This document shows positions 1 to 64,000 of a DNA stretch of 64,000 nt, one piece after another. Source of the stretch: Affinundibacterium nitidum (lineage in GTDB: Bacteria; Pseudomonadota; Gammaproteobacteria; Burkholderiales; Burkholderiaceae_D); the NCBI RefSeq assembly GCF_014284155.1, contig NZ_JACOFZ010000006.1, positions 62,001-126,000 on the forward strand, in the 5' to 3' direction. The notes under the pieces were generated by a model. It ran no database searches and was not told where the DNA came from. It saw nothing but the letters and a program-made list of their open reading frames with translations. The first letter of the stretch is position 1. Every line of letters starts with the position of its first letter. The position numbers and the translations under genes are program-made.

Positions 1-83
1 ATGGCCTGCAGGCCTCGGTTCAAGGCGATCAAGTTCATTTGCCTGCCTATGGCGGTTGGTTTGGCATTCAACGTAGTAATTGA
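1..83 (+). CDS. Possible C-terminal end of an upstream gene
   Basis: One forward frame is open from the window edge to a TGA at 81-83 and gives about 26 residues ending in GWFGIQRSN. I do not recognise it. SPOR-domain proteins often precede dsbA in this group of bacteria, but this tail does not look like a SPOR C-terminus. About 200 bases of apparent spacer follow before dsbA. The call rests only on an open frame at the edge. Confidence 0.25.
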   Translation, partial: GLQASVQGDQVHLPAYGGWFGIQRSN

Positions 84-283
84 ACTCCTTTTACGCTCAT
101 CACCCACATTCCGCCGTTAGTAAGAGATAAGCAGCGGATTTTCACCAAATCTGCTTTTACGTTTATACTTCTGCGCACAACAAAAACTTTTGGAAGTTCG
201 GTGATGGCATTCGCAGCTAATGATTTTGCTGGCGGCTGTTTGCCCTAAAGCTGGAATTTCCCAATCTTTAGAGGAAGAAGAAT

Positions 284-955
284 ATGCGTTTTTTGAAACA
301 TATGATTGCTGGCTTGAGTTTGGGTTTGCTTGCTTTATCTGCTAGCGCAGCGGTGGGTAATCCAGAGAACGGACGTGAGTATCGTAATTTGCGTCAGGCG
401 CAGCCGACCGATGCTGGTAAAAAGATTGAAGTCATTGAGTTTTTTGCTTACTACTGCCCGCATTGCAATGCGCTCGAACCATTATTGGCAGATTGGGTGA
501 AGAAAAACAGCGACAAGATCAATTTTAAGCGTGTGCATGTATTGAACCCTGGCGTTGAAGCACAATTGAAAACCTATTATGCGCTCGAGGCTATGGGTAA
601 GGTTGAGCAGTACCACGCTAAAGTGTTTTACACCTTCCACGTTGAAAATAACCGTCTATTAACGAATGAGCAAGTCGGGCAGATGGTAACGAAATTGGGC
701 ATTGATAAGACTGCTTTTTTCAACGCCTACAATTCGTTCTCAGTCACAACGCGTCTTGGCCGCATGGAAAAGACGATGGCCGATTACGAAGTAAATTCAT
801 GGCCAACGGTTGTTGTTGATGGGCGTTTGATCACGTCACCAACGATGGCCGTGTCCACTCGTGGCCGAGTCAGTGAAGAAGAGCAAAATCGTGCACTTTT
901 GCCGGTGTTAGATTGGTTGGTTGCGAAAGCACAAAAAGAACGTACTGCAAAATAA
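284..955 (+). CDS. dsbA: Thiol:disulfide interchange protein DsbA
   Basis: Periplasmic oxidase that puts disulfide bonds into exported proteins and is re-oxidised by DsbB. The 223-residue product has a signal peptide (about residues 1-22, cleaved near ASA). The thioredoxin-fold active site is C58-P-H-C61 in the context YYCPHC, the classic DsbA motif, and the cis-proline is in the loop SWPT (Pro174). Length matches the family. A purine-rich Shine-Dalgarno sequence (GAGGAAG) lies just before the ATG. The gene stands alone, ends at a strong hairpin terminator and converges with the GH13 gene that follows. Confidence 0.95.
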   Translation: MRFLKHMIAGLSLGLLALSASAAVGNPENGREYRNLRQAQPTDAGKKIEVIEFFAYYCPHCNALEPLLADWVKKNSDKINFKRVHVLNPGVEAQLKTYYALEAMGKVEQYHAKVFYTFHVENNRLLTNEQVGQMVTKLGIDKTAFFNAYNSFSVTTRLGRMEKTMADYEVNSWPTVVVDGRLITSPTMAVSTRGRVSEEEQNRALLPVLDWLVAKAQKERTAK

Positions 956-980
956 TCTGATTTTCTATCATGAGTAAAAA

Positions 981-1004
981 AGCCGGGATCTCCCCGGCTT
1001 TTTT
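981..1004. terminator. Bidirectional rho-independent terminator
   Basis: AGCCGGG pairs with CCCGGCT around a short loop. A T-run follows on the plus strand, and an A-run precedes it that serves as a T-run on the minus strand. It sits between the convergent dsbA and GH13 genes and can end both transcripts. Confidence 0.85.
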
Positions 1005-1029
1005 ATTTGTACTAACCCTCAGTGGCGAC

Positions 1030-2376
1030 TTACTTCGCGAATACTTTATATTCCCAAGGTTTTAATTCCAACTTCACCTGAGCGCCAGTCGGTGCTGCTT
1101 TACCAGAGCTAATGTCTTTGAGACCCTTACTAGCTAAGGCTGCGTCGATAGTTGCCGTTTGTGGTTTGCTCGAGAGGTTGAATACGGCTACCACTTTATT
1201 GCCGGCCTTTTCGCGAGAGAAGGCAAAAACTTGTTCGTCGCTACCTGTCTTCAAACGCACCATAGGGCCGCCGTCGACACCATTCCACAACGCCTTATTG
1301 CTTTGTTTGAGATGGAATAACTTAGTGTACAACTGCTTGTACGGATGATCTTTCCATTGAATCGGATCGCGTTCAAAGAAGTTTAAGGCTTTGTTGTTGC
1401 CTGCTTCTTGGCCGCTATACAGCAATGGCATGCCAGGCATGATATTCGACAAGACTAAGAAAGCTTCTACGCCATCACCTAAACGTTCAAATTCGGTTCC
1501 TTCCCAGCTATTTAAATCGTGATTAGTGATGTGCAACATGCGATAGGAGTTTGGATGATAGTTTTTCTCTTCGCCATTCAAATAGGCATCAAAATCTTTA
1601 ACTGATTTTTTGCCTTTGGCGATGTCACCCCACAGGTCTTTGTATTGCCAACCGTAAGTCATGTCAAAGGCTTTTTCTTGCAGGTCCCATTCCATCGCCT
1701 CGGCCAACATGAATACCTTCTTGGTTTTGTCGAGTTCTTTACGTGCATCGTTCCAGAAGTCAGTCGGCACCATTGCCGCAACGTCGCAACGGAAACCATC
1801 GATGTCATATTCCTTCAACCAAAAACGCATCGCCTCGATCATCTCTTTGCGTAGATTTTGATTAGTGTAGTCGAGGGCGATGACGTCTGCCCAGTCTGGC
1901 ACTGGCGGCACAAAATTTCCATCTTTGTCTTTTTTATAGAACTCTGGGTGCTGTGTTGCCCATGCGTGATCCCACGCGGAATGGTTAGCGACCCAGTCAA
2001 TAATGAGCTTCATACCATGAGCATGCGCGGCTTTTACTAGACGTTTGAAATCGGCAGGTGTGCCAAATTCAGGATTGACACCGCGATAATCTCGCACGGC
2101 ATAGTAGCTACCTAGAGTCCCTTTGCGATTTTTTTCACCGATAGGATTGATAGGCATCACCCAAATGATCTTGACGCCCATCTTTTGCAGTTCAGGCAGA
2201 TATTCTTCAAATTTTTGGAAGCTACCTTCTTTTGAATGCTGACGAATATTCGCTTCGTAAATGGTTGCGTTCTTGCTCCAAGCCGGGTGTACAACTTCTG
2301 AATTTTTCTGAGCCATGGCAGGTAGGGCTGTGATCGCGCCTATGCTCAGAAGTAGGGAGAAAATTAAACGGTTCAT
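1030..2376 (-). CDS. Exported alpha-amylase family (GH13) glycosidase
   Basis: A 448-residue GH13 enzyme that would hydrolyse alpha-1,4-glucans or maltodextrins in the periplasm or outside the cell. A signal peptide covers about residues 1-22 (LPAMA then QK). The four conserved regions are visible: DWVANH (127-132), GFRCD with nucleophile Asp198, the acid/base Glu226 in LAEAMEW, and NHD (285-287). A small beta domain closes the C-terminus. It is the last gene of a likely operon with a second GH13 enzyme and glucokinase, 46 bases behind the former. That spacer contains a T-run and a G-run. Substrate cannot be read from sequence; maltogenic or oligosaccharide-type activity is an inference. Confidence 0.88.
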   Translation of the reverse strand: MNRLIFSLLLSIGAITALPAMAQKNSEVVHPAWSKNATIYEANIRQHSKEGSFQKFEEYLPELQKMGVKIIWVMPINPIGEKNRKGTLGSYYAVRDYRGVNPEFGTPADFKRLVKAAHAHGMKLIIDWVANHSAWDHAWATQHPEFYKKDKDGNFVPPVPDWADVIALDYTNQNLRKEMIEAMRFWLKEYDIDGFRCDVAAMVPTDFWNDARKELDKTKKVFMLAEAMEWDLQEKAFDMTYGWQYKDLWGDIAKGKKSVKDFDAYLNGEEKNYHPNSYRMLHITNHDLNSWEGTEFERLGDGVEAFLVLSNIMPGMPLLYSGQEAGNNKALNFFERDPIQWKDHPYKQLYTKLFHLKQSNKALWNGVDGGPMVRLKTGSDEQVFAFSREKAGNKVVAVFNLSSKPQTATIDAALASKGLKDISSGKAAPTGAQVKLELKPWEYKVFAK

Positions 2377-2422
2377 GCGGATGCCTCTCTATTTTTTTTC
2401 GGGGGGGATGGGTCAAACAATA

Positions 2423-4351
2423 CTACTGTAGTTCAAATATGTGGGCAGTCTTACCCTCAATCTGTATCTGTTGGCGAATATCTTGTGTGCTACCGCTCAA
2501 AACATCGCGTGCTTTCGAAAAACCTTTCAAGACTTCGGTAAATCGACTCGTGTTCAAGCTTTGTGATTTTTCCTTGCGATTCATTACCACCATAATCGTT
2601 TTTTTGTCGCTGGTACGGAAATACACGTAGCAGTCATCTTGCGGTAAAAAGTGGAGAAACTTTCCGGCATGAATTGCTTTTTCAGCTTTACGCCAGTTGA
2701 ATAAATTGCGCACGAAGTCTTGTGTGGATTTACTTTGCTTAGAAAGGTTTTCACCACTAAAGGCATTCACACGATCGCCAGACCAACCACCTGGGAAGTC
2801 CCCTCTGACTTTACCGTCGTCGCGTTTTTTGGGACTGGTCATCAAAATCTCAGTACCATAAAACATTTGCGGGATGCCGCGCATGGTCGCCAAATAAATC
2901 ATTGCCATTTTCAGCAATGCAGGATCTCGGTTTAGCGCGGAGAACAGGCGTGGGGTATCGTGGTTGCCCTCAAATATGGTGAGATTTTCAGGGTGTGCAT
3001 ATTGGAAATCGTCGGTGGCTGCGAGATAAAGCTTCCCTATATCTGCTTTGCCATCTTTACCGCCAACCAAGCTTGTATGTAGATTTTCGTAGACGGAAAA
3101 ATCCATCATGCTAGGCATATAGGAGCGATAACCGTCTTGATTAACTTTGTCTTTCTGCCAGTACGCAACGATGGCGGGGTTCATACTCCACTCTTCACCA
3201 ACCAGGTTGATAAGGGGGTATTCGTCCGTGATTCGCTTCGACCATTGGGCAAGAAATTCCTTGTTTGAATAGGAATAAGTGTCGACCCGTAAACCGGATA
3301 GATCTGCATACTCAATCCACCAAATCGCGTTTTGGATTAAATAGTTGGCGAGGTAAGGATTTTTCTGATTAAGGTCAGGCATGGTTTGCACAAACCAGCC
3401 ATCCGCGAATTTGTTGCGGTCTTCTATTGATGCATGAGGGTCTTGCACCGTGGCTCGTACATGGTTGGTTTCCACATAGGTGGGGTGTTGATTGAGCCAG
3501 TCATGTGAAGGCAGGTCTTGCATCCACCAATGCTGCGATCCGATGTGGTTGAGTACGACATCATGAATCACTCCCATGCCAAGTTTCTTGGCTTGGGTCA
3601 CCAGTTGGCGATAGTCTTCGTTGCTGCCAAAGCGCTGATCGACTCGATAGAAATCCGTTGCAGCGTAACCATGATACGAATTGATCGCTTGATTATTTTC
3701 GACCAAAGGGGTTGGCCACAACATGGTAAAACCAAGTCCAGCAATGTAGTCGAGATGTTGGGTAAGACCTTGTAAATCTCCACCATGGCGACCACCAGGG
3801 ACGTTGCGTTGTGCAGGGTCTCGCATGCCTGCAATCGTGTCGTTGCGGGTGTCGCCATTCGCAAAACGATCTGGGACGACTAAGTAAATCGCATCGGCAG
3901 GCGTAAAACCTAAACGCTGGGGCGAACCAGGACGGCGAGCATTCAAAGTGAAATTACTCTTGAATTGAACTTTGTTGTCTCTGAGCCATTCAATTTCAAC
4001 ATTACCGACTGCAGCGTCAGGACTGATGAGAAGATCGAGGAAGAGGTAGTGTGCATTTTCTGGACGACTGCTTTTGACCAGCGAGACTCCTGGGTGCTGA
4101 ATCCGTGCTTCAAGGCCGTCGAGATGTTTGCCATAGACCATCAATTGCAATGCAGGTGATTGCATACCTACCCACCAAGAAGATGGCTCTATGCGATCTA
4201 TCTTTGCCGTGGCACTCGCTTGATTATTCTGTTCGAGCTGACGAAGTGGCGCTGAAAGTGAAGTGAATGAAGTAGCTAAAAAAAAAGCAGCGCCGATGAT
4301 CGCAAGGGTATTGCGTGTGGGGAACCGGCGCTGCATGGGGTTAGCCTTCAT
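2423..4351 (-). CDS. Cyclomaltodextrinase/neopullulanase-like GH13 enzyme
   Basis: A 642-residue exported GH13 protein. A basic N-terminus and hydrophobic stretch (about 15-33) form the signal peptide. Residues about 48-140 look like the Ig-like N-terminal domain of cyclomaltodextrinases (EPSSWWVGM). The catalytic barrel follows with DVVLNH (264-269), GLRVD (nucleophile Asp357), GEEW (acid/base Glu386) and EGNHD (461-465), then a C-terminal beta domain. This layout matches SusA-type and neopullulanase-type enzymes that cut cyclodextrins, pullulan or short maltodextrins. Its start overlaps the end of glk by 11 bases, so translation is probably coupled and the genes form one operon (glk, this gene, then the second GH13 gene). 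Confidence 0.88.
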   Translation of the reverse strand: MKANPMQRRFPTRNTLAIIGAAFFLATSFTSLSAPLRQLEQNNQASATAKIDRIEPSSWWVGMQSPALQLMVYGKHLDGLEARIQHPGVSLVKSSRPENAHYLFLDLLISPDAAVGNVEIEWLRDNKVQFKSNFTLNARRPGSPQRLGFTPADAIYLVVPDRFANGDTRNDTIAGMRDPAQRNVPGGRHGGDLQGLTQHLDYIAGLGFTMLWPTPLVENNQAINSYHGYAATDFYRVDQRFGSNEDYRQLVTQAKKLGMGVIHDVVLNHIGSQHWWMQDLPSHDWLNQHPTYVETNHVRATVQDPHASIEDRNKFADGWFVQTMPDLNQKNPYLANYLIQNAIWWIEYADLSGLRVDTYSYSNKEFLAQWSKRITDEYPLINLVGEEWSMNPAIVAYWQKDKVNQDGYRSYMPSMMDFSVYENLHTSLVGGKDGKADIGKLYLAATDDFQYAHPENLTIFEGNHDTPRLFSALNRDPALLKMAMIYLATMRGIPQMFYGTEILMTSPKKRDDGKVRGDFPGGWSGDRVNAFSGENLSKQSKSTQDFVRNLFNWRKAEKAIHAGKFLHFLPQDDCYVYFRTSDKKTIMVVMNRKEKSQSLNTSRFTEVLKGFSKARDVLSGSTQDIRQQIQIEGKTAHIFELQ

Positions 4352-5348
4352 TTTGCTCGATCGCTAAGGCAGCACCAGAAAGCGCTGCCAGTGTGTCTGT
4401 GATAAGTGCTGTTGGAATCTGCGAAACGTAGCCGTGCAAGCGTCCCTTAGCTTCAAATTTTTCGCGGAAACGTGATTGAAAAAAGAAGTCGCCAAGGCGT
4501 GGGACGATGCCGCCGCCGATATACACGCCACTACGCGCACCAACGATTAATGCGACACTGCCCGAAAAACTTCCCAGCAATGCGCAGAATGCGTCTAAGG
4601 TTTTGCGACAAATTACACATTGATTTAACAAGCCACGTTCAACAATTTGTTCGGTACTCAAGGCTTCTACATTCTCTTTGGCGCAGCGCGCAACCGCACG
4701 GTAAAGCGTGGGCAATCCAATACCAGAGAGAAGACGCTCAGCTGAAACATGCGGTAACTCTTCACGCACAGCATCGAGGATTGCCGCTTCGAAATCATCT
4801 GTAGCGGCTAAGGTGGCGTGACCACCTTCACCAGGAATCGCGATCCAGCCATGTTTGCTTTCAATGACAGAGCCCACACCTAAGCCAGTGCCAGGGCCAA
4901 TCACCGCCAAGGTGCCATGGTGTTGCGGCAACTCTGCATGGGGTCGAATTTGGTCAGCCTTCAAACGCGGCAAAGAGAGCGCAAGAGCTTCGAAATCGTT
5001 CAAGGTCAGGAAGGTATCGAGCTGCAATGCCGCTTTCACTTGCGCCTGCGAGTAGCTCCAGTGGCTATTCGTAAAGTTAATATGATCTTGTCCAACTGCG
5101 GTTGCAACTGCAAATGCTGCGCAGCGTGGTGCTTGATAGTCGGCACCGAGTTCTTGTTGGAGTTTGCCTAAATAATGTGCGCTGGCATCAACTGGCGTCG
5201 CAAAATCAGCGACAGGCAAAGTTTTGACATACTTGATGTCGCCACTGTTATCGGTGATCCAGCCAAAACGGGCGTTACTGCCGCCAATGTCGGCAACGAG
5301 CCACGGGTAGCTGGAAGTGGAGGATGGCGAAATAGAACTATTGCTCAT
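4341..5348 (-). CDS. glk: Glucokinase
   Basis: Cytoplasmic ATP-dependent kinase making glucose 6-phosphate. The 335-residue product belongs to the bacterial Glk family, not ROK. The phosphate-binding loop is DIGGSNARFG near residue 20, followed by LNDFEALA, GPGTGLGVG and the sugar-binding GEGGHA. It is first in an operon with two exported GH13 enzymes, so it probably handles glucose released from starch. A strong candidate sigma-70 promoter upstream has a HexR-like palindrome over its -35 box. The window encodes a second glucokinase, fused to HexR, on the other side of the same regulatory region. Confidence 0.93.
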   Translation of the reverse strand: MSNSSISPSSTSSYPWLVADIGGSNARFGWITDNSGDIKYVKTLPVADFATPVDASAHYLGKLQQELGADYQAPRCAAFAVATAVGQDHINFTNSHWSYSQAQVKAALQLDTFLTLNDFEALALSLPRLKADQIRPHAELPQHHGTLAVIGPGTGLGVGSVIESKHGWIAIPGEGGHATLAATDDFEAAILDAVREELPHVSAERLLSGIGLPTLYRAVARCAKENVEALSTEQIVERGLLNQCVICRKTLDAFCALLGSFSGSVALIVGARSGVYIGGGIVPRLGDFFFQSRFREKFEAKGRLHGYVSQIPTALITDTLAALSGAALAIEQNEG

Positions 5349-5439
5349 GGCGTCTCTTGTCGTTCATTCACGAGGTCGTGGCTCGTGCATTTTGTTGTTG
5401 ATGCCCCATTTATCCTCGATGCTGGTTTGCTTCAGGGAG

Positions 5440-5475
5440 AGGGTGCAATATATAAATTTTAGATAAATGTAGCAA
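5440..5475 (-). promoter_or_regulatory. Candidate sigma-70 promoter of the glk-GH13 operon
   Basis: Read on the minus strand: TTGCTA (5475-5470), a 17-base spacer, then TATATT (5452-5447). Five of six bases match consensus at each hexamer. Transcription would start near 5440, about 90 bases before the glk ATG. The -35 hexamer lies inside the palindrome at 5468-5482, as expected for repression. Confidence 0.6.
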
Positions 5476-5482
5476 AACTACA
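5468..5482. promoter_or_regulatory. HexR-type operator 1
   Basis: TGTAGCAAAACTACA is a 15-base palindrome that fits the HexR consensus as I recall it (TGTARTWWWAYTACA) at 14 of 15 positions. It covers the -35 box of the glk promoter and lies between glk and the gene encoding the HexR-fused glucokinase. Confidence 0.65.
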
Positions 5483-5657
5483 GATTCAATTCAAGTGATT
5501 TGTTCTTTTATTTCAAATTGCTATTGAAAGTGTCGTATCGCTGGCGCAGCTTGTTGTAGTACAAGTAAATGATGTGAGTAAAATGGCAGCCTAGGTTTTA
5601 AAACGCTGATACAAAGAGGCTCTTTATTTTCTTACGATAGACCCTTGAGAAAATACT

Positions 5658-5672
5658 TGTAGTCCAGTTACA
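5658..5672. promoter_or_regulatory. HexR-type operator 2 (weaker)
   Basis: TGTAGTCCAGTTACA has the same 15-base spacing and outer TGTA/TACA halves as operator 1. The centre departs from consensus, giving about 12 of 15 matches. It is 190 bases from operator 1. Confidence 0.45.
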
Positions 5673-5739
5673 TATGTTTATTGCGGTGAGGAAAAGTACA
5701 AGTGATTTGTTTGAAGTTGAAAATTACTTTCACTCGCTT

Positions 5740-5754
5740 TCTAGTCAGACTACA
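5740..5754. promoter_or_regulatory. HexR-type operator 3 (weaker), over a candidate hexR promoter
   Basis: TCTAGTCAGACTACA keeps the 15-base layout with one altered outer base, about 12 of 15 matches. TTGAAA at 5717-5722 followed by 17 bases and TCTAGT at 5740-5745 makes a plausible promoter for the fused glucokinase/HexR gene, and the palindrome would cover its -10 box. An alternative -10 (TACAAT, 5751-5756) would also be covered. Self-repression is inferred. Confidence 0.4.
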
Positions 5755-5876
5755 ATGCAAATACTAGAAAAATTGCACACAGGGAAATCTTCCGAGAACT
5801 CGGAAAACTCCGAATTTATTTGATCTCCTGAGGCAAGTAGGTTGAAGAAAATTGCCGCGCCCGGTAATCGCTAACT

Positions 5877-5886
5877 GGGGGGGGGG
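5877..5886 (+). repeat. Ten-base G tract in the hexR leader
   Basis: A run of ten G residues lies 64 bases before the GTG start of the glucokinase/HexR gene, downstream of its candidate promoter, so it would be in the 5' untranslated leader. Shorter G runs occur at 2401-2407 (seven) and 27142-27149 (eight). Long homopolymers are prone to slippage and sequencing error. Confidence 0.7.
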
Positions 5887-5950
5887 CAAAACGGTCAAGA
5901 ACGTTCCCGGTCATGCCAGAACGCAGTAAAAATGAAAAAAAGGAAAGATA

Positions 5951-7879
5951 GTGAATAGCAAAGCGATGATCGCGCAGGAATTTGATAGCCCGCGCTTATT
6001 GGCCGATATTGGTGGCACCTATGCCCGTTTTGCTTTGGAGATGAGCAAGGGCGATTTCCAACATGTGGCGTCGCTGCGTTGTGAGGACTATCCTAACTTC
6101 TATGCTGCAATGCGTGCTTATTTAGATGGCTTACCAGCCTTGAGTATCGTTCATGCAGCAGTTGCGATCGCGAATCCAGTCGATGGCGATATGGTCAGCA
6201 TGACCAATTATCACTGGCAGTTCTCGATTGAAGAAATGCGTCAAAAGTTGGGCTTCGATACGCTCTTGATCGTGAATGACTTTACAGCATTAGCGATGGC
6301 CTTGCCGCGTTTGGGAGCCAATGATGTGCGTCAAGTCGGTGGCGGAGAAGCGCGCAAACAAAGCGTAGTTGGTTTGTTAGGTCCTGGTAGTGGGCTCGGT
6401 GTTTCTGGTTTGATCCCGGCAGGTGACGGTTGGATTTCTCTAGGTTCAGAGGGTGGGCACACGAGCTTCGCGCCGCGCAATGAACGCGAGATTGCGATTT
6501 TGCGTTATGTCTGGAAAGACTTCGAGCACGTTTCTTTTGAACGTTTAGTTTCTGGACCTGGACTAGAGCTCATTTATCGCGCATTGGCTGAACATGCTGG
6601 CGAAGCCGCCTTAGATTTACAAGCACCTGAAATCACGCAACGTGCTTTGGAGTGTGTTGATCGCCATTGCGAAGACGCACTCGACGTCTTCTGTTCCTTA
6701 TTGGGTACAGCGGCGGCGAATCTCGCAGTTACTTTAGGGGCGATGGGCGGTATCTACATTGGCGGTGGCATCGTGCCACGTCTAGGAAAATATTTTGAGA
6801 CTTCCAGTTTTCGTCAGCGATTTGAAGAGAAGGGACGATTTAGTCGCTATGTGGCAGCGATTCCGACTTATGTGATCACCGCTGAGCACGCCACTTTTAT
6901 TGGGGCTTCATCGATTTTAGATGCACAATTGCGCAGCTTGAATCAAGACCCCGGCTCGGCGATTTTGAGTCAAATTCGACGCATTCGCCCTGATTTATCT
7001 CCTGCTGAATTGCGTGTTGCCGAACATGTCTTGGCCCACGCTCGTGCAGTGGTGAATGATCCTATCGCCGAAATTGCGCGAGCAGCTGATGTCAGTCAAC
7101 CTACGGTAATTCGTTTCTGCCGTTCCTTAGGTTGTGAAGGCTTATCCGACTTTAAACTTCGTCTTGCTTCCGGCCTCACTGGCACCGTACCTGTTACTCA
7201 TATTCAGGTGACAAATGATGACTCCGCACTTGAACTCGGTGCCAAGGTGCTCGGTAATACTGCCTCTTCAATTTTACAGGTTCGTAGTCAACTTAATCGC
7301 GACATGATAGAGCGTGCGATTGATTTGATTAATCACGCTAAGAAACTTGAGTTTTATGCGATTGGTCACTATGGCGTGGTCGCACAAGATGCCCAATTCA
7401 AATTTCTGCGCTTAGGTATTCCTAGCATTGCGCATACGGATTCACGTTTGCAGTCTTTGTCCGCGAGTGTATTGAATGCGGATGATGTGGTGGTGATCAG
7501 TAGCAGTAGTGGTCGTTTACCCGAGTTGCTTGAAGTGGCTGAGAAGGCACGTGAACGAGGTGCTAAGGTGATTGCGATTGCTGCCAGCCATTCACCCTTG
7601 ATACGCAAAGCGGATGTTGCTCTGATTGTTGATCATGTTGAAGACGTCACGACCCACTTGCCTATGGTATCGCGTATTTTGCATTTGCTGGTCATCGACA
7701 TGTTAGCTGTCGGTGTAGCAATGCGCCGCCATCCGCAAGCACATGGCGCCATGCCTGGTGAAGCCGATGAGCGGCTCGACGAAGCGCGCGCAACACCGCG
7801 CAAGCCTGCTGCGCGCAATGAAGCGCCGGGTGTCAGCTTAGCATCCCCTTTCGCTAAGCTGACTTCTCATAGTCGCTAA
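5951..7879 (+). CDS. glk-hexR: Bifunctional glucokinase / RpiR-family regulator HexR
   Basis: A 642-residue fusion. Residues 1 to about 330 are a complete Glk-family glucokinase (LADIGGTYARFA, GPGSGLGVSG, GSEGGHTSF). Residues about 340-420 are an RpiR-type helix-turn-helix (AEIARAADVSQPTVIRFCRS), and about 445-590 a SIS sugar-phosphate-binding domain (ISSSSGRLPELL). HexR proteins control central sugar metabolism genes and release DNA when 2-keto-3-deoxy-6-phosphogluconate binds the SIS domain. The fusion is the usual Burkholderiales arrangement. The start is GTG with AGGA six bases upstream; the next ATG is five codons later. The two domains let the enzyme that makes glucose 6-phosphate share a chain with the regulator of the pathway. 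Candidate operators lie upstream. Confidence 0.92.
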   Translation: MNSKAMIAQEFDSPRLLADIGGTYARFALEMSKGDFQHVASLRCEDYPNFYAAMRAYLDGLPALSIVHAAVAIANPVDGDMVSMTNYHWQFSIEEMRQKLGFDTLLIVNDFTALAMALPRLGANDVRQVGGGEARKQSVVGLLGPGSGLGVSGLIPAGDGWISLGSEGGHTSFAPRNEREIAILRYVWKDFEHVSFERLVSGPGLELIYRALAEHAGEAALDLQAPEITQRALECVDRHCEDALDVFCSLLGTAAANLAVTLGAMGGIYIGGGIVPRLGKYFETSSFRQRFEEKGRFSRYVAAIPTYVITAEHATFIGASSILDAQLRSLNQDPGSAILSQIRRIRPDLSPAELRVAEHVLAHARAVVNDPIAEIARAADVSQPTVIRFCRSLGCEGLSDFKLRLASGLTGTVPVTHIQVTNDDSALELGAKVLGNTASSILQVRSQLNRDMIERAIDLINHAKKLEFYAIGHYGVVAQDAQFKFLRLGIPSIAHTDSRLQSLSASVLNADDVVVISSSSGRLPELLEVAEKARERGAKVIAIAASHSPLIRKADVALIVDHVEDVTTHLPMVSRILHLLVIDMLAVGVAMRRHPQAHGAMPGEADERLDEARATPRKPAARNEAPGVSLASPFAKLTSHSR

Positions 7880-7901
7880 TTTTTGTTCAATTTGAGTCGC
7901 A

Positions 7902-7931
7902 AGGGCATCGGAATTTCGATGCCCTTTTTTT
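7902..7931. terminator. Terminator after glucokinase/hexR
   Basis: GGGCATCG and its complement CGATGCCC form a stem around GAATTT, followed by seven T residues. It ends the plus-strand transcript and abuts the stop of the convergent cytochrome peroxidase gene. Confidence 0.85.
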
Positions 7932-9324
7932 ATTGACGACCAAAAGGATTGCCACGTGGGTTGCTAGGTGGTGTATTGATGGTAGGTGGCACTGCTACTG
8001 TAGTCGTTGCAGCGGTGGTGGTGTAGCCGTCAGTTAAAGTACGCAAGAAGGCAAGGATGTCATCTCCTTCCGCCGCAGTGAATACTGGTCCGGCGTTTGC
8101 AGGGCGATTAAATGGCGGGCGGTCGTTCACAATATTCTTCAGATAAGCGGTTGGCAAATCATTGGGAACACCTGCTGGGCCATACCAACGACGAGGATCG
8201 GCATTGCGCGTTGCGTAAAAGGCGATCACATCGCTCAAATTTTTAAATGCACCGTTATGCATGAACGCTTCGCGCAGCGCGACATTGCGCAAGCTAGGCA
8301 TTCTGAATTTACCGCAGAAGTCTTCTATCGATGTGGTGTCGGGTACGTTGGCGGTGAGGGCGGGTTTGCTTCGCGCGGGGCCGCAGATACCTAGATCAAA
8401 GAAACTTGGGTTGGCGTTTTGTGGAATTGCAGGGTTGCGCGGCACACCTAATGCGAAATAAGTAAATTGCGAAAACAAATTATCTTTCGGATCTTTCGAA
8501 TTTGGGTTCATGGCATGGCAGGAAACGCAATTGGCCCGTCGTGTATCCATGAACAGATTCATGCCGCGTATTTCATTTGCCGCGAGCGTCGTTTTACCTT
8601 GAACAAAGGCGTCATATTTTGAACTAAAAGACTGGAAACCTGGCGTATTCTCATAGGCGGCGATTGCCACCCCGAGCTTTTGAAATGCTAAGTTAGGATT
8701 GCTAAAAATATCGTCCCCAAATTCCGCACGCATGATGGCTGCATATGGCGCAGCTGCGACTTTTTGAACAACAGACTCGGCATTTGGATTATTCATTTCT
8801 GCAGCCGCTAAAAATGGACCGAGGGCTTGCAAGGCTAGGGTATCTGCGCGGCCATCCCAAAAATGACCACCGATGGCGACTACTCCTTGAGGCCGATTCT
8901 GGAATGAGAAGGGCGGCACGAAGCTGTTGTATGCGTTGCTCATCGCATTGCGCAAGCCTAATACTCCTGCGATACTGCCTTGAGGTACACCGCTGCGCGA
9001 ACCATGATTACTAGCAAAGCCAGTACCAGCGGTATGGCAACTAACACAGGCTGTTCCTGCTGGGACAGAGAGATTGCGATCTGTGAAGATCATTTGCCCT
9101 AAAGTCTCGAGGCGTGTCTGTGCTACAGGGACTTGCGGAATAGGATTGGTATTGGTCGGCACAGGCGTTGTAGGGACCGGTGTCGTAGGCAAAGGTGGAA
9201 CTTGTGGCCCACGCGGCGCCTGAGCAAGTGCTTGTAAGCTTAACGCAGCACTGCATAGTAATAAGAGGGCAGACATGCTCCTCAACTTTGGTTGCGGTGA
9301 TTGATAAGATGTAAAAAATGGCAT
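7930..9324 (-). CDS. Di-haem cytochrome c peroxidase family protein
   Basis: A 464-residue exported protein of the CcpA/MauG family, which reduces hydrogen peroxide with electrons from cytochrome c or performs related oxidations in the periplasm. Two haem-binding motifs are clear: C93-VS-C96-H97 and C266-VS-C269-H270. After a hydrophobic signal region (about 17-36) comes a Pro/Thr-rich linker of about 30 residues with repeated PTTPVP units, which probably holds the domain away from the membrane or precursor end. A start at Met17 would give a more typical signal peptide. The gene stands alone, convergent with the glucokinase/hexR gene and divergent from the histidine kinase. Whether it is a true peroxidase cannot be decided here. 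Confidence 0.85.
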   Translation of the reverse strand: MPFFTSYQSPQPKLRSMSALLLLCSAALSLQALAQAPRGPQVPPLPTTPVPTTPVPTNTNPIPQVPVAQTRLETLGQMIFTDRNLSVPAGTACVSCHTAGTGFASNHGSRSGVPQGSIAGVLGLRNAMSNAYNSFVPPFSFQNRPQGVVAIGGHFWDGRADTLALQALGPFLAAAEMNNPNAESVVQKVAAAPYAAIMRAEFGDDIFSNPNLAFQKLGVAIAAYENTPGFQSFSSKYDAFVQGKTTLAANEIRGMNLFMDTRRANCVSCHAMNPNSKDPKDNLFSQFTYFALGVPRNPAIPQNANPSFFDLGICGPARSKPALTANVPDTTSIEDFCGKFRMPSLRNVALREAFMHNGAFKNLSDVIAFYATRNADPRRWYGPAGVPNDLPTAYLKNIVNDRPPFNRPANAGPVFTAAEGDDILAFLRTLTDGYTTTAATTTVAVPPTINTPPSNPRGNPFGRQ

Positions 9325-9435
9325 GATACTCTCCTGGTTGGTCGGTCGCGCTTATGAAATGCGCTGCCGGTTGTGAGCTTGAGTTCATGCTAGAGATAGA
9401 TTGTGAAGGAAAAATGAAGGACGACACCTGTTTGA

Positions 9436-11067
9436 ATGAAGCTTGCTCAATTCTTTCAGAATTTTTTGTCGGATATTCATGATTCCTTCATAGTTGTTAG
9501 CCACAATGCAAAATCTATTGTCCCAATCGAATATCAAATGAAAGCCGCTAACGTGTTTCCACTCACTATAGCCAAAAAAATCTCATTGTCCGTGATCCTC
9601 ATCTTATTGGTGAGTGTGAGTGGTTTGGCATGGTTAAGCGCACGAAGCTTGCAATCGGGCTTCAATGATTATCTCAAACAAAAGCAGCAACAAGAATTAA
9701 TAAAAGTCGCTACGGCCTTTGGTGGTTACTATCGCGCACATCAAAGCTTTGCGGACTTGCGACACAATCCCCGCGTGGTGCGTCCTATCTTGAATCGGGC
9801 ATTGGATCGGGGCGACCCGAACGAAGACGATGCCGATGCGAATGCTGAGCGCCCACGTCCAGAGCGCGGGCGCCCGCCTTTGCGCGAAGGCCCTGGCCCT
9901 AGAATTGGACAGGCGCCAGGCCCCTTAGGGCCACCAGGAATGGAACTTGGTCCGCGTTTAAGTTTGCTTGATGCAGAAGATGAGCCAGTCTTCGGCCCTT
10001 TGCGTGCGGGTGCCCAAAGTCTGCAGGCGCCGATTGAAGTCGATGGTCAGCGTGTCGGTACCATGATTGCGCCCATCCCTGAGTTTAACTTAGAAAAAAC
10101 GACGCTCGAATTTGTTCGAAGTCAAATCAAACACATCTTGTTTTTTGCGCTAGGAGTATTGTCTGTCGCCACCTTGGTTAGCGTTTGGTTGGGGCAGCAT
10201 TTGGTGAAACCGATCGCGGGTTTACGTAGAGTGACTCAGCAAATTGCGCAGGGTCGACTTGATGCTCGCGTCGACATTAAGAGTCAAGATGAACTCGGTG
10301 GTTTGGCGTCGTATATCAATCGTATGGCTGGTAGCTTGGAATCGAATGAGAAGAAGCGTCGAAAAATCATGGCAGATCTTTCGCATGAATTGCGCACGCC
10401 GCTCACAGTGATGCGTGCGGAGGTCGAAGCAGTCATTGATGGTGTACGCCCGCTCAATTTGGAATCAATGCAATCCTTGGAGGCGGAGATTAAACACCTC
10501 AATAAGCTGGTTGAGGACTTACATCAGTTAGCGTTGGCAGATAGTGGCGATTTACGTTTTCAGTTTGAGATGGTTGATGTACTTGAGTTGCTAAGCCAGA
10601 TCGCGGCACGCTTCGAAGCACGCATGCAAGAGATGGATTTGGTACTGAAACTAGATTTGCCCTCAGCGCCAATATACATTTTGGCCGATGCGAGTCGCCT
10701 CACTCAAGTGATTGAAAATCTTCTGGAGAATAGTCTGCGCTATACCGATGCTAGTGGCAAAGTTGTCATCCGTGCGCAAAGTGCACCGGGCATGATCCGA
10801 CTTACAATTGAAGATAGTGCTCCGGGTTTGCGGGACGGAGGATATGAACAATTATTTGAACGCCTGCACCGCGAAGATCAAGCACGTTCGAGAGCGAAAG
10901 GTGGCAGTGGACTTGGTTTGTCAATATGTCGCTTGTTAGTGCAGGCGCATCGCGGCGAAATTTCTGCAGGCCCATCTTCGCTTGGAGGAGTCAAAGTTGA
11001 GATCCTCTTGCCATTGGACGATGCGCGTCGTAAAGGGGCAAGTAACCATGAGGGAGTGCAAGCATGA
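9436..11067 (+). CDS. Sensor histidine kinase (BaeS-like) with a Pro/Arg-rich periplasmic insert
   Basis: Membrane sensor of a two-component pair. From the chosen ATG (543 residues) there is a transmembrane helix at about 49-67, a periplasmic region, a second helix at about 232-252, a HAMP domain, the phospho-acceptor box SHELRTPLTV, and the ATPase N and G boxes (NLLENSLRY, GGSGLGLSI). An alternative ATG at 9538 (Met35) gives a more usual short N-terminus; neither start has a strong ribosome site. The periplasmic region has a striking stretch rich in Pro, Gly, Arg and acidic residues (about 130-180). The stop overlaps the response regulator start as ATGA. BaeS-like kinases sense envelope stress; the signal here is unknown. 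Confidence 0.88.
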   Translation: MKLAQFFQNFLSDIHDSFIVVSHNAKSIVPIEYQMKAANVFPLTIAKKISLSVILILLVSVSGLAWLSARSLQSGFNDYLKQKQQQELIKVATAFGGYYRAHQSFADLRHNPRVVRPILNRALDRGDPNEDDADANAERPRPERGRPPLREGPGPRIGQAPGPLGPPGMELGPRLSLLDAEDEPVFGPLRAGAQSLQAPIEVDGQRVGTMIAPIPEFNLEKTTLEFVRSQIKHILFFALGVLSVATLVSVWLGQHLVKPIAGLRRVTQQIAQGRLDARVDIKSQDELGGLASYINRMAGSLESNEKKRRKIMADLSHELRTPLTVMRAEVEAVIDGVRPLNLESMQSLEAEIKHLNKLVEDLHQLALADSGDLRFQFEMVDVLELLSQIAARFEARMQEMDLVLKLDLPSAPIYILADASRLTQVIENLLENSLRYTDASGKVVIRAQSAPGMIRLTIEDSAPGLRDGGYEQLFERLHREDQARSRAKGGSGLGLSICRLLVQAHRGEISAGPSSLGGVKVEILLPLDDARRKGASNHEGVQA

Positions 11068-11753
11068 ACGGGGCAAGCATTTGTGTGATCGAAGACGACA
11101 TCAAAATCGCCAGTGTTTTGATCGATTACCTGCATGCTAATACCTATCGCACGACACACTTTGTGGACGGCTTACAGGCGTTTGAAGCCCTGCGTACACA
11201 AAACTTCGATGTAGTGCTGCTCGATCGTATGCTGCCTGGCCTCGACGGTGTCAGCTTATGTCAACGCTTGCGAGAATTCAGCGCCGTACCGGTCATCATG
11301 CTCACGGCGATGGTGGAAGAAGAAGATAAATTGGACGGGCTCGACGCAGGGGCGGATGATTATGTGTGTAAGCCGTTTAGTCCGCGCGAAGTCGTGGCGA
11401 GGGTAAAGGCCCAACTCAGACGCAGTCAGTTCGCAAGTAATAATGAGGTGTCTGAGGTCTGGCCTTATGTCGTCAATCAGACCAATATGAGTATTAGTAT
11501 GCAAGGGAAGACTCTCAACCTTACTCCTGTTGAATATCGTATCTTGGCTGAATTGCTGTTGCACCCGGGGCGCGTGTACAGCCGCCAACAATTACTCGAT
11601 GTTGCGAGTGACGATAATCGCGACAGTAGTGACCGCACCATCGACGCCCATATCAAGAATCTACGTAAAAAGGTCGATGCTATCAGTGATTTATCGCAAC
11701 GCTTGCAGTCTGTGTATGGCGTTGGCTATCGCTTCGCTTTACCGCAAGAATAA
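11064..11753 (+). CDS. OmpR-family response regulator (BaeR-like)
   Basis: A 229-residue DNA-binding regulator. The receiver domain has the acidic pair ED-D near residue 10, phospho-acceptor Asp54 in LLDRMLPG, and the conserved Lys in CKPFSP. The C-terminal winged helix ends with DAHIKNLRKKV and VYGVGYRF, typical of the OmpR/PhoB class. It overlaps the kinase gene by four bases (ATGA), so the two are translationally coupled partners. Targets are unknown; the small exported protein 258 bases downstream is a possible one by position only. Confidence 0.92.
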   Translation: MNGASICVIEDDIKIASVLIDYLHANTYRTTHFVDGLQAFEALRTQNFDVVLLDRMLPGLDGVSLCQRLREFSAVPVIMLTAMVEEEDKLDGLDAGADDYVCKPFSPREVVARVKAQLRRSQFASNNEVSEVWPYVVNQTNMSISMQGKTLNLTPVEYRILAELLLHPGRVYSRQQLLDVASDDNRDSSDRTIDAHIKNLRKKVDAISDLSQRLQSVYGVGYRFALPQE

Positions 11754-12011
11754 GTTGATAAATTTGATGGTTTAAATGCATTTTTCCTTGCCGGTGGGCA
11801 TCGCTTTTCTCCACTTTTGATTCATGTCTCTTCTACGTCCTCTCCGTTTGGTGCGCTTTTTGGGTGGTTTATTCCAGACTTTCGTCAGTTCGTCGCATGC
11901 GCCTAGAACTTGACATCGGGCTTATATACAGTACAGCCATCGAAACACGAATTCGATACAGAAATAAAGCGAAACACCAACCCATTTAATGTATTAATTT
12001 AGGAGAACATC

Positions 12012-12281
12012 ATGAAAACAATTACCGCTACAGCCATCGTTTCAGCAGCTTCTGCTTGCTTGAGCTCTTTACTTTTCGTAGGCATCGTCGGTGTGACAGC
12101 AACGACAGAAGTTAGCGCTACTGCGACACCAACTCAAACAGTGACAGTGAAAGCGAATCGTATGAGCGATGCAGAGAAACAAGCTTACGATGCTGAAATG
12201 TCTCAATCTGCCGTGCAAGTCGTTGAGATTCACGCCAAACGTTTGACACCAGCACAAAAAATGCAAATGGCAGCAGAGTAA
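12012..12281 (+). CDS. Small exported protein with two internal repeats, unknown function
   Basis: An 89-residue protein with AGGAGA well placed before its ATG. The first 35 or so residues form an Ala/Ser/Thr-rich hydrophobic signal region ending near EVSA. The mature part is only about 54 residues and shows two similar units, VTVKANRMSDAEKQAY and VEIHAKRLTPAQKMQM, each with a short beta-like strand, a basic residue and a polar helix. I recognise no family. A TTGACA hexamer lies about 100 bases upstream, but no convincing -10 box sits at the right distance. It follows the two-component pair and may belong to its regulon. Confidence 0.7.
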   Translation: MKTITATAIVSAASACLSSLLFVGIVGVTATTEVSATATPTQTVTVKANRMSDAEKQAYDAEMSQSAVQVVEIHAKRLTPAQKMQMAAE

Positions 12282-12586
12282 ATTGACATTCCACACCGAA
12301 CTAGGATCTTGAACTTTAGACCTAAAGAGGATGTGCTGAAGTAGGCAGCTCAGTAGTACATGAAGTAGTAAAACAATTAGAAGCGCGTTTTAGGGGTGAC
12401 CGAAGAAGTATCGCGGTTGACTACACAGCAGAATTTGAGTGCCGATTCTGGCTGCAAAAACGCAAAATGTTTTAACGTAGATGAGTTTAGCGTTTGCGTA
12501 AAACGAACAAGAGTTGACCGGCGTGGTCCTCAAGGCACTCTTCAAATTCTCTAGCAATATTTAGCATAGTGCGACTATGTATCACT
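12282..12586. other. Gene-free stretch, nothing recognised
   Basis: About 305 bases between the small exported protein and the convergent membrane protein gene. I see no supported coding frame, hairpin terminator or repeat here. Confidence 0.4.
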
Positions 12587-13189
12587 TCAGATCGAAGTAG
12601 ATTGAGGGTCGTGAGCGCTCAACAAGAACTCCGCTTTAGATCCTCGAATCAGTTTTTCGACCTCATCAAGTTTCACTATCCCTATAAAACCATGTTCGAT
12701 GATCTGAGTATCGTTTTCATCGTCAATGGCAGTCTCTTTTTTGAAAATCAGATCCCCACTTCCATCTTTGTTGTAACGTTTTTCGACAATTTGTAGTTCT
12801 CTGAGTGCAAAGGACGTATTGGACGTTATTTGGTTGGCATGGATGCAAAGCGCTCGTTGATCTGTTAGTGCGTACACTATTTTATTGAGGTGGCTATTCA
12901 GATGCTGGCGTCGAAATCGACGATCAAGTAATGCAATCGCCACTGAAATAATGATGAATGCAGAGCCCCATGCGATGGCTGTACTCTGTAGCGGTTCGAA
13001 ATCGAGGCCCTGCACAACCATAAAGATTGCGATTATGGCCATGAGGCTTATGACTAACGAAAAGCCGCGCGTTCTTTTCATCCACACATCGATGTTGGGT
13101 TGCCCAATCCATAGAAGTTGTTCATTGGGATGCAAAGTGGACTTCAACGACCGAGAGAGATCATCAGCCAAGTCAGCAATCGTGATCAT
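12587..13189 (-). CDS. Two-helix membrane protein with a PH-like (bPH) fold, unknown function
   Basis: A 200-residue protein. The N-terminal HPNEQLLWIGQP resembles the opening strand of bacterial PH-like (bPH/YdbT-type) proteins. Two hydrophobic helices lie at about 43-61 and 70-88, followed by YALTDQRALCI, a strand typical of that fold, and an acidic C-terminal half. It would be an inner-membrane protein with a cytoplasmic domain. No function can be assigned. It stands alone between an unknown small gene and tRNA-Met; its ribosome site is weak. Confidence 0.65.
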   Translation of the reverse strand: MITIADLADDLSRSLKSTLHPNEQLLWIGQPNIDVWMKRTRGFSLVISLMAIIAIFMVVQGLDFEPLQSTAIAWGSAFIIISVAIALLDRRFRRQHLNSHLNKIVYALTDQRALCIHANQITSNTSFALRELQIVEKRYNKDGSGDLIFKKETAIDDENDTQIIEHGFIGIVKLDEVEKLIRGSKAEFLLSAHDPQSTSI

Positions 13190-13330
13190 TTGATGAAAGG
13201 TGAAATGTTATGAAGTGTGGTGAGACATTATAGGATTAATGTGAGTCCAATAACATCAAAAAATCGATGCAAAACGATCCCGTACCGCCTGCTGATCGGC
13301 CTTCATAAATTTTGAATTTAAGAAAACAAA

Positions 13331-13357
13331 AAAGCCCTGTTATTGCTAACAGGGCTT
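13331..13357 (-). terminator. Terminator after tRNA-Met
   Basis: GCCCTGTTA and its complement TAACAGGGC form a nine-base stem with a short loop. The A-run at its left end becomes a T-run on the minus strand. It directly follows the tRNA on that strand. Confidence 0.88.
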
Positions 13358-13364
13358 TGTGTTC

Positions 13365-13441
13365 TGGTGGTGATAGGTGGACTTGAACCACCGACCCCAG
13401 CATTATGAGTGCTGTGCTCTAACCAACTGAGCTATATCACC
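13365..13441 (-). tRNA. tRNA-Met (CAU), elongator type
   Basis: A 77-nt tRNA on the minus strand including a genomic CCA end. The acceptor stem pairs GGTGATA with TATCACC, the D arm contains AGCTCAGTTGGTTAGAGC, and the anticodon arm is CAGCA-CTCATAA-TGCTG with anticodon CAT. The T arm GGTGG-TTCAAGT-CCACC is regular. The D arm and variable region (GGGGTC) resemble elongator Met tRNA more than lysidine-modified tRNA-Ile2 or the initiator, which has a mismatched first pair. It is followed by a strong terminator. Confidence 0.93.
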
Positions 13442-13610
13442 AAGAAGCCCAAGATTATGCCAGTGAAGTCTACATGCGTCAAGGAAGTTGGTGAAAATAG
13501 ATTGTTGCTTCGGTAAAAGCCTTTAACTTCGCTTAGTTTCGCTTACTTTTACACTTATTTCTTCTCGCCCGAAAAGATCGATAGAAAATTCAATAGCGTG
13601 GAAATTGCTA

Positions 13611-14534
13611 TTAAGTTAATCCGTACTGCAAAATTTGTTCGGTTGCATTACTGCTATTGCAGTCGATCACGATACGTTCAGGGATGGAGCGAAGCCAAGT
13701 TAATTGACGTTTGGCGAGTTGGCGGGTAGCGATGATGCCGCGTTCGCGCATCTCTTCGTAATTGATGCTGCCTTCAAGGTAATCCCATGCTTGGCGATAG
13801 CCTACGCAGCGAATGGAAGGTAACTCTGGATGAAGGTCGGGCCTTTGTTTGAGTTGATGTACCTCGTCGAGAAAGCCTTGTTCCAACATAATGTCGAATC
13901 GTTTGGCGATGCGCTCGTGTAAGACGCTACGGTCACTTGGCTCTAGCGATAAGGAAATCATTTCGAACGGCATGGCCGCGCGCGGTTGCTGGGCGATTAG
14001 CGACGACATCGCTTTACCTGTCAGCATATAGATTTCTAAAGCACGTTGAATGCGTTGACTATCATTGGGCTGCAAACGAGCGGCCGTGACAGGGTCAACT
14101 TCACCTAGTCTGGCGTGTAAGCCAGGCGCGCCGATGAGCGCCATATCGGCGTCGAGTTGCGCGCGTATCGCTGCGTCGGCCGGTGGTAGGTCATCGATGC
14201 CATTCATGAGTGCCTTGTAATACATCATGGTGCCGCCGACCAAAATCGGTAGCTTGCCACGTGCACGGATTTCTTTCACCAGACGCGCGCTATCGTTCAA
14301 AAACTGAGCGACGGAATAGGCTTCACTCGGGTCGATAATGTCGATCAAGTGGTGTGGGGCAGCCGCGAGTTCTTCAGAATTGGGCTTGGCGGTACCGATA
14401 TTCATGTCGCGATAGACTAAGGCTGAATCGACCGAGATGATTTCCGCAGGCACTTCGCGCGCGATCGCCAGCGCCGCTGCTGTTTTACCAGAAGCGGTTG
14501 GACCCATGATGGCGATGACTTTTTGTTCTTGCAT
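13611..14534 (-). CDS. miaA: tRNA dimethylallyltransferase
   Basis: Adds the dimethylallyl group to A37 of tRNAs that read codons starting with U, which steadies codon pairing. The 307-residue product has the Walker A loop GPTASGKT at about residues 11-18, followed by [18 protein letters not shown] and [11 protein letters not shown], all diagnostic of MiaA. Length is normal. It lies 40 bases downstream of mutL in the same direction, the conserved mutL-miaA order of proteobacteria, and probably shares its transcript. Confidence 0.96.
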
Positions 14535-14574
14535 AAAATTGAAAAGTTGACGATATCGAGATGTCAGCGAATGG

Positions 14575-16476
14575 CTATTGGCCTCGCATAAACATCTTAT
14601 CTAAATCGTTTAAGCCCAGTTGCACCCAAGTTGGACGTCCATGATTACATTGGTCAGAGCGCTCAGTAATTTCCATCTGGCGCAGTAGGGCGTTCATCTC
14701 GACTATGGTCAAACTACGGTTGGCGCGCACCGCCGTATGGCAAGCGAGGGTGCCAAGTAATTCATTGCGTCGATCAATCAACACTCGCGAGCCACCGAAT
14801 TCGCGTACTTCGCGCAAAACGTCACGTGCCAAAGATTGCGCGTCGGCGTTTTTGAGCAAGGCGGGAACGGCGCGCACAGCCAAGGTCGTTGGTGAAATCG
14901 CAGCGATGTCAAAACCGAGCGATTTTAAAATATCTTGATTTTCTTCTGCGGTGCCGACTTCAACGCCATCAGCGTGAAAGGTGATCGGAATCAGCAAAGA
15001 CTGCACTGGCATATTGTCTTCGTCGAGCGCATTCTTCAAGTCTTCATATAGGATGCGTTCATGGGCAGCATGCATGTCGACCAGTACTAAGCCTTTGCTA
15101 TTTTGAGCAAGAACATAAATACCGTGCAGTTGAGCTAATGCGAAGCCAAGTGGATGGTCGTCGTTGGGAAGGGCAGATTCTTTAAAGCTCGTGTTGGTGT
15201 TGCCCGCGCTTGCAAAAAGAGCGCCATAACTGTCAGTTGATTGCGCTACGCCAGCTGCTTGCGCACGCTGTTGCATGAAGCTGTAGTCGATGCCACTGGC
15301 ACTGCGTTGATCCAAACTACTGCCTGAAACTGGTGTCGCAAATTGGGCAGAGAAGCTTGTTTGTTCGCCGCCTATCCAAGGCAAACGACCACGGCTGGTG
15401 CCAGATTCATTCAAATTGCTGTCGCCAATGATGGCAGTGGCAGGGCCCGGCACCGTGCCGAAAGCAGTGGCCGACGTCTGTGCTAAGGCGCGGTTGATCG
15501 CATGAAATACAAATTGATGTACCGAGCGACTGTCACGGAAACGCACTTCAATTTTAGAAGGGTGTACATTGACATCGACTAAGGCTGGGTCAAGATCTAG
15601 AGCGATAACGTAAGAAGGATAGCGGTCACCATGCAAGACATCTTGATACGCAGCGCGTACGGCATGCGTCAACAACTTATCGCGCACAAAACGGCCGTTC
15701 ACATAAAAGTATTGCGCATCAGCCCGACCTTTAGATGCAGTAGGAAGGCCGATAAAGCCGTGCAGGCGTAGCGGCCCGGCGCTTTCATCAATCGCCAATC
15801 TCGCACTAGAGAACGCATCACCTAGAATGCTGGCACTGCGTTTATCGAAGGCGCTGACATTCCAATGATCAACCGTTTTGCCATTGTGAGATAGCGAAAA
15901 CGATACGTCAGGTCTTGCTAAGGCGATACGTCGAACGACTTCAGCGCAATGTCCAAATTCTGTTTGTTCTGACTTCAAGAATTTACGTCGAGCCGGTGTG
16001 TTGTAGTACAAATCTTGTACATCGACCGTCGTACCTTGGCCACCAGAGGCGGGCGTGATCTTGCCATTTTCGATTTGCCAAGCGTGGGGCGCATCTGCCG
16101 TGCGGGTGGTCACGGTCAACACCGCCACCGATGAAATTGATGCTAAAGCTTCACCTCGGAAGCCTAAGGTCGCTACGTTCTCAAGTTCTTCCAGCGTTGC
16201 AATTTTGGAGGTTGCATGGCGCTGCAGAGCTAAAGGCAATTGATCAGGCGGAATGCCGCGGCCATTATCGATGATAGCGATGCGCTTAACGCCGCCTTCT
16301 TCGAGCCGAATCGTGATGCTGCTAGAACCTGCATCTAATGCATTTTCGAGTAGCTCTTTTACTACTGCGGAAGGGCGCTCAACCACTTCGCCCGCAGCGA
16401 TTTGGGAGATCAAATGATCGGGTAGTGCCTGTATCGGGCGGTACCCTTCGGTAGGATTTGAAGTATTAGCTGTCAT
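14575..16476 (-). CDS. mutL: DNA mismatch repair protein MutL
   Basis: GHKL ATPase that links MutS mismatch recognition to downstream repair. The start is placed at the ATG giving [11 protein letters not shown]; the frame stays open 20 codons upstream, but that extension is unlike MutL. The N-terminal ATPase motifs are [18 protein letters not shown] and FRGEALASI. The C-terminal part carries [12 protein letters not shown], close to the DQHA(X)2E(X)4E metal site of endonuclease-type MutL, with ACHTAVRAN and CNHGRPT as further metal-site segments. That suggests nicking activity, as in organisms without MutH, unlike E. coli MutL. The central linker is Ala/Ser-rich. miaA follows. Confidence 0.95.
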
Positions 16477-16590
16477 GCCATGATTATACCTGCGAACTCT
16501 TAGTGTATGATGTCGCGCTGTGAGCATGTGCTGCACTTTTACGTCTTGCAGTGAGCACTGACACTACCCGCCAAAACGATTAGGAGTCAT

Positions 16591-17241
16591 ATGGATTTGA
16601 TGCAGTTGCTCGACATGGTTTTGCATGTTGATAAGTCTTTAGGTATCTGGATTGAGCAATATGGTACGTTAGTCTATGCCGTGCTGTTCGCCATTGTGTT
16701 TTGTGAAACAGCCTTCGTGATTTTCCCCTTCTTGCCTGGCGATTCACTGCTCTTCATTGCCGGCACCTTCTGCGCAACTGGTGCCATGAATCCTTGGATT
16801 TTGGTGGCGCTCCTCATTTTTGCTTCCATCTCCGGCAACTCCGTTAATTACTGGATAGGCAGTATGGTAGGACATAAGGTAATGGAACGTGATTACCGTT
16901 GGATTGACAAAGTCGCTTTGCAAAAAACCCACGATTTTTATGAAAAACACGGCGGTAAAACGGTCGTGTTGGCGCGTTTTATTCCTTTGGTTCGTACTTT
17001 CGCACCGTTCGTAGCGGGCTTTTCCGAAATGAGTCATCGTAGCTTCCAGTTCTATAACGTGCTTGGTGCATTCTTGTGGATAATCTCGCTTGTCGTCAGT
17101 GGCTATTTCTTTGGCAATATTCCCATTGTTAAAGACAACCTCAATGTCATCGTCTTGGTTGGTGTTGGTGCCGCGGTAGTGCCAGTCGTCCTTGGACTGG
17201 CTTGGAAATTCGGAAAATCGATGTTTGGTAAGGCGAAGTAA
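16591..17241 (+). CDS. DedA-family membrane protein
   Basis: A 216-residue inner-membrane protein. The DedA signature is clear: FCETAFVIFPFLPGDSLLF near the N-terminus and ARFIPLVRTFAPFVAGFSEM in the middle, with several hydrophobic helices. Some DedA proteins recycle undecaprenyl phosphate or flip lipids and are needed for normal membrane potential; which role applies is unknown. AGGAGT is well placed before the ATG. The cysteine-cluster gene starts 43 bases downstream, probably in the same operon. Confidence 0.9.
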   Translation: MDLMQLLDMVLHVDKSLGIWIEQYGTLVYAVLFAIVFCETAFVIFPFLPGDSLLFIAGTFCATGAMNPWILVALLIFASISGNSVNYWIGSMVGHKVMERDYRWIDKVALQKTHDFYEKHGGKTVVLARFIPLVRTFAPFVAGFSEMSHRSFQFYNVLGAFLWIISLVVSGYFFGNIPIVKDNLNVIVLVGVGAAVVPVVLGLAWKFGKSMFGKAK

Positions 17242-17284
17242 TTTACCGAAGCATTGAAAGAAACAAAGACGGGGCCGTCGACAT

Positions 17285-17620
17285 ATGCAAACACAGAGAG
17301 ATTTGTCCGATGTGATTTGGTTGCAAGTCGATGCCCCGGCAAAACCCTCACTGGGTGAGGCATGCAATGGCTGCGGTGTGTGTTGTGCCGCTGAAACCTG
17401 CCCAGTTTCTCGTGTGTTCCTGTGGCAGTGGCGCGGCAGTTGTCGTGCCTTAGAATGGCATGCAGACCTGAAGCAATATCGTTGTGGAATGTTATTGCAC
17501 GCGTCCCATTACCTTCCTTACCTCCCTCGCTCCTTAGAGGCGCGATTCCAACGATGGATTCGGCGTTGGATTGCAGCGGATACGGCTTGTGATTCGCCTT
17601 CTGAGGCCGTGCCTAAATGA
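17285..17620 (+). CDS. YkgJ-like cysteine-cluster protein
   Basis: A small 111-residue cytoplasmic protein with the cluster CNGCGVCCAAETCP (about residues 30-43) and another Cys later, in the style of the YkgJ / zinc- or iron-chelate family. The Trp/Arg-rich second half (FLWQWRGSCRALEW) is typical of a betaproteobacterial subgroup. Function is unknown; metal or Fe-S binding is inferred. It follows the DedA gene closely and ends 9 bases before the stop of the convergent amiC, with no visible terminator between. Confidence 0.75.
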   Translation: MQTQRDLSDVIWLQVDAPAKPSLGEACNGCGVCCAAETCPVSRVFLWQWRGSCRALEWHADLKQYRCGMLLHASHYLPYLPRSLEARFQRWIRRWIAADTACDSPSEAVPK

Positions 17621-17628
17621 GATGAGAA

Positions 17629-19092
17629 TTAAGCGATCTTATTGCGCGCCAAGGGCGGATTTTTCGCAAAATACTTCTTGATCCCACGCACAATCGCTTC
17701 GGCCAATTCATCTTGGTAAGCGTCGTTAGTGAGTTTCGCTTCTTCTTCAGGGTTTGAAATAAAAGCGGTTTCAATCAAAATACTTGGGATATCGGGTGCT
17801 TTCAAGACGGCAAAGCCCGCTTGTTCGACCGAGCCTTTGTGCAAGCGATTGATGCCACCGATTTCCTTCAGGACGACTTTACCTAGTTTGATGCTGTCAT
17901 TGATCTGCGCCGTGGTAGAGAGGTCGAGTAATACGCTAGCTAAGTGTTTGTCTTGGGTATTGATATTGACGCCACCGATTAAGTCGGCATCGTTTTCTTT
18001 TTGCGCTAACCAACGTGCTGCCGTTGAGCTGGCACCTTTTTCCGAGAGTACGAAAACAGACGAGCCACGAGCGCTGGTTTCGACGAAGGCATCTGCATGA
18101 ATTGATACGAACAAATCAGCTTGCACGCTGCGCGCTTTTGCTACACGGGTTTGCAGAGGCACAAAGAAATCACCATCGCGCGTCAACATCACGCGCATGT
18201 TGGGAATGTCTTCAATCTTCTTTTTGAGGCGTTTAGCGATCGCTAACACCACATCTTTTTCACGACTACCACCACGGCCTGAGGCACCAGGGTCTTCTCC
18301 GCCATGACCAGGATCGAGTGCGATCGTGATCATGCGTATCATGTTGTCAGGTTTGTTTTTGTGTTCTTCGCCTTGCTTAGCCAGTTCGCTAGCTTTGTCT
18401 TGGTGTTTGTCTTGCTGTTTGTCTTTGTTGGTGTCGATGGCAAGTTCAGGCTTTTTATCGACGATTTTTTCGATCGGGTTTTCAGCGAGTTTGTCGCTCG
18501 ACTTCAGTACCGGCTTATCGTTCGTCTTGGCCACTTCTTTGTTGGCGTTGGTAGAGGCACTCGCTGGTGTCGAAGTTGGATTCGGCGTTGGCGCAGCAGT
18601 GACGTTGCTGTCTTTATCCCATTCGCCTTTTTCAATTAGGGCGGTGATAGGATCAATCTCGACCGCTGGATACAAGTCGAACACCAAGCGGTGTTTGTAA
18701 TTGCCTACAGGTTTTAAGGTGAATACCTGAGGTTTAACTTCGGACTTGAGATCAAACACTAAACGGACGACATTCGGACGGTTTTGCCCGACACGCACTT
18801 GTTTGATGTAGGGGTCATTGGTTTGAATCTTCGCAACCAGCTCTTTCAAGGTTGCATTCAAAGTCAAACCTTCGATTTCGACCACTAAGCGGTCTGGATC
18901 TTTGACTAAAAAGTGTGTTGCTTTGAGTTCAGCGTCATTCTCTAGCGTTACCCGCGTGTAGTCCGCCGCAGGCCAGACGCGTACCGCCAAAATTTGCATG
19001 GCATTCGCAGCTTGAGGTGCGATCACGGAGAGCAATAAGGCACCACCTGCGGTGAGAAAGGTACGGCGATGTACAGGTTTATTGTGCTTCAT
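17629..19092 (-). CDS. amiC: N-acetylmuramoyl-L-alanine amidase AmiC, Tat-exported
   Basis: Periplasmic zinc amidase that cuts the stem peptide from peptidoglycan during daughter-cell separation. The start is set at MKHNKPV; the frame allows six more codons. A twin-arginine signal (RRTFLTAGG) precedes a hydrophobic stretch. The AMIN septum-targeting domain follows (ILAVRVWPAADYTRVTLE onward). A roughly 100-residue linker is very rich in Lys, Asp, Gln and Pro. The C-terminal Amidase_3 domain has the zinc ligands in LDPGHGGEDPG and SIHADAF and the catalytic Glu in IETAFISN. The neighbouring tsaE and queG match the conserved cluster. The long charged linker is lineage-specific. Confidence 0.93.
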   Translation of the reverse strand: MKHNKPVHRRTFLTAGGALLLSVIAPQAANAMQILAVRVWPAADYTRVTLENDAELKATHFLVKDPDRLVVEIEGLTLNATLKELVAKIQTNDPYIKQVRVGQNRPNVVRLVFDLKSEVKPQVFTLKPVGNYKHRLVFDLYPAVEIDPITALIEKGEWDKDSNVTAAPTPNPTSTPASASTNANKEVAKTNDKPVLKSSDKLAENPIEKIVDKKPELAIDTNKDKQQDKHQDKASELAKQGEEHKNKPDNMIRMITIALDPGHGGEDPGASGRGGSREKDVVLAIAKRLKKKIEDIPNMRVMLTRDGDFFVPLQTRVAKARSVQADLFVSIHADAFVETSARGSSVFVLSEKGASSTAARWLAQKENDADLIGGVNINTQDKHLASVLLDLSTTAQINDSIKLGKVVLKEIGGINRLHKGSVEQAGFAVLKAPDIPSILIETAFISNPEEEAKLTNDAYQDELAEAIVRGIKKYFAKNPPLARNKIA

Positions 19093-19214
19093 AGTCAAAT
19101 ACTGGGGCAAACGTTGAGTAGTAAAGGTGCAGGGATACTGCGATTGAGCGCATTATAGCGTTTTCATGTCCTTCAATGCGCTAGTAGCGCAATTCGTGGA
19201 TTCGCAGACGCTTA

Positions 19215-19700
19215 TTAAAGATTCGGCGCAAAGTGCAAGCCAGCTAAGCTCGTTTCGCCCGCTGTGGTGTTGGCCTTGATTTCCACCGCTCGACCTTCGT
19301 CGAGAATGTCGATCACGATATCCAAATCGGCTGCTGGCAAGAGACTGTCGGCTTTCTCGGGCCATTCGATAATGCAGATGGTGTCGGCATTAAACTCGTC
19401 TCGAAAGCCTGCTTCGATAAATTCATCGGCGCTAATCATGCGATATAAGTCAAAATGCATGATCTTGCATGCCTTGCCATGGATTTGCACTTGATAAGGC
19501 TCAGCGAGGGTATAGGTTGGGCTCTTGACGTTACCTTGATGCCCTGCCGCATGTAAGATGGCGCGGGTGAGGGCAGTCTTGCCTGCGCCGAGGTCGCCGT
19601 GAAGGTAAATGACTAATCCGGGTTGTAGGCAACGCGCGAGGCTTTTGCCTAAGGCTTGAGTGGCGCCTTCGTCGATCAGGCTTGTCTTATAATGTTGCAT
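19215..19700 (-). CDS. tsaE: tRNA threonylcarbamoylation ATPase TsaE
   Basis: ATPase partner of TsaB/TsaD in making N6-threonylcarbamoyl-adenosine at tRNA position 37. The start is set at the ATG giving MQHYKTSLID, with GAAGA before it; longer frames would run into the divergent queG. The product is about 161 residues with Walker A GDLGAGKTAL, then SPTYTLAEPY and HFDLYR, all family hallmarks. The partner tsaD is also in this window, 13 kb away. It lies head to head with queG (44 bases between starts) and upstream of amiC. Confidence 0.93.
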   Translation of the reverse strand: MQHYKTSLIDEGATQALGKSLARCLQPGLVIYLHGDLGAGKTALTRAILHAAGHQGNVKSPTYTLAEPYQVQIHGKACKIMHFDLYRMISADEFIEAGFRDEFNADTICIIEWPEKADSLLPAADLDIVIDILDEGRAVEIKANTTAGETSLAGLHFAPNL

Positions 19701-19744
19701 TCTTCGGTCAAATAAGCTGCTTAAGCCGCAAAACATAACATAAC

Positions 19745-20866
19745 ATGAGCGATGTCGTCCAATCAGTGCCAACTGGTTCACCCCTAGCGCCCGACAATGT
19801 GCAGGACTTAGTGCGCCAGATCAAGCAGCTCGGCAAGCGCGCAGGCTTTGCCGATGTGCGCATCAGTGACGTCGACTTGAGTGCCGTCGAGGCGCGTTAC
19901 CATGCGTGGATAGAGGCGGGCTACCATGGCGAAATGGCATATATGGAATCGCATGGTAGCAAACGTTATCGTCCCGATGAGCTTGTGCCAGGCACCGTGC
20001 GCGTGATTTCTGTTCGCATGGATTACTTACCTAAGGCAACCGAACCGAGTTGGCGTGAAACCGAGAAGTCGCATGCCGCCGATACCGCGGTGATTTCAAT
20101 TTATGCGCGTGGACGTGACTATCACAAAGTGTTACGCCAACGCTTACAGCAATTGGCCGATCAAATTGCCGCATTGGTCGGTCCGTATTCGTATCGCGTA
20201 TTTACTGATTCTGCACCCGTTATGGAAGTCGCACTCGCCGAAAAAGCAGGCTTAGGCTGGCGTGGCAAACACAGCTTATTGTTGACGCGTGAAGCGGGGT
20301 CTTTGTTTTTTTTGGGCGAGATCTTGGTCGATATTCCCTTGCCAGTCGACCCGCCAACCTCCGAACATTGCGGGCAATGTACTAAGTGCATGGACGTTTG
20401 CCCCACGCAAGCGATCGTCGCACCGTATCAAGTCGATGCCCGTCGTTGTATTTCTTATTTGACGATAGAACTGCATGGCAGCATTCCGATCGAGTTTCGG
20501 GAGGCGATAGGAAATAGGGTGTATGGCTGCGATGATTGCCAGTTGTATTGTCCTTGGAATAAATTCGCCCAAGCGGCCGAAGTTGATGATTTTGATGTGC
20601 GTTATGGCTTAGATCGTAGCCGCATGGTGCATTTGTTTAGCTGGGACGAGGAAACCTTCTTGCGCAAAATGGAAGGCAGTGCGATTCGTCGTATTGGTCA
20701 TGAGCGTTGGCTGCGCAATTTGGCAGTAGGCATCGGCAACGCATTAGCGCTTGTCAAAGAGAATGAGGTGCTTAAGCAAGAGTTGATAGCCGCTTTACAA
20801 ACGCGTATAGATCATCCTTCAGATATTGTGCGTGAACATGTGCAATGGGCACTGTCACGAGCTTAA
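19745..20866 (+). CDS. queG: Epoxyqueuosine reductase
   Basis: Cobalamin- and Fe-S-dependent enzyme for the last step of queuosine synthesis in tRNA. The 373-residue protein has the N-terminal cobalamin-binding region (GYHGEMAYM, ARGRDYHKVLRQRL) and two 4Fe-4S motifs, CGQCTKCMDVCPTQAI and GCDDCQLYCPWNK. A HEAT-like C-terminal tail ends in HVQWALSRA. Full family length. Divergent from tsaE, the standard arrangement in Burkholderiales. Confidence 0.96.
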   Translation: MSDVVQSVPTGSPLAPDNVQDLVRQIKQLGKRAGFADVRISDVDLSAVEARYHAWIEAGYHGEMAYMESHGSKRYRPDELVPGTVRVISVRMDYLPKATEPSWRETEKSHAADTAVISIYARGRDYHKVLRQRLQQLADQIAALVGPYSYRVFTDSAPVMEVALAEKAGLGWRGKHSLLLTREAGSLFFLGEILVDIPLPVDPPTSEHCGQCTKCMDVCPTQAIVAPYQVDARRCISYLTIELHGSIPIEFREAIGNRVYGCDDCQLYCPWNKFAQAAEVDDFDVRYGLDRSRMVHLFSWDEETFLRKMEGSAIRRIGHERWLRNLAVGIGNALALVKENEVLKQELIAALQTRIDHPSDIVREHVQWALSRA

Positions 20867-20906
20867 GAATGCGTTGACGCTTAAGTTTAAGTTTTGATTC
20901 TTGATC

Positions 20907-21500
20907 CTAATTTTTCAGTAAGCCCGCAAGTTCAACCGCAGATTTGATTTGCATTTTGTCGAAGATGTGCGCACGATGAACTTCTACAGTGCGCATACTA
21001 ATGCCAAGGTCGTCGGCGATTTGCTTATTCATACGTCCTTGTAAAATCAAATCCAAGACTTCGCGCTCGCGTTGCGACAAACTTTGCAAACGGGTTTGCA
21101 CATCAAAGGCGGCTCCTGCTTTGATCGAAGCTTGCATCGCTTCTTGTACACGATCAATCAAACTGTTGTCGTTGAATGGCTTTTCGACAAAATCAAAAGC
21201 ACCGCGTTTCAAGGCATCCACTGCCATCGGCACATCGCCATGGCCAGTTAAAAAAATGACGGGCAAACGTTGCGTGAGTTGCTGCGCACTGAGGATATCA
21301 AACAGCGCGATACCGTTCATTTCGGGCATACGCACATCGAGTAACAAACAATCTCCATCGCGACTAAACGGCAAGCCAGCATGCACAAGATCGAGAAACT
21401 CGCGAGCACTAGCAAAAGCCTTTGCTTGAATTTGTCGTGATTGGGCTAACCATAGTAGGGCGTCACGCAAGACTTCTTCGTCATCGACGATGTACAGCAT
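20907..21500 (-). CDS. FixJ/DctR-type response regulator
   Basis: Two-component regulator with an N-terminal receiver (LLLDVRMPEMNG with the phospho-acceptor Asp; conserved Lys in VEKPF) and a C-terminal LuxR-type helix-turn-helix (LSQREREVLDLILQGRMNKQ, TVEVHRAHIF). The start is set at the ATG giving MLYIVDDE, with AGGAG upstream; the open frame extends 14 codons further without support. It lies one base after the stop of the sensor kinase gene, so they are coupled. Divergence from TRAP transporter genes suggests a DctR-like role in inducing them. Confidence 0.9.
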   Translation of the reverse strand: MLYIVDDEEVLRDALLWLAQSRQIQAKAFASAREFLDLVHAGLPFSRDGDCLLLDVRMPEMNGIALFDILSAQQLTQRLPVIFLTGHGDVPMAVDALKRGAFDFVEKPFNDNSLIDRVQEAMQASIKAGAAFDVQTRLQSLSQREREVLDLILQGRMNKQIADDLGISMRTVEVHRAHIFDKMQIKSAVELAGLLKN

Positions 21501-21501
21501 C

Positions 21502-23541
21502 TCAATTCTCCTCTTGCTGGCTTGCGGCCAAGCTGAATTCAAAAATGGTTCCGCCTTGCGGGTTGGCGCGATGGCTCAAGCTTCCACCATGAAACTCGAT
21601 CGCCGTGCGGCAAATATTCAAACCCATGCCCATGCCCGAAGATTTCGTTGAATAGAATGGCGAAAACAAACTCTCAGCAACGTCGGAGTTGATACCATGG
21701 CCACGGTCAATCACCTGAATTTGTACTCGCGTTGTAAGGGCTAGCTCTGCTTGCTCATCTTTCACAGTTTGGGCAATGATCCGCAGATGGCGGTGCTCAT
21801 AGGCAGTGTCTTGCATCGCTTCAATGGCATTACGCGTGAGGTTAAGTAACACTTGTTCTAATAAAACTTTATCGGCCAATACAGTTGGTAGCTGTTCCTC
21901 AACCTGTAAATGCACATGGATGTGAGAACTGTGGGCTTGCAACTCGACCAAAGGCATCACGCTATGGAGAAGCTCATCGATATGAATGCGGGTACGAGCA
22001 GTCTCACGTTTGCGTACAAATTCATGCACGCTCTTGATGACTTGGCCAGCCCTCTGAGCTTGTGCGCGTGCCTTTTCTAACGCAGCGTGCAGCAACGTCG
22101 GGTCACTTCCTTTTTGTTCCAAAAGATTGAGTGCCCCGGTCGTGTAACTTGAGATCGCAGCTAAGGGTTGGTTTAACTCGTGCGCTAACATCGAGGCCAT
22201 TTCACCCATGGTTGCCAAACGTGCATTAGCGTGGAGTTTTTCTTCGTGCTGCCGACTGAGCTCCTCTGCGCGTTTGAGCTCAGAAACATCCAGAATCGAA
22301 CTCATCCACCCCGTTTGTTTACCATGTTCGTCAACTAAGGGCGACTCGTGAATTAGCACAGGAAAACGTTCGCCATTGGCACGTTGATAGATGGTTTCAT
22401 AGGCCTCGGGTTGCACTGTGCCGGTGAGAATTTGGGCGAAGCGTTGTTCATATTCTTCTTTGACTTCAGGTGCCCAATAGGGCATCGGTGGCAAACGTCC
22501 GACGAGTTCGTCCGCTGGCACGCCTATCATATTGCAGAACGAAGGGTTGACGTAGGTTAAGCGTCCTTCCATATCGCGTGCACGTAGTCCAGTCACTAGC
22601 GAATTTTCCATCGCTGCTCGAAACGCTGCTTCTTTGCGCAGAGCGCCTTCGGCACGCAGGCGACGATTGATGTCGCGCCACAGGGCGATCAAGCTCCACA
22701 CTAAACCCAGAGAGAGTAAAACCACCGACAACACCAGCAAATTCGATAGTAATTTAGGTTCGGTCTTGATGCTGTTGGTATGCAAGGTAAAGCTGAGTTG
22801 CGGGAGCTCAAGCGCACGGTTGTGCGTATAGACATTCTTGCCAGGCCCACCGGCCGTGCGCTTGGCGATGATTTTTTCATCGTTGTCGAGCAGGGTGATT
22901 TCATTTTCTTGGGCAAACCACCATGGCACGGTTTCATCGAGTAAGGTTTGTAGACGGTAAGTCGCAAACAGATTACCTGCTACTTCACCATTGAGCAAAA
23001 TCGGGAAGCGGCAAATTATGCTGTCCTTGGATAAGCCGCTTTGTGTGCTGTTACGTAGGCACTGCGATTTACTTGACTGCAGTTGTAGTTCTGGTAGTTG
23101 CAGGTAAGTTTGACGCAAAGTTTCGCGTTGGTTTTGCTCGTGCAACAAGGTGATACTGCCACCAATTAGTTGTTGATGCTTGTCGAATAGAGCCAGCTGT
23201 TGAATTTCATGATTGCTATTGGCAAACAGGCGTAAGCGTTCATTTAAGGTCGTTGCTTGTTCCGCCTTGTTAATAAACTCTTGTCCGATGAGACTTAGGT
23301 TTTCTTGATTTCGGGTGAATTGAAATTGCAGCGCTTGCTCTACCCACAGCGTATCGGCAATTAATTGTTCTTGCCGTTCATTGGCTTCCATCCTTTGGGC
23401 TTGCCAAGGTAACCAGATCAAGATCGCCAAGAACAGTAATACTAAAACAATAGGCAGCAACCAAGGAAAGCTTCCCTTTAGCGAAGTAAAGCGTCGGCTG
23501 GCGGTGGATGGCTGGCTAGATGGTTGGCTAGGTATAGGCAT
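21502..23541 (-). CDS. DctS-like sensor histidine kinase
   Basis: A 679-residue membrane kinase. An N-terminal helix (about 28-46) and a second (about 270-290) flank a roughly 220-residue periplasmic sensing region. A PAS domain follows (RLTYVNPSFCNMIGVPADEL). The phospho-acceptor box AHELNQPLAAI is of the DctB/FixL class, and the ATPase motifs NLTRNAIEAM and SGMGMGLNICRTAIE are intact. It is coupled to the FixJ-type regulator and divergent from dctP, the layout of C4-dicarboxylate DctS/DctR systems. The actual ligand is unknown. Confidence 0.9.
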   Translation of the reverse strand: MPIPSQPSSQPSTASRRFTSLKGSFPWLLPIVLVLLFLAILIWLPWQAQRMEANERQEQLIADTLWVEQALQFQFTRNQENLSLIGQEFINKAEQATTLNERLRLFANSNHEIQQLALFDKHQQLIGGSITLLHEQNQRETLRQTYLQLPELQLQSSKSQCLRNSTQSGLSKDSIICRFPILLNGEVAGNLFATYRLQTLLDETVPWWFAQENEITLLDNDEKIIAKRTAGGPGKNVYTHNRALELPQLSFTLHTNSIKTEPKLLSNLLVLSVVLLSLGLVWSLIALWRDINRRLRAEGALRKEAAFRAAMENSLVTGLRARDMEGRLTYVNPSFCNMIGVPADELVGRLPPMPYWAPEVKEEYEQRFAQILTGTVQPEAYETIYQRANGERFPVLIHESPLVDEHGKQTGWMSSILDVSELKRAEELSRQHEEKLHANARLATMGEMASMLAHELNQPLAAISSYTTGALNLLEQKGSDPTLLHAALEKARAQAQRAGQVIKSVHEFVRKRETARTRIHIDELLHSVMPLVELQAHSSHIHVHLQVEEQLPTVLADKVLLEQVLLNLTRNAIEAMQDTAYEHRHLRIIAQTVKDEQAELALTTRVQIQVIDRGHGINSDVAESLFSPFYSTKSSGMGMGLNICRTAIEFHGGSLSHRANPQGGTIFEFSLAASQQEEN

Positions 23542-23606
23542 GCGTAAAGTGTAGCCGAAAAGGCTGCCAATACCGCGACTGTTGCGATTTGTATAAAAGA
23601 CGCGAC

Positions 23607-23624
23607 ATTGTGGTTTTCCACAAT
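23607..23624. promoter_or_regulatory. Inverted repeat upstream of dctP, possible operator
   Basis: ATTGTGG-TTTT-CCACAAT is a perfect seven-base inverted repeat between the divergent sensor kinase and dctP genes, 87 bases before the dctP ATG. It could bind the neighbouring response regulator. No T-run follows, so a terminator is unlikely. Confidence 0.4.
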
Positions 23625-23710
23625 TGCTGCTTGCTCATAATTTCAGCAAGATCGTATCGCATAACAAAATCGGTCAAACCGTACCCTTAAATCCTCATCA
23701 GGAGACAACC

Positions 23711-24748
23711 ATGACTTCACGTTTTTCCAAGCGTAAAACCCTGCTCGCCCTCGCTTCAGCGATTACGGCATCGGCATTGAGCCTAAGTTTCAGCACTACA
23801 GCCTTCGCGCAAAATCCCATCATTATCAAGTTTAGTCATGTGGTAGCCGCTGATACACCTAAAGGCAAAGCCGCAGAACGCTTCAAAGAATTGGCTGAAA
23901 AAGCAACAAAAGGCCGTGTGAAGGTCGAGTTGTATCCAAATAGTACCTTGTATAAAGACAAGGAAGAACTAGAAGCCTTGCAATTAGGCGCCGTGCAAAT
24001 GCTGGCACCGTCTTTGGCAAAGTTTGGCCCTTTGGGCGTGAAAGAATTTGAGGTGTTTGATCTTCCTTATATTTTCCCTAATCGCGATGTTTTGCATCGT
24101 GTGACAGAAGGCCCAGTCGGCGCTAGCTTGATGGGTAAATTGGAAGCGAAAGGCATTACCGGCCTCGCGTTTTGGGATAACGGTTTTAAAGTCATGTCAT
24201 CAAATGTTCCGATGAAAGTGCCAGCAGACTTGCGTGCGAAAAAAATGCGCATTCAGTCATCCAAAGTACTTGATGCCCAAATGCGTGCCTTGGGTGCTAA
24301 CCCTCAAGTGATGGCGTTCTCAGAAGTGTACCAAGCGCTGCAAACGGGCGTCGTCGATGGCACAGAGAATCCACCATCAAACTTGTACACACAAAAAATG
24401 CATGAAGTGCAGAAGCATGTGACGATCACTAATCATGGCTATCTCGGCTATGCGGTTATCGTCAACAAGAAGTTCTGGGATGGCTTGCCTGCCGATATTC
24501 GCACTGAGTTGACTAATGCGATGAAGCAATCGACCCAATACGCTAATGCGATCGCCCAAATCGAAAACGACAATGCGCTCGATGCCGTCAAAAAATCTGG
24601 CAAAACCACGGTCTATAGCCTCACCGACAAAGAACGTGCGGAATGGGTAAAAACACTGACACCTGTGCAAAAAGAAATGGAAGGACGCATTGGTAAAGAC
24701 TTAATTCAAAGCGTGAATAAAGAAGCGGCGGCTTTGGGCTTTAAATAA
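23711..24748 (+). CDS. dctP: TRAP transporter solute-binding protein DctP
   Basis: Periplasmic substrate-binding component of a TRAP transporter. The start is set at the ATG preceded by GGAGA; the frame is open 29 codons upstream but that part is unlike a signal. The signal peptide ends near AFAQN. The family's IKFSHVVAADTPKGKAA opening, the central Arg region (KKMRIQSSKVLDAQMRALGA) and FSEVYQALQTGVVDGTENP are typical DctP-type motifs, suggesting an organic acid ligand. It heads an operon with dctQ and dctM; a stem-loop separates it from dctQ. Confidence 0.93.
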   Translation: MTSRFSKRKTLLALASAITASALSLSFSTTAFAQNPIIIKFSHVVAADTPKGKAAERFKELAEKATKGRVKVELYPNSTLYKDKEELEALQLGAVQMLAPSLAKFGPLGVKEFEVFDLPYIFPNRDVLHRVTEGPVGASLMGKLEAKGITGLAFWDNGFKVMSSNVPMKVPADLRAKKMRIQSSKVLDAQMRALGANPQVMAFSEVYQALQTGVVDGTENPPSNLYTQKMHEVQKHVTITNHGYLGYAVIVNKKFWDGLPADIRTELTNAMKQSTQYANAIAQIENDNALDAVKKSGKTTVYSLTDKERAEWVKTLTPVQKEMEGRIGKDLIQSVNKEAAALGFK

Positions 24749-24762
24749 TTGTTGGAAAAAGC

Positions 24763-24801
24763 AGGCGTCGATCTGAATTGATGAGATTCGTATCGACGCC
24801 T
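24763..24801 (+). other. Intercistronic stem-loop between dctP and dctQ
   Basis: AGGCGTCGAT pairs perfectly with ATCGACGCCT, with inner GAAT/ATTC pairing, in the 92-base gap after dctP. Only a short T-run follows, so it may protect the dctP message or act as a partial terminator and let the binding protein be made in excess over the permease. Confidence 0.7.
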
Positions 24802-24840
24802 TTGCTGACATCGATCAAAACAATATAGGGGAGGGCTCGC

Positions 24841-25446
24841 ATGAAACTGCTAGACCATTTAGAAGAGTATTTCATCGCGGTGTTAATGGCCGCGGCGACA
24901 CTCATTACATTTACAGCGGTAGTTCATCGCTATCTATCGGGTATCGATATTCCGGTCATTCAAGATGCGCTGATCAAAATCAACATGAGTTGGGCGCAAG
25001 AATTAACCATTTATTTGTTTGTGTGGATGGCGAAATTCGGTGCCGCTTACGGCGTACGCTCGGGTATTCACGTGGGCGTCGACGTGCTAGTCAACCGTTT
25101 GAGTGAGAAAAACAAGAAGGTGTTTATTTTGATGAGTTTGGGTGCCGGTGCGATTTTCACCGGTGTTGTGGGCACCTTAGGCGCAAACTTCGTATGGGGT
25201 ATGGCGCATACCGACCAGACGTCATCTGATTTAGAAATGCCAATGTGGATCGTCTACCTCGCGATTCCTTTAGGTTCATATTTGATGTCTTTCCGCTTTA
25301 TGCAAGTGGCTTGGCATTATGTCCGCACAGGTGATTTGCCGAAGCATGATCATTCGCATGTCGAAGGTTTAGATGTGGAAGAAGCCGTAGAAGCAGCCCA
25401 AGAAGGCGCTTTACAGCCAAAGACAGCAGCGGGAGATAAACTATGA
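24841..25446 (+). CDS. dctQ: TRAP transporter small permease DctQ
   Basis: A 201-residue inner-membrane protein with four hydrophobic helices in the DctQ pattern (WAQELTIYLFVWMAKFGAAY, IHVGVDVLV). The acidic C-terminal tail (EEAVEAAQEG) is cytoplasmic. A strong GGGAGGG ribosome site precedes the ATG. Its stop overlaps the dctM start as ATGA, so both permease subunits are translated together. Confidence 0.92.
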   Translation: MKLLDHLEEYFIAVLMAAATLITFTAVVHRYLSGIDIPVIQDALIKINMSWAQELTIYLFVWMAKFGAAYGVRSGIHVGVDVLVNRLSEKNKKVFILMSLGAGAIFTGVVGTLGANFVWGMAHTDQTSSDLEMPMWIVYLAIPLGSYLMSFRFMQVAWHYVRTGDLPKHDHSHVEGLDVEEAVEAAQEGALQPKTAAGDKL

Positions 25447-26723
25447 ACGCGGCCATTATCTTTGTGTTGCTTATCCTGTTAATGCTAACAGGCATGCCGA
25501 TTTCGATTGCATTGGGCATGACCGTATTGACCTTCCTCTTCACCATGACCACAGTGCCTATCGAATCGGTGGCACTCAAACTATTCACCGGTATTGAGAA
25601 GTTCGAGATCATGGCGATTCCGTTCTTTATCTTGGCGGGGAATTTCCTAACCCATGGCGGGGTCGCAAGGCGCATGATTAACTTTGCGGCGTCCATGGTT
25701 GGGCATTGGCATGGCGGCTTGGCGCTGGCAGGCGTATTGGCTTGCGCTTTGTTCGCTGCGGTGTCTGGCTCTTCACCTGCGACCGTGGTGGCGATCGGCT
25801 CAATCATTTTGCCAGCCTTGGTCAAGCAAGGGTATCCGCGCGGTTTCGGTGCTGGCGTGATCACCACTTCTGGTGCACTCGGTATTTTGATTCCTCCGTC
25901 GATCGTGATGGTGATGTACTCCGTTTCGACCAATACTTCGGTCGGTAAGCTGTTTATGGCTGGCGTAATTCCTGGCATTTTGTTGGCTTTCTTCCTCGGT
26001 CTCACGACCTGGTTTTTGGCGAAGAAAAAAGACTACCCACGCATGCCTAAGGCAAGCTGGAAAGAAAGGTTTATCGCTTTCCGTAAGAGCGCTTGGGGTT
26101 TGCTGTTAATCGTGATTGTGATGGGCGGTATCTATTCGGGTAAGTTTACACCGACCGAAGCAGCGGCTGTTGCAGCGATTTATGCGTTCATTGTGGCGGT
26201 GTTTGTCTACAAAGACATGAGCCTGAAGATGGTGCCAAAGGTCTTGATTGATTCAGCAGCCATGTCTGCCATGCTCTTGTACATCATTACCAACGCGGTC
26301 TTATTCTCATTCTTAATGACCAGCGAAAACATTCCACAAGCAATGGCGGGTTGGATTTTGGATAGCGGCTTTGGCATGGTGAGTTTCTTGTTAGTCGTCA
26401 ACTTACTTTTGCTGTTGGCCGGTAACGTGATGGAGCCTTCCTCCATCGTCTTGATCATGTCACCGATCTTGTTCCCAGTAGCGATGAAGCTTGGCATTGA
26501 TCCAGTTCACTTCGGTATCATCATGGTCGTGAATATGGAAGTAGGCATGTGCCATCCACCAGTTGGCTTAAATCTGTATGTCGCCTCTGGTATCACGAAG
26601 ATGGGCATTAGTGAGTTGACCGTCGCCGTACTGCCTTGGTTAATGACAATGATCGGTTTCTTGTTGTTGGTCACCTATGTGCCGGCATTGTCGACATGGT
26701 TGCCGAATTTGATCTACAACTAA
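25443..26723 (+). CDS. dctM: TRAP transporter large permease DctM
   Basis: A 426-residue membrane protein that forms the sodium-coupled transport channel with DctQ. Signatures include LTGMPISIALGM, FAAVSGSSPATVVAIGSI and LGILIPPSIVMVMY, with about 11 or 12 helices. It is the last gene of the dctPQM operon and is followed about 90 bases later by a strong terminator. Confidence 0.94.
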   Translation: MNAAIIFVLLILLMLTGMPISIALGMTVLTFLFTMTTVPIESVALKLFTGIEKFEIMAIPFFILAGNFLTHGGVARRMINFAASMVGHWHGGLALAGVLACALFAAVSGSSPATVVAIGSIILPALVKQGYPRGFGAGVITTSGALGILIPPSIVMVMYSVSTNTSVGKLFMAGVIPGILLAFFLGLTTWFLAKKKDYPRMPKASWKERFIAFRKSAWGLLLIVIVMGGIYSGKFTPTEAAAVAAIYAFIVAVFVYKDMSLKMVPKVLIDSAAMSAMLLYIITNAVLFSFLMTSENIPQAMAGWILDSGFGMVSFLLVVNLLLLLAGNVMEPSSIVLIMSPILFPVAMKLGIDPVHFGIIMVVNMEVGMCHPPVGLNLYVASGITKMGISELTVAVLPWLMTMIGFLLLVTYVPALSTWLPNLIYN

Positions 26724-26810
26724 GCGACAAAATTTGAGAATGATAAAATAGTTCTCAAATAAAACATTCCGCCAAGAAAATACTTCTGTAGTGACTTGGT
26801 GAAAGAAATC

Positions 26811-26850
26811 AGCGCAAATGAAAATTAGACTTTCATTTGCGCTTTTTTTT
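26811..26850 (+). terminator. Terminator of the dctPQM operon
   Basis: AGCGCAAATGAAA pairs with TTTCATTTGCGC(T), followed by eight T residues. A smaller inverted repeat (TTTGAGAA/TTCTCAAA, 26733-26759) lies before it, just after the dctM stop. Confidence 0.88.
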
Positions 26851-27019
26851 AACGAAATTTGACTGAATTTCTCTCTGAAATTTCCACCTGGAAATGAATC
26901 AATTCGAATCGCGATTAGCACAAAATTTTTATCTTTTCTGATCTTTCTCTGCTGCAGAAGCACAAATGCAACAAAGCTTTTTTTCTCAAAAAATCTGCGT
27001 GTGTTTTGCACAATAGGCA

Positions 27020-27028
27020 TGCTATATT
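27020..27028 (+). promoter_or_regulatory. Extended -10 promoter of the candidate ncRNA
   Basis: TGCTATATT is an extended -10 element (TG, one base, TATATT). No good -35 hexamer is found at 17 bases, which is tolerated for extended -10 promoters. Transcription would start near 27034-27036, exactly where the terminal stem of the candidate RNA begins. Confidence 0.5.
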
Positions 27029-27033
27029 CTGCC

Positions 27034-27245
27034 CACGTTGCGACATGCTGAACGAATCAATAACAGAACTTCACAGCGTGTTGGCAAGCATGGCAGAAAA
27101 TGGAAGTGCAATAATAGCGTCCCACAGGGCGCAGTCAAAAAGGGGGGGGAGATTCGCGTTTCAGATAAGCTGAGTCCTACTTAAGAGACTAAACAGCACG
27201 AACGTGAAATATTTTGGAAGGCGCATCTAAGGATGCGCCTTTTTT
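27034..27245 (+). ncRNA. Candidate structured small RNA, about 210 nt, unknown family
   Basis: This 600-base gap between dctM and ogt has no coding frame, but it holds a self-contained transcription unit. An extended -10 box precedes it, and a perfect terminator stem (AGGCGCATC/GATGCGCCT, 27219-27240, with a T-run) ends it. The 5' and 3' parts pair: CACGTT (27034-27039) with AACGTG (27201-27206), and GCTG (27047-27050) with CAGC (27194-27197). Internal hairpins include GCGTCC-CACA-GGGCGC (27117-27132). An unpaired-looking G8 tract is at 27142-27149. Without the terminator the body is about 175 nt, the size of 6S RNA, and TGTTGGCAAGC recalls a 5' segment of E. coli 6S RNA, but the usual ygfA neighbour is absent, so I do not name it. 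Confidence 0.5.
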
Positions 27246-27327
27246 CTTGGTACACTGCTTTTGTTATGTGATGGTGCGGTATCCGATCTTGTGATCTTCG
27301 TCATGACGTGAAGAGTTTCGGCGCACC

Positions 27328-27891
27328 GTGTTTGATGCAGTTTTCCAATGGTTTGACATGTCCCAATCTGAATCAGAAATTTTCTCGGCGATCGTGCCCG
27401 CACCGTTTGGTTATATGGGCATACGCACTGAAGTCAATCAACTTGCCGAGCTCGTTTATTTGCCAGATCGCTTTTCAGAAAAAGCACCGAGTGACTCCTG
27501 CGCAGAACAAACGGCAAAGCAAATCGAAGCTTACTTTGCTGACCCTGATTTTCGTTTTGATCTACCGCTCAAACAAGTGGGTACTGAATTTCAGCATCGC
27601 GTCTGGAATGCGATTTCAGCGATACCGCGTGGTCAAGTTAAAACTTACGGCCATATCGCCAAACTAATTTCATCCGCGCCGCGTGCGGTCGGCCAAGCCT
27701 GCGGCGCCAATTGGTTCCCCTTAGTGATTCCATGTCATCGTGTGACAGCCAGCGGTGGCTTAGGCGGCTTTGCGCATCACGATGATGAAACAGGCTTCCA
27801 TTTGGGCGTGAAGCGATATCTGCTGCGTTTGGAACAAGTACCCGAATACAGTGGCGTCACGCCAGTGCAATTGCAGGAGCCATTGTGGTAA
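27328..27891 (+). CDS. ogt: Methylated-DNA-[protein]-cysteine S-methyltransferase
   Basis: Suicide repair protein that takes methyl groups from O6-methylguanine. The active-site motif IPCHRV is present, followed by GGLGGFAHH, and the DNA-binding region RGQVKTYGHIAK precedes it. The chosen GTG start gives 187 residues; an ATG at 27358 (MSQSESEIF) gives a length nearer the family norm, and neither has a strong ribosome site. The stop overlaps the start of xerD by seven bases, indicating an operon. Confidence 0.92.
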   Translation: MFDAVFQWFDMSQSESEIFSAIVPAPFGYMGIRTEVNQLAELVYLPDRFSEKAPSDSCAEQTAKQIEAYFADPDFRFDLPLKQVGTEFQHRVWNAISAIPRGQVKTYGHIAKLISSAPRAVGQACGANWFPLVIPCHRVTASGGLGGFAHHDDETGFHLGVKRYLLRLEQVPEYSGVTPVQLQEPLW

Positions 27892-28937
27892 AGCGCAAAG
27901 ACGGTGAGGCCGCTCCAGTGGAAGCGGCGAAACCAGCCAAATCAAAAACGCAAAAGAAGGCGGAAACGACAGCGGAAACGAAGCACAAAACAATTCCGAA
28001 GGCAAAACGCGTCCGCAAAAATGCGGAAGAAACTATCGAGCTACCAGCGCAAGTGCAATCACAGATCGATCAATTTTGCGACACACTATGGTTGGAAGAT
28101 GGCTTAGCTAAAAATTCGCTAGAAGCCTATCGCCGCGATCTACGTTTATTCGCCGAGTGGCTGCATGTGAATGGACAAAAGCATTTGCTGCAAGTGACGG
28201 AGTCCGATATTTTTTCTTACGTGGCAGCCAAGCATAGTGTATCGAAAGCCACGTCAGCGAACCGTCGCATGACGGTGCTTAAACGCTACTATCAACAAGC
28301 GTTTAGGCAAAACCAAATCAGCATCAATCCTTGCACCAAACTGCGTTCAGCCAAACAAGCGAATCGTTTACCGAAAACTCTGAGCGAAAAACAAGTTGAA
28401 GCGCTCTTGCAAGCACCAGACGAAACCACGCCACTGGGTTTGCGTGACCGCACCATGTTAGAGCTGCTCTACGCCTGCGGCTTACGGGTGACAGAGTTAG
28501 TGTCCTTAAAATCGTTTGAAGTCAGTCTGAACGACGGTGTACTGCGCGTAACAGGTAAGGGCAGCAAAACCAGATTAGTACCCTTCGGCGAAGTCGCCCG
28601 CCTGTGGCTGCAGCGCTACCTGAGCGAAGGCAGACCCGCCATCCTCAACGGCCAAATCGACGACGCCTTATTCGTCACCGCGCGTGGTGGCGCCATGACC
28701 AGACAAATGTTCTGGGTCGTCATCAAAAAATACGCCGCTCAAGCAGGCATTACTTCACCACTATCACCACACACGCTACGCCACGCGTTCGCCACGCATT
28801 TGCTGAACCACGGTGCAGATCTACGCGTGGTTCAATTACTATTGGGGCATGCCGATATTTCGACGACGCAGATTTATACGCATGTGGCGAGGGAACGATT
28901 GAAGCAGCTTCATGCGCAGCATCATCCGAGAGGGTGA
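27885..28937 (+). CDS. xerD: Tyrosine recombinase XerD with a Lys-rich N-terminal extension
   Basis: Site-specific recombinase that resolves chromosome dimers at dif with XerC and FtsK. The 350-residue protein has the SAM-like core-binding domain (WLEDGLAKNSLEAYRRDLRL) and a catalytic domain with the conserved Arg in ACGLRVTEL, HTLRHAFATH, GHADISTTQIYTHV and the Tyr nucleophile. XerD is normally about 300 residues; here roughly 50 extra residues rich in Lys, Ala and Glu come first. The GTG start has AGGAG upstream and overlaps ogt; an internal start beyond the extension is possible. It lacks the extra segment of integron integrases. Confidence 0.92.
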   Translation: MVKRKDGEAAPVEAAKPAKSKTQKKAETTAETKHKTIPKAKRVRKNAEETIELPAQVQSQIDQFCDTLWLEDGLAKNSLEAYRRDLRLFAEWLHVNGQKHLLQVTESDIFSYVAAKHSVSKATSANRRMTVLKRYYQQAFRQNQISINPCTKLRSAKQANRLPKTLSEKQVEALLQAPDETTPLGLRDRTMLELLYACGLRVTELVSLKSFEVSLNDGVLRVTGKGSKTRLVPFGEVARLWLQRYLSEGRPAILNGQIDDALFVTARGGAMTRQMFWVVIKKYAAQAGITSPLSPHTLRHAFATHLLNHGADLRVVQLLLGHADISTTQIYTHVARERLKQLHAQHHPRG

Positions 28938-29014
28938 TCTTATGATTGATGGATGCGATAAATTAGATTCGGCTAGTAAAATTAGGAATCAGATTTCTTC
29001 AAAGGGATAAATAA

Positions 29015-29500
29015 TTGGCTAAAAAAGAACACGTATCAGAAACCCCAGCAACGCAGCTGTTGCGTAAAAAAGGGGCTACTTTCACTGAGCATCCTTATGC
29101 CTATGAAGAGCATGGTGGCACTTCAGTGTCTTCCCGCGAATTGGGGGTGGAAGAGCATGTAGTGGTGAAAACCTTGATCATGCAAGACGAACATGCCAAA
29201 CCTTTGGTGGTGTTGATGCATGGTGATAAGACGGTGTCGACCAAGAACTTGGCGCGGCAGATTGGCTGTAAGTCAGTCGAGCCTTGTAAGCCCGAAGTGG
29301 CGCAGCGCCATTCGGGTTATATGATAGGCGGCACTTCGCCGTTTGGCACGAAAAAAGCGATGCCGGTTTATGTGGAACAGAGCGTGTTCGAGCTAGACAA
29401 GATTTATTTGAATGGTGGTCGTCGGGGTTATTTGATTGGAATAGCGCCACAGCTGCTCACTGAGCTCTTAGCGGCAAAAGCTGTGACTTGCGCGCTGTAA
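29015..29500 (+). CDS. ybaK: Cys-tRNA(Pro)/Cys-tRNA(Cys) deacylase YbaK
   Basis: Trans-editing enzyme that removes Cys mis-attached to tRNA-Pro. The 161-residue protein has the family opening TPATQLLRKKG-like region, the central VVKTLIMQDEHAKPLVVLMH, a conserved Lys in STKNLARQIG, and GGTSPFGTKKAMPVYVE. The start is TTG with AAAGGGA upstream; no ATG lies close by. It stands alone, immediately left of the first attC cassette cluster. Confidence 0.92.
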   Translation: MAKKEHVSETPATQLLRKKGATFTEHPYAYEEHGGTSVSSRELGVEEHVVVKTLIMQDEHAKPLVVLMHGDKTVSTKNLARQIGCKSVEPCKPEVAQRHSGYMIGGTSPFGTKKAMPVYVEQSVFELDKIYLNGGRRGYLIGIAPQLLTELLAAKAVTCAL

Positions 29501-29630
29501 TCAGCGGCTGCTACCTTTACACTTCTTGGTCTTGGGCAAATGCCCAGCACTGATGTGTTTGCCATGTGTTGAAATTCTTTCGATGCGGAAATTTGTTTAC
29601 TTGATTCTGAAATCAAATCTCGAGAAATTT

Positions 29631-29687
29631 CGCTAACGTTTGAGTTGTGTGGCGGCGCAGCCGTCCGAAACGAATGACCAGTTATGC
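29631..29687 (-). repeat. attC site A (integron cassette recombination site), 57 bp
   Basis: On the minus strand: core R'' GCATAAC, an L'' region, the hairpin GGCTGCGCC, then ACACAACTCAAACG (classic L' box) and the R' end GTTAGCG. The layout and the L'/R' sequence closely resemble short attC sites such as those of aadA cassettes. The stop codon of the preceding gene lies inside R''. Confidence 0.7.
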
Positions 29688-30023
29688 ATGGAGTAATGTC
29701 TCGTCATACCACACATCTTCATAATTATTTCCATCAATTAGAAACCTATATCCGGGTGGAAGTGAAAGATACTCTTTAATTCCCGCCAAATAGGTATCTA
29801 TATGTTCAACATGTAACGGTGAAAAAGCATCATCTTCGAGAGGCATTTCCGTTCCGCACCAGATGTACCAGCCATTTGTCCCATTTTCAGGATTTTGGCG
29901 AAGACCATTTATTGGTTTCTTTCCGAGTGTGCCTAATGCTATACCTAGCTTTGATTCAGGCAAAGGTATGTTGGGCTCCACGTTTTGCCACTGGCACACT
30001 GTCTGTTCAATTAACTGGCGCAT
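29682..30023 (-). CDS. Imm33-like immunity-domain protein in an attC cassette
   Basis: A 113-residue cytoplasmic protein. The segment NGWYIWCGTEM, followed by FSPLHVEHIDTYL and LPPGYRFLIDGNNYEDVW, matches what I know of Imm33-type putative immunity domains; such proteins may neutralise a toxin, but no toxin gene is next to it. It lies between attC sites A and B and reads toward A, as a cassette gene should. Its TAA overlaps the attC core GCATAAC. It starts 12 bases from attC B and has no promoter of its own that I can see. The immunity function is inference. Confidence 0.65.
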   Translation of the reverse strand: MRQLIEQTVCQWQNVEPNIPLPESKLGIALGTLGKKPINGLRQNPENGTNGWYIWCGTEMPLEDDAFSPLHVEHIDTYLAGIKEYLSLPPGYRFLIDGNNYEDVWYDETLLHA

Positions 30024-30034
30024 GATTCCTTGAT

Positions 30035-30124
30035 GTATAACGTGAAATTGACGGGCAGCCGGAGCGAAGCGCAGGGAGCCACAAGCGCAGCTTGTGACTG
30101 TCCCACTCGACTTTCGAGTTAGGC
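30035..30124 (-). repeat. attC site B, 90 bp
   Basis: On the minus strand: R'' GCCTAAC, L'' with TCGAGTGGGAC, the hairpin CACAAGC-TGC-GCTTGTG, and R' GTTATAC. The two ends are imperfectly complementary over more than 20 bases. It is strongly similar to site C at the same 90-bp length and follows the stop of the DUF1963 gene by six bases. Confidence 0.78.
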
Positions 30125-30130
30125 TGATGG

Positions 30131-30826
30131 CTAGTAGAAGTCATAGTAGACAGCCCACTCTCCTGATGTGCGGTGTTTCCAAAACATCAGGCTTCCATTG
30201 TCGACTACGTTCAAGTTAATTTTTGAGTCGGAGGACACCTGAAACACGAACTCGAATCCATCGCCTGGATCAACCCCTGATTGACAGAAAGAAGGATACC
30301 CACCGATCTTATGCTCATAGGAGTGCGTAATTAGATCGTAGTAGCTTTCGATTTCTCCATCTTTCTCTAAGCGAAGAACTTCTCTTTCAACATCGTAGGG
30401 AACTCCGCCTCCGTCCCATAGCGGGTAGTCCTCATGCACAATTTCCGCTTTTAGCGGAAATGGCTTTAGATACGAGCTCTCTACACGCACTTCTTTTCTG
30501 ACAAGGACCTCTTGATGAAAATACTCACGTACCACCCAGTTACATCCCATTTTTTCAAACGGCTCCGGAAACGACTGAGATATGAATACGGTTAAGACAC
30601 GCACATCTTTGAGGCAGAGGGGAACAAAAGGAAGACTTGGGAGGTGAAATTGTGCCAACGGCAGAAGTGATTCTCCCGCGTCATTTTTTGGAATGGACTC
30701 ATCCTCTCTGAATAGAAAGACTTGGCCAAGCCAGCTCTCGTCCTCGCTATGCGTTGGCCTAAACCCACCGGCTGAGAATTTTGTCGCCGGCTTTGCCAAC
30801 TGTTTCTTAATCTCTGCGATTTCCAT
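30131..30826 (-). CDS. DUF1963 (YwqG-like) protein in an attC cassette
   Basis: The start is set at MEIAEIKK, giving about 231 residues; the open frame runs on into attC C, which is not plausible coding. The pattern fits DUF1963: an early GGFRPTH, WLGQVFLF, the central GGVPYDV, and near the end HKIGGYPSFCQSG, GFEFVFQVSSD and LMFWKH. Members bind no known ligand and their function is unknown. The gene starts 10 bases from attC C and stops six bases before attC B, the tight fit expected of a mobile cassette. No signal peptide. Confidence 0.72.
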   Translation of the reverse strand: MEIAEIKKQLAKPATKFSAGGFRPTHSEDESWLGQVFLFREDESIPKNDAGESLLPLAQFHLPSLPFVPLCLKDVRVLTVFISQSFPEPFEKMGCNWVVREYFHQEVLVRKEVRVESSYLKPFPLKAEIVHEDYPLWDGGGVPYDVEREVLRLEKDGEIESYYDLITHSYEHKIGGYPSFCQSGVDPGDGFEFVFQVSSDSKINLNVVDNGSLMFWKHRTSGEWAVYYDFY

Positions 30827-30835
30827 TCGGACACA

Positions 30836-30925
30836 GCCTAACGTAGAAGTGAGGGGCGGCCGGAGCGAAGCGTAGGGAACCACAAGCGCAGCTTGTGGCC
30901 GTCCCTCTCGACTGCCGGGTTAGGC
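30836..30925 (-). repeat. attC site C, 90 bp
   Basis: On the minus strand: R'' GCCTAAC, L'' with TCGAGAGGGAC (also found in Vibrio-type repeats as I recall them), the hairpin CCACAAGC-TGC-GCTTGTGG, and R' GTTAGGC. Both ends are perfect seven-base core sites. It follows the stop of the small lipoprotein gene by nine bases. Confidence 0.82.
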
Positions 30926-30934
30926 AATTTTCGC

Positions 30935-31333
30935 CTAGGGTTTAATAACATTAGCGACTCTCTGGTCTTCTGAATTTGACCATACAACCCTCCGATCCTC
31001 TCCTTTGACCCATATGCCGTAGGAGATGCCGAGCTGCTTAAGTTGTTTCTTGATTTTCTTTTCTTCTGATACGGATATTTTTTTAGAAGAAATTTTCTGC
31101 GCCTTCAAAATCTCTGAGTAAGCGTTGGCGACAACGGCCTCATCTCTCGAACGATAAGAAACTGTACCTTCGTCATGAACGTGAAACACGACTGATCTTT
31201 TGGCGAGGAGTTGAAGCAGAGCACCTTGAGACGGATTGTCTGAGAACCTAAAAGTAGTGTCTAAATCAGTCGGCGGCGTGGCGCCACAGCTCAAAGAGAA
31301 CACCATGAACAACCAGGATACTAACTTGATCAT
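30935..31333 (-). CDS. Small exported protein or lipoprotein in an attC cassette
   Basis: A 132-residue protein with a hydrophobic N-terminus and a lipobox-like SLSCG (Cys16), so probably a lipoprotein. The mature part has a Lys-rich helix (KKISVSEEKKIKKQLKQLG) and a short beta-rich tail (YGIWVKGEDRRVVWS). I recognise no family. It is the first recognisable cassette gene of the cluster in reading direction, with attC C directly after its stop; a GGAGG-type ribosome site precedes the ATG. Confidence 0.6.
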   Translation of the reverse strand: MIKLVSWLFMVFSLSCGATPPTDLDTTFRFSDNPSQGALLQLLAKRSVVFHVHDEGTVSYRSRDEAVVANAYSEILKAQKISSKKISVSEEKKIKKQLKQLGISYGIWVKGEDRRVVWSNSEDQRVANVIKP

Positions 31334-31914
31334 ATTGCCTCCTGTGTGGCTATTGCCTACCTTTTATTTAATTTGCAAAAATGAAGTTTAACTCGGGATG
31401 TTCAAAAAGACAACTTCCTTCAAATGCCTCGAAAACCGCATGGATGCTTGCTGTATTTGGTTATACTGAGCATATGTGCAGTATAGGCAAATCGACAAAA
31501 ACATCACTTTATAGAAAGCGCCCAAACGAGGTTTATTAGACCAATTTCGAGAACGCTTCGCCATGTTTTTCAATTTAGCCGTGGTGTTCGCAGCGCAATT
31601 GACTATTCGAATTGAAATTCAGGGCTAGATGATTCTTATCTTCAAATTTGATTTGAGTGCATTAACCTTAGCAATTGATTCGACCAGAATCGGAGTTCAG
31701 AATCAAAAGAAGATCGACACCAAGCTCGATCGTTAGCGTCTTTATGGCCGAAGTCCTAGGTTTGTTGCTCGATTTGAGTCAGTCTTGTCTAGAAATTTAC
31801 CCCCGTCTATGCAAGAATGAGCAGCTTGGCAAGCTCGAAGGCTTTGTTTTCGGCGCGCGGCGTTGCGCTGGCTTGCATTGACATCTACAACGATAAAAAT
31901 AGGCGGAGTAATTA
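31334..31914. other. Gene-free stretch between the cassette cluster and plsY
   Basis: About 580 bases. An attI site or integron integrase would be expected here, read divergently, but I find neither. The best hint is GTTTAAC at 31386-31392 (GTTAAAC on the minus strand), a core-site-like heptamer without attC structure. A short frame at 31388-31573 has no family match or ribosome site and is left out. No terminator seen. Confidence 0.45.
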
Positions 31915-32580
31915 ATGAATTCTATTATTGCAATTGTGCTGGCGTACTTGATCGGCTCGATTTCGTTTGCCGTGGTGGTCAGCCGTTTGTTTGGCTTGTC
32001 TGACCCACGTACGTATGGCTCTAAAAACCCGGGTGCGACCAACGTGCTGCGCACGGGGAATAAAGCTGCGGCGGCCCTAACGCTGTTGGGCGATGGCTTT
32101 AAAGGTTGGTTGGCCGTATGGTTGGCCTTGACTTACCAATTCCAGTTTGATTTGAGCGATAGCACGGTAGCGATGGTTGGCTTGGCTGTGTTTATCGGCC
32201 ATTTGTGGCCTGTGTTCTTCAAGTTTGTGGGGGGCAAGGGTGTGGCGACGGCGCTTGGCGTATTGATCGGCATTAACGTCTGGCTGGGTTTAGGGACGTT
32301 CGCAACCTGGCTGATTATTGCTTACGCCTTCCGTTATTCTTCATTGGCGGCTTTGGTGGCGTCTTTGTTTGCGCCGTTCTATTACGCATTGCTGTTCGGC
32401 GCACGTATTGAATTGTTGGCCGTTGTCATCATGAGCGCCTTGCTGATTTATCGCCATAGCCAAAACATTGCGAATTTGATGGCAGGCAAAGAGAGCCGTC
32501 TTGGCAGTAAGAAAAAAGACGCAGCTGAAAAAGAAGCGCAAAAGCCACATCATGAACACAAGTCACACAAGAAACATTAA
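31915..32580 (+). CDS. plsY: Glycerol-3-phosphate acyltransferase PlsY
   Basis: Inner-membrane enzyme that transfers an acyl group from acyl phosphate to glycerol 3-phosphate, the first step of phospholipid synthesis. The 221-residue protein has the signatures [30 protein letters not shown] and [12 protein letters not shown], with five hydrophobic helices. The His/Lys-rich C-terminal tail is a little longer than usual. GGCGGAG precedes the ATG, and a strong terminator follows. Confidence 0.95.
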
Positions 32581-32600
32581 TCTGGTTTGATGATGAAAAA

Positions 32601-32626
32601 AGCCCTCTGTGTGAGGGCTTTTTTTT
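32601..32626. terminator. Terminator between convergent plsY and tsaD
   Basis: AGCCCTC pairs with GAGGGCT around TGTGT. It has eight T residues after it and an A-run before it, so it can act in both directions. Confidence 0.88.
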
Positions 32627-32647
32627 ATGGGGTGCGTTTGTGCTCGT

Positions 32648-33688
32648 TTAAGCTGCGCTTAACTCGCTCAAAGGCCAACGTGGGCGCACGTTAAAACTGT
32701 AATTGTAGGTTGCCAAGTTCGGGTTCGCTTTTAATCGCATTCCACCAGCAAAGGCAATCATGGCGCCGTTATCGGTGCAAAACTCAAGTTCGGGGTAATA
32801 GACATCGAAGCGTTTCTTGGGATTGTGGTGGTTCGCCGCGGCATTGAGTGCCGCACGTAATTGCTGATTAGCACCAACACCACCTGCAATCACTAAGCGC
32901 TTCAAACCCGTCTGTTTCATCGCGCTCTGACATTTGGCAACGAGCACATCGACAATGGCATCGACAAAACCGCGTGCGACATTCGCTTTGTCATCTTCAG
33001 TCAGTGTTTCAGGATATTTTTTAACAGCCGTGAGTACGGCTGTCTTTAAGCCAGAAAAGCTGAAATTCAAATCTTTGGAATGCAACATCGGGCGTGGGAA
33101 GACATGCACTTCAGGGTTGCCCGTGGTCGCCAGTTTGGAAATGGCAGGGCCACCCGGGTAGTCTAAGCCTAGCAATTTAGCGGATTTATCAAAGGCTTCT
33201 CCGGCTGCGTCGTCGAGGGTCTCACCGAGTAATTCATAACGGCCTACACCATCTACACGCATGAGTTGCGTATGGCCGCCCGATACTAACAATGCCACAA
33301 ATGGAAACTCAGGAGGGCGGCTGGCCAAGAGCGGCGACAACAAGTGGCCTTCAAGATGATGAATGCCAATGACAGGTTTGTTCAGCGCAAAGGCCAAACC
33401 ACAAGCGACTGATGAGCCCACCAGCAAAGCACCTGCTAAACCAGGGCCTTCGGTAAAGGCGATGGCGTCAATTTGTTTTTTATCGAGATTGGCTTTGCTT
33501 AACACTTCGCTGAGTAAGGGTAGTGCACGACGTACGTGGTCGCGTGAAGCAAGTTCGGGTACGACGCCACCATATTCTCTATGCATCGCAATTTGCGAAT
33601 GGAGAGCGTGGGCGAGTAAGCCTCGCTCTGTGTCGTACAGCGCTAAGCCAGTTTCATCGCAGGAAGATTCAATACCAAGAACGATCAT
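32648..33688 (-). CDS. tsaD: tRNA threonylcarbamoyladenosine transferase TsaD
   Basis: Catalytic subunit that transfers threonylcarbamoyl to A37 of tRNAs reading ANN codons, working with TsaB and TsaE (tsaE is at 19.2 kb). The 346-residue protein starts with [10 protein letters not shown], has the metal ligands in [19 protein letters not shown], and the [10 protein letters not shown] loop near the end. Length is normal. It converges with plsY at a shared terminator. Confidence 0.96.
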
Positions 33689-33777
33689 GATCCAATTTCA
33701 GATTGCGCAGGGCTAAACCTGCAAGAGGGCGCCATTATAAACGGTTTCCGTTGGATATCTCGTGGCCGCAGCGGTTC

Positions 33778-35901
33778 TTAGCCAGGAGTTTTGGGTAATT
33801 GATCTAGCCATTTTTGCAAAGCTTCACCATGCAAAGGCTTACTGGCGAAATAGCCTTGCATCGAGTCGCAGCCCAGCTCTCGCAAGGTATCGCGTTCAGC
33901 CTCGGTTTCTATGCCTTCGGCGATCACGCTTAAGTGCAAGCCGTGTCCCATTTCAACAATGGTTTTGACGAGGCGTTGTGTCGATGGCAGTTGATCGATA
34001 TTGATCACAAAGCTGCGATCAATCTTGAGCTCGGAGACCGGCAGTTTTTGTAAATAGGCCAATGAAGAATGCCCAGTTCCAAAGTCGTCGATAGAAAGAC
34101 CAATTCCAGTATCTCTGAGCGTTTGCAAAAGTGGAATCGCGCTACTCGGATCTTCCATAATGCCGCTTTCGGTCAATTCGAGCTTAAGATTATTTGGGTT
34201 GACGTCATAGTGCTCAAGTAGTTCACGAACACGGTCTGGAAAGCTTTGGTCGCGTAAGTCATTCGTACTAACGTTGACCGCAATGCTAAGCTCGGGATGA
34301 CTGGTCTTCCAATTTTGTAGGCTTTGCAGCGCGTGTTCCAACATCCATTTGGTGACGGCACTGATATAGCCTGTGCGTTCAGCAAACGGTACAAACTCGG
34401 CCGGTGAAATGAAACCGCGTTGTGGATGCTGCCAGCGCACCAAGGCTTCAAAACCATAGGTGCGCATATCGGCGAGTTTAACCTTGGGTTGTAGCCACAT
34501 TTGTAGCTCGGAGTTATGCACTGCAGAGCGTAAGTCGGACAATAAACTTAAGTGACTTAAACGCGAAGCTTCTTGGGCGTCGGAGTACCACACCACAGCC
34601 TGGGTTTGTGCCTTCGCTGCATACAGTGCCACCTCGGCATTGCGGATCAAGGAATTCAACTGATCCGTATTTTGGTTGCAGATGGCGATACCATAGACAA
34701 GGTTCACATCGACGGTATGGTTGCCGCATCGAATCGGTTCATTGAGGTTGTCATCAATGGTCGCGATTAATTCTTGAATCTCTTGATGGCTATTCTCCAC
34801 GCTTAACATCGGTGTCAAGACAGCAAACATCCCACCGCTGAACTTGGTCAAGATGAGGTCTTCTCGATTGAACTTGAGTATAGCTGTTTGGATGCGACGC
34901 GAGGTTTCTAGGATAACCGTATCACCTGTACCGAAACCCAAGGTTTCATTGACGGTTTTGAGACGTGCCACATCCATCAAAATCATGGCTTTATGTTGGA
35001 AAGACGTGTTCTCAAACTGTTTCAACAGCATGGTGCGGTTGGGCAGATGCGTGAGGCTATCAAAATACGCAAGTTGTTCAATCTCACGTTCGCGTTGGGC
35101 AATTGCTTCCGACATGCTATTGAGCGCGTTGCCAACTCGAGCCACTTCAGTGGTGCGAGTCGGCGGCACCTTGCTCTCATAGTCGCCATCGGCAATGCGT
35201 AAGGCACTTTTTTCTAATACATCAAGTGGCTGCACAACGCCACGACGAGTGAAAAACGCGAGCAATGCACCGATTAAAATGGCAACAGCAGAAAACATAA
35301 ACACGCGCAGCTGCATTTGTTTGAGTTTGTATTCCTCTTCTTGCTGGCGCATTTCAAAGCTATTTTTTTCTTGATCGAGAAAGATTTGCGCTTCTGTCAA
35401 AAGGGTGTTTCGTGCCGGCTCCACGCGTTCGAGGTAGATTTTTTTTGCCGCGACTAAGTCGTCGAGTGCATATTCATTGAGCACTTCGTAATAATTTGAG
35501 CGAAATAGTTCATTGCATTCGACCAGAGTATTGAGTGCCTGCTTTTGCTCGCGATTAAGTTCGTATTCGCTGATTTTTTCGAATTGTTTTTTGATTTTTT
35601 CTGCACGGGCATCGATGATCAGGTAGAGATCGTTCTTGGTTTCATAGCTTTTAGTGAAGACATCGAGCAGTTGTATGCCGATGCCCTCAAACTCAGAACG
35701 CAACTCCTGTACATCACGCAGTCTTTGCATGTCGATTTGACGAAAACGGTCGTTGCTGCGGGCGATGCTTTGGATTTGATCAACGGTGGTGAGACCAATG
35801 CCAATAAACATCACCAAGATGAAGGCATAGCTCAATGTAAGTCTAACTCCGATACGGTTTAGACCTAAGTGACGCATGATGAAGTGATACGCAGTGGTCA
35901 T
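33778..35901 (-). CDS. Membrane-bound GGDEF-EAL protein with a degenerate GGDEF motif
   Basis: Signalling protein for cyclic di-GMP. From the ATG at 35901 there is a transmembrane helix, a periplasmic four-helix-bundle type sensor of about 150 residues, a second helix (FMFSAVAILIGALLAFF), a HAMP linker, then GGDEF and EAL domains. The open frame reaches a TTG at 35988. The cyclase signature reads SGGMFA instead of GG(D/E)EF, so synthesis is probably lost. The EAL domain keeps FEALVRW, NVSTNDL, ELTESGI, DDFGTGHSSL and LKIDRSFV, so phosphodiesterase activity looks intact. No partner genes are adjacent. Confidence 0.88.
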   Translation of the reverse strand: MTTAYHFIMRHLGLNRIGVRLTLSYAFILVMFIGIGLTTVDQIQSIARSNDRFRQIDMQRLRDVQELRSEFEGIGIQLLDVFTKSYETKNDLYLIIDARAEKIKKQFEKISEYELNREQKQALNTLVECNELFRSNYYEVLNEYALDDLVAAKKIYLERVEPARNTLLTEAQIFLDQEKNSFEMRQQEEEYKLKQMQLRVFMFSAVAILIGALLAFFTRRGVVQPLDVLEKSALRIADGDYESKVPPTRTTEVARVGNALNSMSEAIAQREREIEQLAYFDSLTHLPNRTMLLKQFENTSFQHKAMILMDVARLKTVNETLGFGTGDTVILETSRRIQTAILKFNREDLILTKFSGGMFAVLTPMLSVENSHQEIQELIATIDDNLNEPIRCGNHTVDVNLVYGIAICNQNTDQLNSLIRNAEVALYAAKAQTQAVVWYSDAQEASRLSHLSLLSDLRSAVHNSELQMWLQPKVKLADMRTYGFEALVRWQHPQRGFISPAEFVPFAERTGYISAVTKWMLEHALQSLQNWKTSHPELSIAVNVSTNDLRDQSFPDRVRELLEHYDVNPNNLKLELTESGIMEDPSSAIPLLQTLRDTGIGLSIDDFGTGHSSLAYLQKLPVSELKIDRSFVINIDQLPSTQRLVKTIVEMGHGLHLSVIAEGIETEAERDTLRELGCDSMQGYFASKPLHGEALQKWLDQLPKTPG

Positions 35902-36196
35902 AATTACTTCAACAGAAGAGTTGGGGTTTTCTGGCGTAGATTTGTACGAGAACGGAAGTGCAGGCTTATCCTCGTTTTGATACGTCAACTGCGAATTAGT
36001 TCAGGGATATTGACTCCTATTTAACCAAATTCCCCTACAAGTGGAAAGTGAAACTTGAGTTTCTCTCAGTTTCTCTGGCCCAGCGTTGTTTGCTTTGCTG
36101 TTTTTTCGCGCTCGTGCGATCAAATCTGCCCCGTCTATATCGAATCAGCTACAATGAAGCGGTATTGATCCGATGTCCTATTCATGGAGATGTGTC

Positions 36197-36517
36197 ATGT
36201 TTTTAGATCACGCAAAAATTTCTGCTACCCATAGTGAAACCGAACCAGACCGTATCGAACGCTTAAATCGTGTTTATGGTTATGCGATTGGTTTGGCAGA
36301 TGCAGATGGTAATACCGACTGCATTACAAAGTTGGCGAAATTGCACGACCACAAAGGCACCTTGATGGTGATCTGGCATTCAGCGCCCACGGAATATGAG
36401 CGAATTTACTTCTTAAAAGCATGGAAGAGTAAAGTCGGTGATGAGTCTACCCATGTTGAACATGCCTTGATGTTACATGAGCCAGAAAACGAAGCTGAGG
36501 CTTCGAACGAAGAATAA
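36197..36517 (+). CDS. Conserved-looking small protein, unknown function
   Basis: A protein of about 106 residues. The start is set at the ATG with GGAGA upstream, eight codons into the open frame. No signal or membrane segment. The central part (LHDHKGTLMVIWHSAPT, IYFLKAWKS) looks like a compact alpha/beta fold, followed by an acidic tail. I recognise no family. It has its own terminator and stands alone between the GGDEF-EAL gene and marC. Confidence 0.6.
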   Translation: MFLDHAKISATHSETEPDRIERLNRVYGYAIGLADADGNTDCITKLAKLHDHKGTLMVIWHSAPTEYERIYFLKAWKSKVGDESTHVEHALMLHEPENEAEASNEE

Positions 36518-36534
36518 AAATTTCTACCAATAAG

Positions 36535-36562
36535 AAAGCCCAGACTTTGATCTGGGCTTTTT
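36535..36562. terminator. Terminator between convergent genes
   Basis: AAGCCCAGA pairs with TCTGGGCTT around CTTTGA and is followed by six or more T residues. It lies between the small unknown gene and the convergent marC. Confidence 0.85.
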
Positions 36563-36593
36563 TGTATGTGGTGTACTACTGAGTGATTGTATA

Positions 36594-37265
36594 TTAAAGG
36601 TCTTCGATCAATGCAGAAACACCAGTCCAGCCAATTTCGATACCAATACACAGCAAGATAAACGCAGACAGGCGCATCAGCACGGTTGATCCGACTTCAC
36701 CCAAGAAGCTTTCAAGATTGCGAGCAAAGCGATACGACAAATAGATTGCTATCGTCGTCACGAACACACCGATAGTTGCGGCTAAACCCGTGATCAACCA
36801 GTCGACTGGTTTGGTTGGCAACTGTGCACCTAAAGTGATGGAGGTAGCGATAGCGCCTGGGCCAACAGTCAGTGGGAAGCTAAACGGGAAAAAGCTATGG
36901 CGACGTAATTCTTCTTTGGTCCAATTACTGGCTGAAGCCGCCACGGATGTGCGTAACTTATCTTGGCCTTGGTCATTTAAGAGCTTCCAGCCTGCCATGC
37001 CAACCACGATACCACCGGCTACCCGCACGATCGGTAAGGAAATGCCGAAAAAGTCGAGCACATATGAGCCGACGAATACCGCACCCATCAATAAGAAGAA
37101 ACAATTAAAGGCGATACGCTTGGCTAAACGATTTGCCATGACTTGGTCCATCGGGCCCGTCATCGACAAGAAGATAGGAGCGACGGCGATTGGGTTCAAA
37201 ATAGGGAGCAGGGTGATTGGCACTACGATCAGTGCTTTCACAAAAACAGATAGGGCAATACTCAT
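36594..37265 (-). CDS. marC: MarC-family integral membrane protein
   Basis: A 223-residue inner-membrane protein of the MarC/UPF0056 family with six helices. Hallmarks are LLPILNPIAVAPIFLSMTG near the start and FPLTVGPGAIATSITLGA in the middle. The start is set at the ATG preceded by GGGAGA; a TTG four codons earlier overlaps that ribosome site. The family's function is unresolved; the old antibiotic-resistance link of MarC is not supported. Confidence 0.9.
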   Translation of the reverse strand: MSIALSVFVKALIVVPITLLPILNPIAVAPIFLSMTGPMDQVMANRLAKRIAFNCFFLLMGAVFVGSYVLDFFGISLPIVRVAGGIVVGMAGWKLLNDQGQDKLRTSVAASASNWTKEELRRHSFFPFSFPLTVGPGAIATSITLGAQLPTKPVDWLITGLAATIGVFVTTIAIYLSYRFARNLESFLGEVGSTVLMRLSAFILLCIGIEIGWTGVSALIEDL

Positions 37266-37576
37266 GCGTTCTCCCAAAACCAGTTCAATCTCAGAACTGA
37301 CGCAAATATGTTAATTAAGGTGGCTGGCAACGCTGAAGTCGAGCGAAGCCAAAGTCTGTTGATTATGCAATAGTTTTGTCATATGGCAAATATTTACCCG
37401 TCGAGTGTCGCTTAGGACAAACAAAGCGACGCTTTTGGGCATGGCAAGTTGTACAGATGTCGCATGTCATCAAACTGACATCGAGCTGTAATAATCCAGT
37501 CGCAATCGCCCTTTATTCTGCTGCCTGTAGTCTTAATAGACCGAAGTCACCCAGCAAGAGATAAGGAGATTCTTAC

Positions 37577-38344
37577 ATGCGAGTGCTGACCATACCGGGC
37601 GATTCCGGCCCCAGTTTTTCCAAACTCAGTTTAAGTCTTGCCAGCACCAAGAAAGAGGTGAAGGAAGTGCAGAAGCTGCGCTACAAAGTATTCATCGAAG
37701 CGATGGGTTTGACTGCGCTGGCAAATTCTGAAGGCCTTGATAAAGACGAATTTGATGACTATTGCGACCATTTAATTGTGCGCGATACCAAAACTTTGAA
37801 AGTGGTGGGTACCTACCGCATTCTTGGCCCAAATGCAGCACGTCAATTAGGCAAATATTATTCCGAGAGCGAGTTTGATTTATCTCGTTTAGAAAACATA
37901 CGTGGCGGCTTAGCTGAAGCAGGGCGCGCATGTATACATCCAGATTATCGCAGCGGTGCTGTGATTATGATGTTGTGGGCAGGCTTGGCCGCTTACATGC
38001 GTCGTGAACGTTGCAGTCATTTGATTGGTTGCGCCAGTATTAGCTTAGCTGATGGTGGACACAATGCTGCGGCCATCTATCGCGCCTTTGGCGAAGACGA
38101 AATGTCGCCACTCGAATACCGTGTGAAACCGCATCTGCCATTCCCTATCGAGAACATGGATGAAGGCCACGAGGCTCGTATCCCACCGCTGTTAAAAGGT
38201 TACCTACGTGCTGGCGCTTGGATTTGTGGCGAACCAGCGTGGGACCCTGATTTCCATAGCGCCGATTTGTTTGTCATGCTACCGATCGGCAACCTCGATA
38301 ATCGATACGCGAAACACTACGGAACAGAGGATATCGCCAAATGA
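37577..38344 (+). CDS. olsB: OlsB-like N-acyltransferase (ornithine-lipid type)
   Basis: A 255-residue GNAT-fold acyltransferase of the type that joins a 3-hydroxyacyl chain from acyl-carrier protein to the amino group of ornithine, the first step to ornithine lipids. Family features include VQKLRYKVFIEAMGL, DYCDHLIVRD, VGTYRILGP, EAGRACIHPDYRSGAVIMML and a GCASI strand. AAGGAGA-type ribosome site. Its stop overlaps the metallophosphoesterase start (ATGA). No OlsA is adjacent, so the exact product lipid is inferred. Confidence 0.82.
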   Translation: MRVLTIPGDSGPSFSKLSLSLASTKKEVKEVQKLRYKVFIEAMGLTALANSEGLDKDEFDDYCDHLIVRDTKTLKVVGTYRILGPNAARQLGKYYSESEFDLSRLENIRGGLAEAGRACIHPDYRSGAVIMMLWAGLAAYMRRERCSHLIGCASISLADGGHNAAAIYRAFGEDEMSPLEYRVKPHLPFPIENMDEGHEARIPPLLKGYLRAGAWICGEPAWDPDFHSADLFVMLPIGNLDNRYAKHYGTEDIAK

Positions 38345-39189
38345 AGCCAGCAGATCAGTTCCTTAATTTCGGTAAAAGCAAGACATCGAAGCAGCATAAA
38401 AAAGATGTCACTCGTTTTCGAACCATCTGGATTTCTGATCTGCACTTAGGAACAACAGGGTGTCAGGCAAAACGCTTACTTGAATTTTTGAAAGCGACCG
38501 AGTCTGAGACCTTGTACCTCGTCGGCGATATCGTCGACGGCTGGCAACTCAAACGCCGTTGGTATTGGGATCAAACCCATAACAACATCGTGCAAACGGT
38601 GTTGAAAAAAGCCAAGAAGGGAACGAATGTGATTTTCGTTCCCGGCAATCACGACGAAGCGGCGCGTCAATTTATTGAACTCGATTTTGGCGGCATCAAA
38701 GTACGTGATGAACTCGTACACACCACAGCAGACGGCAAACGCTTGCTGGTGCTACACGGTGATCGCTTCGATGGCGTGATCGCTTGCGCCAAATGGCTGG
38801 CCTACCTCGGTGACAGTTTGTACACCGTCATTCTTAAACTCAATCAAGTGTTCAATCACTGGCGCGCTCGAGCTGGCTTGCCGTATTGGTCACTCTCGCA
38901 ATATTTGAAGCTCAAGGTAAAGAACGCAGTGAGTTACATCACGAAGTTCGAAGATGCCTTGGCCGACGAGGCACGCAAACGTGGCCTTGATGGTGTTATC
39001 TGCGGCCATATTCACAAGCCAGAGATTCGCGACATCGACGGCATCTTGTACTGTAACGATGGTGATTGGGTCGAGAGTTTATCGGCTTTGATTGAAGAGG
39101 CAGATGGTGAACTGAGACTCATCACTTGGCATGACGTCGTTCACCAGCACAAAGAGCATTTGCAATTAGAGGCGGTGTTGGCACATTAG
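38341..39189 (+). CDS. LpxH-like metallophosphoesterase
   Basis: A 282-residue calcineurin-type phosphatase of the UDP-2,3-diacylglucosamine diphosphatase-like group. Metal motifs appear in order: WISDLHLGTTG, VGDIVDGWQ, VPGNHDE, LHGDRFDG and GHIHKPEI. It resembles the LpxH2-like branch more than classical LpxH, so the true substrate may be another lipid-linked phosphate. Translational coupling to olsB suggests a membrane-lipid job. It overlaps the convergent YeeE/YedE gene end by four bases. Confidence 0.85.
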   Translation: MKPADQFLNFGKSKTSKQHKKDVTRFRTIWISDLHLGTTGCQAKRLLEFLKATESETLYLVGDIVDGWQLKRRWYWDQTHNNIVQTVLKKAKKGTNVIFVPGNHDEAARQFIELDFGGIKVRDELVHTTADGKRLLVLHGDRFDGVIACAKWLAYLGDSLYTVILKLNQVFNHWRARAGLPYWSLSQYLKLKVKNAVSYITKFEDALADEARKRGLDGVICGHIHKPEIRDIDGILYCNDGDWVESLSALIEEADGELRLITWHDVVHQHKEHLQLEAVLAH

Positions 39190-39617
39190 TTTTTTGCCCG
39201 CTTGCTGATGAGATCGCAAGCGGCAAAACCAATCATCATGGCGGCACAAAAGCCAATACCCTTGAGTGCACCCGCGCCAACAAGCACCAAAGCTGGGCCA
39301 GGGCAAATACCTGCCAAGCCCCAGCCGATGCCGAACAATAAACTTCCAATGACCAAACGTTTATCGATCTGCGTGAGTTTGGGCCATTGAAGTTCGAAGC
39401 CCAGAAAACTCTGGGTGCGCCCGCGCAGCACTAGAAATGTTGTTGCGCTGACGCTAATCGCGCCCACCATTACAAAAGCGAGAGATGGGTCCCATGCACC
39501 TGCCAAGTCGAGGAAGGCCAACACTTTTGCTGGGTTTGCCATGCCCGCGATGATCAAGCCTATGCCAAACACCAAGCCGGAAAGTGTCGCGACCACATAT
39601 TGCCCTAGGGTTTTCAT
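39186..39617 (-). CDS. YeeE/YedE-family membrane protein (second half-protein)
   Basis: The start is set at MKTLGQYV with CAGGAG upstream, giving 143 residues; the longer frame overlaps the upstream gene and is rejected. Four hydrophobic helices with GLIIAGMANPAKVLAFLD, LFGIGWGLAGICPGPALV and MIGFAACDL are typical of the small YeeE/YedE-like partner that carries or channels reduced sulfur compounds. It begins two bases after the stop of its partner gene. Confidence 0.87.
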   Translation of the reverse strand: MKTLGQYVVATLSGLVFGIGLIIAGMANPAKVLAFLDLAGAWDPSLAFVMVGAISVSATTFLVLRGRTQSFLGFELQWPKLTQIDKRLVIGSLLFGIGWGLAGICPGPALVLVGAGALKGIGFCAAMMIGFAACDLISKRAKN

Positions 39618-39619
39618 GA

Positions 39620-40063
39620 TCAAACTCCTGAAGCGAATAGATGGCGTACAACAAAGACGGTGATAAAACCCGTCAACATAAACAGCATGGTCGCCAGAAT
39701 AGAGCGTTTCGATCCGCGTGAGATGCCGCACACACCATGGCCACTCGTGCAACCCGAACCCAAGCGTGAACCGAAGCCAACAATCAAGCCCGCCACAATG
39801 ATAGTCGGCCAATCAGTGGCGATTTCACTCAGTGGTAAAGGTGAGAACAGCAGATAACACGACGGTGCTGTAACGAGACCAATAATGAAGCAAAGGCGCC
39901 AAAGCAGATCATCGGCTTTCATCTGCAACGCATCGGCAACAATACCTGTAATGCCAGCGATACGACCTAGGCCAGCCAGAAGCAAGCTTGCAGCGATGCC
40001 GATCAGCACCCCGCCAGCGAGAGAGGTAAATGGTGTAAATGCATTCCAATCAATGACTATCAT
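39620..40063 (-). CDS. YeeE/YedE-family sulfur transport protein (first half-protein)
   Basis: A 147-residue membrane protein of four helices. GSRLGSGCTSGHGVCGISR is the family signature; its Cys residues are thought to relay thiosulfate or a persulfide. Together with the downstream gene it makes a two-part transporter equivalent to a single long YeeE. No sulfurtransferase or ArsR-type regulator is adjacent. Confidence 0.88.
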   Translation of the reverse strand: MIVIDWNAFTPFTSLAGGVLIGIAASLLLAGLGRIAGITGIVADALQMKADDLLWRLCFIIGLVTAPSCYLLFSPLPLSEIATDWPTIIVAGLIVGFGSRLGSGCTSGHGVCGISRGSKRSILATMLFMLTGFITVFVVRHLFASGV

Positions 40064-40101
40064 TTTATCTTCCTACGCTGTCCGTCGATGCACTTGAATG
40101 A

Positions 40102-40677
40102 TCAAGATAAAAACAAACCTACGAACACTAATAGCCAAAATAAGGAACCAGCGACGATCCACGCGATATTGCCGCCTGTGAACTTAGCATTGCTTTCGCC
40201 ATCCACATCGTTACAACTAAGATTAATCATTTTCTGTGCACGAAGGAACATTGGTACCATCACAAACATCATGAAGATTGAAGCGACATCTGTAAATGGT
40301 GAACCCACTTCTTTCATAGCGAGACGATCAAGAATACGTTGTATGATCATTGCGCCTACAATAAGACTAGCCAAGTCAGAGTGCTTCCAAGTGTTTTCTT
40401 GCTGATTGCTATCCAATTTCTCAGCGACACGTCTAAATAGTGCATGCACGAAGAAGATAGAAAATATTGCTCTTGGAACGGGCCAAACGCTGTCTCCTGT
40501 TGAGTCACGATAAAACTGCCAGTTCTTGTAGAACCAATACAGAGAATAAATGCCTAGCGTCGCAACGAAGAGAACTAGAAACTTCTTTTCAGAGACAATA
40601 TAAAAATGGCTTTGTGGGTTCTTACTCGTTTGAGTTTCTAGGTCGGAAGCTGGGGCAGCATAAATGTTGTTATCCAA
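40102..40677 (-). CDS. Membrane protein of unknown function (DUF4234-like)
   Basis: The start is set at a TTG (giving MDNNIYAAPASD) with GGAG seven bases upstream; a longer frame adds 18 residues without support. The product is about 191 residues. After a polar N-terminus come a helix in VSEKKFLVLFVATLGIYSLY with WFYKNWQFYRD after it, a pattern seen in DUF4234-type proteins, then three more hydrophobic segments. No function known. It stands alone. Confidence 0.65.
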   Translation of the reverse strand: MDNNIYAAPASDLETQTSKNPQSHFYIVSEKKFLVLFVATLGIYSLYWFYKNWQFYRDSTGDSVWPVPRAIFSIFFVHALFRRVAEKLDSNQQENTWKHSDLASLIVGAMIIQRILDRLAMKEVGSPFTDVASIFMMFVMVPMFLRAQKMINLSCNDVDGESNAKFTGGNIAWIVAGSLFWLLVFVGLFLS

Positions 40678-40830
40678 AACGAGGCTCCTATTTGGCGTAA
40701 AGATTTGGTTCTTATGAAGATGGTGTGCCAAATTTTACCCTTTCGAACTGTGCGTGGGTATTGGTTTTGTGTTTTGAAATCAAAAAAACGTGCGCTAGTC
40801 AAAATTTTTACCATTGCCGTAATTTTTCAG

Positions 40831-41508
40831 TTAATCGTTCCAAGCACTTACGTATGCTGGCGCAGCTTGCGTATTTTGCTCATGCGCAATGGGCGCATCA
40901 TGTGCAACACGGATCGGCAAAACACCAGCCCACGCTGCTTGTTGCATATCTTCTTCGTCATCATTCGGCCCACCGCTACGCGTTTTGCACATGAATTCGA
41001 CGAGTGGCATACGTAGAATCGTCGTGCCAGCGAGTTCAGCATAACTGCCTGCGCGTATCTCTGCTTGCCGGCCAGGCGCAATTTTCTCCATAAATGCCGC
41101 CATCGACTCTGCTTTTTGTTCTGCGCCTACTACTTCAAAAACACCATAGATCATGGCGGAGCGATAGTTCATTGAGTGATTGAAAGCCGAGCGTGCCAGC
41201 ACCAAACCATCGACATGCGTGATGGTGATACACGCTTGGGTGCCTTTGACTAATTGTTTCATCATACGACTGGCGTTGGCACCGTGAATGTAGAGGTGAT
41301 TGTGCTCGCGCCAACACGCAGTCGGAATGCAATGGCTTCCGTGCTCATCGGTAAAAGCAACATGGCAAACATAGGCTTCGTCGATGATGGCGTGCAAAAA
41401 CTCTTGCTCGTTGTTCGCATTTTTGGGAATACGTTTTATCGTCGTACGTAAACTAGGTGCTTGCACCTTGCTTTCTTCGTCAGCTATTTCCGGAATTGAA
41501 TTGCTCAT
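40831..41508 (-). CDS. Pyridoxamine 5'-phosphate oxidase-like flavin protein
   Basis: The start is set at MSNSIPEIADEE with AGGA upstream, giving about 225 residues. The split-barrel FMN-binding fold is shown by AYVCHVAFTDEHGSHCIPTA, YIHGANASRMMKQL and MNYRSAMIYGVFEVV. It belongs to a PNPOx-like group often found beside a MocR/PdxR regulator, as here, where the two genes are divergent with about 125 bases between. It may bind FMN or haem rather than oxidise pyridoxamine phosphate; the call stays at family level. Confidence 0.8.
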   Translation of the reverse strand: MSNSIPEIADEESKVQAPSLRTTIKRIPKNANNEQEFLHAIIDEAYVCHVAFTDEHGSHCIPTACWREHNHLYIHGANASRMMKQLVKGTQACITITHVDGLVLARSAFNHSMNYRSAMIYGVFEVVGAEQKAESMAAFMEKIAPGRQAEIRAGSYAELAGTTILRMPLVEFMCKTRSGGPNDDEEDMQQAAWAGVLPIRVAHDAPIAHEQNTQAAPAYVSAWND

Positions 41509-41632
41509 TGCATGTCCTGGTTGGAGTAATCGAGTAGTAAAACGTCGGTCGACGCTTGCGATGAGTGACACTATAATCATGGTATGGTTCTATCACAAGA
41601 TCCAATAATGAAGTATTTTTTAGGACTACAAC

Positions 41633-43102
41633 ATGGACTACCTCTTGTTATGGAATCGCTTTCGTCAACAATATCCAGACCAGCGTGGCTCTGCACAAAA
41701 GCAATTGCACGCCTGTTTGCGTCACGCCATCCAACAAGGCACCTTAGCTTCCGGTACGCGTTTGGCGTCTAGTCGTACCTTGGCGCAGGAATTGGGTATC
41801 GCTAGAAATACCGTGGTGTTCGCTTATGAGCAATTGCTCAGCGAAGGCTTTTTGACGGCGACACGAAGGGGGAGTGTGGTCAACTCGCTAGAGCTGATGC
41901 AGGAAGTGGCAGCTGTGGCGCCTGCTGAAGTGCCAAGCCGTCGCCTATCGAAACGTGGCGATTCTTTGATGCCATTGCCTGTGCCGTCAGATCTCACGAC
42001 AGCCTTTGCGCCTGGCGTGCCATCCTTGGCAGACTTTCCTATGCCGCGTTGGCGCAAAATGTTAGAGCAAGAGTGGCGCAATGCCTCTGCCGCTGATTTA
42101 GGCTACGGTCAAGCTTGTGGCGAGATGTCGCTACGGATTGCCATCGCCGATTATTTGCGCGCCTCACGCGGCGTGCTGTGTGACCCAGAACAAGTCTTCA
42201 TTACCGATGGCACCCAAAGCAGCCTCGATTTGTGCGCCCGTGTGTTTGCCGATGTGGGCGACAAAGTCTGGATAGAAAACCCTGGCTATGTCGGCGCACA
42301 AGTGGCGTTTCGTGGTGCGCAATTGAAGATGGTGGGCATTGCCGTTGACGACGATGGTATCGCCCCCAAAGCGAGTGATTGGCGTACACATACACCGCGC
42401 TTAATTTACGTCACGCCCTCGCACCAATATCCAACAGGGAAGGTGATGAGCTTGCCGCGTCGGCTTGAGTTACTGAAGCAAGCACAGCACCATCAATCGC
42501 TGATTATCGAAGACGATTACGACAGTGAGTTTCGGCACGATGGACCACCACTACCCGCCATGCAGGGTTTAGTGCCGAACGCCCCGGTTCTCTATTTGGG
42601 CACCTTCAGCAAAACACTTTTTCCCGCAATTCGCATCGCCTATATCATCGCTCCACGTGATGTATTGCCAGCCTTCGAGCAGCACCTATTGCGCTCCTTT
42701 TTACGCGGCAGATCTGTTGAGCAACGCTGCTTGGCGCGCTTCGTCAGCGAAGGCTATTTCGCACAACACATACGCCGCATGCGTCGCCTTTACCGCGAAC
42801 GAAGAGACACTTTGGTAGACGCCTTGCAACGCCACATGTCAAACGAAGTTGAGATACATGGCGATTTAGCAGGCATGCATTTGGCGATCCGTTTTCGAGA
42901 CTCAATGATGGATGACGTGGCAGTCAGCCGCGCTGCCTTAGCAGCAGGCATCGTCGCCCCAGCGCTAAGTTTGCACAAAGTGGGGCAACGTCAAAATGAC
43001 TGGTGTGGTTTGATGCTGGGATATGCGCAAGTGCCGAGTGAGCAGATGGAGGCTCAAGTGCGGAAATTGGCGCGGATTCTTGCTGTGCATGCACGTGTTT
43101 GA
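41633..43102 (+). CDS. MocR/PdxR-family regulator with aminotransferase-like domain
   Basis: A 489-residue regulator. The N-terminal GntR-type winged helix (LASSRTLAQELGIARNTVV, YEQLLSEGFL) is followed by a class I aminotransferase-like domain that binds pyridoxal phosphate; the Lys is in LGTFSKTLFPAIR, and VTPSHQYPTG and EDDYDSEF are typical. Such proteins sense vitamin B6 or amino compounds. Divergence from the PNPOx-like gene points to that gene as target. Confidence 0.9.
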   Translation: MDYLLLWNRFRQQYPDQRGSAQKQLHACLRHAIQQGTLASGTRLASSRTLAQELGIARNTVVFAYEQLLSEGFLTATRRGSVVNSLELMQEVAAVAPAEVPSRRLSKRGDSLMPLPVPSDLTTAFAPGVPSLADFPMPRWRKMLEQEWRNASAADLGYGQACGEMSLRIAIADYLRASRGVLCDPEQVFITDGTQSSLDLCARVFADVGDKVWIENPGYVGAQVAFRGAQLKMVGIAVDDDGIAPKASDWRTHTPRLIYVTPSHQYPTGKVMSLPRRLELLKQAQHHQSLIIEDDYDSEFRHDGPPLPAMQGLVPNAPVLYLGTFSKTLFPAIRIAYIIAPRDVLPAFEQHLLRSFLRGRSVEQRCLARFVSEGYFAQHIRRMRRLYRERRDTLVDALQRHMSNEVEIHGDLAGMHLAIRFRDSMMDDVAVSRAALAAGIVAPALSLHKVGQRQNDWCGLMLGYAQVPSEQMEAQVRKLARILAVHARV

Positions 43103-43164
43103 TATGTGCGTCGGTTTTTGCGTTTCCGCATGTATTTTTGCATGCATTTTAGACGGCCATGTTC

Positions 43165-43569
43165 TTAGTTAGTTTTTGTGTTGGCGACTTCTTCATTTAG
43201 CAGTTGAACCGGAAGCGGCATTGTGCAATATCTGCAGACCGTATCTTGAGCGAGATTCTTCCCACCGCACTTTTCGCAAGAGACCTCCTCCAGTTCGTCG
43301 CTTCTATCTTTGAGTAAAAGTAAAATGATCAAGCCAACGATATTTAGCATGGGAAGAAGAATGCCAAGCCAGCCTGATCTTCCTTTGGCCTTTGCATAAC
43401 ACCAAAACGCAAAGATCCAAGCTGCAACAGCGAGGCACATTATCGCTTCCGCTGCCGGGCTAGTCTCAAAATATTTGTCACCCTCTGGTTTAATAATTGT
43501 TGCTAATCCAAAACAGGCAACTGAAACCACGATTGAAATATTTGCGAGGTTTTTGAACTTTTGATGCAT
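43165..43569 (-). CDS. Membrane protein with C-terminal zinc ribbon, unknown function
   Basis: A 134-residue protein with four hydrophobic helices (about 9-25, 38-60, 66-84) and a cytoplasmic tail carrying CEKCGG and CRYC, a zinc-ribbon pair. I recognise no named family. AGGA precedes the ATG. It opens the accessory stretch of small minus-strand genes; no attC structure was found beside it. Confidence 0.6.
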   Translation of the reverse strand: MHQKFKNLANISIVVSVACFGLATIIKPEGDKYFETSPAAEAIMCLAVAAWIFAFWCYAKAKGRSGWLGILLPMLNIVGLIILLLLKDRSDELEEVSCEKCGGKNLAQDTVCRYCTMPLPVQLLNEEVANTKTN

Positions 43570-43766
43570 GCGTCATTCCTTTTAGGTCAGGTGGGAGAGT
43601 TTTGAAACAGCCAATGATTTTGTCTTGAAATAAGCAGCTTTGAGATTGGTTGCTTGCAATCGAAAAACAAGGCGCCTTTTTTTGAACTTGAAATTACGAA
43701 TTTCAAAGCACAGTTTCTACCAGATATTTGTTTGGTGAATTCGAAGGAATGTCTTGTTCGGCCTGG

Positions 43767-44066
43767 TTACGCAGAGCCCAGAGTGAAGTGCCAGATTAGC
43801 CATTCAAGAAACACCAGCACTGTTGGGCAAGCCCAACCGAAGCGGAGTGCGATTGGGAAAAAATTACTGTTATCTGGCGCTGGTTCTTCTTGCGTCGCAT
43901 TCACTGTAGAAAATGCCCAAGTTAAGTTGAGAGCCCAACCAGCAACAATACTGACGAGCGCCGCAACGATAGTGCTAAAAATGAAGTGAGTGAAGAGTAG
44001 CCAAAACAAAATTAGCGGCACGACTAGAGCCATCATTAAAAGTAAGGATGGGACTAATTTTTTCAT
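43767..44066 (-). CDS. Small membrane protein, unknown function
   Basis: A 99-residue protein with three hydrophobic segments (about 5-28, 30-55, 74-93). A GGTACC-flanked AGG lies before the ATG. No family recognised. A gap of about 200 bases without a gene precedes the zinc-ribbon protein. No attC structure. Confidence 0.5.
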   Translation of the reverse strand: MKKLVPSLLLMMALVVPLILFWLLFTHFIFSTIVAALVSIVAGWALNLTWAFSTVNATQEEPAPDNSNFFPIALRFGWACPTVLVFLEWLIWHFTLGSA

Positions 44067-44228
44067 AAGGTACCTCCACTATTTTTTGTGAAAAATGAAG
44101 TTAACACATTTCGCAATGTCTATCAATGAAGTTCTAGCGCGACTGCATTTGATGCAGTATCACGTTATTCTGGTTATTCCATTTGGCCAATAATTACTTG
44201 GCGCTGCGTGCATGCCTGAACACTGTTG

Positions 44229-44654
44229 TTAGAGCTTATCTTTCGAAAAGTGGAACATAGCCTCACCTAAGAATTCAACCATCTGTGGGTGGTAGGCATT
44301 ATGGAATGTCTTCATGTCTGGATTTTCTCGATAAAACAAAGCCAAGCCTATGTAGGCCTTTTGAGAAGGAGGATAAAAACGCGAACTTATTGAATAGTGA
44401 CGCGTCATCAGTGTTTGAACCTGTGGTGACGATGGCGACGAGTTATCGATCAATAGCGCGATTTCTTTGTACAATAGATCCCAATCGATGTGAACTTGGG
44501 CTTTGTCCACATGTGACCAGTTATTCGTCGCCGCAAGCGATGCTGTTTGTTCCGCTGTTAATGCTTGGCGACATTGATCGAGATATTCAGTAGGTGATTC
44601 TTGAAGAAGCATAGTATTTTTGTGTTCAGTGATTATATTGTGATGATGCGACAT
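44229..44654 (-). CDS. Stand-alone TipAS-like (thiopeptide-binding fold) protein
   Basis: A 141-residue soluble protein. The region W-EIALLIDNSSPSSPQVQTLM onward, with FYPPSQKAYIGLALFYRENP, FHNAYHPQMVEFLGEAM and a terminal helix, fits the TipAS antibiotic-recognition domain, usually the C-terminal half of MerR-type regulators. Here the DNA-binding part is absent. Such lone domains may sequester a ligand. An internal ATG (MLLQESP) is an alternative start. The gene's TAA is followed by a core-like heptamer but not by a convincing attC. Confidence 0.6.
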   Translation of the reverse strand: MSHHHNIITEHKNTMLLQESPTEYLDQCRQALTAEQTASLAATNNWSHVDKAQVHIDWDLLYKEIALLIDNSSPSSPQVQTLMTRHYSISSRFYPPSQKAYIGLALFYRENPDMKTFHNAYHPQMVEFLGEAMFHFSKDKL

Positions 44655-44774
44655 AGCTTATGCATGAGGTTCAAACACATTTGAATAATGGAATGTGAAA
44701 GAACATATCGCAAGTAGAATGGGGTGGTGCACGACGATGCTGATTTTACTTAATGCCACGATTTGATAGATGAT

Positions 44775-45113
44775 TTAGTCCATAGCCTTTACGAGTTCTA
44801 TCCCGTCAACGACCATCTTCCATTTATCGCCTTCTTGATGAGGTGCTTGGTTGACGATAAAAGTAGTCGACATTGGACCGATGCCGACCTCGAAATTATC
44901 ACCCGTAAAGCCTTTGAGAGGTGCTTCGAGCGAGGTGGTCACGCCATCTTTGAGTCGTTTGTATCGCACCGAACCATCTTGGGTAATCAAGAGATACATT
45001 GTCTTTTCCTGCCACTCACCAACATAAACCGACTTCGCCTGAGGAACTGGATTCCCACAAGCGATCAATGAAACGAAAAGAAAGATAGGAAGTAGTAATT
45101 TGAGGAATTTCAA
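44775..45113 (-). CDS. Small lipoprotein, unknown function
   Basis: A 112-residue protein with a signal peptide ending in the lipobox LIAC (Cys19). The mature part is a beta-rich domain starting VYVGEWQEKTMYLLITQDGSVRY, similar in pattern to lipocalin-like or extracellular small barrel proteins. No family named. It lies alone in the accessory stretch. Confidence 0.6.
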   Translation of the reverse strand: MKFLKLLLPIFLFVSLIACGNPVPQAKSVYVGEWQEKTMYLLITQDGSVRYKRLKDGVTTSLEAPLKGFTGDNFEVGIGPMSTTFIVNQAPHQEGDKWKMVVDGIELVKAMD

Positions 45114-45344
45114 TTGTGTTCTCCGAAATGCGAGTGTTGCCGCTTAGCCTTTTTTGTCTGATTTAAAAACTTGTTTAGTGTCGTGCTTCGAAAGCGCGTT
45201 GCTGAATCATAGCTTCCGCAACGAGTAGGCAAATGCGGCGCAGTTCTAAAACTGATCTGAAGTGAAATGCTCTGATCCACAGCCTAGACAAAAAATAAAT
45301 TTTACCCGAGCCTCGCTAAACCATTTTCTGTTCAAAATGTTTTT

Positions 45345-45761
45345 TTACGAGGATTGTTGAGCCTTGTTACTGAAAAGGCGCACTGAGAGCAAATGAGTTA
45401 CTGGAATCAACATCGGGGTTCCATAGATGCCCCAGGTGAATCCTTGATATTCGCCATTCGTGCCATATGCCATCGCTATGAGCCCGGAGGCTGTCGCTAT
45501 TACGCCATTGCCGCAAGCGCCCCACATTGACCAATGCGCTTTCATCAGCCCCTGTCGACCCGCTACGAGGTAGGAAATTGATAGTATCCAAAAGCCTAGA
45601 AGGCCAACAAGTGTAAGAAACAAAATGACAAAATTGCTGACCGCTTCCGGTGCCCATGATCGTCCAATACAGTAAGTGCCGAAGACCATTGCGAGGAACG
45701 TGGTTGGGAGAGCCAAGAGAAGAAGTTCAACGATGTATAAAATTCGAGGTAGTTCTCGCAT
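45345..45761 (-). CDS. Small membrane protein, unknown function
   Basis: A 138-residue protein with four hydrophobic helices and a C-terminal Ser/Gln tail. Gly-rich YGTNGEYQGFTWGIYGTP links the last two helices. No family recognised. It lies just beyond the attC half-site at the left end of the second cassette array. Confidence 0.55.
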   Translation of the reverse strand: MRELPRILYIVELLLLALPTTFLAMVFGTYCIGRSWAPEAVSNFVILFLTLVGLLGFWILSISYLVAGRQGLMKAHWSMWGACGNGVIATASGLIAMAYGTNGEYQGFTWGIYGTPMLIPVTHLLSVRLFSNKAQQSS

Positions 45762-45828
45762 AGAGGCTTATTGTATAAGTACTGAGAGCGTTGAATGCGT
45801 TCCGTTGCGGTTAGCGGTTGAGTGAGGG

Positions 45829-45835
45829 GTTAGGC
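45829..45835 (-). repeat. attC half-site (R'' only), truncated cassette end
   Basis: On the minus strand GCCTAAC, a perfect R'' core, contains the TAA of the preceding gene. Following bases CCCCTCACTCAACCGC look like an L'' start, but no matching L'/R' half with GTTRRRY was found within about 100 bases. The array seems to be broken here. Confidence 0.45.
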
Positions 45836-46543
45836 GTCGACTGCCTCTGCTTGCTGCTGCCTCGCACGTGCGGCAGCGAGGTTAATTCTGGCCACAGCAA
45901 TTAATTCCTCCGAAGGTTCGGGTTCGTCCCGAGCCTTAAACATCTCCACAATATTCGAAATGATCTGAGCCGGCGTAATGATGATTCCCCAAGGGATGCC
46001 CCACCACCCGAGCAACAGACAGAACATTAACGACCCAAAATTCGTCTGCCTTCCGCAAGCCCTGCAACAGACATGGTTTCTCTTTGTCCATTGAGTGATG
46101 ATGGCTGCGGACCAAACTCGATAGTAATACCGGACCTCCACCTTCGAATCTTTCCTGTGACAGTCTGGGCATTCGCCAATCTTAATATTGCGTGCATGCC
46201 GCACGATTTCGGTTTCCGAAATGTCGACTGATATCTCGAGCAAACGTGCTTTGCGCAAGCAACTCTTGCTGCAGAAGCGCTGTCCCCCGTCTAGCACTGG
46301 TGAGAAGCGCGCTGAATTCCCGCAGTGGTCACATTCCGTAGTGCCGCGACTTTGTCGATAAGAGTCTTTCTTCGCCTGCCTGACGAGGCTCCCCAGTTTA
46401 TCTGGTGAGACTCCGCGCTTCTTCAGAATTTCCAATATGGCTTCTTTGGCTTCCTCGGTAAGTTCCACCGTAGCGTAGCGCCGAAGCAATTGATCGGTCT
46501 CTTTGTTTTGAAATTGTTCTATGAAGAATTCTTTGGGATACAT
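45830..46543 (-). CDS. Zinc-ribbon protein with a membrane-anchoring segment, unknown function
   Basis: The start is set at MYPKEFFIEQF with GAGG upstream, giving about 237 residues; the longer frame runs into attC D. An N-terminal helical part (VELTEEAKEAILEILKKRGV) precedes several Cys pairs: CDHCG, FCSKSC, CPDCH and CCRAC. These suggest two zinc ribbons. A hydrophobic segment (MFCLLLGWWGIPWGIIITP) and an acidic, Ala-rich tail follow. Unknown family. The TAA lies inside an attC core heptamer. Confidence 0.62.
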   Translation of the reverse strand: MYPKEFFIEQFQNKETDQLLRRYATVELTEEAKEAILEILKKRGVSPDKLGSLVRQAKKDSYRQSRGTTECDHCGNSARFSPVLDGGQRFCSKSCLRKARLLEISVDISETEIVRHARNIKIGECPDCHRKDSKVEVRYYYRVWSAAIITQWTKRNHVCCRACGRQTNFGSLMFCLLLGWWGIPWGIIITPAQIISNIVEMFKARDEPEPSEELIAVARINLAAARARQQQAEAVDA

Positions 46544-46570
46544 TAACTTGCCTCGGGAGTGGAAATCGAT

Positions 46571-46660
46571 GCCTAACGCTGAATTGAGGTGAGCCGCACA
46601 ACGCCGCTCATACGAAACCAAAACAATATCACGGCTTCATCCTCGAATGGAATGTTAAGT
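46571..46660 (-). repeat. attC site D, 90 bp
   Basis: On the minus strand: R'' ACTTAAC, L'' with GAGGATGAAGCCG, a loop region, then CGGCTCACCTC (complementary to L'') and TCAATTCAGC before R' GTTAGGC. The paired halves differ by a few unpaired bases, as in known attC sites. It lies 13 bases after the stop of the small lipoprotein gene. Confidence 0.75.
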
Positions 46661-46672
46661 TCGGCCATCGTC

Positions 46673-47041
46673 TCACTCTCCTGGTATGTAACGAATGACA
46701 TTGCCATCTGAATGCAAAATCACTGTAACGTGACCGCCGGGGGAAGTTAAAGGGCGGCCATTTGAGTAGCCGCGGATAAATATAGCAAATACTTCAAAGC
46801 CCTCGTTCGTCTGCTTAACTCTGTAACGTGCATCGACCGACTTTTGTGCGTTCTTCTCAAGGTAAGCTTGCACGCGCCAAACAATACGTCGTTCCTCAGC
46901 GGAAAAGTGTGGATCGTCAGGTCTGAGCATGTCGTCAAAAGACTCGGATGTAGCATTTGACGGAAGAGGCGTGTTGGTAGATGCTTGTTCTGTACATCCG
47001 AGCAACGCAATAAAACTCAACACAACGAGAAGAGTACGCAT
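46673..47041 (-). CDS. Small lipoprotein in an attC cassette
   Basis: The start is set at MRTLLVVLSF, giving about 122 residues; the longer frame enters attC F. The signal peptide ends with the lipobox LLGC. The mature part has a Ser/Thr/Pro linker, a helix (EERRIVWRVQAYLEKNAQK) and a beta-rich end (GHVTVILHSDGNVIRYIPGE). Unknown family. It starts four bases from the R' end of attC F and is followed by attC D. Confidence 0.62.
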   Translation of the reverse strand: MRTLLVVLSFIALLGCTEQASTNTPLPSNATSESFDDMLRPDDPHFSAEERRIVWRVQAYLEKNAQKSVDARYRVKQTNEGFEVFAIFIRGYSNGRPLTSPGGHVTVILHSDGNVIRYIPGE

Positions 47042-47044
47042 AGA

Positions 47045-47167
47045 ACTTAACGTCGCGCTAAACGGAACTGCGCGCAAAGCACAAAAACCGAAGAGCAATG
47101 AATTGAAAAACTGTTAGGCGTCGAAACGCCAACATGCGCGGTTTCCGACTTGAGCGACCTGTTAAAC
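47045..47167 (-). repeat. attC site F, 123 bp
   Basis: On the minus strand: R'' GTTTAAC, L'' with CGCTCAAGTCGGAAACCGCGC, and at the other end a matching half CGCGCAGTTCCGTTTAGCG before R' GTTAAGT. The ends are imperfectly complementary over about 30 bases. The long central part also contains a GCCTAAC heptamer. The length equals that of Vibrio-type repeats. Confidence 0.7.
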
Positions 47168-47192
47168 GGCATTTTTTTACATCGATTTCGCA

Positions 47193-47465
47193 TCATTGGC
47201 GTACCACGTTTAGAGTTTCACCTACTGGATTAAATGATGCCACAAAATCTGCCTCGTCTGCATCTTCAGTTTTTATAACAATACGGACGTCTGATTCTTG
47301 ATGGGAAATTTCATCAATTTCGCATCCCATCGAAAAGCTATTATTGAAAGGGATTTCTAAGACCATGCCGCGGACGATTTCTCCGTTCTGCACTTTTCCA
47401 TACATAACAACTGAGCTTGCGGCGCCTTCCAATTCAACTCGTTCAACCTTGAATGTCGCGATCAT
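47193..47465 (-). CDS. Small beta-rich protein in an attC cassette
   Basis: A 90-residue soluble protein without signal. The pattern FKVERVELEG, VMYGKVQNGEIVRGMVLEIP, IVIKTEDADEADF suggests a small barrel, loosely like domain 2 of translation GTPases; this is only a fold-level impression. It lies between attC G, 10 bases from its start, and attC F, 26 bases after its stop. Function unknown. Confidence 0.6.
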   Translation of the reverse strand: MIATFKVERVELEGAASSVVMYGKVQNGEIVRGMVLEIPFNNSFSMGCEIDEISHQESDVRIVIKTEDADEADFVASFNPVGETLNVVRQ

Positions 47466-47474
47466 ATTTCTGCC

Positions 47475-47564
47475 GTTTAACGTTGATTTGAAAGGCGCGT
47501 GCGCCGATCAGTAAATTCAGGAATAGCGCTCATTCGCGCGTCATTTTCGAAAGCCATGTTAAAT
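47475..47564 (-). repeat. attC site G, 90 bp
   Basis: On the minus strand: R'' ATTTAAC, L'' with GGCTTTCGAAAATGACGCGCG, a central region, CGCGCCTTTCAAATCAAC, and R' GTTAAAC. The end halves are complementary with a few bulges. It begins two bases after the stop of the membrane-protein gene. Confidence 0.68.
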
Positions 47565-47565
47565 T

Positions 47566-48057
47566 TCAACGCCATATTGGAGCCATCGCCATAACAATAA
47601 AGAAGAGTATAACTAACACTACAGATCGAATCGGCACAGATATTTTTTCAGAATTGAACTGCGCAAGTTTTATTAGTTCTTTGTTTCGTTTATCTCGCGG
47701 TAGTACAAAAATCAGTATGTACCTTAAACCCATGAGCAACATTAGCGCTGAACAAAAAGCATTGAATGAAAATATGAAATATCCGCCAGCATCTGATGAA
47801 CTAATTTGTATCAACCGACCACCTCGCGGGTGATAAGTCAGTACTCCATCATTCCAACTGCTCCATGTATCGAACGACCAAAATCCACCAACTGATAGCA
47901 AGACCACTGCATAGAGTAAGCAGCGAAGCGTTCCGGATCTGATGAAGTTTGGTGAAATGACCATTAAATTTAACTTGTTTTCTACGACAAACTGTCGCAT
48001 AAACCAAACAGTAAATTGATCAAAAAAACCTAAATTTCGTAGACTTTTCAAGGACAT
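47566..48057 (-). CDS. Membrane protein, unknown function, first gene of the second attC array
   Basis: A 163-residue protein with three hydrophobic segments (about 43-60, 93-115, 143-160) and a basic loop (RDKRNKELIKL). No family recognised. attC G follows its stop directly. To its right I find no attC, attI or integrase, only an imperfect ATTTAAG near 48066. Confidence 0.58.
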   Translation of the reverse strand: MSLKSLRNLGFFDQFTVWFMRQFVVENKLNLMVISPNFIRSGTLRCLLYAVVLLSVGGFWSFDTWSSWNDGVLTYHPRGGRLIQISSSDAGGYFIFSFNAFCSALMLLMGLRYILIFVLPRDKRNKELIKLAQFNSEKISVPIRSVVLVILFFIVMAMAPIWR

Positions 48058-48211
48058 GCTTCAAATTTAAGCAGTATTAAATTTCCATGAAAAGCGTCAC
48101 ACGAATTCCTTGGCATTCTACCGACCATTTATATCATGTCAAGAAAGCCATCGACGCGACTAATCGCTAAACAATTCCATGTCACTGCAATATGTTTAGC
48201 GTTTGCGCTCT

Positions 48212-48664
48212 TTAACTCGAAGGAAACGTATGAGCCTGAAGAGCGGTTCGTCGATCCTGCTGCTCCCTATCCATCGCCGCCACCATCAAACACATCATGC
48301 ATAGCGCCACGCTGTATTCGCAGCCTCCTGTGCCCCATTCGCCAACAAACCAACCGAGGCTGAAGTGAATGATGATGATGCCGCCAAAACTAATTCCGAA
48401 AAAACTGAGTGCTACCCATTTGGCATACCGATTGAAGATGAGCAGTGGTCCACCAATCATCTCAACAGTGGTCGCTAAATAAGGAAGGAAATAGGCAAGT
48501 GGCACATTTCTTTTTGCTAGGAAAACGCCAAAATCGTGAAAGTAATTCGGTTCAAAAAAACGCATCGTTGCATGGGCCATGAAAAGGCCTGCGAGACAAA
48601 GGCGAAACAAGAAATAGGTTTGTTTCACCGAAAGGTAAGGGAAATTATTCAGCAGTTGTTTCAT
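48212..48664 (-). CDS. DoxX-family membrane protein
   Basis: A 150-residue four-helix membrane protein. FRLCLAGLFMAHATMRFF, a conserved FGVFLAKRNVPLAYFLPYL, VEMIGGPLLIFNRY and a late helix fit DoxX-like proteins, a family linked to thiol/redox or unknown membrane functions. AGGAG lies upstream of the ATG. It reads away from the amylase promoter region. Confidence 0.8.
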   Translation of the reverse strand: MKQLLNNFPYLSVKQTYFLFRLCLAGLFMAHATMRFFEPNYFHDFGVFLAKRNVPLAYFLPYLATTVEMIGGPLLIFNRYAKWVALSFFGISFGGIIIIHFSLGWFVGEWGTGGCEYSVALCMMCLMVAAMDREQQDRRTALQAHTFPSS

Positions 48665-48804
48665 GTCGCTACTCCTATTGGTTGAATGAAGATGCGACGA
48701 TTATTGACTCGCTGGACGCACTCGAGGTGCTCACTGTGATGAAAGTCCGGTTCTTAGTGATGAGATCATGGCGGCTTGCGGTTAATGCGCTGCAGCGCAA
48801 TTTG

Positions 48805-48819
48805 TGTACTTAAACTACA
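48805..48819. promoter_or_regulatory. HexR-type operator upstream of the alpha-amylase gene
   Basis: TGTACTTAAACTACA fits the recalled HexR consensus TGTARTWWWAYTACA at 14 of 15 positions, with the WWWA core intact. It is about 390 bases before the amylase ATG and 140 before the doxX start. It matches operator 1 at 5468 in spacing and outer halves. Confidence 0.5.
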
Positions 48820-48864
48820 AAAAGAACGTGAAATTGATACGAATGTTTTCATTTGTTTTGCGTC

Positions 48865-48878
48865 TGATAACGCTTTCT
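48865..48878. promoter_or_regulatory. Possible LacI-family operator
   Basis: TGATAACGCTTTCT has the central CG and TG-N4-CG-N4 layout of LacI-family operators, with one end base off. Maltose and starch genes are often under such regulators, but no LacI-type gene is in this window. Confidence 0.25.
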
Positions 48879-49210
48879 AAGTCATTGAATATATTTGATA
48901 AAAATTTTAGTGATGTTTGTTTTGTTTCCACAACACTTTGATCCAAAGCGATTTGGTTTGTAAGTGAACTACTCTAGTATACAAAACATCAAGTCAAATA
49001 AACACATCGTTTTCTCAGCTTGATCATGGCCTATCGGCATCCAAACGATGTTGGGTAGGACAGTGTTGCATGGGGTTGTTCGTGCTGGCTTTTGAATCGT
49101 TTTTCCTAGCCTGTACTTACCCGCGATGAAGTAGAGCAGTAGACATTCCAAAAAAATTGCGCCGACCACGGTAAGCAAAAAAACTAAACTTTTATACTGG
49201 AAGAGACAAA

Positions 49211-51097
49211 ATGAAATTGAAATCGACAAAATGGCTGTCGCTGTTAGCGACTGGCTCGCTGGTGCTTGGCCCCCTGTTTTTAAGCACATCGGCAAATGCA
49301 GCAGTATTGAATCCTAAAGGCACTTCAGTGCAAATGTTCCACTGGAAGTGGAAAGACATCTCCAAGGAATGTACCAATTGGCTCGGACCTCAAGGCGTGG
49401 GTGCAGTGCAGGTTTCACCTCCAACCGCGGCACAAAACGGCGTGAATTGGTATGACATCTATCAACCCGTTGACTACACCAGCTTGACCAGCAAGATGGG
49501 GAATGCGACCGAGTTTCAAGCCATGATTACGGCTTGCCATAATGCGGGCGTACGTGTGTATGTCGACGTCGTGGCGAATCACCTTTCTGCAGCGAGTGGA
49601 ACAGCGACAAACGGTGCGACTTATAGCGCAACGACACTGACTTACCCACGTTTTAGCGCGGCAGATTTTCATCCTAACTGCGCAATTCAAGACGCTGACT
49701 ACGGTTCACCTGGCAATCGCAACAGCATTACTTCCTGCCGTTTAGTTGGCTTGCCTGATTTGAATACGGGTAGCGCATATGTGCAAGGCCAAATTAAAAA
49801 TTATTTGACGGCGATGATTAATATGGGCGTCGATGGTTTCCGTTTTGATGCAGCAAAACACATTGCACAAGCAGACCTGCAAGCGATCTATAGCGGTGTT
49901 GCGCATACGAGTTTGGCAGGCGAGCCATTGTGGGTCACTCAGGAAATTATCCCAGATGGCAACGTTGATCGTAATTCTTATTTGACGATAGGTACCATTA
50001 ACGAATTTAAGTATGCCTATGCGATGAAAGCCATGTTCCGCAATGAAAATGGCAATAGCATTTCACAAATTCGTTCCATCATGGGCACGCCAGGCAACTG
50101 GGGTGGTACGTGGGGCTTTTTGAATTCAAGCAACGCGACCGCTTTTGTGAACAACTGGGATACCGAACGTAGTGGCGATTCCATGAATGCTGCCAATAAA
50201 ACCGGTGCAGTTCCTAACGACACTATCGGCAGCAAACGCTATGACTTGGCGAACATTTTGATGTTGGCTTGGCCTTATGGTGATGTGCAAATGCATTCGG
50301 GCTTTAATTTTACAAACCGTGATGCGGACGCACCAACTGCGAGCCCGTTTGATGCTGCTGGTAATCCTAAGATCAATCAAGATTGGGATTTTGTACACCG
50401 TTGGTCTGATATTTCCAATATGGTTGCCTTCCGCAATGTGACGAATGGTCAGGGTGTGGATAGTTTCACGACTGGTACTGTCAATCAGATCGCGTTTAAC
50501 CGTGGTGCTAAAGGCTTTGTCGCCATTAACAATGAATTCAGCGCGTGGAATGCAACACTACAAACCTTGCTGCCAGCTGGAACTTATTGCAACGTCACAC
50601 GCGGCGTGTTGAATGCTGCTCAGACCGATTGTACTGGTGAGAAAATCACAGTGGCTGCCAATGGCACTGTGAGTTTGAGTATTCCAGCCAACGGCGGTAG
50701 TTTAGTTCCTGCGGTGGCCTTGCATATCAATCAGAAAGTCAGTGGTGGCGGTGGTGGTACACCAACCTGTACTTCTGTTCCTGTCACTTTCCGTGTCAGC
50801 AATGCAAACACTGTGCTTGGTCAAAACGTGTATGTCGCAGGCAATCGCGCAGAACTGGGTAACTGGACACCAAGCGCAGTTAATCTGTTGACTATTCAAG
50901 GCAGTGGCGCAAATGTGCCTTGGTCACGTACGATTCAATTGCCACCATCAACTCCGATTCAATTTAAATTCATGAAGAGCGGTGCGGTTGCGAATGTCTG
51001 GGAGCGTAATCAAGCGACAGGCAGCGGCAATCGCGAAGCGACAACGCCAGCATGTGGTAGTTCTTTGACTTTGGATGTGGGTGCTTTCCAGTTCTAA
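49211..51097 (+). CDS. Secreted alpha-amylase with C-terminal CBM20
   Basis: A 628-residue secreted enzyme that cuts internal alpha-1,4 bonds of starch. The signal peptide ends near SANA. The GH13 motifs are DVVANH, GFRFDAAKH (nucleophile Asp), TQEII (acid/base Glu) and NNWDTERS in place of the usual NHD block, as in the animal-type/actinobacterial amylase branch. A Gly-rich hinge (SGGGGG) connects to a starch-binding CBM20 domain (VTFRVSNANTVLGQNVYVAG, LGNWTPSAVNLL, QFKFMKSG). It stands alone with a long upstream region containing a HexR-like palindrome. The glucose it yields would feed the glk genes at 4-8 kb. Confidence 0.93.
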   Translation: MKLKSTKWLSLLATGSLVLGPLFLSTSANAAVLNPKGTSVQMFHWKWKDISKECTNWLGPQGVGAVQVSPPTAAQNGVNWYDIYQPVDYTSLTSKMGNATEFQAMITACHNAGVRVYVDVVANHLSAASGTATNGATYSATTLTYPRFSAADFHPNCAIQDADYGSPGNRNSITSCRLVGLPDLNTGSAYVQGQIKNYLTAMINMGVDGFRFDAAKHIAQADLQAIYSGVAHTSLAGEPLWVTQEIIPDGNVDRNSYLTIGTINEFKYAYAMKAMFRNENGNSISQIRSIMGTPGNWGGTWGFLNSSNATAFVNNWDTERSGDSMNAANKTGAVPNDTIGSKRYDLANILMLAWPYGDVQMHSGFNFTNRDADAPTASPFDAAGNPKINQDWDFVHRWSDISNMVAFRNVTNGQGVDSFTTGTVNQIAFNRGAKGFVAINNEFSAWNATLQTLLPAGTYCNVTRGVLNAAQTDCTGEKITVAANGTVSLSIPANGGSLVPAVALHINQKVSGGGGGTPTCTSVPVTFRVSNANTVLGQNVYVAGNRAELGNWTPSAVNLLTIQGSGANVPWSRTIQLPPSTPIQFKFMKSGAVANVWERNQATGSGNREATTPACGSSLTLDVGAFQF

Positions 51098-51102
51098 TTT
51101 TT

Positions 51103-51120
51103 GAGCTAGAGCTAGAGCTA
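51103..51120 (+). repeat. Triple GAGCTA hexamer repeat
   Basis: Three perfect tandem copies of GAGCTA lie just after the amylase stop codon. No role is apparent. Confidence 0.8.
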
Positions 51121-51188
51121 GTGTGAGAACTTGAGGGAGAAGCCGCACATGCGTGCGGTGTCTCCTGAAGTTCAGTTAGTGTCTACAG

Positions 51189-51215
51189 CGGGCGACGATG
51201 ATGTCGCCCGTTTTT
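51189..51215 (+). terminator. Terminator after the alpha-amylase gene
   Basis: CGGGCGAC pairs with GTCGCCCG around GATGAT, followed by five T residues. Its end meets the stop codon of the convergent rhlE. Confidence 0.85.
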
Positions 51216-52509
51216 ATTTGGACTTGTCACTATCTTGGCCTGCGGTCTGTTGTGCTGCTAAGGCGCGCAGCTTATCTTTTTTGCTCGGACGTTTGCCTTT
51301 GATACCGCCATTAGGGTCAGAGACCGTAGCGCGCTCGGCATTCGCAATGCTTTCCACAGCAGGTTCGAAGCCTGCGATATGCTCGCGTTCCAAACGTAAG
51401 TCATGTCGTTTTTCAATCAAGCGGAAATGGGCTTCGTTGGCTGCATCGGCGCAGATAAAATTAATCGCTAAACCGCTTTCGCCTGCACGACCTGTACGGC
51501 CTATACGATGCACATAATCGTCTGCTGAGCGCGGCAAATCATAATTGACGACGACGGGCAGTTGGCTGATGTCCAAACCGCGTGCAGCGACGTCGGTCGC
51601 GATCAAGATCTTGAGCCGAGAAGCTTTGAAGTCGCTGATCACTTGTTCACGTTTACCTTGAGTTTGGTCACCATGAAATGCATCGGCGCTGATATGGGCA
51701 CGGCGGAGTTTAGTTGCTAGTAAATCGGCCGTGTATTTAGTACCGACGAACACCATCGCGCGTGACCATTTTTGTGTTTGGTACAGGTGTTTTAGTAGTT
51801 GAGTACGTTGACTCGCCTCGACTTGAATCGCTCGCTGTTGAATATCGGGCTTAGTACCATCATCAGTTTCGATGTTGAAGCGCTCGGGTTCATGCAACAT
51901 GCCTTCCGCCATCTGTGCCACAAAGCTTGAATAGGTCGCTGAGAAAAAAGCGCTTTGTCTTTGCGTCGGAAGAAATGCCAGCACCTTATTGAGTTCGTCG
52001 GCAAAGCCAAGCGCTAGCATGCGGTCGGCCTCATCAAGAACGAGGGTGCTGAGTTGATCGAGTTTGAGCGCGTTTTTGTCGATGAGGTCGAGCAGGCGCC
52101 CTGGCGTCGCAATCACGATATCGACACCGCCACGTAAATGCAGCATCTGTGGATTAATCGAAATACCGCCAAAGAGCACGGCAAGCTTAGGTGGATGCGG
52201 AAAGCCCAAGCTAAAACGACGTAACTGATCACCAATCTGTGTGGCCAACTCTCGGGTAGGTACCAAGACTAAAGCTTGAACGACGCGTGAACCTTTATTC
52301 GCGCCAGCTTGCCTCTGTAGGTAGGCATTTAACAGCGGCAAACAAAAAGCTGCGGTCTTCCCTGAGCCCGTTTGCGCGCAGGCTAACACATCTTTGTTGG
52401 CCAGCATCGCAGGAATCACAGAAGCTTGAATCGGCGTTGCTTCAGTAAAGCCCGCGCTTTGTATCGCGTTTTGCAGCAAAGTAGGTAGGTCGAGATTGGA
52501 AAAAATCAT
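51214..52509 (-). CDS. rhlE: DEAD-box RNA helicase RhlE-like
   Basis: ATP-dependent RNA helicase for ribosome assembly and RNA turnover. The 431-residue protein has the Q motif (ATPIQASVIPAM), Walker A AQTGSGKT, DEAD box LDEADRM, SAT (FFSATYSS) and the C-terminal motifs DVAARGLDI and HRIGRTGRAG. The Lys-rich tail is typical of the RhlE group. A C-terminal unfolded end starts near GIKGKRPSKKD. Confidence 0.92.
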   Translation of the reverse strand: MIFSNLDLPTLLQNAIQSAGFTEATPIQASVIPAMLANKDVLACAQTGSGKTAAFCLPLLNAYLQRQAGANKGSRVVQALVLVPTRELATQIGDQLRRFSLGFPHPPKLAVLFGGISINPQMLHLRGGVDIVIATPGRLLDLIDKNALKLDQLSTLVLDEADRMLALGFADELNKVLAFLPTQRQSAFFSATYSSFVAQMAEGMLHEPERFNIETDDGTKPDIQQRAIQVEASQRTQLLKHLYQTQKWSRAMVFVGTKYTADLLATKLRRAHISADAFHGDQTQGKREQVISDFKASRLKILIATDVAARGLDISQLPVVVNYDLPRSADDYVHRIGRTGRAGESGLAINFICADAANEAHFRLIEKRHDLRLEREHIAGFEPAVESIANAERATVSDPNGGIKGKRPSKKDKLRALAAQQTAGQDSDKSK

Positions 52510-52793
52510 AGTCTTGCAGGTTGATGGATGGTTTGCCCTAGGGCGAACAATGTTCGCCTTCGTCCTGCATCCGCCAATGCCGAGAGCGAGTATTGAGAAG
52601 TCACCATTGTAAACGATGTTGGCGAGCGTCTACTGCCATGAACGGATCCGCTTTAGGCGTAAACAGTCTAATTCGTGAACTTTTATGCATTAAATCGAGC
52701 AGTGAGTGACGCCTGATTGCTCAATTTTGCAATTTGAAGAGTAGGGTGATACCGTGCACTCTCTGATACAAACCTAAATCGCTCGACCCTGCC

Positions 52794-53558
52794 GTGAACA
52801 TAATGAAACCCGATGCACGTTCTTTCCAAGCCTTTAGTTCGCCCATTTTGGAAGGGGCGGGCTTGAATTGCCACGCGGTGTTTGATTTGCAGGCGCTGCC
52901 GCCCGAGCTCAAGGATGCAATCTTAGAAGCGTGTCCAGAAGCGCAGCACTACCGACAATTATGGATGTTTGCCAACGGTGGCCCTCAATTTTGGCAGGCA
53001 TTTTGTGCCGATCGCGATGGTTCTAGAACACTGCAATCTCAAAACCAGCAGCATCCGCTAGATCACTTTGCTCGTAAAACCGTGACCGCATTTCTGGAGG
53101 AGAAAAAAGTCGGTGATGACTTTCAGTTTCTGTACCCAGGCCCTTATGTGTTGAACTTGCAAAGCTTGGGGCGATTGCTGGGCTGGCATCACGACACGCC
53201 TTTAAAAATCGGTCTGCATCCCTTATACGGTTTATGGTTTGCGTATCGGGCAGTGGTGCTGGTGAATGCGGATGAAACCGTTGCGCCTTGGCTGACGCCT
53301 GCATCGGCTGAATCACCGTGTCAGTCCTGTGTGTCGAAAGCCTGTATCACTCGTTGTCCAGCAACTGCTGTGTTTGAAGAACAGTTCTATCTTGATCGAT
53401 GCATCGATTATCGCACCCAAGAAAGTTCGTCTTGCATGCAGCGTTGTGTCTCGCGTGAAGCATGTCCGGTGGCGCCTGAATATCGTTATAGCGACGAGCA
53501 GATTCACTTTCATTATGGCCAGTCTTTGAGCATGATGAAAGTGTTCAAGCAAACTTGA
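52794..53558 (+). CDS. QueG-like Fe-S cluster protein, unknown function
   Basis: A 254-residue cytoplasmic protein. The N-terminal part recalls the QueG cobalamin region in length but lacks its motifs. The C-terminal half has CQSCVSKACITRCP and a second set (CMQRCVSREACPV), ferredoxin-like motifs for one or two 4Fe-4S clusters. The start is a GTG; an ATG three codons later is equally possible. Two such Fe-S proteins in one window (true queG at 19.7 kb) suggest divergence after duplication. No operon partner. Confidence 0.72.
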   Translation: MNIMKPDARSFQAFSSPILEGAGLNCHAVFDLQALPPELKDAILEACPEAQHYRQLWMFANGGPQFWQAFCADRDGSRTLQSQNQQHPLDHFARKTVTAFLEEKKVGDDFQFLYPGPYVLNLQSLGRLLGWHHDTPLKIGLHPLYGLWFAYRAVVLVNADETVAPWLTPASAESPCQSCVSKACITRCPATAVFEEQFYLDRCIDYRTQESSSCMQRCVSREACPVAPEYRYSDEQIHFHYGQSLSMMKVFKQT

Positions 53559-53562
53559 TTTT

Positions 53563-54282
53563 TTATCGGAATTTGAGTGACATCACCCGCACGGGTGTTT
53601 CGCAATCGTCTGTAAATCCCATGCGTAAATACAAATCATGCGCGCTGTGATTGTGGCTCATCACATGGAGGAAGGGAATTTCGCCGCGTGCAAGTTGATG
53701 CGAAATAATTCTGTTCATTAAGCGACGTGCCAAGCCTTTGCCTTGGTAGTCTGGATGGGTACAAACCCCGCTCACTTCATGGAACTGCGCCGCCTGCATA
53801 CGCTCACCGCTCATGGCAACGAGTCGATCGTTATCGAAATAGCCCAGGTATTCGCCTAGCTCTATGGTGCGCATACCAAAGGGGCCGGGATTGGTGAGCT
53901 TTGCTAAATCGACTGCTTGTTGCGCATCGCTGCTTTGAAGTTGCCTGAGATATAGTTCTGGGAAACGTTGCTGGTGAAGTTTGGAATCGCTTTCGATATC
54001 GATGTTGGCAATTGCGCCTGTCCACACCATACGAAACATACTAGCATCGGCATGCAGTTGCCATTCTTCAGCGACATGCCCTGTCCAACCGCCACAGTAA
54101 AACTGTTCATCAACATCGACGAACGGCTTGAGCGCCGTCAAGTTTGGTGAGTCAATTTGAGGAAAGCCGACGATAGGAGAGAAGCCCTTGCTGTAGCGTT
54201 TAGCTTCTTCATTGCCACTGGAGAAATGCGCGTGTGCGCCGTTTAAAGAATTCCAAAAAATATTATTGAGTGGCGTAGGCAT
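53563..54282 (-). CDS. GNAT-family N-acetyltransferase
   Basis: A 239-residue protein whose C-terminal half has the acetyl-CoA loop VCTHPDYQGKGLARRLM and the later strand FLHVMSHNHSAHDLYLRMGF. The N-terminal half (about 130 residues) is a divergent extra domain. Substrate unknown. It converges with the Fe-S protein gene (four bases between stops) and lies 10 bases downstream of the YdeI-like gene, probably co-transcribed. Confidence 0.82.
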   Translation of the reverse strand: MPTPLNNIFWNSLNGAHAHFSSGNEEAKRYSKGFSPIVGFPQIDSPNLTALKPFVDVDEQFYCGGWTGHVAEEWQLHADASMFRMVWTGAIANIDIESDSKLHQQRFPELYLRQLQSSDAQQAVDLAKLTNPGPFGMRTIELGEYLGYFDNDRLVAMSGERMQAAQFHEVSGVCTHPDYQGKGLARRLMNRIISHQLARGEIPFLHVMSHNHSAHDLYLRMGFTDDCETPVRVMSLKFR

Positions 54283-54292
54283 AGCGTCTTAT

Positions 54293-54898
54293 TTAGCACT
54301 TCTCGTATTTCCAATTACGTCGCTTACCTTCTGCCATCCATTCGATAGATTGAGCTAAACGTTTCTGACGAGTGACTTCCGTTTTGGCTTCGGTGTACCA
54401 CTCAACATAATCTTTTTTATTGGAGTATGAGAAGCCTTCGAACGTCGCCCAAGCCGTAGGGTTCTTGCGCACTTCTGCAAGAAATGTCTCCGGTACTTCG
54501 AGTTCTTTGTTGGTGTTCTTAGCGCGATTGTGCATAGGTCCCTTGGTACCTGCATCATGTAGCTTCATTGATTCTTTGATGAGCTTGGCAAAGGCTTTTT
54601 CTTTGGGGAGATCCTCGATGCTAGTGATTCGGCCAAATTGCCCCATCGCTTCTTCGATCTTGCCATCGAGATTCATAGCGCTACCTAGCCAAAAGCCGAA
54701 ACTGCAATGCTGTTTGAACGCGGCGAAGCGGCAGAAGATACTGCCTTTGTACTCAAAGTGCGGCATGCTCCATTTAATGGTTTCATTCGCTTCTGGGCAA
54801 TGCGTGTGCACAAGCTGACGTATATGTTGCAAGATGGGCTGTGCAAACAGAGGTGCCTTAGCGATGTAGTCGTCGATACGCGGATCAGTGGTACCCAT
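54293..54898 (-). CDS. YdeI-family protein (DUF1801 plus OmdA-like domain)
   Basis: About 201 residues from the ATG at 54898 (an ATG three codons earlier is possible). The N-terminal half (IKWSMPHFEYKGSIFCRFAA) is DUF1801-like; the C-terminal half (LAEVRKNPTAWATFEGFSYS, YVEWYTEAKTEVTRQKRL) is the YdeI/OmdA segment. Family members were linked to peptide tolerance in E. coli, but the biochemical role is unknown. Confidence 0.82.
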   Translation of the reverse strand: MGTTDPRIDDYIAKAPLFAQPILQHIRQLVHTHCPEANETIKWSMPHFEYKGSIFCRFAAFKQHCSFGFWLGSAMNLDGKIEEAMGQFGRITSIEDLPKEKAFAKLIKESMKLHDAGTKGPMHNRAKNTNKELEVPETFLAEVRKNPTAWATFEGFSYSNKKDYVEWYTEAKTEVTRQKRLAQSIEWMAEGKRRNWKYEKC

Positions 54899-55014
54899 AG
54901 CGAGCAATCATTTAGCGGTAGATGATGCTTAGACTGTAAAGTCTGCCTAGGACAAAGTCAAATGCAGGATTGTTGGTGTCGCGTGAACAGCAACTTGGTT
55001 TTTTGATGTTGACT

Positions 55015-55362
55015 TCACATATAAATGTGTACCGAGACTGGGTCCATATTCATTCTGCGTTTCAATTCCGCGGCTTTGGTCGCGGAAGTTCCAGGAATGA
55101 CTAATGTGTAGCGGCCTTTTTTTATTGCTAATTTTTCTTCTTGGTTAAAGTCTGGTGTGAATTCGGTTTTGTCGATTTTTGCTAAATCTTTGATCGCGAC
55201 ATTGACAGTTTGCTCGAAAGACTCCGGGGTGAGTGTTTCGCTATATTCTGCTTCAAAAACGAGTTCGACTCGGCCATGCGGTTCCACGCTCACTTCGGCC
55301 TGTTTCTGGCATGCACAAAAACATAAGCTACATAAAATGATGAGGTAATACTGTAGTTTCAT
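55015..55362 (-). CDS. Small lipoprotein 1 of a pair
   Basis: A 115-residue protein with a signal peptide and lipobox (CFCAC). Mature part: RVELVFEAEYSETLTPESF followed by a helical segment, then LVIPGTSATKAAELKRRMN. The layout resembles its neighbour at 55401-55808, which also pairs a leading LELVW strand with a charged helix and a beta-rich end. Unknown family; possible periplasmic accessory protein. Confidence 0.6.
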   Translation of the reverse strand: MKLQYYLIILCSLCFCACQKQAEVSVEPHGRVELVFEAEYSETLTPESFEQTVNVAIKDLAKIDKTEFTPDFNQEEKLAIKKGRYTLVIPGTSATKAAELKRRMNMDPVSVHIYM

Positions 55363-55400
55363 ATTGGATAATCCTATGTCATCTTCTTTGATATTCGTCG

Positions 55401-55808
55401 TTACTTAGCATTTGTCATTGTAATTTTGAACGTCTTGCCATATTGGGCACCGTGAAAAATCATTTTGTATGTTGCTGGTTCGAGTGTTTGTTTGACTAAA
55501 GGCGCAATTTCCTCCATTCGATCGAAGCGTATTTCGTCCGAAAACATTACATGGAACTCAATTGTGGATTCATTTGACTTCGAGGTAATGGTCGAGCTTG
55601 AACGAAATGGCCCGAGCTTCAGCAATTGCGCTGTAATTTCTGGCGAAATTTCAGTTTTGTTTCTTTGTGGGTCGGCGGGATCGTAGGCTTGATCCCAAAC
55701 CAGTTCTAACTTGGCTGGTTCTAGCACGACTGTGCCTGAACTCACTTCTGGGACCTTAGAACAAGCGCTGAGACTGGTGAAGATGATGAGAAGACAGTAT
55801 TTCAACAT
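55401..55808 (-). CDS. Small lipoprotein 2 of a pair
   Basis: A 135-residue protein with lipobox LSAC (Cys16). The mature part begins LVWDQAYDPADPQRNKTEIS, then a region (STITSKSNESTIEFHVMFSD) and a basic C-terminal end. It lies 38 bases upstream of the first lipoprotein gene in the same direction, so the pair is probably an operon that arose by duplication or joint function. Unknown family. Confidence 0.6.
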   Translation of the reverse strand: MLKYCLLIIFTSLSACSKVPEVSSGTVVLEPAKLELVWDQAYDPADPQRNKTEISPEITAQLLKLGPFRSSSTITSKSNESTIEFHVMFSDEIRFDRMEEIAPLVKQTLEPATYKMIFHGAQYGKTFKITMTNAK

Positions 55809-55896
55809 AAATTGCTATTTAGATAATAAAACCTCCATTGTAGTTGGATTTTTTTAAATTGCAAATATGTTATTTTTTTAATGGGAAATTTGAGCC

Positions 55897-55941
55897 CGCG
55901 GCAGTAGATATTGATGATGAAAAACAGTATCAACTGCCGCG
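55897..55941. other. Long inverted repeat after the TPR protein gene
   Basis: CGCGGCAGT/ACTGCCGCG with inner GATA/TATC pairing forms a stem of about 13 pairs around a 15-base loop, just after the stop of the TPR gene. No good T-run on either strand, so it may be a weak terminator or RNA-end protector. Confidence 0.6.
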
Positions 55942-55947
55942 TTGCGT

Positions 55948-58113
55948 TTAGCTTTTAGACTGTAAGCATTCGCTGAGTTGGTGTTTAATTTCTTGAGTCA
56001 CGCCAGCCCAATCATAGATCGTGGCTTGCCTAAATAGGCGAGCATGCGCGTACCAAGGACTGTCCTTGCGCTTCAGTAGCCAACGCCAATCGGGATTAAA
56101 TGGCAGCATAATCCACACCTCTTTGCCCATCGCACCCGCTAGGTGAGCAATCGAGGTGTCGACGGTAATGACTAAATCGAGGTGCGAAATCAGCGCAGCT
56201 GTTTCTAGCATGTCTGTCAGCTTGGCACCTAAGAACGGAATGTTTGGAAAAGTTTTTAGCTGCTCCAGATCTTGATCGCTTAACTCTTTTTGTAAGCAAT
56301 AAAAATCAGCATCTTGGCTGAAGATGCTTGAGAACATAGTGAAGGGTACGGAGCGTTTTCGGTCATGCATGAAGTCACGGTTACCTGCCCAAGTCACACC
56401 GATTTTTTTACGTGCTGAAGGTTTTATGTCGGCAGACCAATCGTGCTTCGCCGCTTGTTGTAATTGCTTGGAGTCGAAATAGTTTTCCTTGAAGGGTATC
56501 GTTTCTAGATTGGTTTTGAACAGATATGGCAAACTCATGATAGGAGCGCGTAAGTCGTAAGACGGCAGAATATCGCCCGCTTTATAAATTTCAGCAACAC
56601 CAGGAAATTTCTCAAATAGTCGTATCAATGGCGCATGTATCTCTAGGATTACCCGTGCTCCTAGATTCGCCACTTCGGTAACATAGCGAATCAGTTGAAT
56701 CATGTCGCCTAACCCTTGTTCGCCATATAGCAGAATAGTCTTCCCTTGGATGTCGCGTTGACCTTGCCATTGTGGTTTGCTAAATGGACGTAGTCGCTCT
56801 TTTAGCGGTGAACAACGCCAGCGCCACTCATATCCCTTAAAGCCGGCCTCGAGATTTCCTAGCGCAAGATTCGCAAATCCCAATTCGAAATTCGCTTCGG
56901 GAAATTGTGGGTCGATTTCCACCGCGCGCTTTAAGTCGATGAGTGCCTCCTCATATTGCTCTAGACGCAAATAGTTTCGACCGCGATCGAAGTAGGAAAA
57001 CGCATGTTGCGGATTCAGTGAGAGCGCGAGATCAAATTGCGCGATCGCTTCTTCATAACGTTCGAGGCCAGCTAGCGCGATGCCGAGATGATGGATGGCA
57101 TCTGCATTATGGGGCGAGAGCTCCAATGCGCGCCTGATGAATTGGCTACTATCTTCGAATCGCTTTTGATCGTAGGCGATTTTGCCTTTGTTATGCCATA
57201 AGGGCGCGAGTTGAGGGTTAATGGCGAGCGCTGCATCATATTGTTTTAGCGCTTCCTCTAATTTCCTATCTGCTTGTAACATCACTCCATAATTGGCTAA
57301 GCCTTCGACAGAACTCGGGTCGAGTTTTACTACCATCTCAAAATGGACGAGGGCCTCTTTGTCGCGCTTTGTCATCATTTCCAATCTGCCCAGATGGAGC
57401 AAAGTCGGAATGTCGGTATTCTGTTTGTGATGGAGTTGAGACAGGATTTCAATCGCTTTTTCTATCTCTGCGTTACGTTCGTATACCGCCGCGAGTTGAA
57501 GCGTGGCAGCGCTGAAGTCAGGATTTAAGCGCAAGACGTGTAAATAGCTGGAAATCGCCTGTGGCAGTTGATTTTGATTACTGTGAATCTCAGCCTTAAT
57601 GTAATGGAGATCGATAAAATCTTGAGACTGGTTGATCCCTTTATCGAGAACTTCTAGTGCCTGATCAATTTCCTGGCGTCGCATGTAGAGAGCAGCAAGG
57701 TCTTTGTAGGCGTAGATGAAACCGGCATTGAGTTCGAGGACGCGCTGGTATTCGAAAATTGCATCGTCGAGCTTATTCTGGTGAGCCAAGACTGAGGCTA
57801 GCATGAAATGCGCATCAATGTGACTAGGGTTGAGTCTCAATGCTTCTCTGAGAACGGGTTCTGTCTCTGGAATTTTCCCCTGTTGCATCAAGCAAAACCC
57901 AAGGTTGGTATAGAGGTCGACATTTTCAGACTCATCGGCAATTGCCTCTTTCAATAAACTTGCCGCGGTATTGAAATCACCTTGCTCGATGGCGAGATTT
58001 GCCTTTTGCTTTCGTTCTGCTTGGTCGTTTTGTGGTGACGGAGAATTTGTCACGTTTGCTTCGACTTTTTTATCAGCAGCTTGGCCAAATAATTTCGAAA
58101 GAAGTTTGCGCAT
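55948..58113 (-). CDS. TPR-repeat protein with C-terminal glycosyltransferase-like domain
   Basis: A 721-residue soluble protein. Residues about 35-440 contain roughly eleven TPR units (patterns such as NPQLAPLWHNKGKIAY and YEEAIAQFDLALSLNPQHAF). The C-terminal 270 residues (LYGEQGLGDMIQLIRYV, VILEIHAPLIRLFEKFPGV, VTWAGN, VITVDTSIAHLAGAMGKEVW) form a glycosyltransferase fold related to GT9/heptosyltransferase or GT41-like domains. Such proteins often glycosylate surface proteins; the acceptor is unknown. The N-terminal 35 residues are polar and linker-like. It stands alone. Confidence 0.82.
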   Translation of the reverse strand: MRKLLSKLFGQAADKKVEANVTNSPSPQNDQAERKQKANLAIEQGDFNTAASLLKEAIADESENVDLYTNLGFCLMQQGKIPETEPVLREALRLNPSHIDAHFMLASVLAHQNKLDDAIFEYQRVLELNAGFIYAYKDLAALYMRRQEIDQALEVLDKGINQSQDFIDLHYIKAEIHSNQNQLPQAISSYLHVLRLNPDFSAATLQLAAVYERNAEIEKAIEILSQLHHKQNTDIPTLLHLGRLEMMTKRDKEALVHFEMVVKLDPSSVEGLANYGVMLQADRKLEEALKQYDAALAINPQLAPLWHNKGKIAYDQKRFEDSSQFIRRALELSPHNADAIHHLGIALAGLERYEEAIAQFDLALSLNPQHAFSYFDRGRNYLRLEQYEEALIDLKRAVEIDPQFPEANFELGFANLALGNLEAGFKGYEWRWRCSPLKERLRPFSKPQWQGQRDIQGKTILLYGEQGLGDMIQLIRYVTEVANLGARVILEIHAPLIRLFEKFPGVAEIYKAGDILPSYDLRAPIMSLPYLFKTNLETIPFKENYFDSKQLQQAAKHDWSADIKPSARKKIGVTWAGNRDFMHDRKRSVPFTMFSSIFSQDADFYCLQKELSDQDLEQLKTFPNIPFLGAKLTDMLETAALISHLDLVITVDTSIAHLAGAMGKEVWIMLPFNPDWRWLLKRKDSPWYAHARLFRQATIYDWAGVTQEIKHQLSECLQSKS

Positions 58114-58231
58114 AAATTTTTACTTGGAGAATATCGACATGAGAATGCTTGCTATCTTACTCTAGCGGCGTGCAATTGCGATGAAGTCTATGACTATCTA
58201 TCGCCTGGGTCAGCTTCTAAACAAGACCTCA

Positions 58232-58711
58232 TCAAAGCAAACGTGCCATCAGTTGTTCATCGAGATAGCGCTGCTCTTGTGCTAGATAGGTGTATTTCTT
58301 CAAGATACCTTCGGTCTCGAAGCCTGCATTTTGATATAAACGAATCGCTCTTTCGTTGTGCGTGGCAACGCTGAGCTCAATCCGTTTGACTTGTTTCTCG
58401 CGTGCTAGATCGAAAATGTCGGCAAACATTTGTTGCGCAAGGCCTTTTCCAAAACAAGCGGGCGATAGGGCAACTCCTCCAAGATAGGCTATATGTGAGG
58501 TGCGATGCTTTAACGGAATCAGTTTAAACATTCCTTGTGGTTCCACTTCAGTAGTGAAAACGTAGAGGATGTTCTGCGCCAAAAGTTCATCGAATATTGG
58601 TTGAAAGTCTCGCTTGTCCATTGGTTCATAAAGCAAGAAAGGATTAATCTCCGGATGCATATAGAGTCCAAAGATGAAATCAATGTCGTTTTGGGTAGCG
58701 TTACGAATCAT
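58232..58711 (-). CDS. GNAT-family N-acetyltransferase
   Basis: A 159-residue acetyltransferase. The acetyl-CoA loop is LSPACFGKGLAQQMFADI, followed by VKRIELSVATHNERAIRLYQ and AGFETEGILKKYTYL, a pattern seen in RimI/SpeG-like enzymes. Substrate unknown. It lies alone before a 345-base gap with a candidate promoter for the ligase pair. Confidence 0.85.
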   Translation of the reverse strand: MIRNATQNDIDFIFGLYMHPEINPFLLYEPMDKRDFQPIFDELLAQNILYVFTTEVEPQGMFKLIPLKHRTSHIAYLGGVALSPACFGKGLAQQMFADIFDLAREKQVKRIELSVATHNERAIRLYQNAGFETEGILKKYTYLAQEQRYLDEQLMARLL

Positions 58712-58910
58712 AGTTTTTGATCACAGAAATTGATATGGAGCTTTGATTAGTCGACATCGACGGCATCATGATGCCAAAGATGACTAACATAAGAGTTTGC
58801 CATAGAGAGTGTTGCCTTTTTCTACTTAAGTGCATGTGATGCCTGTGAGCGTTGTTTTGCACCACAGCAAAACCACAAATTAAGCGGTGAATCCCCATCT
58901 CCTAGCCAGA

Positions 58911-58937
58911 TTGAAAATGGAAGCTTTTCACTACAAT
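58911..58937 (+). promoter_or_regulatory. Candidate promoter of the ligase operon
   Basis: TTGAAA (58911-58916), a 15-base spacer, and TACAAT (58932-58937) in the gap before the ligase gene. The spacer is two bases short of ideal. Transcription would start near 58944, about 115 bases before the chosen ATG. Confidence 0.3.
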
Positions 58938-59057
58938 CTTGCCATGATTAGTTCAAACTTTGTTAATCATTATTAGACAGACTCCCAACGCCGACGCTTT
59001 ACTTGAATTAATTTGAATCATGTGCGCTGTGGATCTCGAGAAAGGGCGGGGCAGCAT

Positions 59058-60197
59058 ATGAACACATTGATTACCTTAGGCGCAGAAGAAGAACTGCAAA
59101 TCGTGGACCAAGAGAGTTTGGAATTAGCAGCGCATGATTTCGAACGCGGTAAGCTCGATTTTCCTGATCAGGATGGTAGCTCATCCTGTGAATTGCATAA
59201 GGCTGTAGTCGAATTGCAGACGCCCATCTGCCATACCCCAGACCAGATCGTGGCTAGTGTTGCCGCTATGCGTGAAGTGATACGCCAGCGCGCTCAAGCG
59301 CAGGGGCAACGTATCCTGTCGGCAGGCGTGCATCCATTCTCCAATTGGAAAGAACAAGAAATCAATCGTGACCATAGCAAGCATCAGCACTATATTCGCC
59401 TAGTTGATGAGTATGCCGATATCATGCGTAGCTTAGTGTCCTACGGTTTTCATGTGCATTTGGGTTTGCCTGAGGGGATACCGCCAATGGCCATCTTTAA
59501 TTCGCTGCGTAATAGTTTGGCTCCCGTGTTTGCCATTTCACTGAGTTCGCCTTTCTTTGAAGGGCGCGACACCGGAGTTCAAAGCTGGCGTCATTCGATT
59601 TTGGATCGTTTGCCTCGCATGGGAACGCCAGATATTTGGGCTTCAGAAGAAGACTATTTCAAACACATAGAGTTGCTGCGCAAAGTTGGTACGCTTGAAG
59701 CACAACACGGCATGTGGGAAGACCTTCGTTTACATCATCATTACCACACCTTGGAAGTTCGCATCTGTGATGCGACGCCATCGCTCGATCACATCTGGTT
59801 GATCACCGCATTGCTACAATGTGAGGTGGCTACTCTGGTAGAGGATTATCGCCAAGGGTGTTTGCCAAAGCCTCTATCACGCGCTTGTCTGGAGGAAAAC
59901 AAATGGCGCGTGCGCCGTCGTGGCTTAGCGGCTGAACTAATCGATTGGGAAAGCGAAGCGTCAGTCAGCTTGCACGACTATTTTGAGCATTGGATGCATC
60001 GTTTAACACCAGTTGCCCAACAACTGAATTTGTACCAAGGCATGCGGGAAAAGTTAGACGCCTTATTTATTCATGGCGCATCGTCCGATATTCAGCGTGG
60101 TATTTTCAAACGCTCTGAGAACTACCAGACTCTAGTGCAGCACTTGATTCACGAAACGGAGGATGTTCACAGTGCGCGATCCTATACCGTCCAATAA
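59058..60197 (+). CDS. ybdK: Carboxylate-amine ligase of the GCS2 (YbdK) family
   Basis: A protein of about 379 residues from the ATG giving MNTLITLGAEEEL; the longer frame lacks a ribosome site. The GCS2 fold motifs GAEEELQIVD, SSCELHKAVVELQTP and FHVHLGLPEG, and the late LEVRICDATPSLDHIW, match YbdK-type weak glutamate-cysteine ligases. These join a carboxylate to an amine using ATP. It overlaps the next gene by 26 bases (chosen start), so the two are a tight operon and perhaps work on one product. Confidence 0.88.
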   Translation: MNTLITLGAEEELQIVDQESLELAAHDFERGKLDFPDQDGSSSCELHKAVVELQTPICHTPDQIVASVAAMREVIRQRAQAQGQRILSAGVHPFSNWKEQEINRDHSKHQHYIRLVDEYADIMRSLVSYGFHVHLGLPEGIPPMAIFNSLRNSLAPVFAISLSSPFFEGRDTGVQSWRHSILDRLPRMGTPDIWASEEDYFKHIELLRKVGTLEAQHGMWEDLRLHHHYHTLEVRICDATPSLDHIWLITALLQCEVATLVEDYRQGCLPKPLSRACLEENKWRVRRRGLAAELIDWESEASVSLHDYFEHWMHRLTPVAQQLNLYQGMREKLDALFIHGASSDIQRGIFKRSENYQTLVQHLIHETEDVHSARSYTVQ

Positions 60198-61383
60198 ATT
60201 AAAAACACAAGCAAGCTCACCGTTTCACCCATTGAGTTTTGAATTGCTGCAAGCAGCACCGGTGTCAAAATCGGCGATGCAAGAAACTTGGTCGCGTCTT
60301 GCCGGTACCAACTATTTGCCCGAAAAACCAACCTTGTTCTCAGAATGGCCTTTGGTCGCATCGATACAGCTGCAAGAAAAGTTGGAGCAGAGAGTGCTAG
60401 CCTTATGTCAGGCCGCAGGACCGTATTTGACTGCGGAGCGTATGGAAGGATGGCAGCATCGGCACCACGCGGATGTGTTAACCATCGATTACGCTTTGGT
60501 GGCCAATGGTGAAAGTTGGGATTTGCGCTTAGTCGAATTTCAAGCTTTCACGTCTTTACTCGCGACCGGCTATCACATACAGCAAAGTCATGCGGAGTTA
60601 TGGCCAGCTTTGGCCGATTGCCTTCCATGGCAGCAAGCAACTCACGGGCAAACTTGGCAAGCCGCGACGCAAAGCTGGTTATGCAAGGGTGAGCAGACTG
60701 CAATATTGGAATTCCAACCCTGGAAACGTAGTACTTTGTTTGATCTGCATGTCAGCTCCTTGCTGTGGAAAGCACCGTTGATCGAACCGCATCAAGTGAT
60801 AGTCGATGCACAAGGGCGATTGTTGTTTGATGATGGAAAACAGAGGCTTGAATATGATAGTTTGTTGAACCGTTTGATCTTGAATGAACTCAAGGATGAT
60901 GGGCAATGTCTGCGTCACTTAAAAAGTGCACAGATTCAATGGCATAGTCATCCGGCTTGGTATTACCTGGTACACAAGGGGCTAGCTTCGGAGATGGTCA
61001 TACCATTCGAGCCTCAAAATGTACGCGCCGATGTATGGCGTAGTTTGGGATTGGCGCCGCAGGACGTGGTAGCTAAGAACATCTATTCTTGCGCTGGAAA
61101 AGACTTGTATATCGGTCCAACCGCAATGGAGCTCGATCAACTCTCGCAGCCACATGATTGGATCATACAGCCACGCTTTCAAGCTTATCCAGTGATGCAC
61201 AATTCTCAAGGCGAACCGGTGTTTGCTGAACTGCGCTTAATAGTACAGATCGCTCAAAATGCAGAACCATGGATCGCCATGCAAATCGTTCGCTTATATT
61301 ACGGCAAGCAAGCCTCGGCGAGTTTCTTCCAAGGACGCGAAGGTGAGGGCGTCACCGTTTTGCATCGTCCACCGATGAGTTAG
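60172..61383 (+). CDS. Partner of the GCS2 ligase, unknown function (ATP-grasp-like impression)
   Basis: The start is set at a GTG with GGAGG nine bases upstream (403 residues); an ATG at 60163 directly abuts that ribosome site. The C-terminal half has segments such as KNIYSCAGKDLYIGP, WIIQPRFQAYPVMH and FAELRLIVQI, a layout that recalls the phosphate loop and metal-binding strands of ATP-grasp enzymes. I do not claim the family. The N-terminal half is rich in Trp and aromatic residues. Tight overlap with the GCS2 ligase gene suggests that the two act together in making a small amide or peptide. Confidence 0.6.
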   Translation: MRDPIPSNKLKTQASSPFHPLSFELLQAAPVSKSAMQETWSRLAGTNYLPEKPTLFSEWPLVASIQLQEKLEQRVLALCQAAGPYLTAERMEGWQHRHHADVLTIDYALVANGESWDLRLVEFQAFTSLLATGYHIQQSHAELWPALADCLPWQQATHGQTWQAATQSWLCKGEQTAILEFQPWKRSTLFDLHVSSLLWKAPLIEPHQVIVDAQGRLLFDDGKQRLEYDSLLNRLILNELKDDGQCLRHLKSAQIQWHSHPAWYYLVHKGLASEMVIPFEPQNVRADVWRSLGLAPQDVVAKNIYSCAGKDLYIGPTAMELDQLSQPHDWIIQPRFQAYPVMHNSQGEPVFAELRLIVQIAQNAEPWIAMQIVRLYYGKQASASFFQGREGEGVTVLHRPPMS

Positions 61384-61663
61384 CCTTCTGAACTAGGCTT
61401 CTAGGCTCATGTAGGTGCATACCAACGCTTCTCACTTCTTAAATCGAATCGCCGACGAACGGAGTGATTTAAGGCAACGAAAGGCTTTCTCTCTTGCTTC
61501 GCTTCATGCAAAATTGCAGCGAAGCAGGTTCTCTTTTTTTTCTGAATTTGGACACCTAGCTCGAATCTTCGATGACATGAGATGAGAGCCGCAGCGCAAG
61601 TTTCAACGCTTGGCATACTTGGATTGTCCCAATTCATCTATTTTGGAAACTAAGGAATACGCA

Positions 61664-63046
61664 ATGATGAAATTGTTAGTCACCTTAACTGTGTTGTTAA
61701 GTTCTTTTGTTGCGACTAGTGTGTCGCTGGCAGATACCATTGATCAGCAAGTACTAAGGGAAATGCAGCAGCAAAAGATTCCTGGCGTGAGTATCGCGGT
61801 TGTGCACAAGGGCAAAATCATCAAAGAACAAGGTTATGGCTTGGCCAATGTTGAGCATCAAGTCAAAGTCAATCCGCAAACAATTTTTCAATCGGGCTCA
61901 GTCGGTAAACAATTCACCGCTGCTTTAATTCTATTGTTAGCGCGCGACGGTAAACTTAGTTTGCAAGACCCTATTGAGAAACACCTTGAAAGTATTCCCG
62001 ATCATTGGAAAGGAATCACGATTCATCAGCTGTTAACTCATACGTCGGGTTTAGATGATCCATATCGTAAGTTGGATTTTAAGAAAAACTATAACGATCA
62101 AGAATTGATCGATCTTGAAGCCACTGTGCCGATGTTGTTCAAACCCGGCGAGAAGTGGCAGTATTCGAATATGGGCTACCATGTATTGGGCTTTATTGCT
62201 AATAAGGTCGGTGGTCAGTTTTATGGCGATCAACTGCGTCAACGCATCTTCGAACCGCTTGGCATGCAAACACGCATTATTGACGAACGAAGCATCATTC
62301 CACATCGTGCGTCCGGTTATGACTTAGTCAAACGAGAATGGAAAAACCAAGAGTGGGTCTCTCCCGCGCTCAATCGAACAGCAGACGGCAGTCTGTATTT
62401 AACGGCTCACGATCTCGCTTTATGGGACCTTGCTCTTTACAAGAACTTCCCACTCACAAAAGAAGAAAAGCAACTAAGCTGGTCGCCAGTTAAACTCAAA
62501 GATGGTTCTAGCTTCGACTATGGATACGCTTGGTTTTTGTCGAATACAAACGGGCACAAGAACATTGAACACGGTGGTGCATGGCAAGGATTTACGACGC
62601 AGATTAGTCGCTATGTTGACGACCAACTTAGCGTGATTGTGCTGACCAATCGATCTGGTGCGAACCCTAAACGAATCGCAGATTTGATTGCAGGGGTAGT
62701 ACTGCCAGCCTTAAAGATGAAGCCAGTGAGCGCGATTCCTGATACTGATCCTCAAAGTACAGCACGTGCAAAAGAAGTTTTACAACAGATCATCAAAGGA
62801 AGCATTACGCCTGACATCTTCAGTGAGAAAGCGGCAAAAGCCTTATTTCCAGAACCCATCCGAGGATTGGCGGAGGATCTCAAAGATTTGGGGGAGATTG
62901 TCTCAATCGAATTACTGAAATCCGATCAACAAAATGGACAAACAAAGCGCGACTATCGCGTCAAGATGAAACATGAATCCTTCATTTACAGGATAGGATT
63001 CGATGCCGATGCGAAAGTGTTCATGATCAATGTGCGTCCTGAATAA
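61664..63046 (+). CDS. Serine hydrolase of the beta-lactamase (class C/S12) family
   Basis: About 460 residues from the ATG giving MMKLLVTL, with AAGGAAT upstream; the open frame extends 18 codons further without support. The signal peptide ends near SLADT. The catalytic SxxK is SVGK in QSGSVGKQFTAA, the Tyr motif is YSNMGYH, and HGG is in EHGGAWQG. This is the fold of AmpC, D-aminopeptidases and esterases. A long C-terminal extension (about 100 residues) follows the domain. It may be a peptidase or esterase; resistance to beta-lactams is not implied. Confidence 0.85.
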   Translation: MMKLLVTLTVLLSSFVATSVSLADTIDQQVLREMQQQKIPGVSIAVVHKGKIIKEQGYGLANVEHQVKVNPQTIFQSGSVGKQFTAALILLLARDGKLSLQDPIEKHLESIPDHWKGITIHQLLTHTSGLDDPYRKLDFKKNYNDQELIDLEATVPMLFKPGEKWQYSNMGYHVLGFIANKVGGQFYGDQLRQRIFEPLGMQTRIIDERSIIPHRASGYDLVKREWKNQEWVSPALNRTADGSLYLTAHDLALWDLALYKNFPLTKEEKQLSWSPVKLKDGSSFDYGYAWFLSNTNGHKNIEHGGAWQGFTTQISRYVDDQLSVIVLTNRSGANPKRIADLIAGVVLPALKMKPVSAIPDTDPQSTARAKEVLQQIIKGSITPDIFSEKAAKALFPEPIRGLAEDLKDLGEIVSIELLKSDQQNGQTKRDYRVKMKHESFIYRIGFDADAKVFMINVRPE

Positions 63047-63060
63047 GGCGAATGACATGT

Positions 63061-63090
63061 GAGTGCAATCATTCTTTGACGATTGCACTC
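63061..63090. other. Inverted repeat between convergent genes
   Basis: GAGTGCAATC pairs perfectly with GATTGCACTC around ATTCTTTGAC. No T-run follows. It lies between the serine hydrolase and the NDH-2 gene and may act as a weak terminator for either. Confidence 0.65.
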
Positions 63091-63122
63091 GTCGTCGCAA
63101 CACAGGCAAGCTAACGAATGCA

Positions 63123-64000
63123 CTAGTGCAGCTTGATCCTCGGGTTTCTGACTCTATCTATGGTTTCAGCCCATGTCGATAACCAAGTGTGGAACCAACC
63201 ATTGACTGCAACTTGATGGTGTTTGTGTAGCGACCAATACATCCACTTCGCTAACGTTCCCTCGATGAACACACTACCGCTGGCTATCGCTCCCATCAAA
63301 CTTCCCACCGTGCTGTAATTACCTAAAGACACAAGGGATCCATGGTCTTTGTAGACAAAGTCTTTTAAGGATTTTCCATTCATTGCACGACATAGAGAAT
63401 CTGCTAAACACGCCGCCTGTTGATGCGCAGATTGTGCACGTGGTGGAACGTTGGCCTGACCTTCGCCTTGTGGGCAGGCGCAGCAATCGCCCAAGGCAAA
63501 GATATTGGCATCACGTGTGGTTTGCAAATTACGATGCACCACCAGTTGATTTAAGCGATTCGTTTCTAAACCGTCGATTTCATGTAAAAAGTCAGGTGCT
63601 TTGATTCCCGCAGCCCATACCACGATGCCACTCGGAATGAATTTTCCGCTCGCCATCGCAACGCCTTCTTTGCTGACTTCAACCACTTTTTCGTTGGTGT
63701 GAATCTCGATTGCAATACTGCGCAATTCTTTTGCCACCGCATCTGAGAGACGTTCTGGCAGCATTTGCAAAAGGCGAGGTGAGGCATCGACGATGACGAT
63801 TTTGAGATCTTTCTCTGGGTGAAAATTCACTAAGCCATAGCTAGAGAGTATCTTGGTCGTCATATGCAGTTCGGCTGCGAGTTCGACGCCAGTGGCGCCG
63901 CCACCGATGATCGTAACGGTAAACCTGCCTTCTCCCGCTTGCTGCTGTTGAGACTGCGCGCGCAAACAGAAATTAATCAGTTTTTGATGGAAGCGCTCGG
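63123..64000 (-). CDS. NAD(P)/FAD-dependent oxidoreductase (NDH-2-like), 5' end beyond the window
   Basis: Partial gene: the frame stays open to the window edge, and residues upstream of the first in-window start (QKLINFCLRAQS) continue the family pattern. The NAD-binding loop TIIGGGATGVELAAELH, VWAAGI and FALGDCCACP, plus the C-terminal membrane-association region (ASGSVFIEGTLAKWMYWSLH), match type II NADH:quinone oxidoreductases or related flavoproteins. It would pass electrons from NADH to quinone at the inner membrane without pumping protons. Confidence 0.88.
   Translation of the reverse strand, partial: ERFHQKLINFCLRAQSQQQQAGEGRFTVTIIGGGATGVELAAELHMTTKILSSYGLVNFHPEKDLKIVIVDASPRLLQMLPERLSDAVAKELRSIAIEIHTNEKVVEVSKEGVAMASGKFIPSGIVVWAAGIKAPDFLHEIDGLETNRLNQLVVHRNLQTTRDANIFALGDCCACPQGEGQANVPPRAQSAHQQAACLADSLCRAMNGKSLKDFVYKDHGSLVSLGNYSTVGSLMGAIASGSVFIEGTLAKWMYWSLHKHHQVAVNGWFHTWLSTWAETIDRVRNPRIKLH

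Follow-up and report, generated by a model that had tools for sequence, protein, structure and literature searches.

Conserved palindromes beside a glucokinase–RpiR fusion gene as predicted operators of an alpha-glucan regulon

The three palindromes lying between a glucokinase gene (glk) and a divergent gene for a glucokinase–RpiR fusion protein are, with a probability of about 0.9 judged from comparative sequence evidence, operators of an alpha-glucan (starch and maltodextrin) regulon. An earlier note on this DNA had read them as HexR-type sites answering to KDPG and shared with edd and zwf; the palindromes are real and conserved, and more interesting than first claimed, but for another pathway. 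Their position at two glucose-kinase genes, together with their recurrence before genes for starch digestion and uptake, suggests that a single protein may couple the use of starch to the phosphorylation of glucose.

The glk–fusion locus and its palindromes

The window, by which we mean the whole 64,000-base stretch analysed (G000:C65:62001-126000, from a genome of 4.38 Mb in 80 contigs), holds the genes and sites collected in Table 1. The fusion protein has its nearest named relatives in an Oxalobacteraceae MAG (98%) and in Undibacterium species (82–87%), and D110, E167, H170 and E197, which we take, as a prediction, to be residues bearing on glucokinase activity, are invariant across six aligned fusions. 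Elsewhere in the genome (G000:C1:106319-107272) there is another glucokinase-like reading frame, the third, with 32% identity to the fusion's kinase part.

Table 1. Features of the glk–fusion and amylase regions, in window coordinates
Feature	Position	Strand	Details
Fusion gene: glucokinase + RpiR HTH + SIS, 642 aa	5951..7879	+	PF02685 16-324, PF01418 338-408, PF01380 460-587
glk, separate glucokinase, 335 aa, first gene of divergent operon	4341..5348	-	PF02685; TIGR00749 above cut-off
GH13 enzyme with cyclomaltodextrinase N and C domains	2423..4351	-	PF00128, PF09087, PF10438; 11-base overlap with glk
GH13 enzyme	1030..2376	-	PF00128; 46 bases behind preceding GH13 gene
Alpha-amylase with CBM20 starch-binding domain	49211..51097	+	PF00128, PF02806, PF00686
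Putative glk -35, TTGAAT	5489..5494	-	17 bp from -10
Putative glk -10, TACATT	5466..5471	-	After TGC (extended -10)
Predicted operator 1	5468..5482	-	TGTAGTTTTGCTACA as read on glk strand; over spacer and extended -10 of glk promoter
Predicted operator 2	5658..5672	.	TGTAGTCCAGTTACA; conserved in Undibacterium-type loci
Predicted operator 3	5740..5754	+	TCTAGTCAGACTACA
Candidate -10 of fusion gene, TACAAT	5751..5756	+	Invariant in 8 aligned sequences
Predicted operator copy	48805..48819	+	TGTACTTAAACTACA, 1 mismatch; upstream of amylase gene
Weak second copy	48959..48973	+	TGTAAGTGAACTACT, 3 mismatches to TGTARTWWWAYTACA; may be chance

All three palindromes were found exactly where the earlier note had placed them, operator 1 reading TGTAGCAAAACTACA at coordinates checked in the window. 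The pattern that the note had proposed, TGTARTWWWAYTACA, from which operators 1, 2 and 3 depart at 1, 3 and 3 positions, was dropped as too loose: the window holds 15 matches with at most three mismatches against a shuffle mean of 11.2, a count of 15 being reached in 13 of 100 shuffles, and the genome holds 8 matches with at most one mismatch against 16 for the reversed control, four of the eight apparently away from starch genes. Comparison with relatives yielded a refined operator, TGTAGY-N3-RCTACA, and to the refined pattern, TGTAGYNNNRCTACA, the three sites show 0, 1 and 1 mismatches. With at most one mismatch allowed, the 602 bp that separate glk from the fusion gene contain three matches against a simulated mean of 0.0022 (none of 5000 Markov simulations reached three), and contig C65 (169,697 bases) contains five, where 60 simulations averaged 0.57 and peaked at 3, although these figures are biased in favour of a pattern shaped on sites already seen, so that conservation is the fairer, independent test. 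In that comparison, operator 3 lies in a block, TCTAGTCAGACTACAATG, invariant at 17 of 18 columns in eight aligned sequences, and conservation does not extend to a fourth, weak match at 5555-5569. Looping, which the earlier note raised as a possibility, would involve sites of which only one pair keeps its spacing. Operators 2 and 3 stand 82–84 bp apart in eight loci, about eight helical turns, and in the same eight loci the distance between operators 1 and 2 varies from 180 to 302 bp.

Operator 1 is present in 73 of 81 loci (80 related loci, the best 80 of 165, and the window). On the glk strand it reads TGTAGTTTTGCTACM, and in 69 of these 73 loci a TTG starts 12 bases upstream of it; at positions 12–17 the loci carry TAC[CA][TG]T, with TG at positions 9–10 and 17 bp to the -35 element. 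Since operator 1 was picked by a pattern that fixes most of it, invariance inside the operator holds partly by construction, but the TTG at -12 and T17, which is invariant in 73 of 73 loci, fall outside that pattern. The conserved columns indicate that the glk promoter is of the extended -10 type, with operator 1 over its spacer and -10 element, a position that fits blockage of the promoter and hence predicted repression of glk. Of the earlier note's reading, the predicted blockage of the glk promoter stands, and the placement of operator 1 over a -35 box is wrong. The promoter scanner offered the pair TTGCTA-17-TATATT, with the operator over the -35; this pair is not conserved, unlike the TTG 12 bases upstream, and was rejected for that reason. 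Among more distant relatives (see below), glucokinase operators lie inside the 17-bp spacer of a TTGATA/TAAAAT pair in five of the six shown, as judged by eye.

For the fusion gene, eight aligned sequences share only the -10-like TACAAT at the end of operator 3, with no conserved -35, and a promoter scan did not rise above shuffles (2 found against a mean of 1.3). A site over the -10 of the regulator's promoter, as the earlier note had it, is compatible with the invariant TACAAT. The leader of the fusion gene also carries a run of ten G (5877-5886), absent from seven aligned relatives, which may be a slippage site or a matter of assembly, and a terminator-like hairpin followed by a T-rich stretch (5800-5813) lies between operator 3 and the fusion start and is not conserved in the alignment. 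A search for RNA elements gave a single hit below threshold (21.6 bits against 76), which we consider a chance match.

Conservation and target genes

Among 80 related loci (named genomes encoding a relative of the fusion, the best 80 of 165), 73 carry at least one operator with at most one mismatch in the 760 bp that precede the fusion gene, and 61 carry two or more, against none in any of the 80 for the reversed motif and three permuted motifs over the identical 60,711 bases. A further site lies 1.0–2.9 kb upstream of the fusion in 46 of these 80 loci, mostly between the end of glk and the start of the TonB receptor gene. The seven of 80 without an upstream operator are L033, L034, L035, L036, L037, L049 and L096; in L034 and L096 an operator is present elsewhere in the cluster, and in L033, L035, L036 and L037 the fusion is present with no operator of at most one mismatch in the examined stretch. 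The starch clusters of L033, L035 and L025 include a LacI-like gene, and L033 and L035 are without operators, as if one regulator had taken the place of another. In L036 and L037, which have no operator copy, the fusion follows by about 1–2 kb genes of 617–629, 209–212 and 497–499 aa, presumably edd, eda and zwf from their size and first residues.

The genome itself holds six matches to TGTAGT-N3-ACTACA with at most one mismatch, and five of them lie at starch-type genes: two at glk and the fusion gene, one before a TonB-dependent receptor gene (C65:35771; TIGR01782), one before the CBM20 amylase gene, whose orthologous promoters carry perfect operator copies in three genomes, and one before a GH13 gene (C80:77514). 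With 25 matches for the reversed control against these six, the count is not enriched, and the signal lies in position rather than in number. The sixth site, TGTAGTCAAACTACC, a one-mismatch copy at C32:337941 (L115:4941-4955), stands upstream of a membrane-protein gene, which we take to be a Bax-inhibitor-1 relative, and no link to starch was seen there.

The 40 genomes examined in the genus together hold 66 perfect matches, spread over 29 of them, and the raw count is again not enriched (96 for the reversed pattern). Within a range of 160 bp inside to 750 bp upstream of a gene, 58 of the 66 sites lie at glucokinase, fusion, TonB-receptor, GH13, amylase or pullulanase genes (23 at glucokinase/fusion, 6 at glucokinase/pullulanase pairs, 18 at TonB receptors, for which at least 40% identity was required, and 11 at GH13/amylase/pullulanase), an assignment that used reference proteins taken partly from the same loci; one pullulanase piece, in L137, matches itself, and its naming rests on Pfam. 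No starch gene was found near the other 8 of 66, and none of 30 loci in the permuted-motif control falls at such target genes. Two of the perfect palindromes, at L140:1501 (G017) and L167:2001 (G022), are identical (TGTAGTGACGCTACA), with no starch gene recognised there, and the L140 site lies directly behind a gene for a stand-alone HexR-like protein. The operators of the TonB receptors (L098:1501-1515 and its orthologues) read TGTAGTTTGACTACA, and their inner TTGACT resembles a -35 element, which suggests a further promoter overlap.

The fusions of the genus fall into two groups, 19 genomes with at least 74% identity (close) and 18 with 52–60% (distant); no clear fusion was found in G008, G025 and G026, the first two being only 73% complete. 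A perfect operator is present in 19 of 19 close-fusion genomes (56 sites) against 8 of 18 distant-fusion genomes (8 sites), and in G026 (99% complete) a single perfect site lies before a pullulanase-like gene. In the distant group, two operators precede an MFS-GH13-GH31-fusion operon at one locus (L240), and two operators 128–140 bp apart separate a pullulanase gene, where the sequence reaches it, from a divergent glucokinase-GH13 pair at L237, L239, L241 and L243, so that the operator tracks identical functions despite rearrangement.

The target set (58 of 66 against 0 of 30), taken with a separate system at edd, eda and zwf, points to a regulon for alpha-glucan use and not for edd and zwf. 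The earlier note had offered as a refutation that the motif be no commoner before sugar genes than elsewhere; in this comparison the motif passed, for starch genes, and its proposed targets edd and zwf have no copy of TGTARTWWWAYTACA with at most one mismatch in this genome. The gap between edd and zwf carries instead a different conserved site, CGTAAYGAAACTACA, in 28 of 28 loci with a long ORF (30 examined, L210 and L225 being left out since no long ORF was found in them), the copy of this genome lying at L112:9287-9301 (G000:C11:949287). A second element, TGTAACAAACTTTCA or its reverse complement, lies 61–62 bp away in 21 of the 28, and this conserved pair speaks for a system separate from the glk|fusion operators. 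A stand-alone HexR-like gene (C11:951839-952720) is clustered there with zwf, edd and eda, and CGTAAYGAAACTACA is probably the operator of its product.

The regulator and its signal

Four proteins of this genome have an HTH_6 domain and so count as candidate binders. The recognition helix reads VSQPTVIRFCR in 92 fusions, VSEPTIVRFCR in RccR, whose structure (8K3B) is the closest solved to the RpiR part of the fusion, and VSEPTVARFAQ in the stand-alone HexR-like protein; residue counts here and below leave out L023, where the match starts out of frame. In a tree the fusions form one clade (99/98), on long branches that do not settle whether it stands nearer HexR or RccR. The encoding of the fusion beside the operators, its RccR-like helix and the agreement of the operator half-site with that of RccR make it the better candidate binder, and we consider it probable, on a balance that leans clearly its way, that the fusion binds and represses at these operators. 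The HexR-type label of the earlier note survives insofar as the sites are HexR/RccR-type operators flanking both divergent genes, with the adjoining RpiR-part regulator as the best candidate binder; the targets edd and zwf and KDPG as signal find no support. Against the fusion as binder stand G026, with a site and no fusion, and L033, L035, L036 and L037, with a fusion and no site.

The effector pocket bears on both binder and signal. In the RccR–KDPG structure, nine residues contact KDPG, and the alanine changes R152A, K270A and R277A cost KDPG binding, while S139A, H148A and H164A abolished DNA binding, according to the structural and mutational passages of that report (PMC10810197). In the 80 close fusions, residue 139 (Ser in RccR) is Tyr in 80, residue 148 is Phe in 71, Tyr in 7 and Leu in 2, residue 164 is Arg in 78 and Lys in 2, and residue 188 is Leu in 58, Val in 13, Ile in 7 and Met in 2; Arg152 and Ser183 are kept in all 80, and residue 185 is Ser in 53, Gly in 26 and Thr in 1. 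The fusion of this genome has Tyr139, Phe148, Arg152, Arg164, Ser183, Ser185 and Leu188, with Ala at 270 and 277 in an ungapped reading of the tail, and so does not have the nine RccR contacts as a set; the close fusions shown have, in place of the C-terminal helix that carries Lys270 and Arg277, a tail ending LTSHS(R). Twelve distant fusions keep His148, Arg152, His164 and Ser183/185, with Leu188 and another tail. The fusion thus departs from RccR at 139, 148 and 164, where alanine abolished DNA binding of RccR, which counts against its binding DNA. The loss of several RccR contacts, including Ser139, makes KDPG, the signal named in the earlier note, unlikely for the fusion, and as the stand-alone HexR-like protein keeps Ser139, Arg152, His164, Ser183, Lys270 and Arg277, KDPG is likely sensed by that protein, and the fusion probably responds to another signal. 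Confidence in any given signal for the fusion is low, and glucose-6-phosphate, the product of its own kinase part, is a guess.

It is unlikely that the stand-alone HexR-like protein binds these operators as a KDPG sensor, with the fusion mainly an enzyme. It retains more KDPG contacts than the fusion and occurs in most genomes of the genus, G026 with its site and no fusion included; yet it occurs in both fusion groups while perfect sites follow fusion type, and the operators travel with the fusion gene across the 80 loci (best 80 of 165). The half-sites at edd|zwf are related to those at glk|fusion, but the edd|zwf site as a whole is a different, asymmetric sequence, and the recognition helix of the stand-alone protein departs from RccR where that of the fusion does not. 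The earlier note's own view, of the fusion as a genuine HexR orthologue with KDPG as its signal and central metabolism under its control, is very unlikely: its KDPG contacts are changed, the ED cluster has a separate HexR-like gene, and edd|zwf has no site of the fusion-operator type. The fusion does have the RpiR architecture, and HexR is its second-best regulator model, but at 237.5 bits it falls, like the stand-alone protein at 270.2, under the NCBIfam HexR cut-off of 296.

A LacI-family maltose regulator as the binder has a very slim chance. The LacI-like gene, so named from its sequence, comes first in the starch operon of L033 and L035 and is part of the L025 cluster, but two of these three loci have no operators, and the operator is of odd length with a free 3-base centre, a form not known for LacI operators. 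Least probable of all is that the sites are promoter elements or chance palindromes with no regulator: a promoter alone would not need two symmetric TGTAG arms, and no comparable -35 accompanies operators 2 and 3, even though the overlap of operator 1 with an extended -10 promoter explains part of its conservation and raw genome-wide counts are not enriched.

With the fusion as the preferred regulator, a simple scheme can be proposed. In the absence of inducer, the fusion on operator 1 would cover the spacer and extended -10 of the glk promoter and so block RNA polymerase, its binding to operators 2 and 3 in front of the fusion gene would amount to autoregulation, and operator copies elsewhere would repress the TonB receptor, the CBM20 amylase and the GH13 enzyme. 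Maltodextrins would then yield glucose, and a glucose-derived signal, at a first guess glucose-6-phosphate from either glucokinase and not KDPG, would release the fusion. The sequences compared here document the operators, their conservation, the target set, the promoter overlap and the altered pocket; a far more tentative proposal, possible rather than probable, is that the fusion is a one-protein flux sensor, in which the kinase part and a rewired SIS pocket jointly gate DNA binding by glucose phosphorylation (through glucose-6-phosphate or a filled kinase site). Such a sensor would link starch breakdown outside the cell with uptake across the outer membrane and with glucose entry, and KDPG would have no part in it. 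KDPG-sensing RpiR regulators are already known from central metabolism, and a widespread, uncharacterised fusion gains here predictions of its operator, its target set and a change of signal. If this is true, starch-eating Burkholderiales use a kinase–regulator fusion for starch, and the many genes annotated as "bifunctional transcriptional regulator/glucokinase" in the Burkholderiales gain a regulon.

Comparison with known systems

LacI-type maltose/starch regulators control similar kinds of genes, and differ from the fusion system in protein family and operator. HexR shares the HTH_6 and SIS architecture of the fusion, and its operator in Shewanella is reportedly a 15-bp palindrome. Its core targets are zwf, edd, eda, glk and pykA (PMC5343134), whereas the fusion operators mark starch genes and a different conserved site stands at zwf/edd; in Pseudomonas, the HexR operator is given as TTGT-N7/8-ACAA (PMC5489143). 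The best NCBIfam match of the fusion, at 819.5 bits, is PRK14101/NF010701 (bifunctional transcriptional regulator/glucokinase), with the identical domain order glucokinase-HTH_6-SIS; it lies below that model's cut-off of 920, as do six other fusions at 764–845 (7 of 7 scanned). The portions of the literature covered, with passages of PMC5343134, PMC5489143, PMC5507952 and PMC10810197 among them, returned no regulon or operator for a glucokinase–RpiR fusion, and RegPrecise may carry a prediction for some beta-proteobacteria.

The closest parallel in DNA recognition is RccR of Pseudomonas. In the sections of its description that treat operators and targets (PMC5489143), the half-site is TGTAGT/ACTACA in a 15-bp operator, TGTAGT-N3-ACTACA, two copies stand 68 bp apart at aceE, the protein regulates itself and controls aceEF and genes of the glyoxylate shunt and gluconeogenesis, and 28-bp operators are also used. 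The glk|fusion sites have the 15-bp form. On contig C65 the 28-bp form, TGTAGT-N16-ACTACA, was not found at the targets: the contig has no perfect copy, one with one mismatch that is not at a named target and one with two mismatches that begins at 5555. RccR is not fused to a glucokinase, as the protein described here is, and, according to its structural report (PMC10810197), it binds KDPG through residues that are changed in the fusion.
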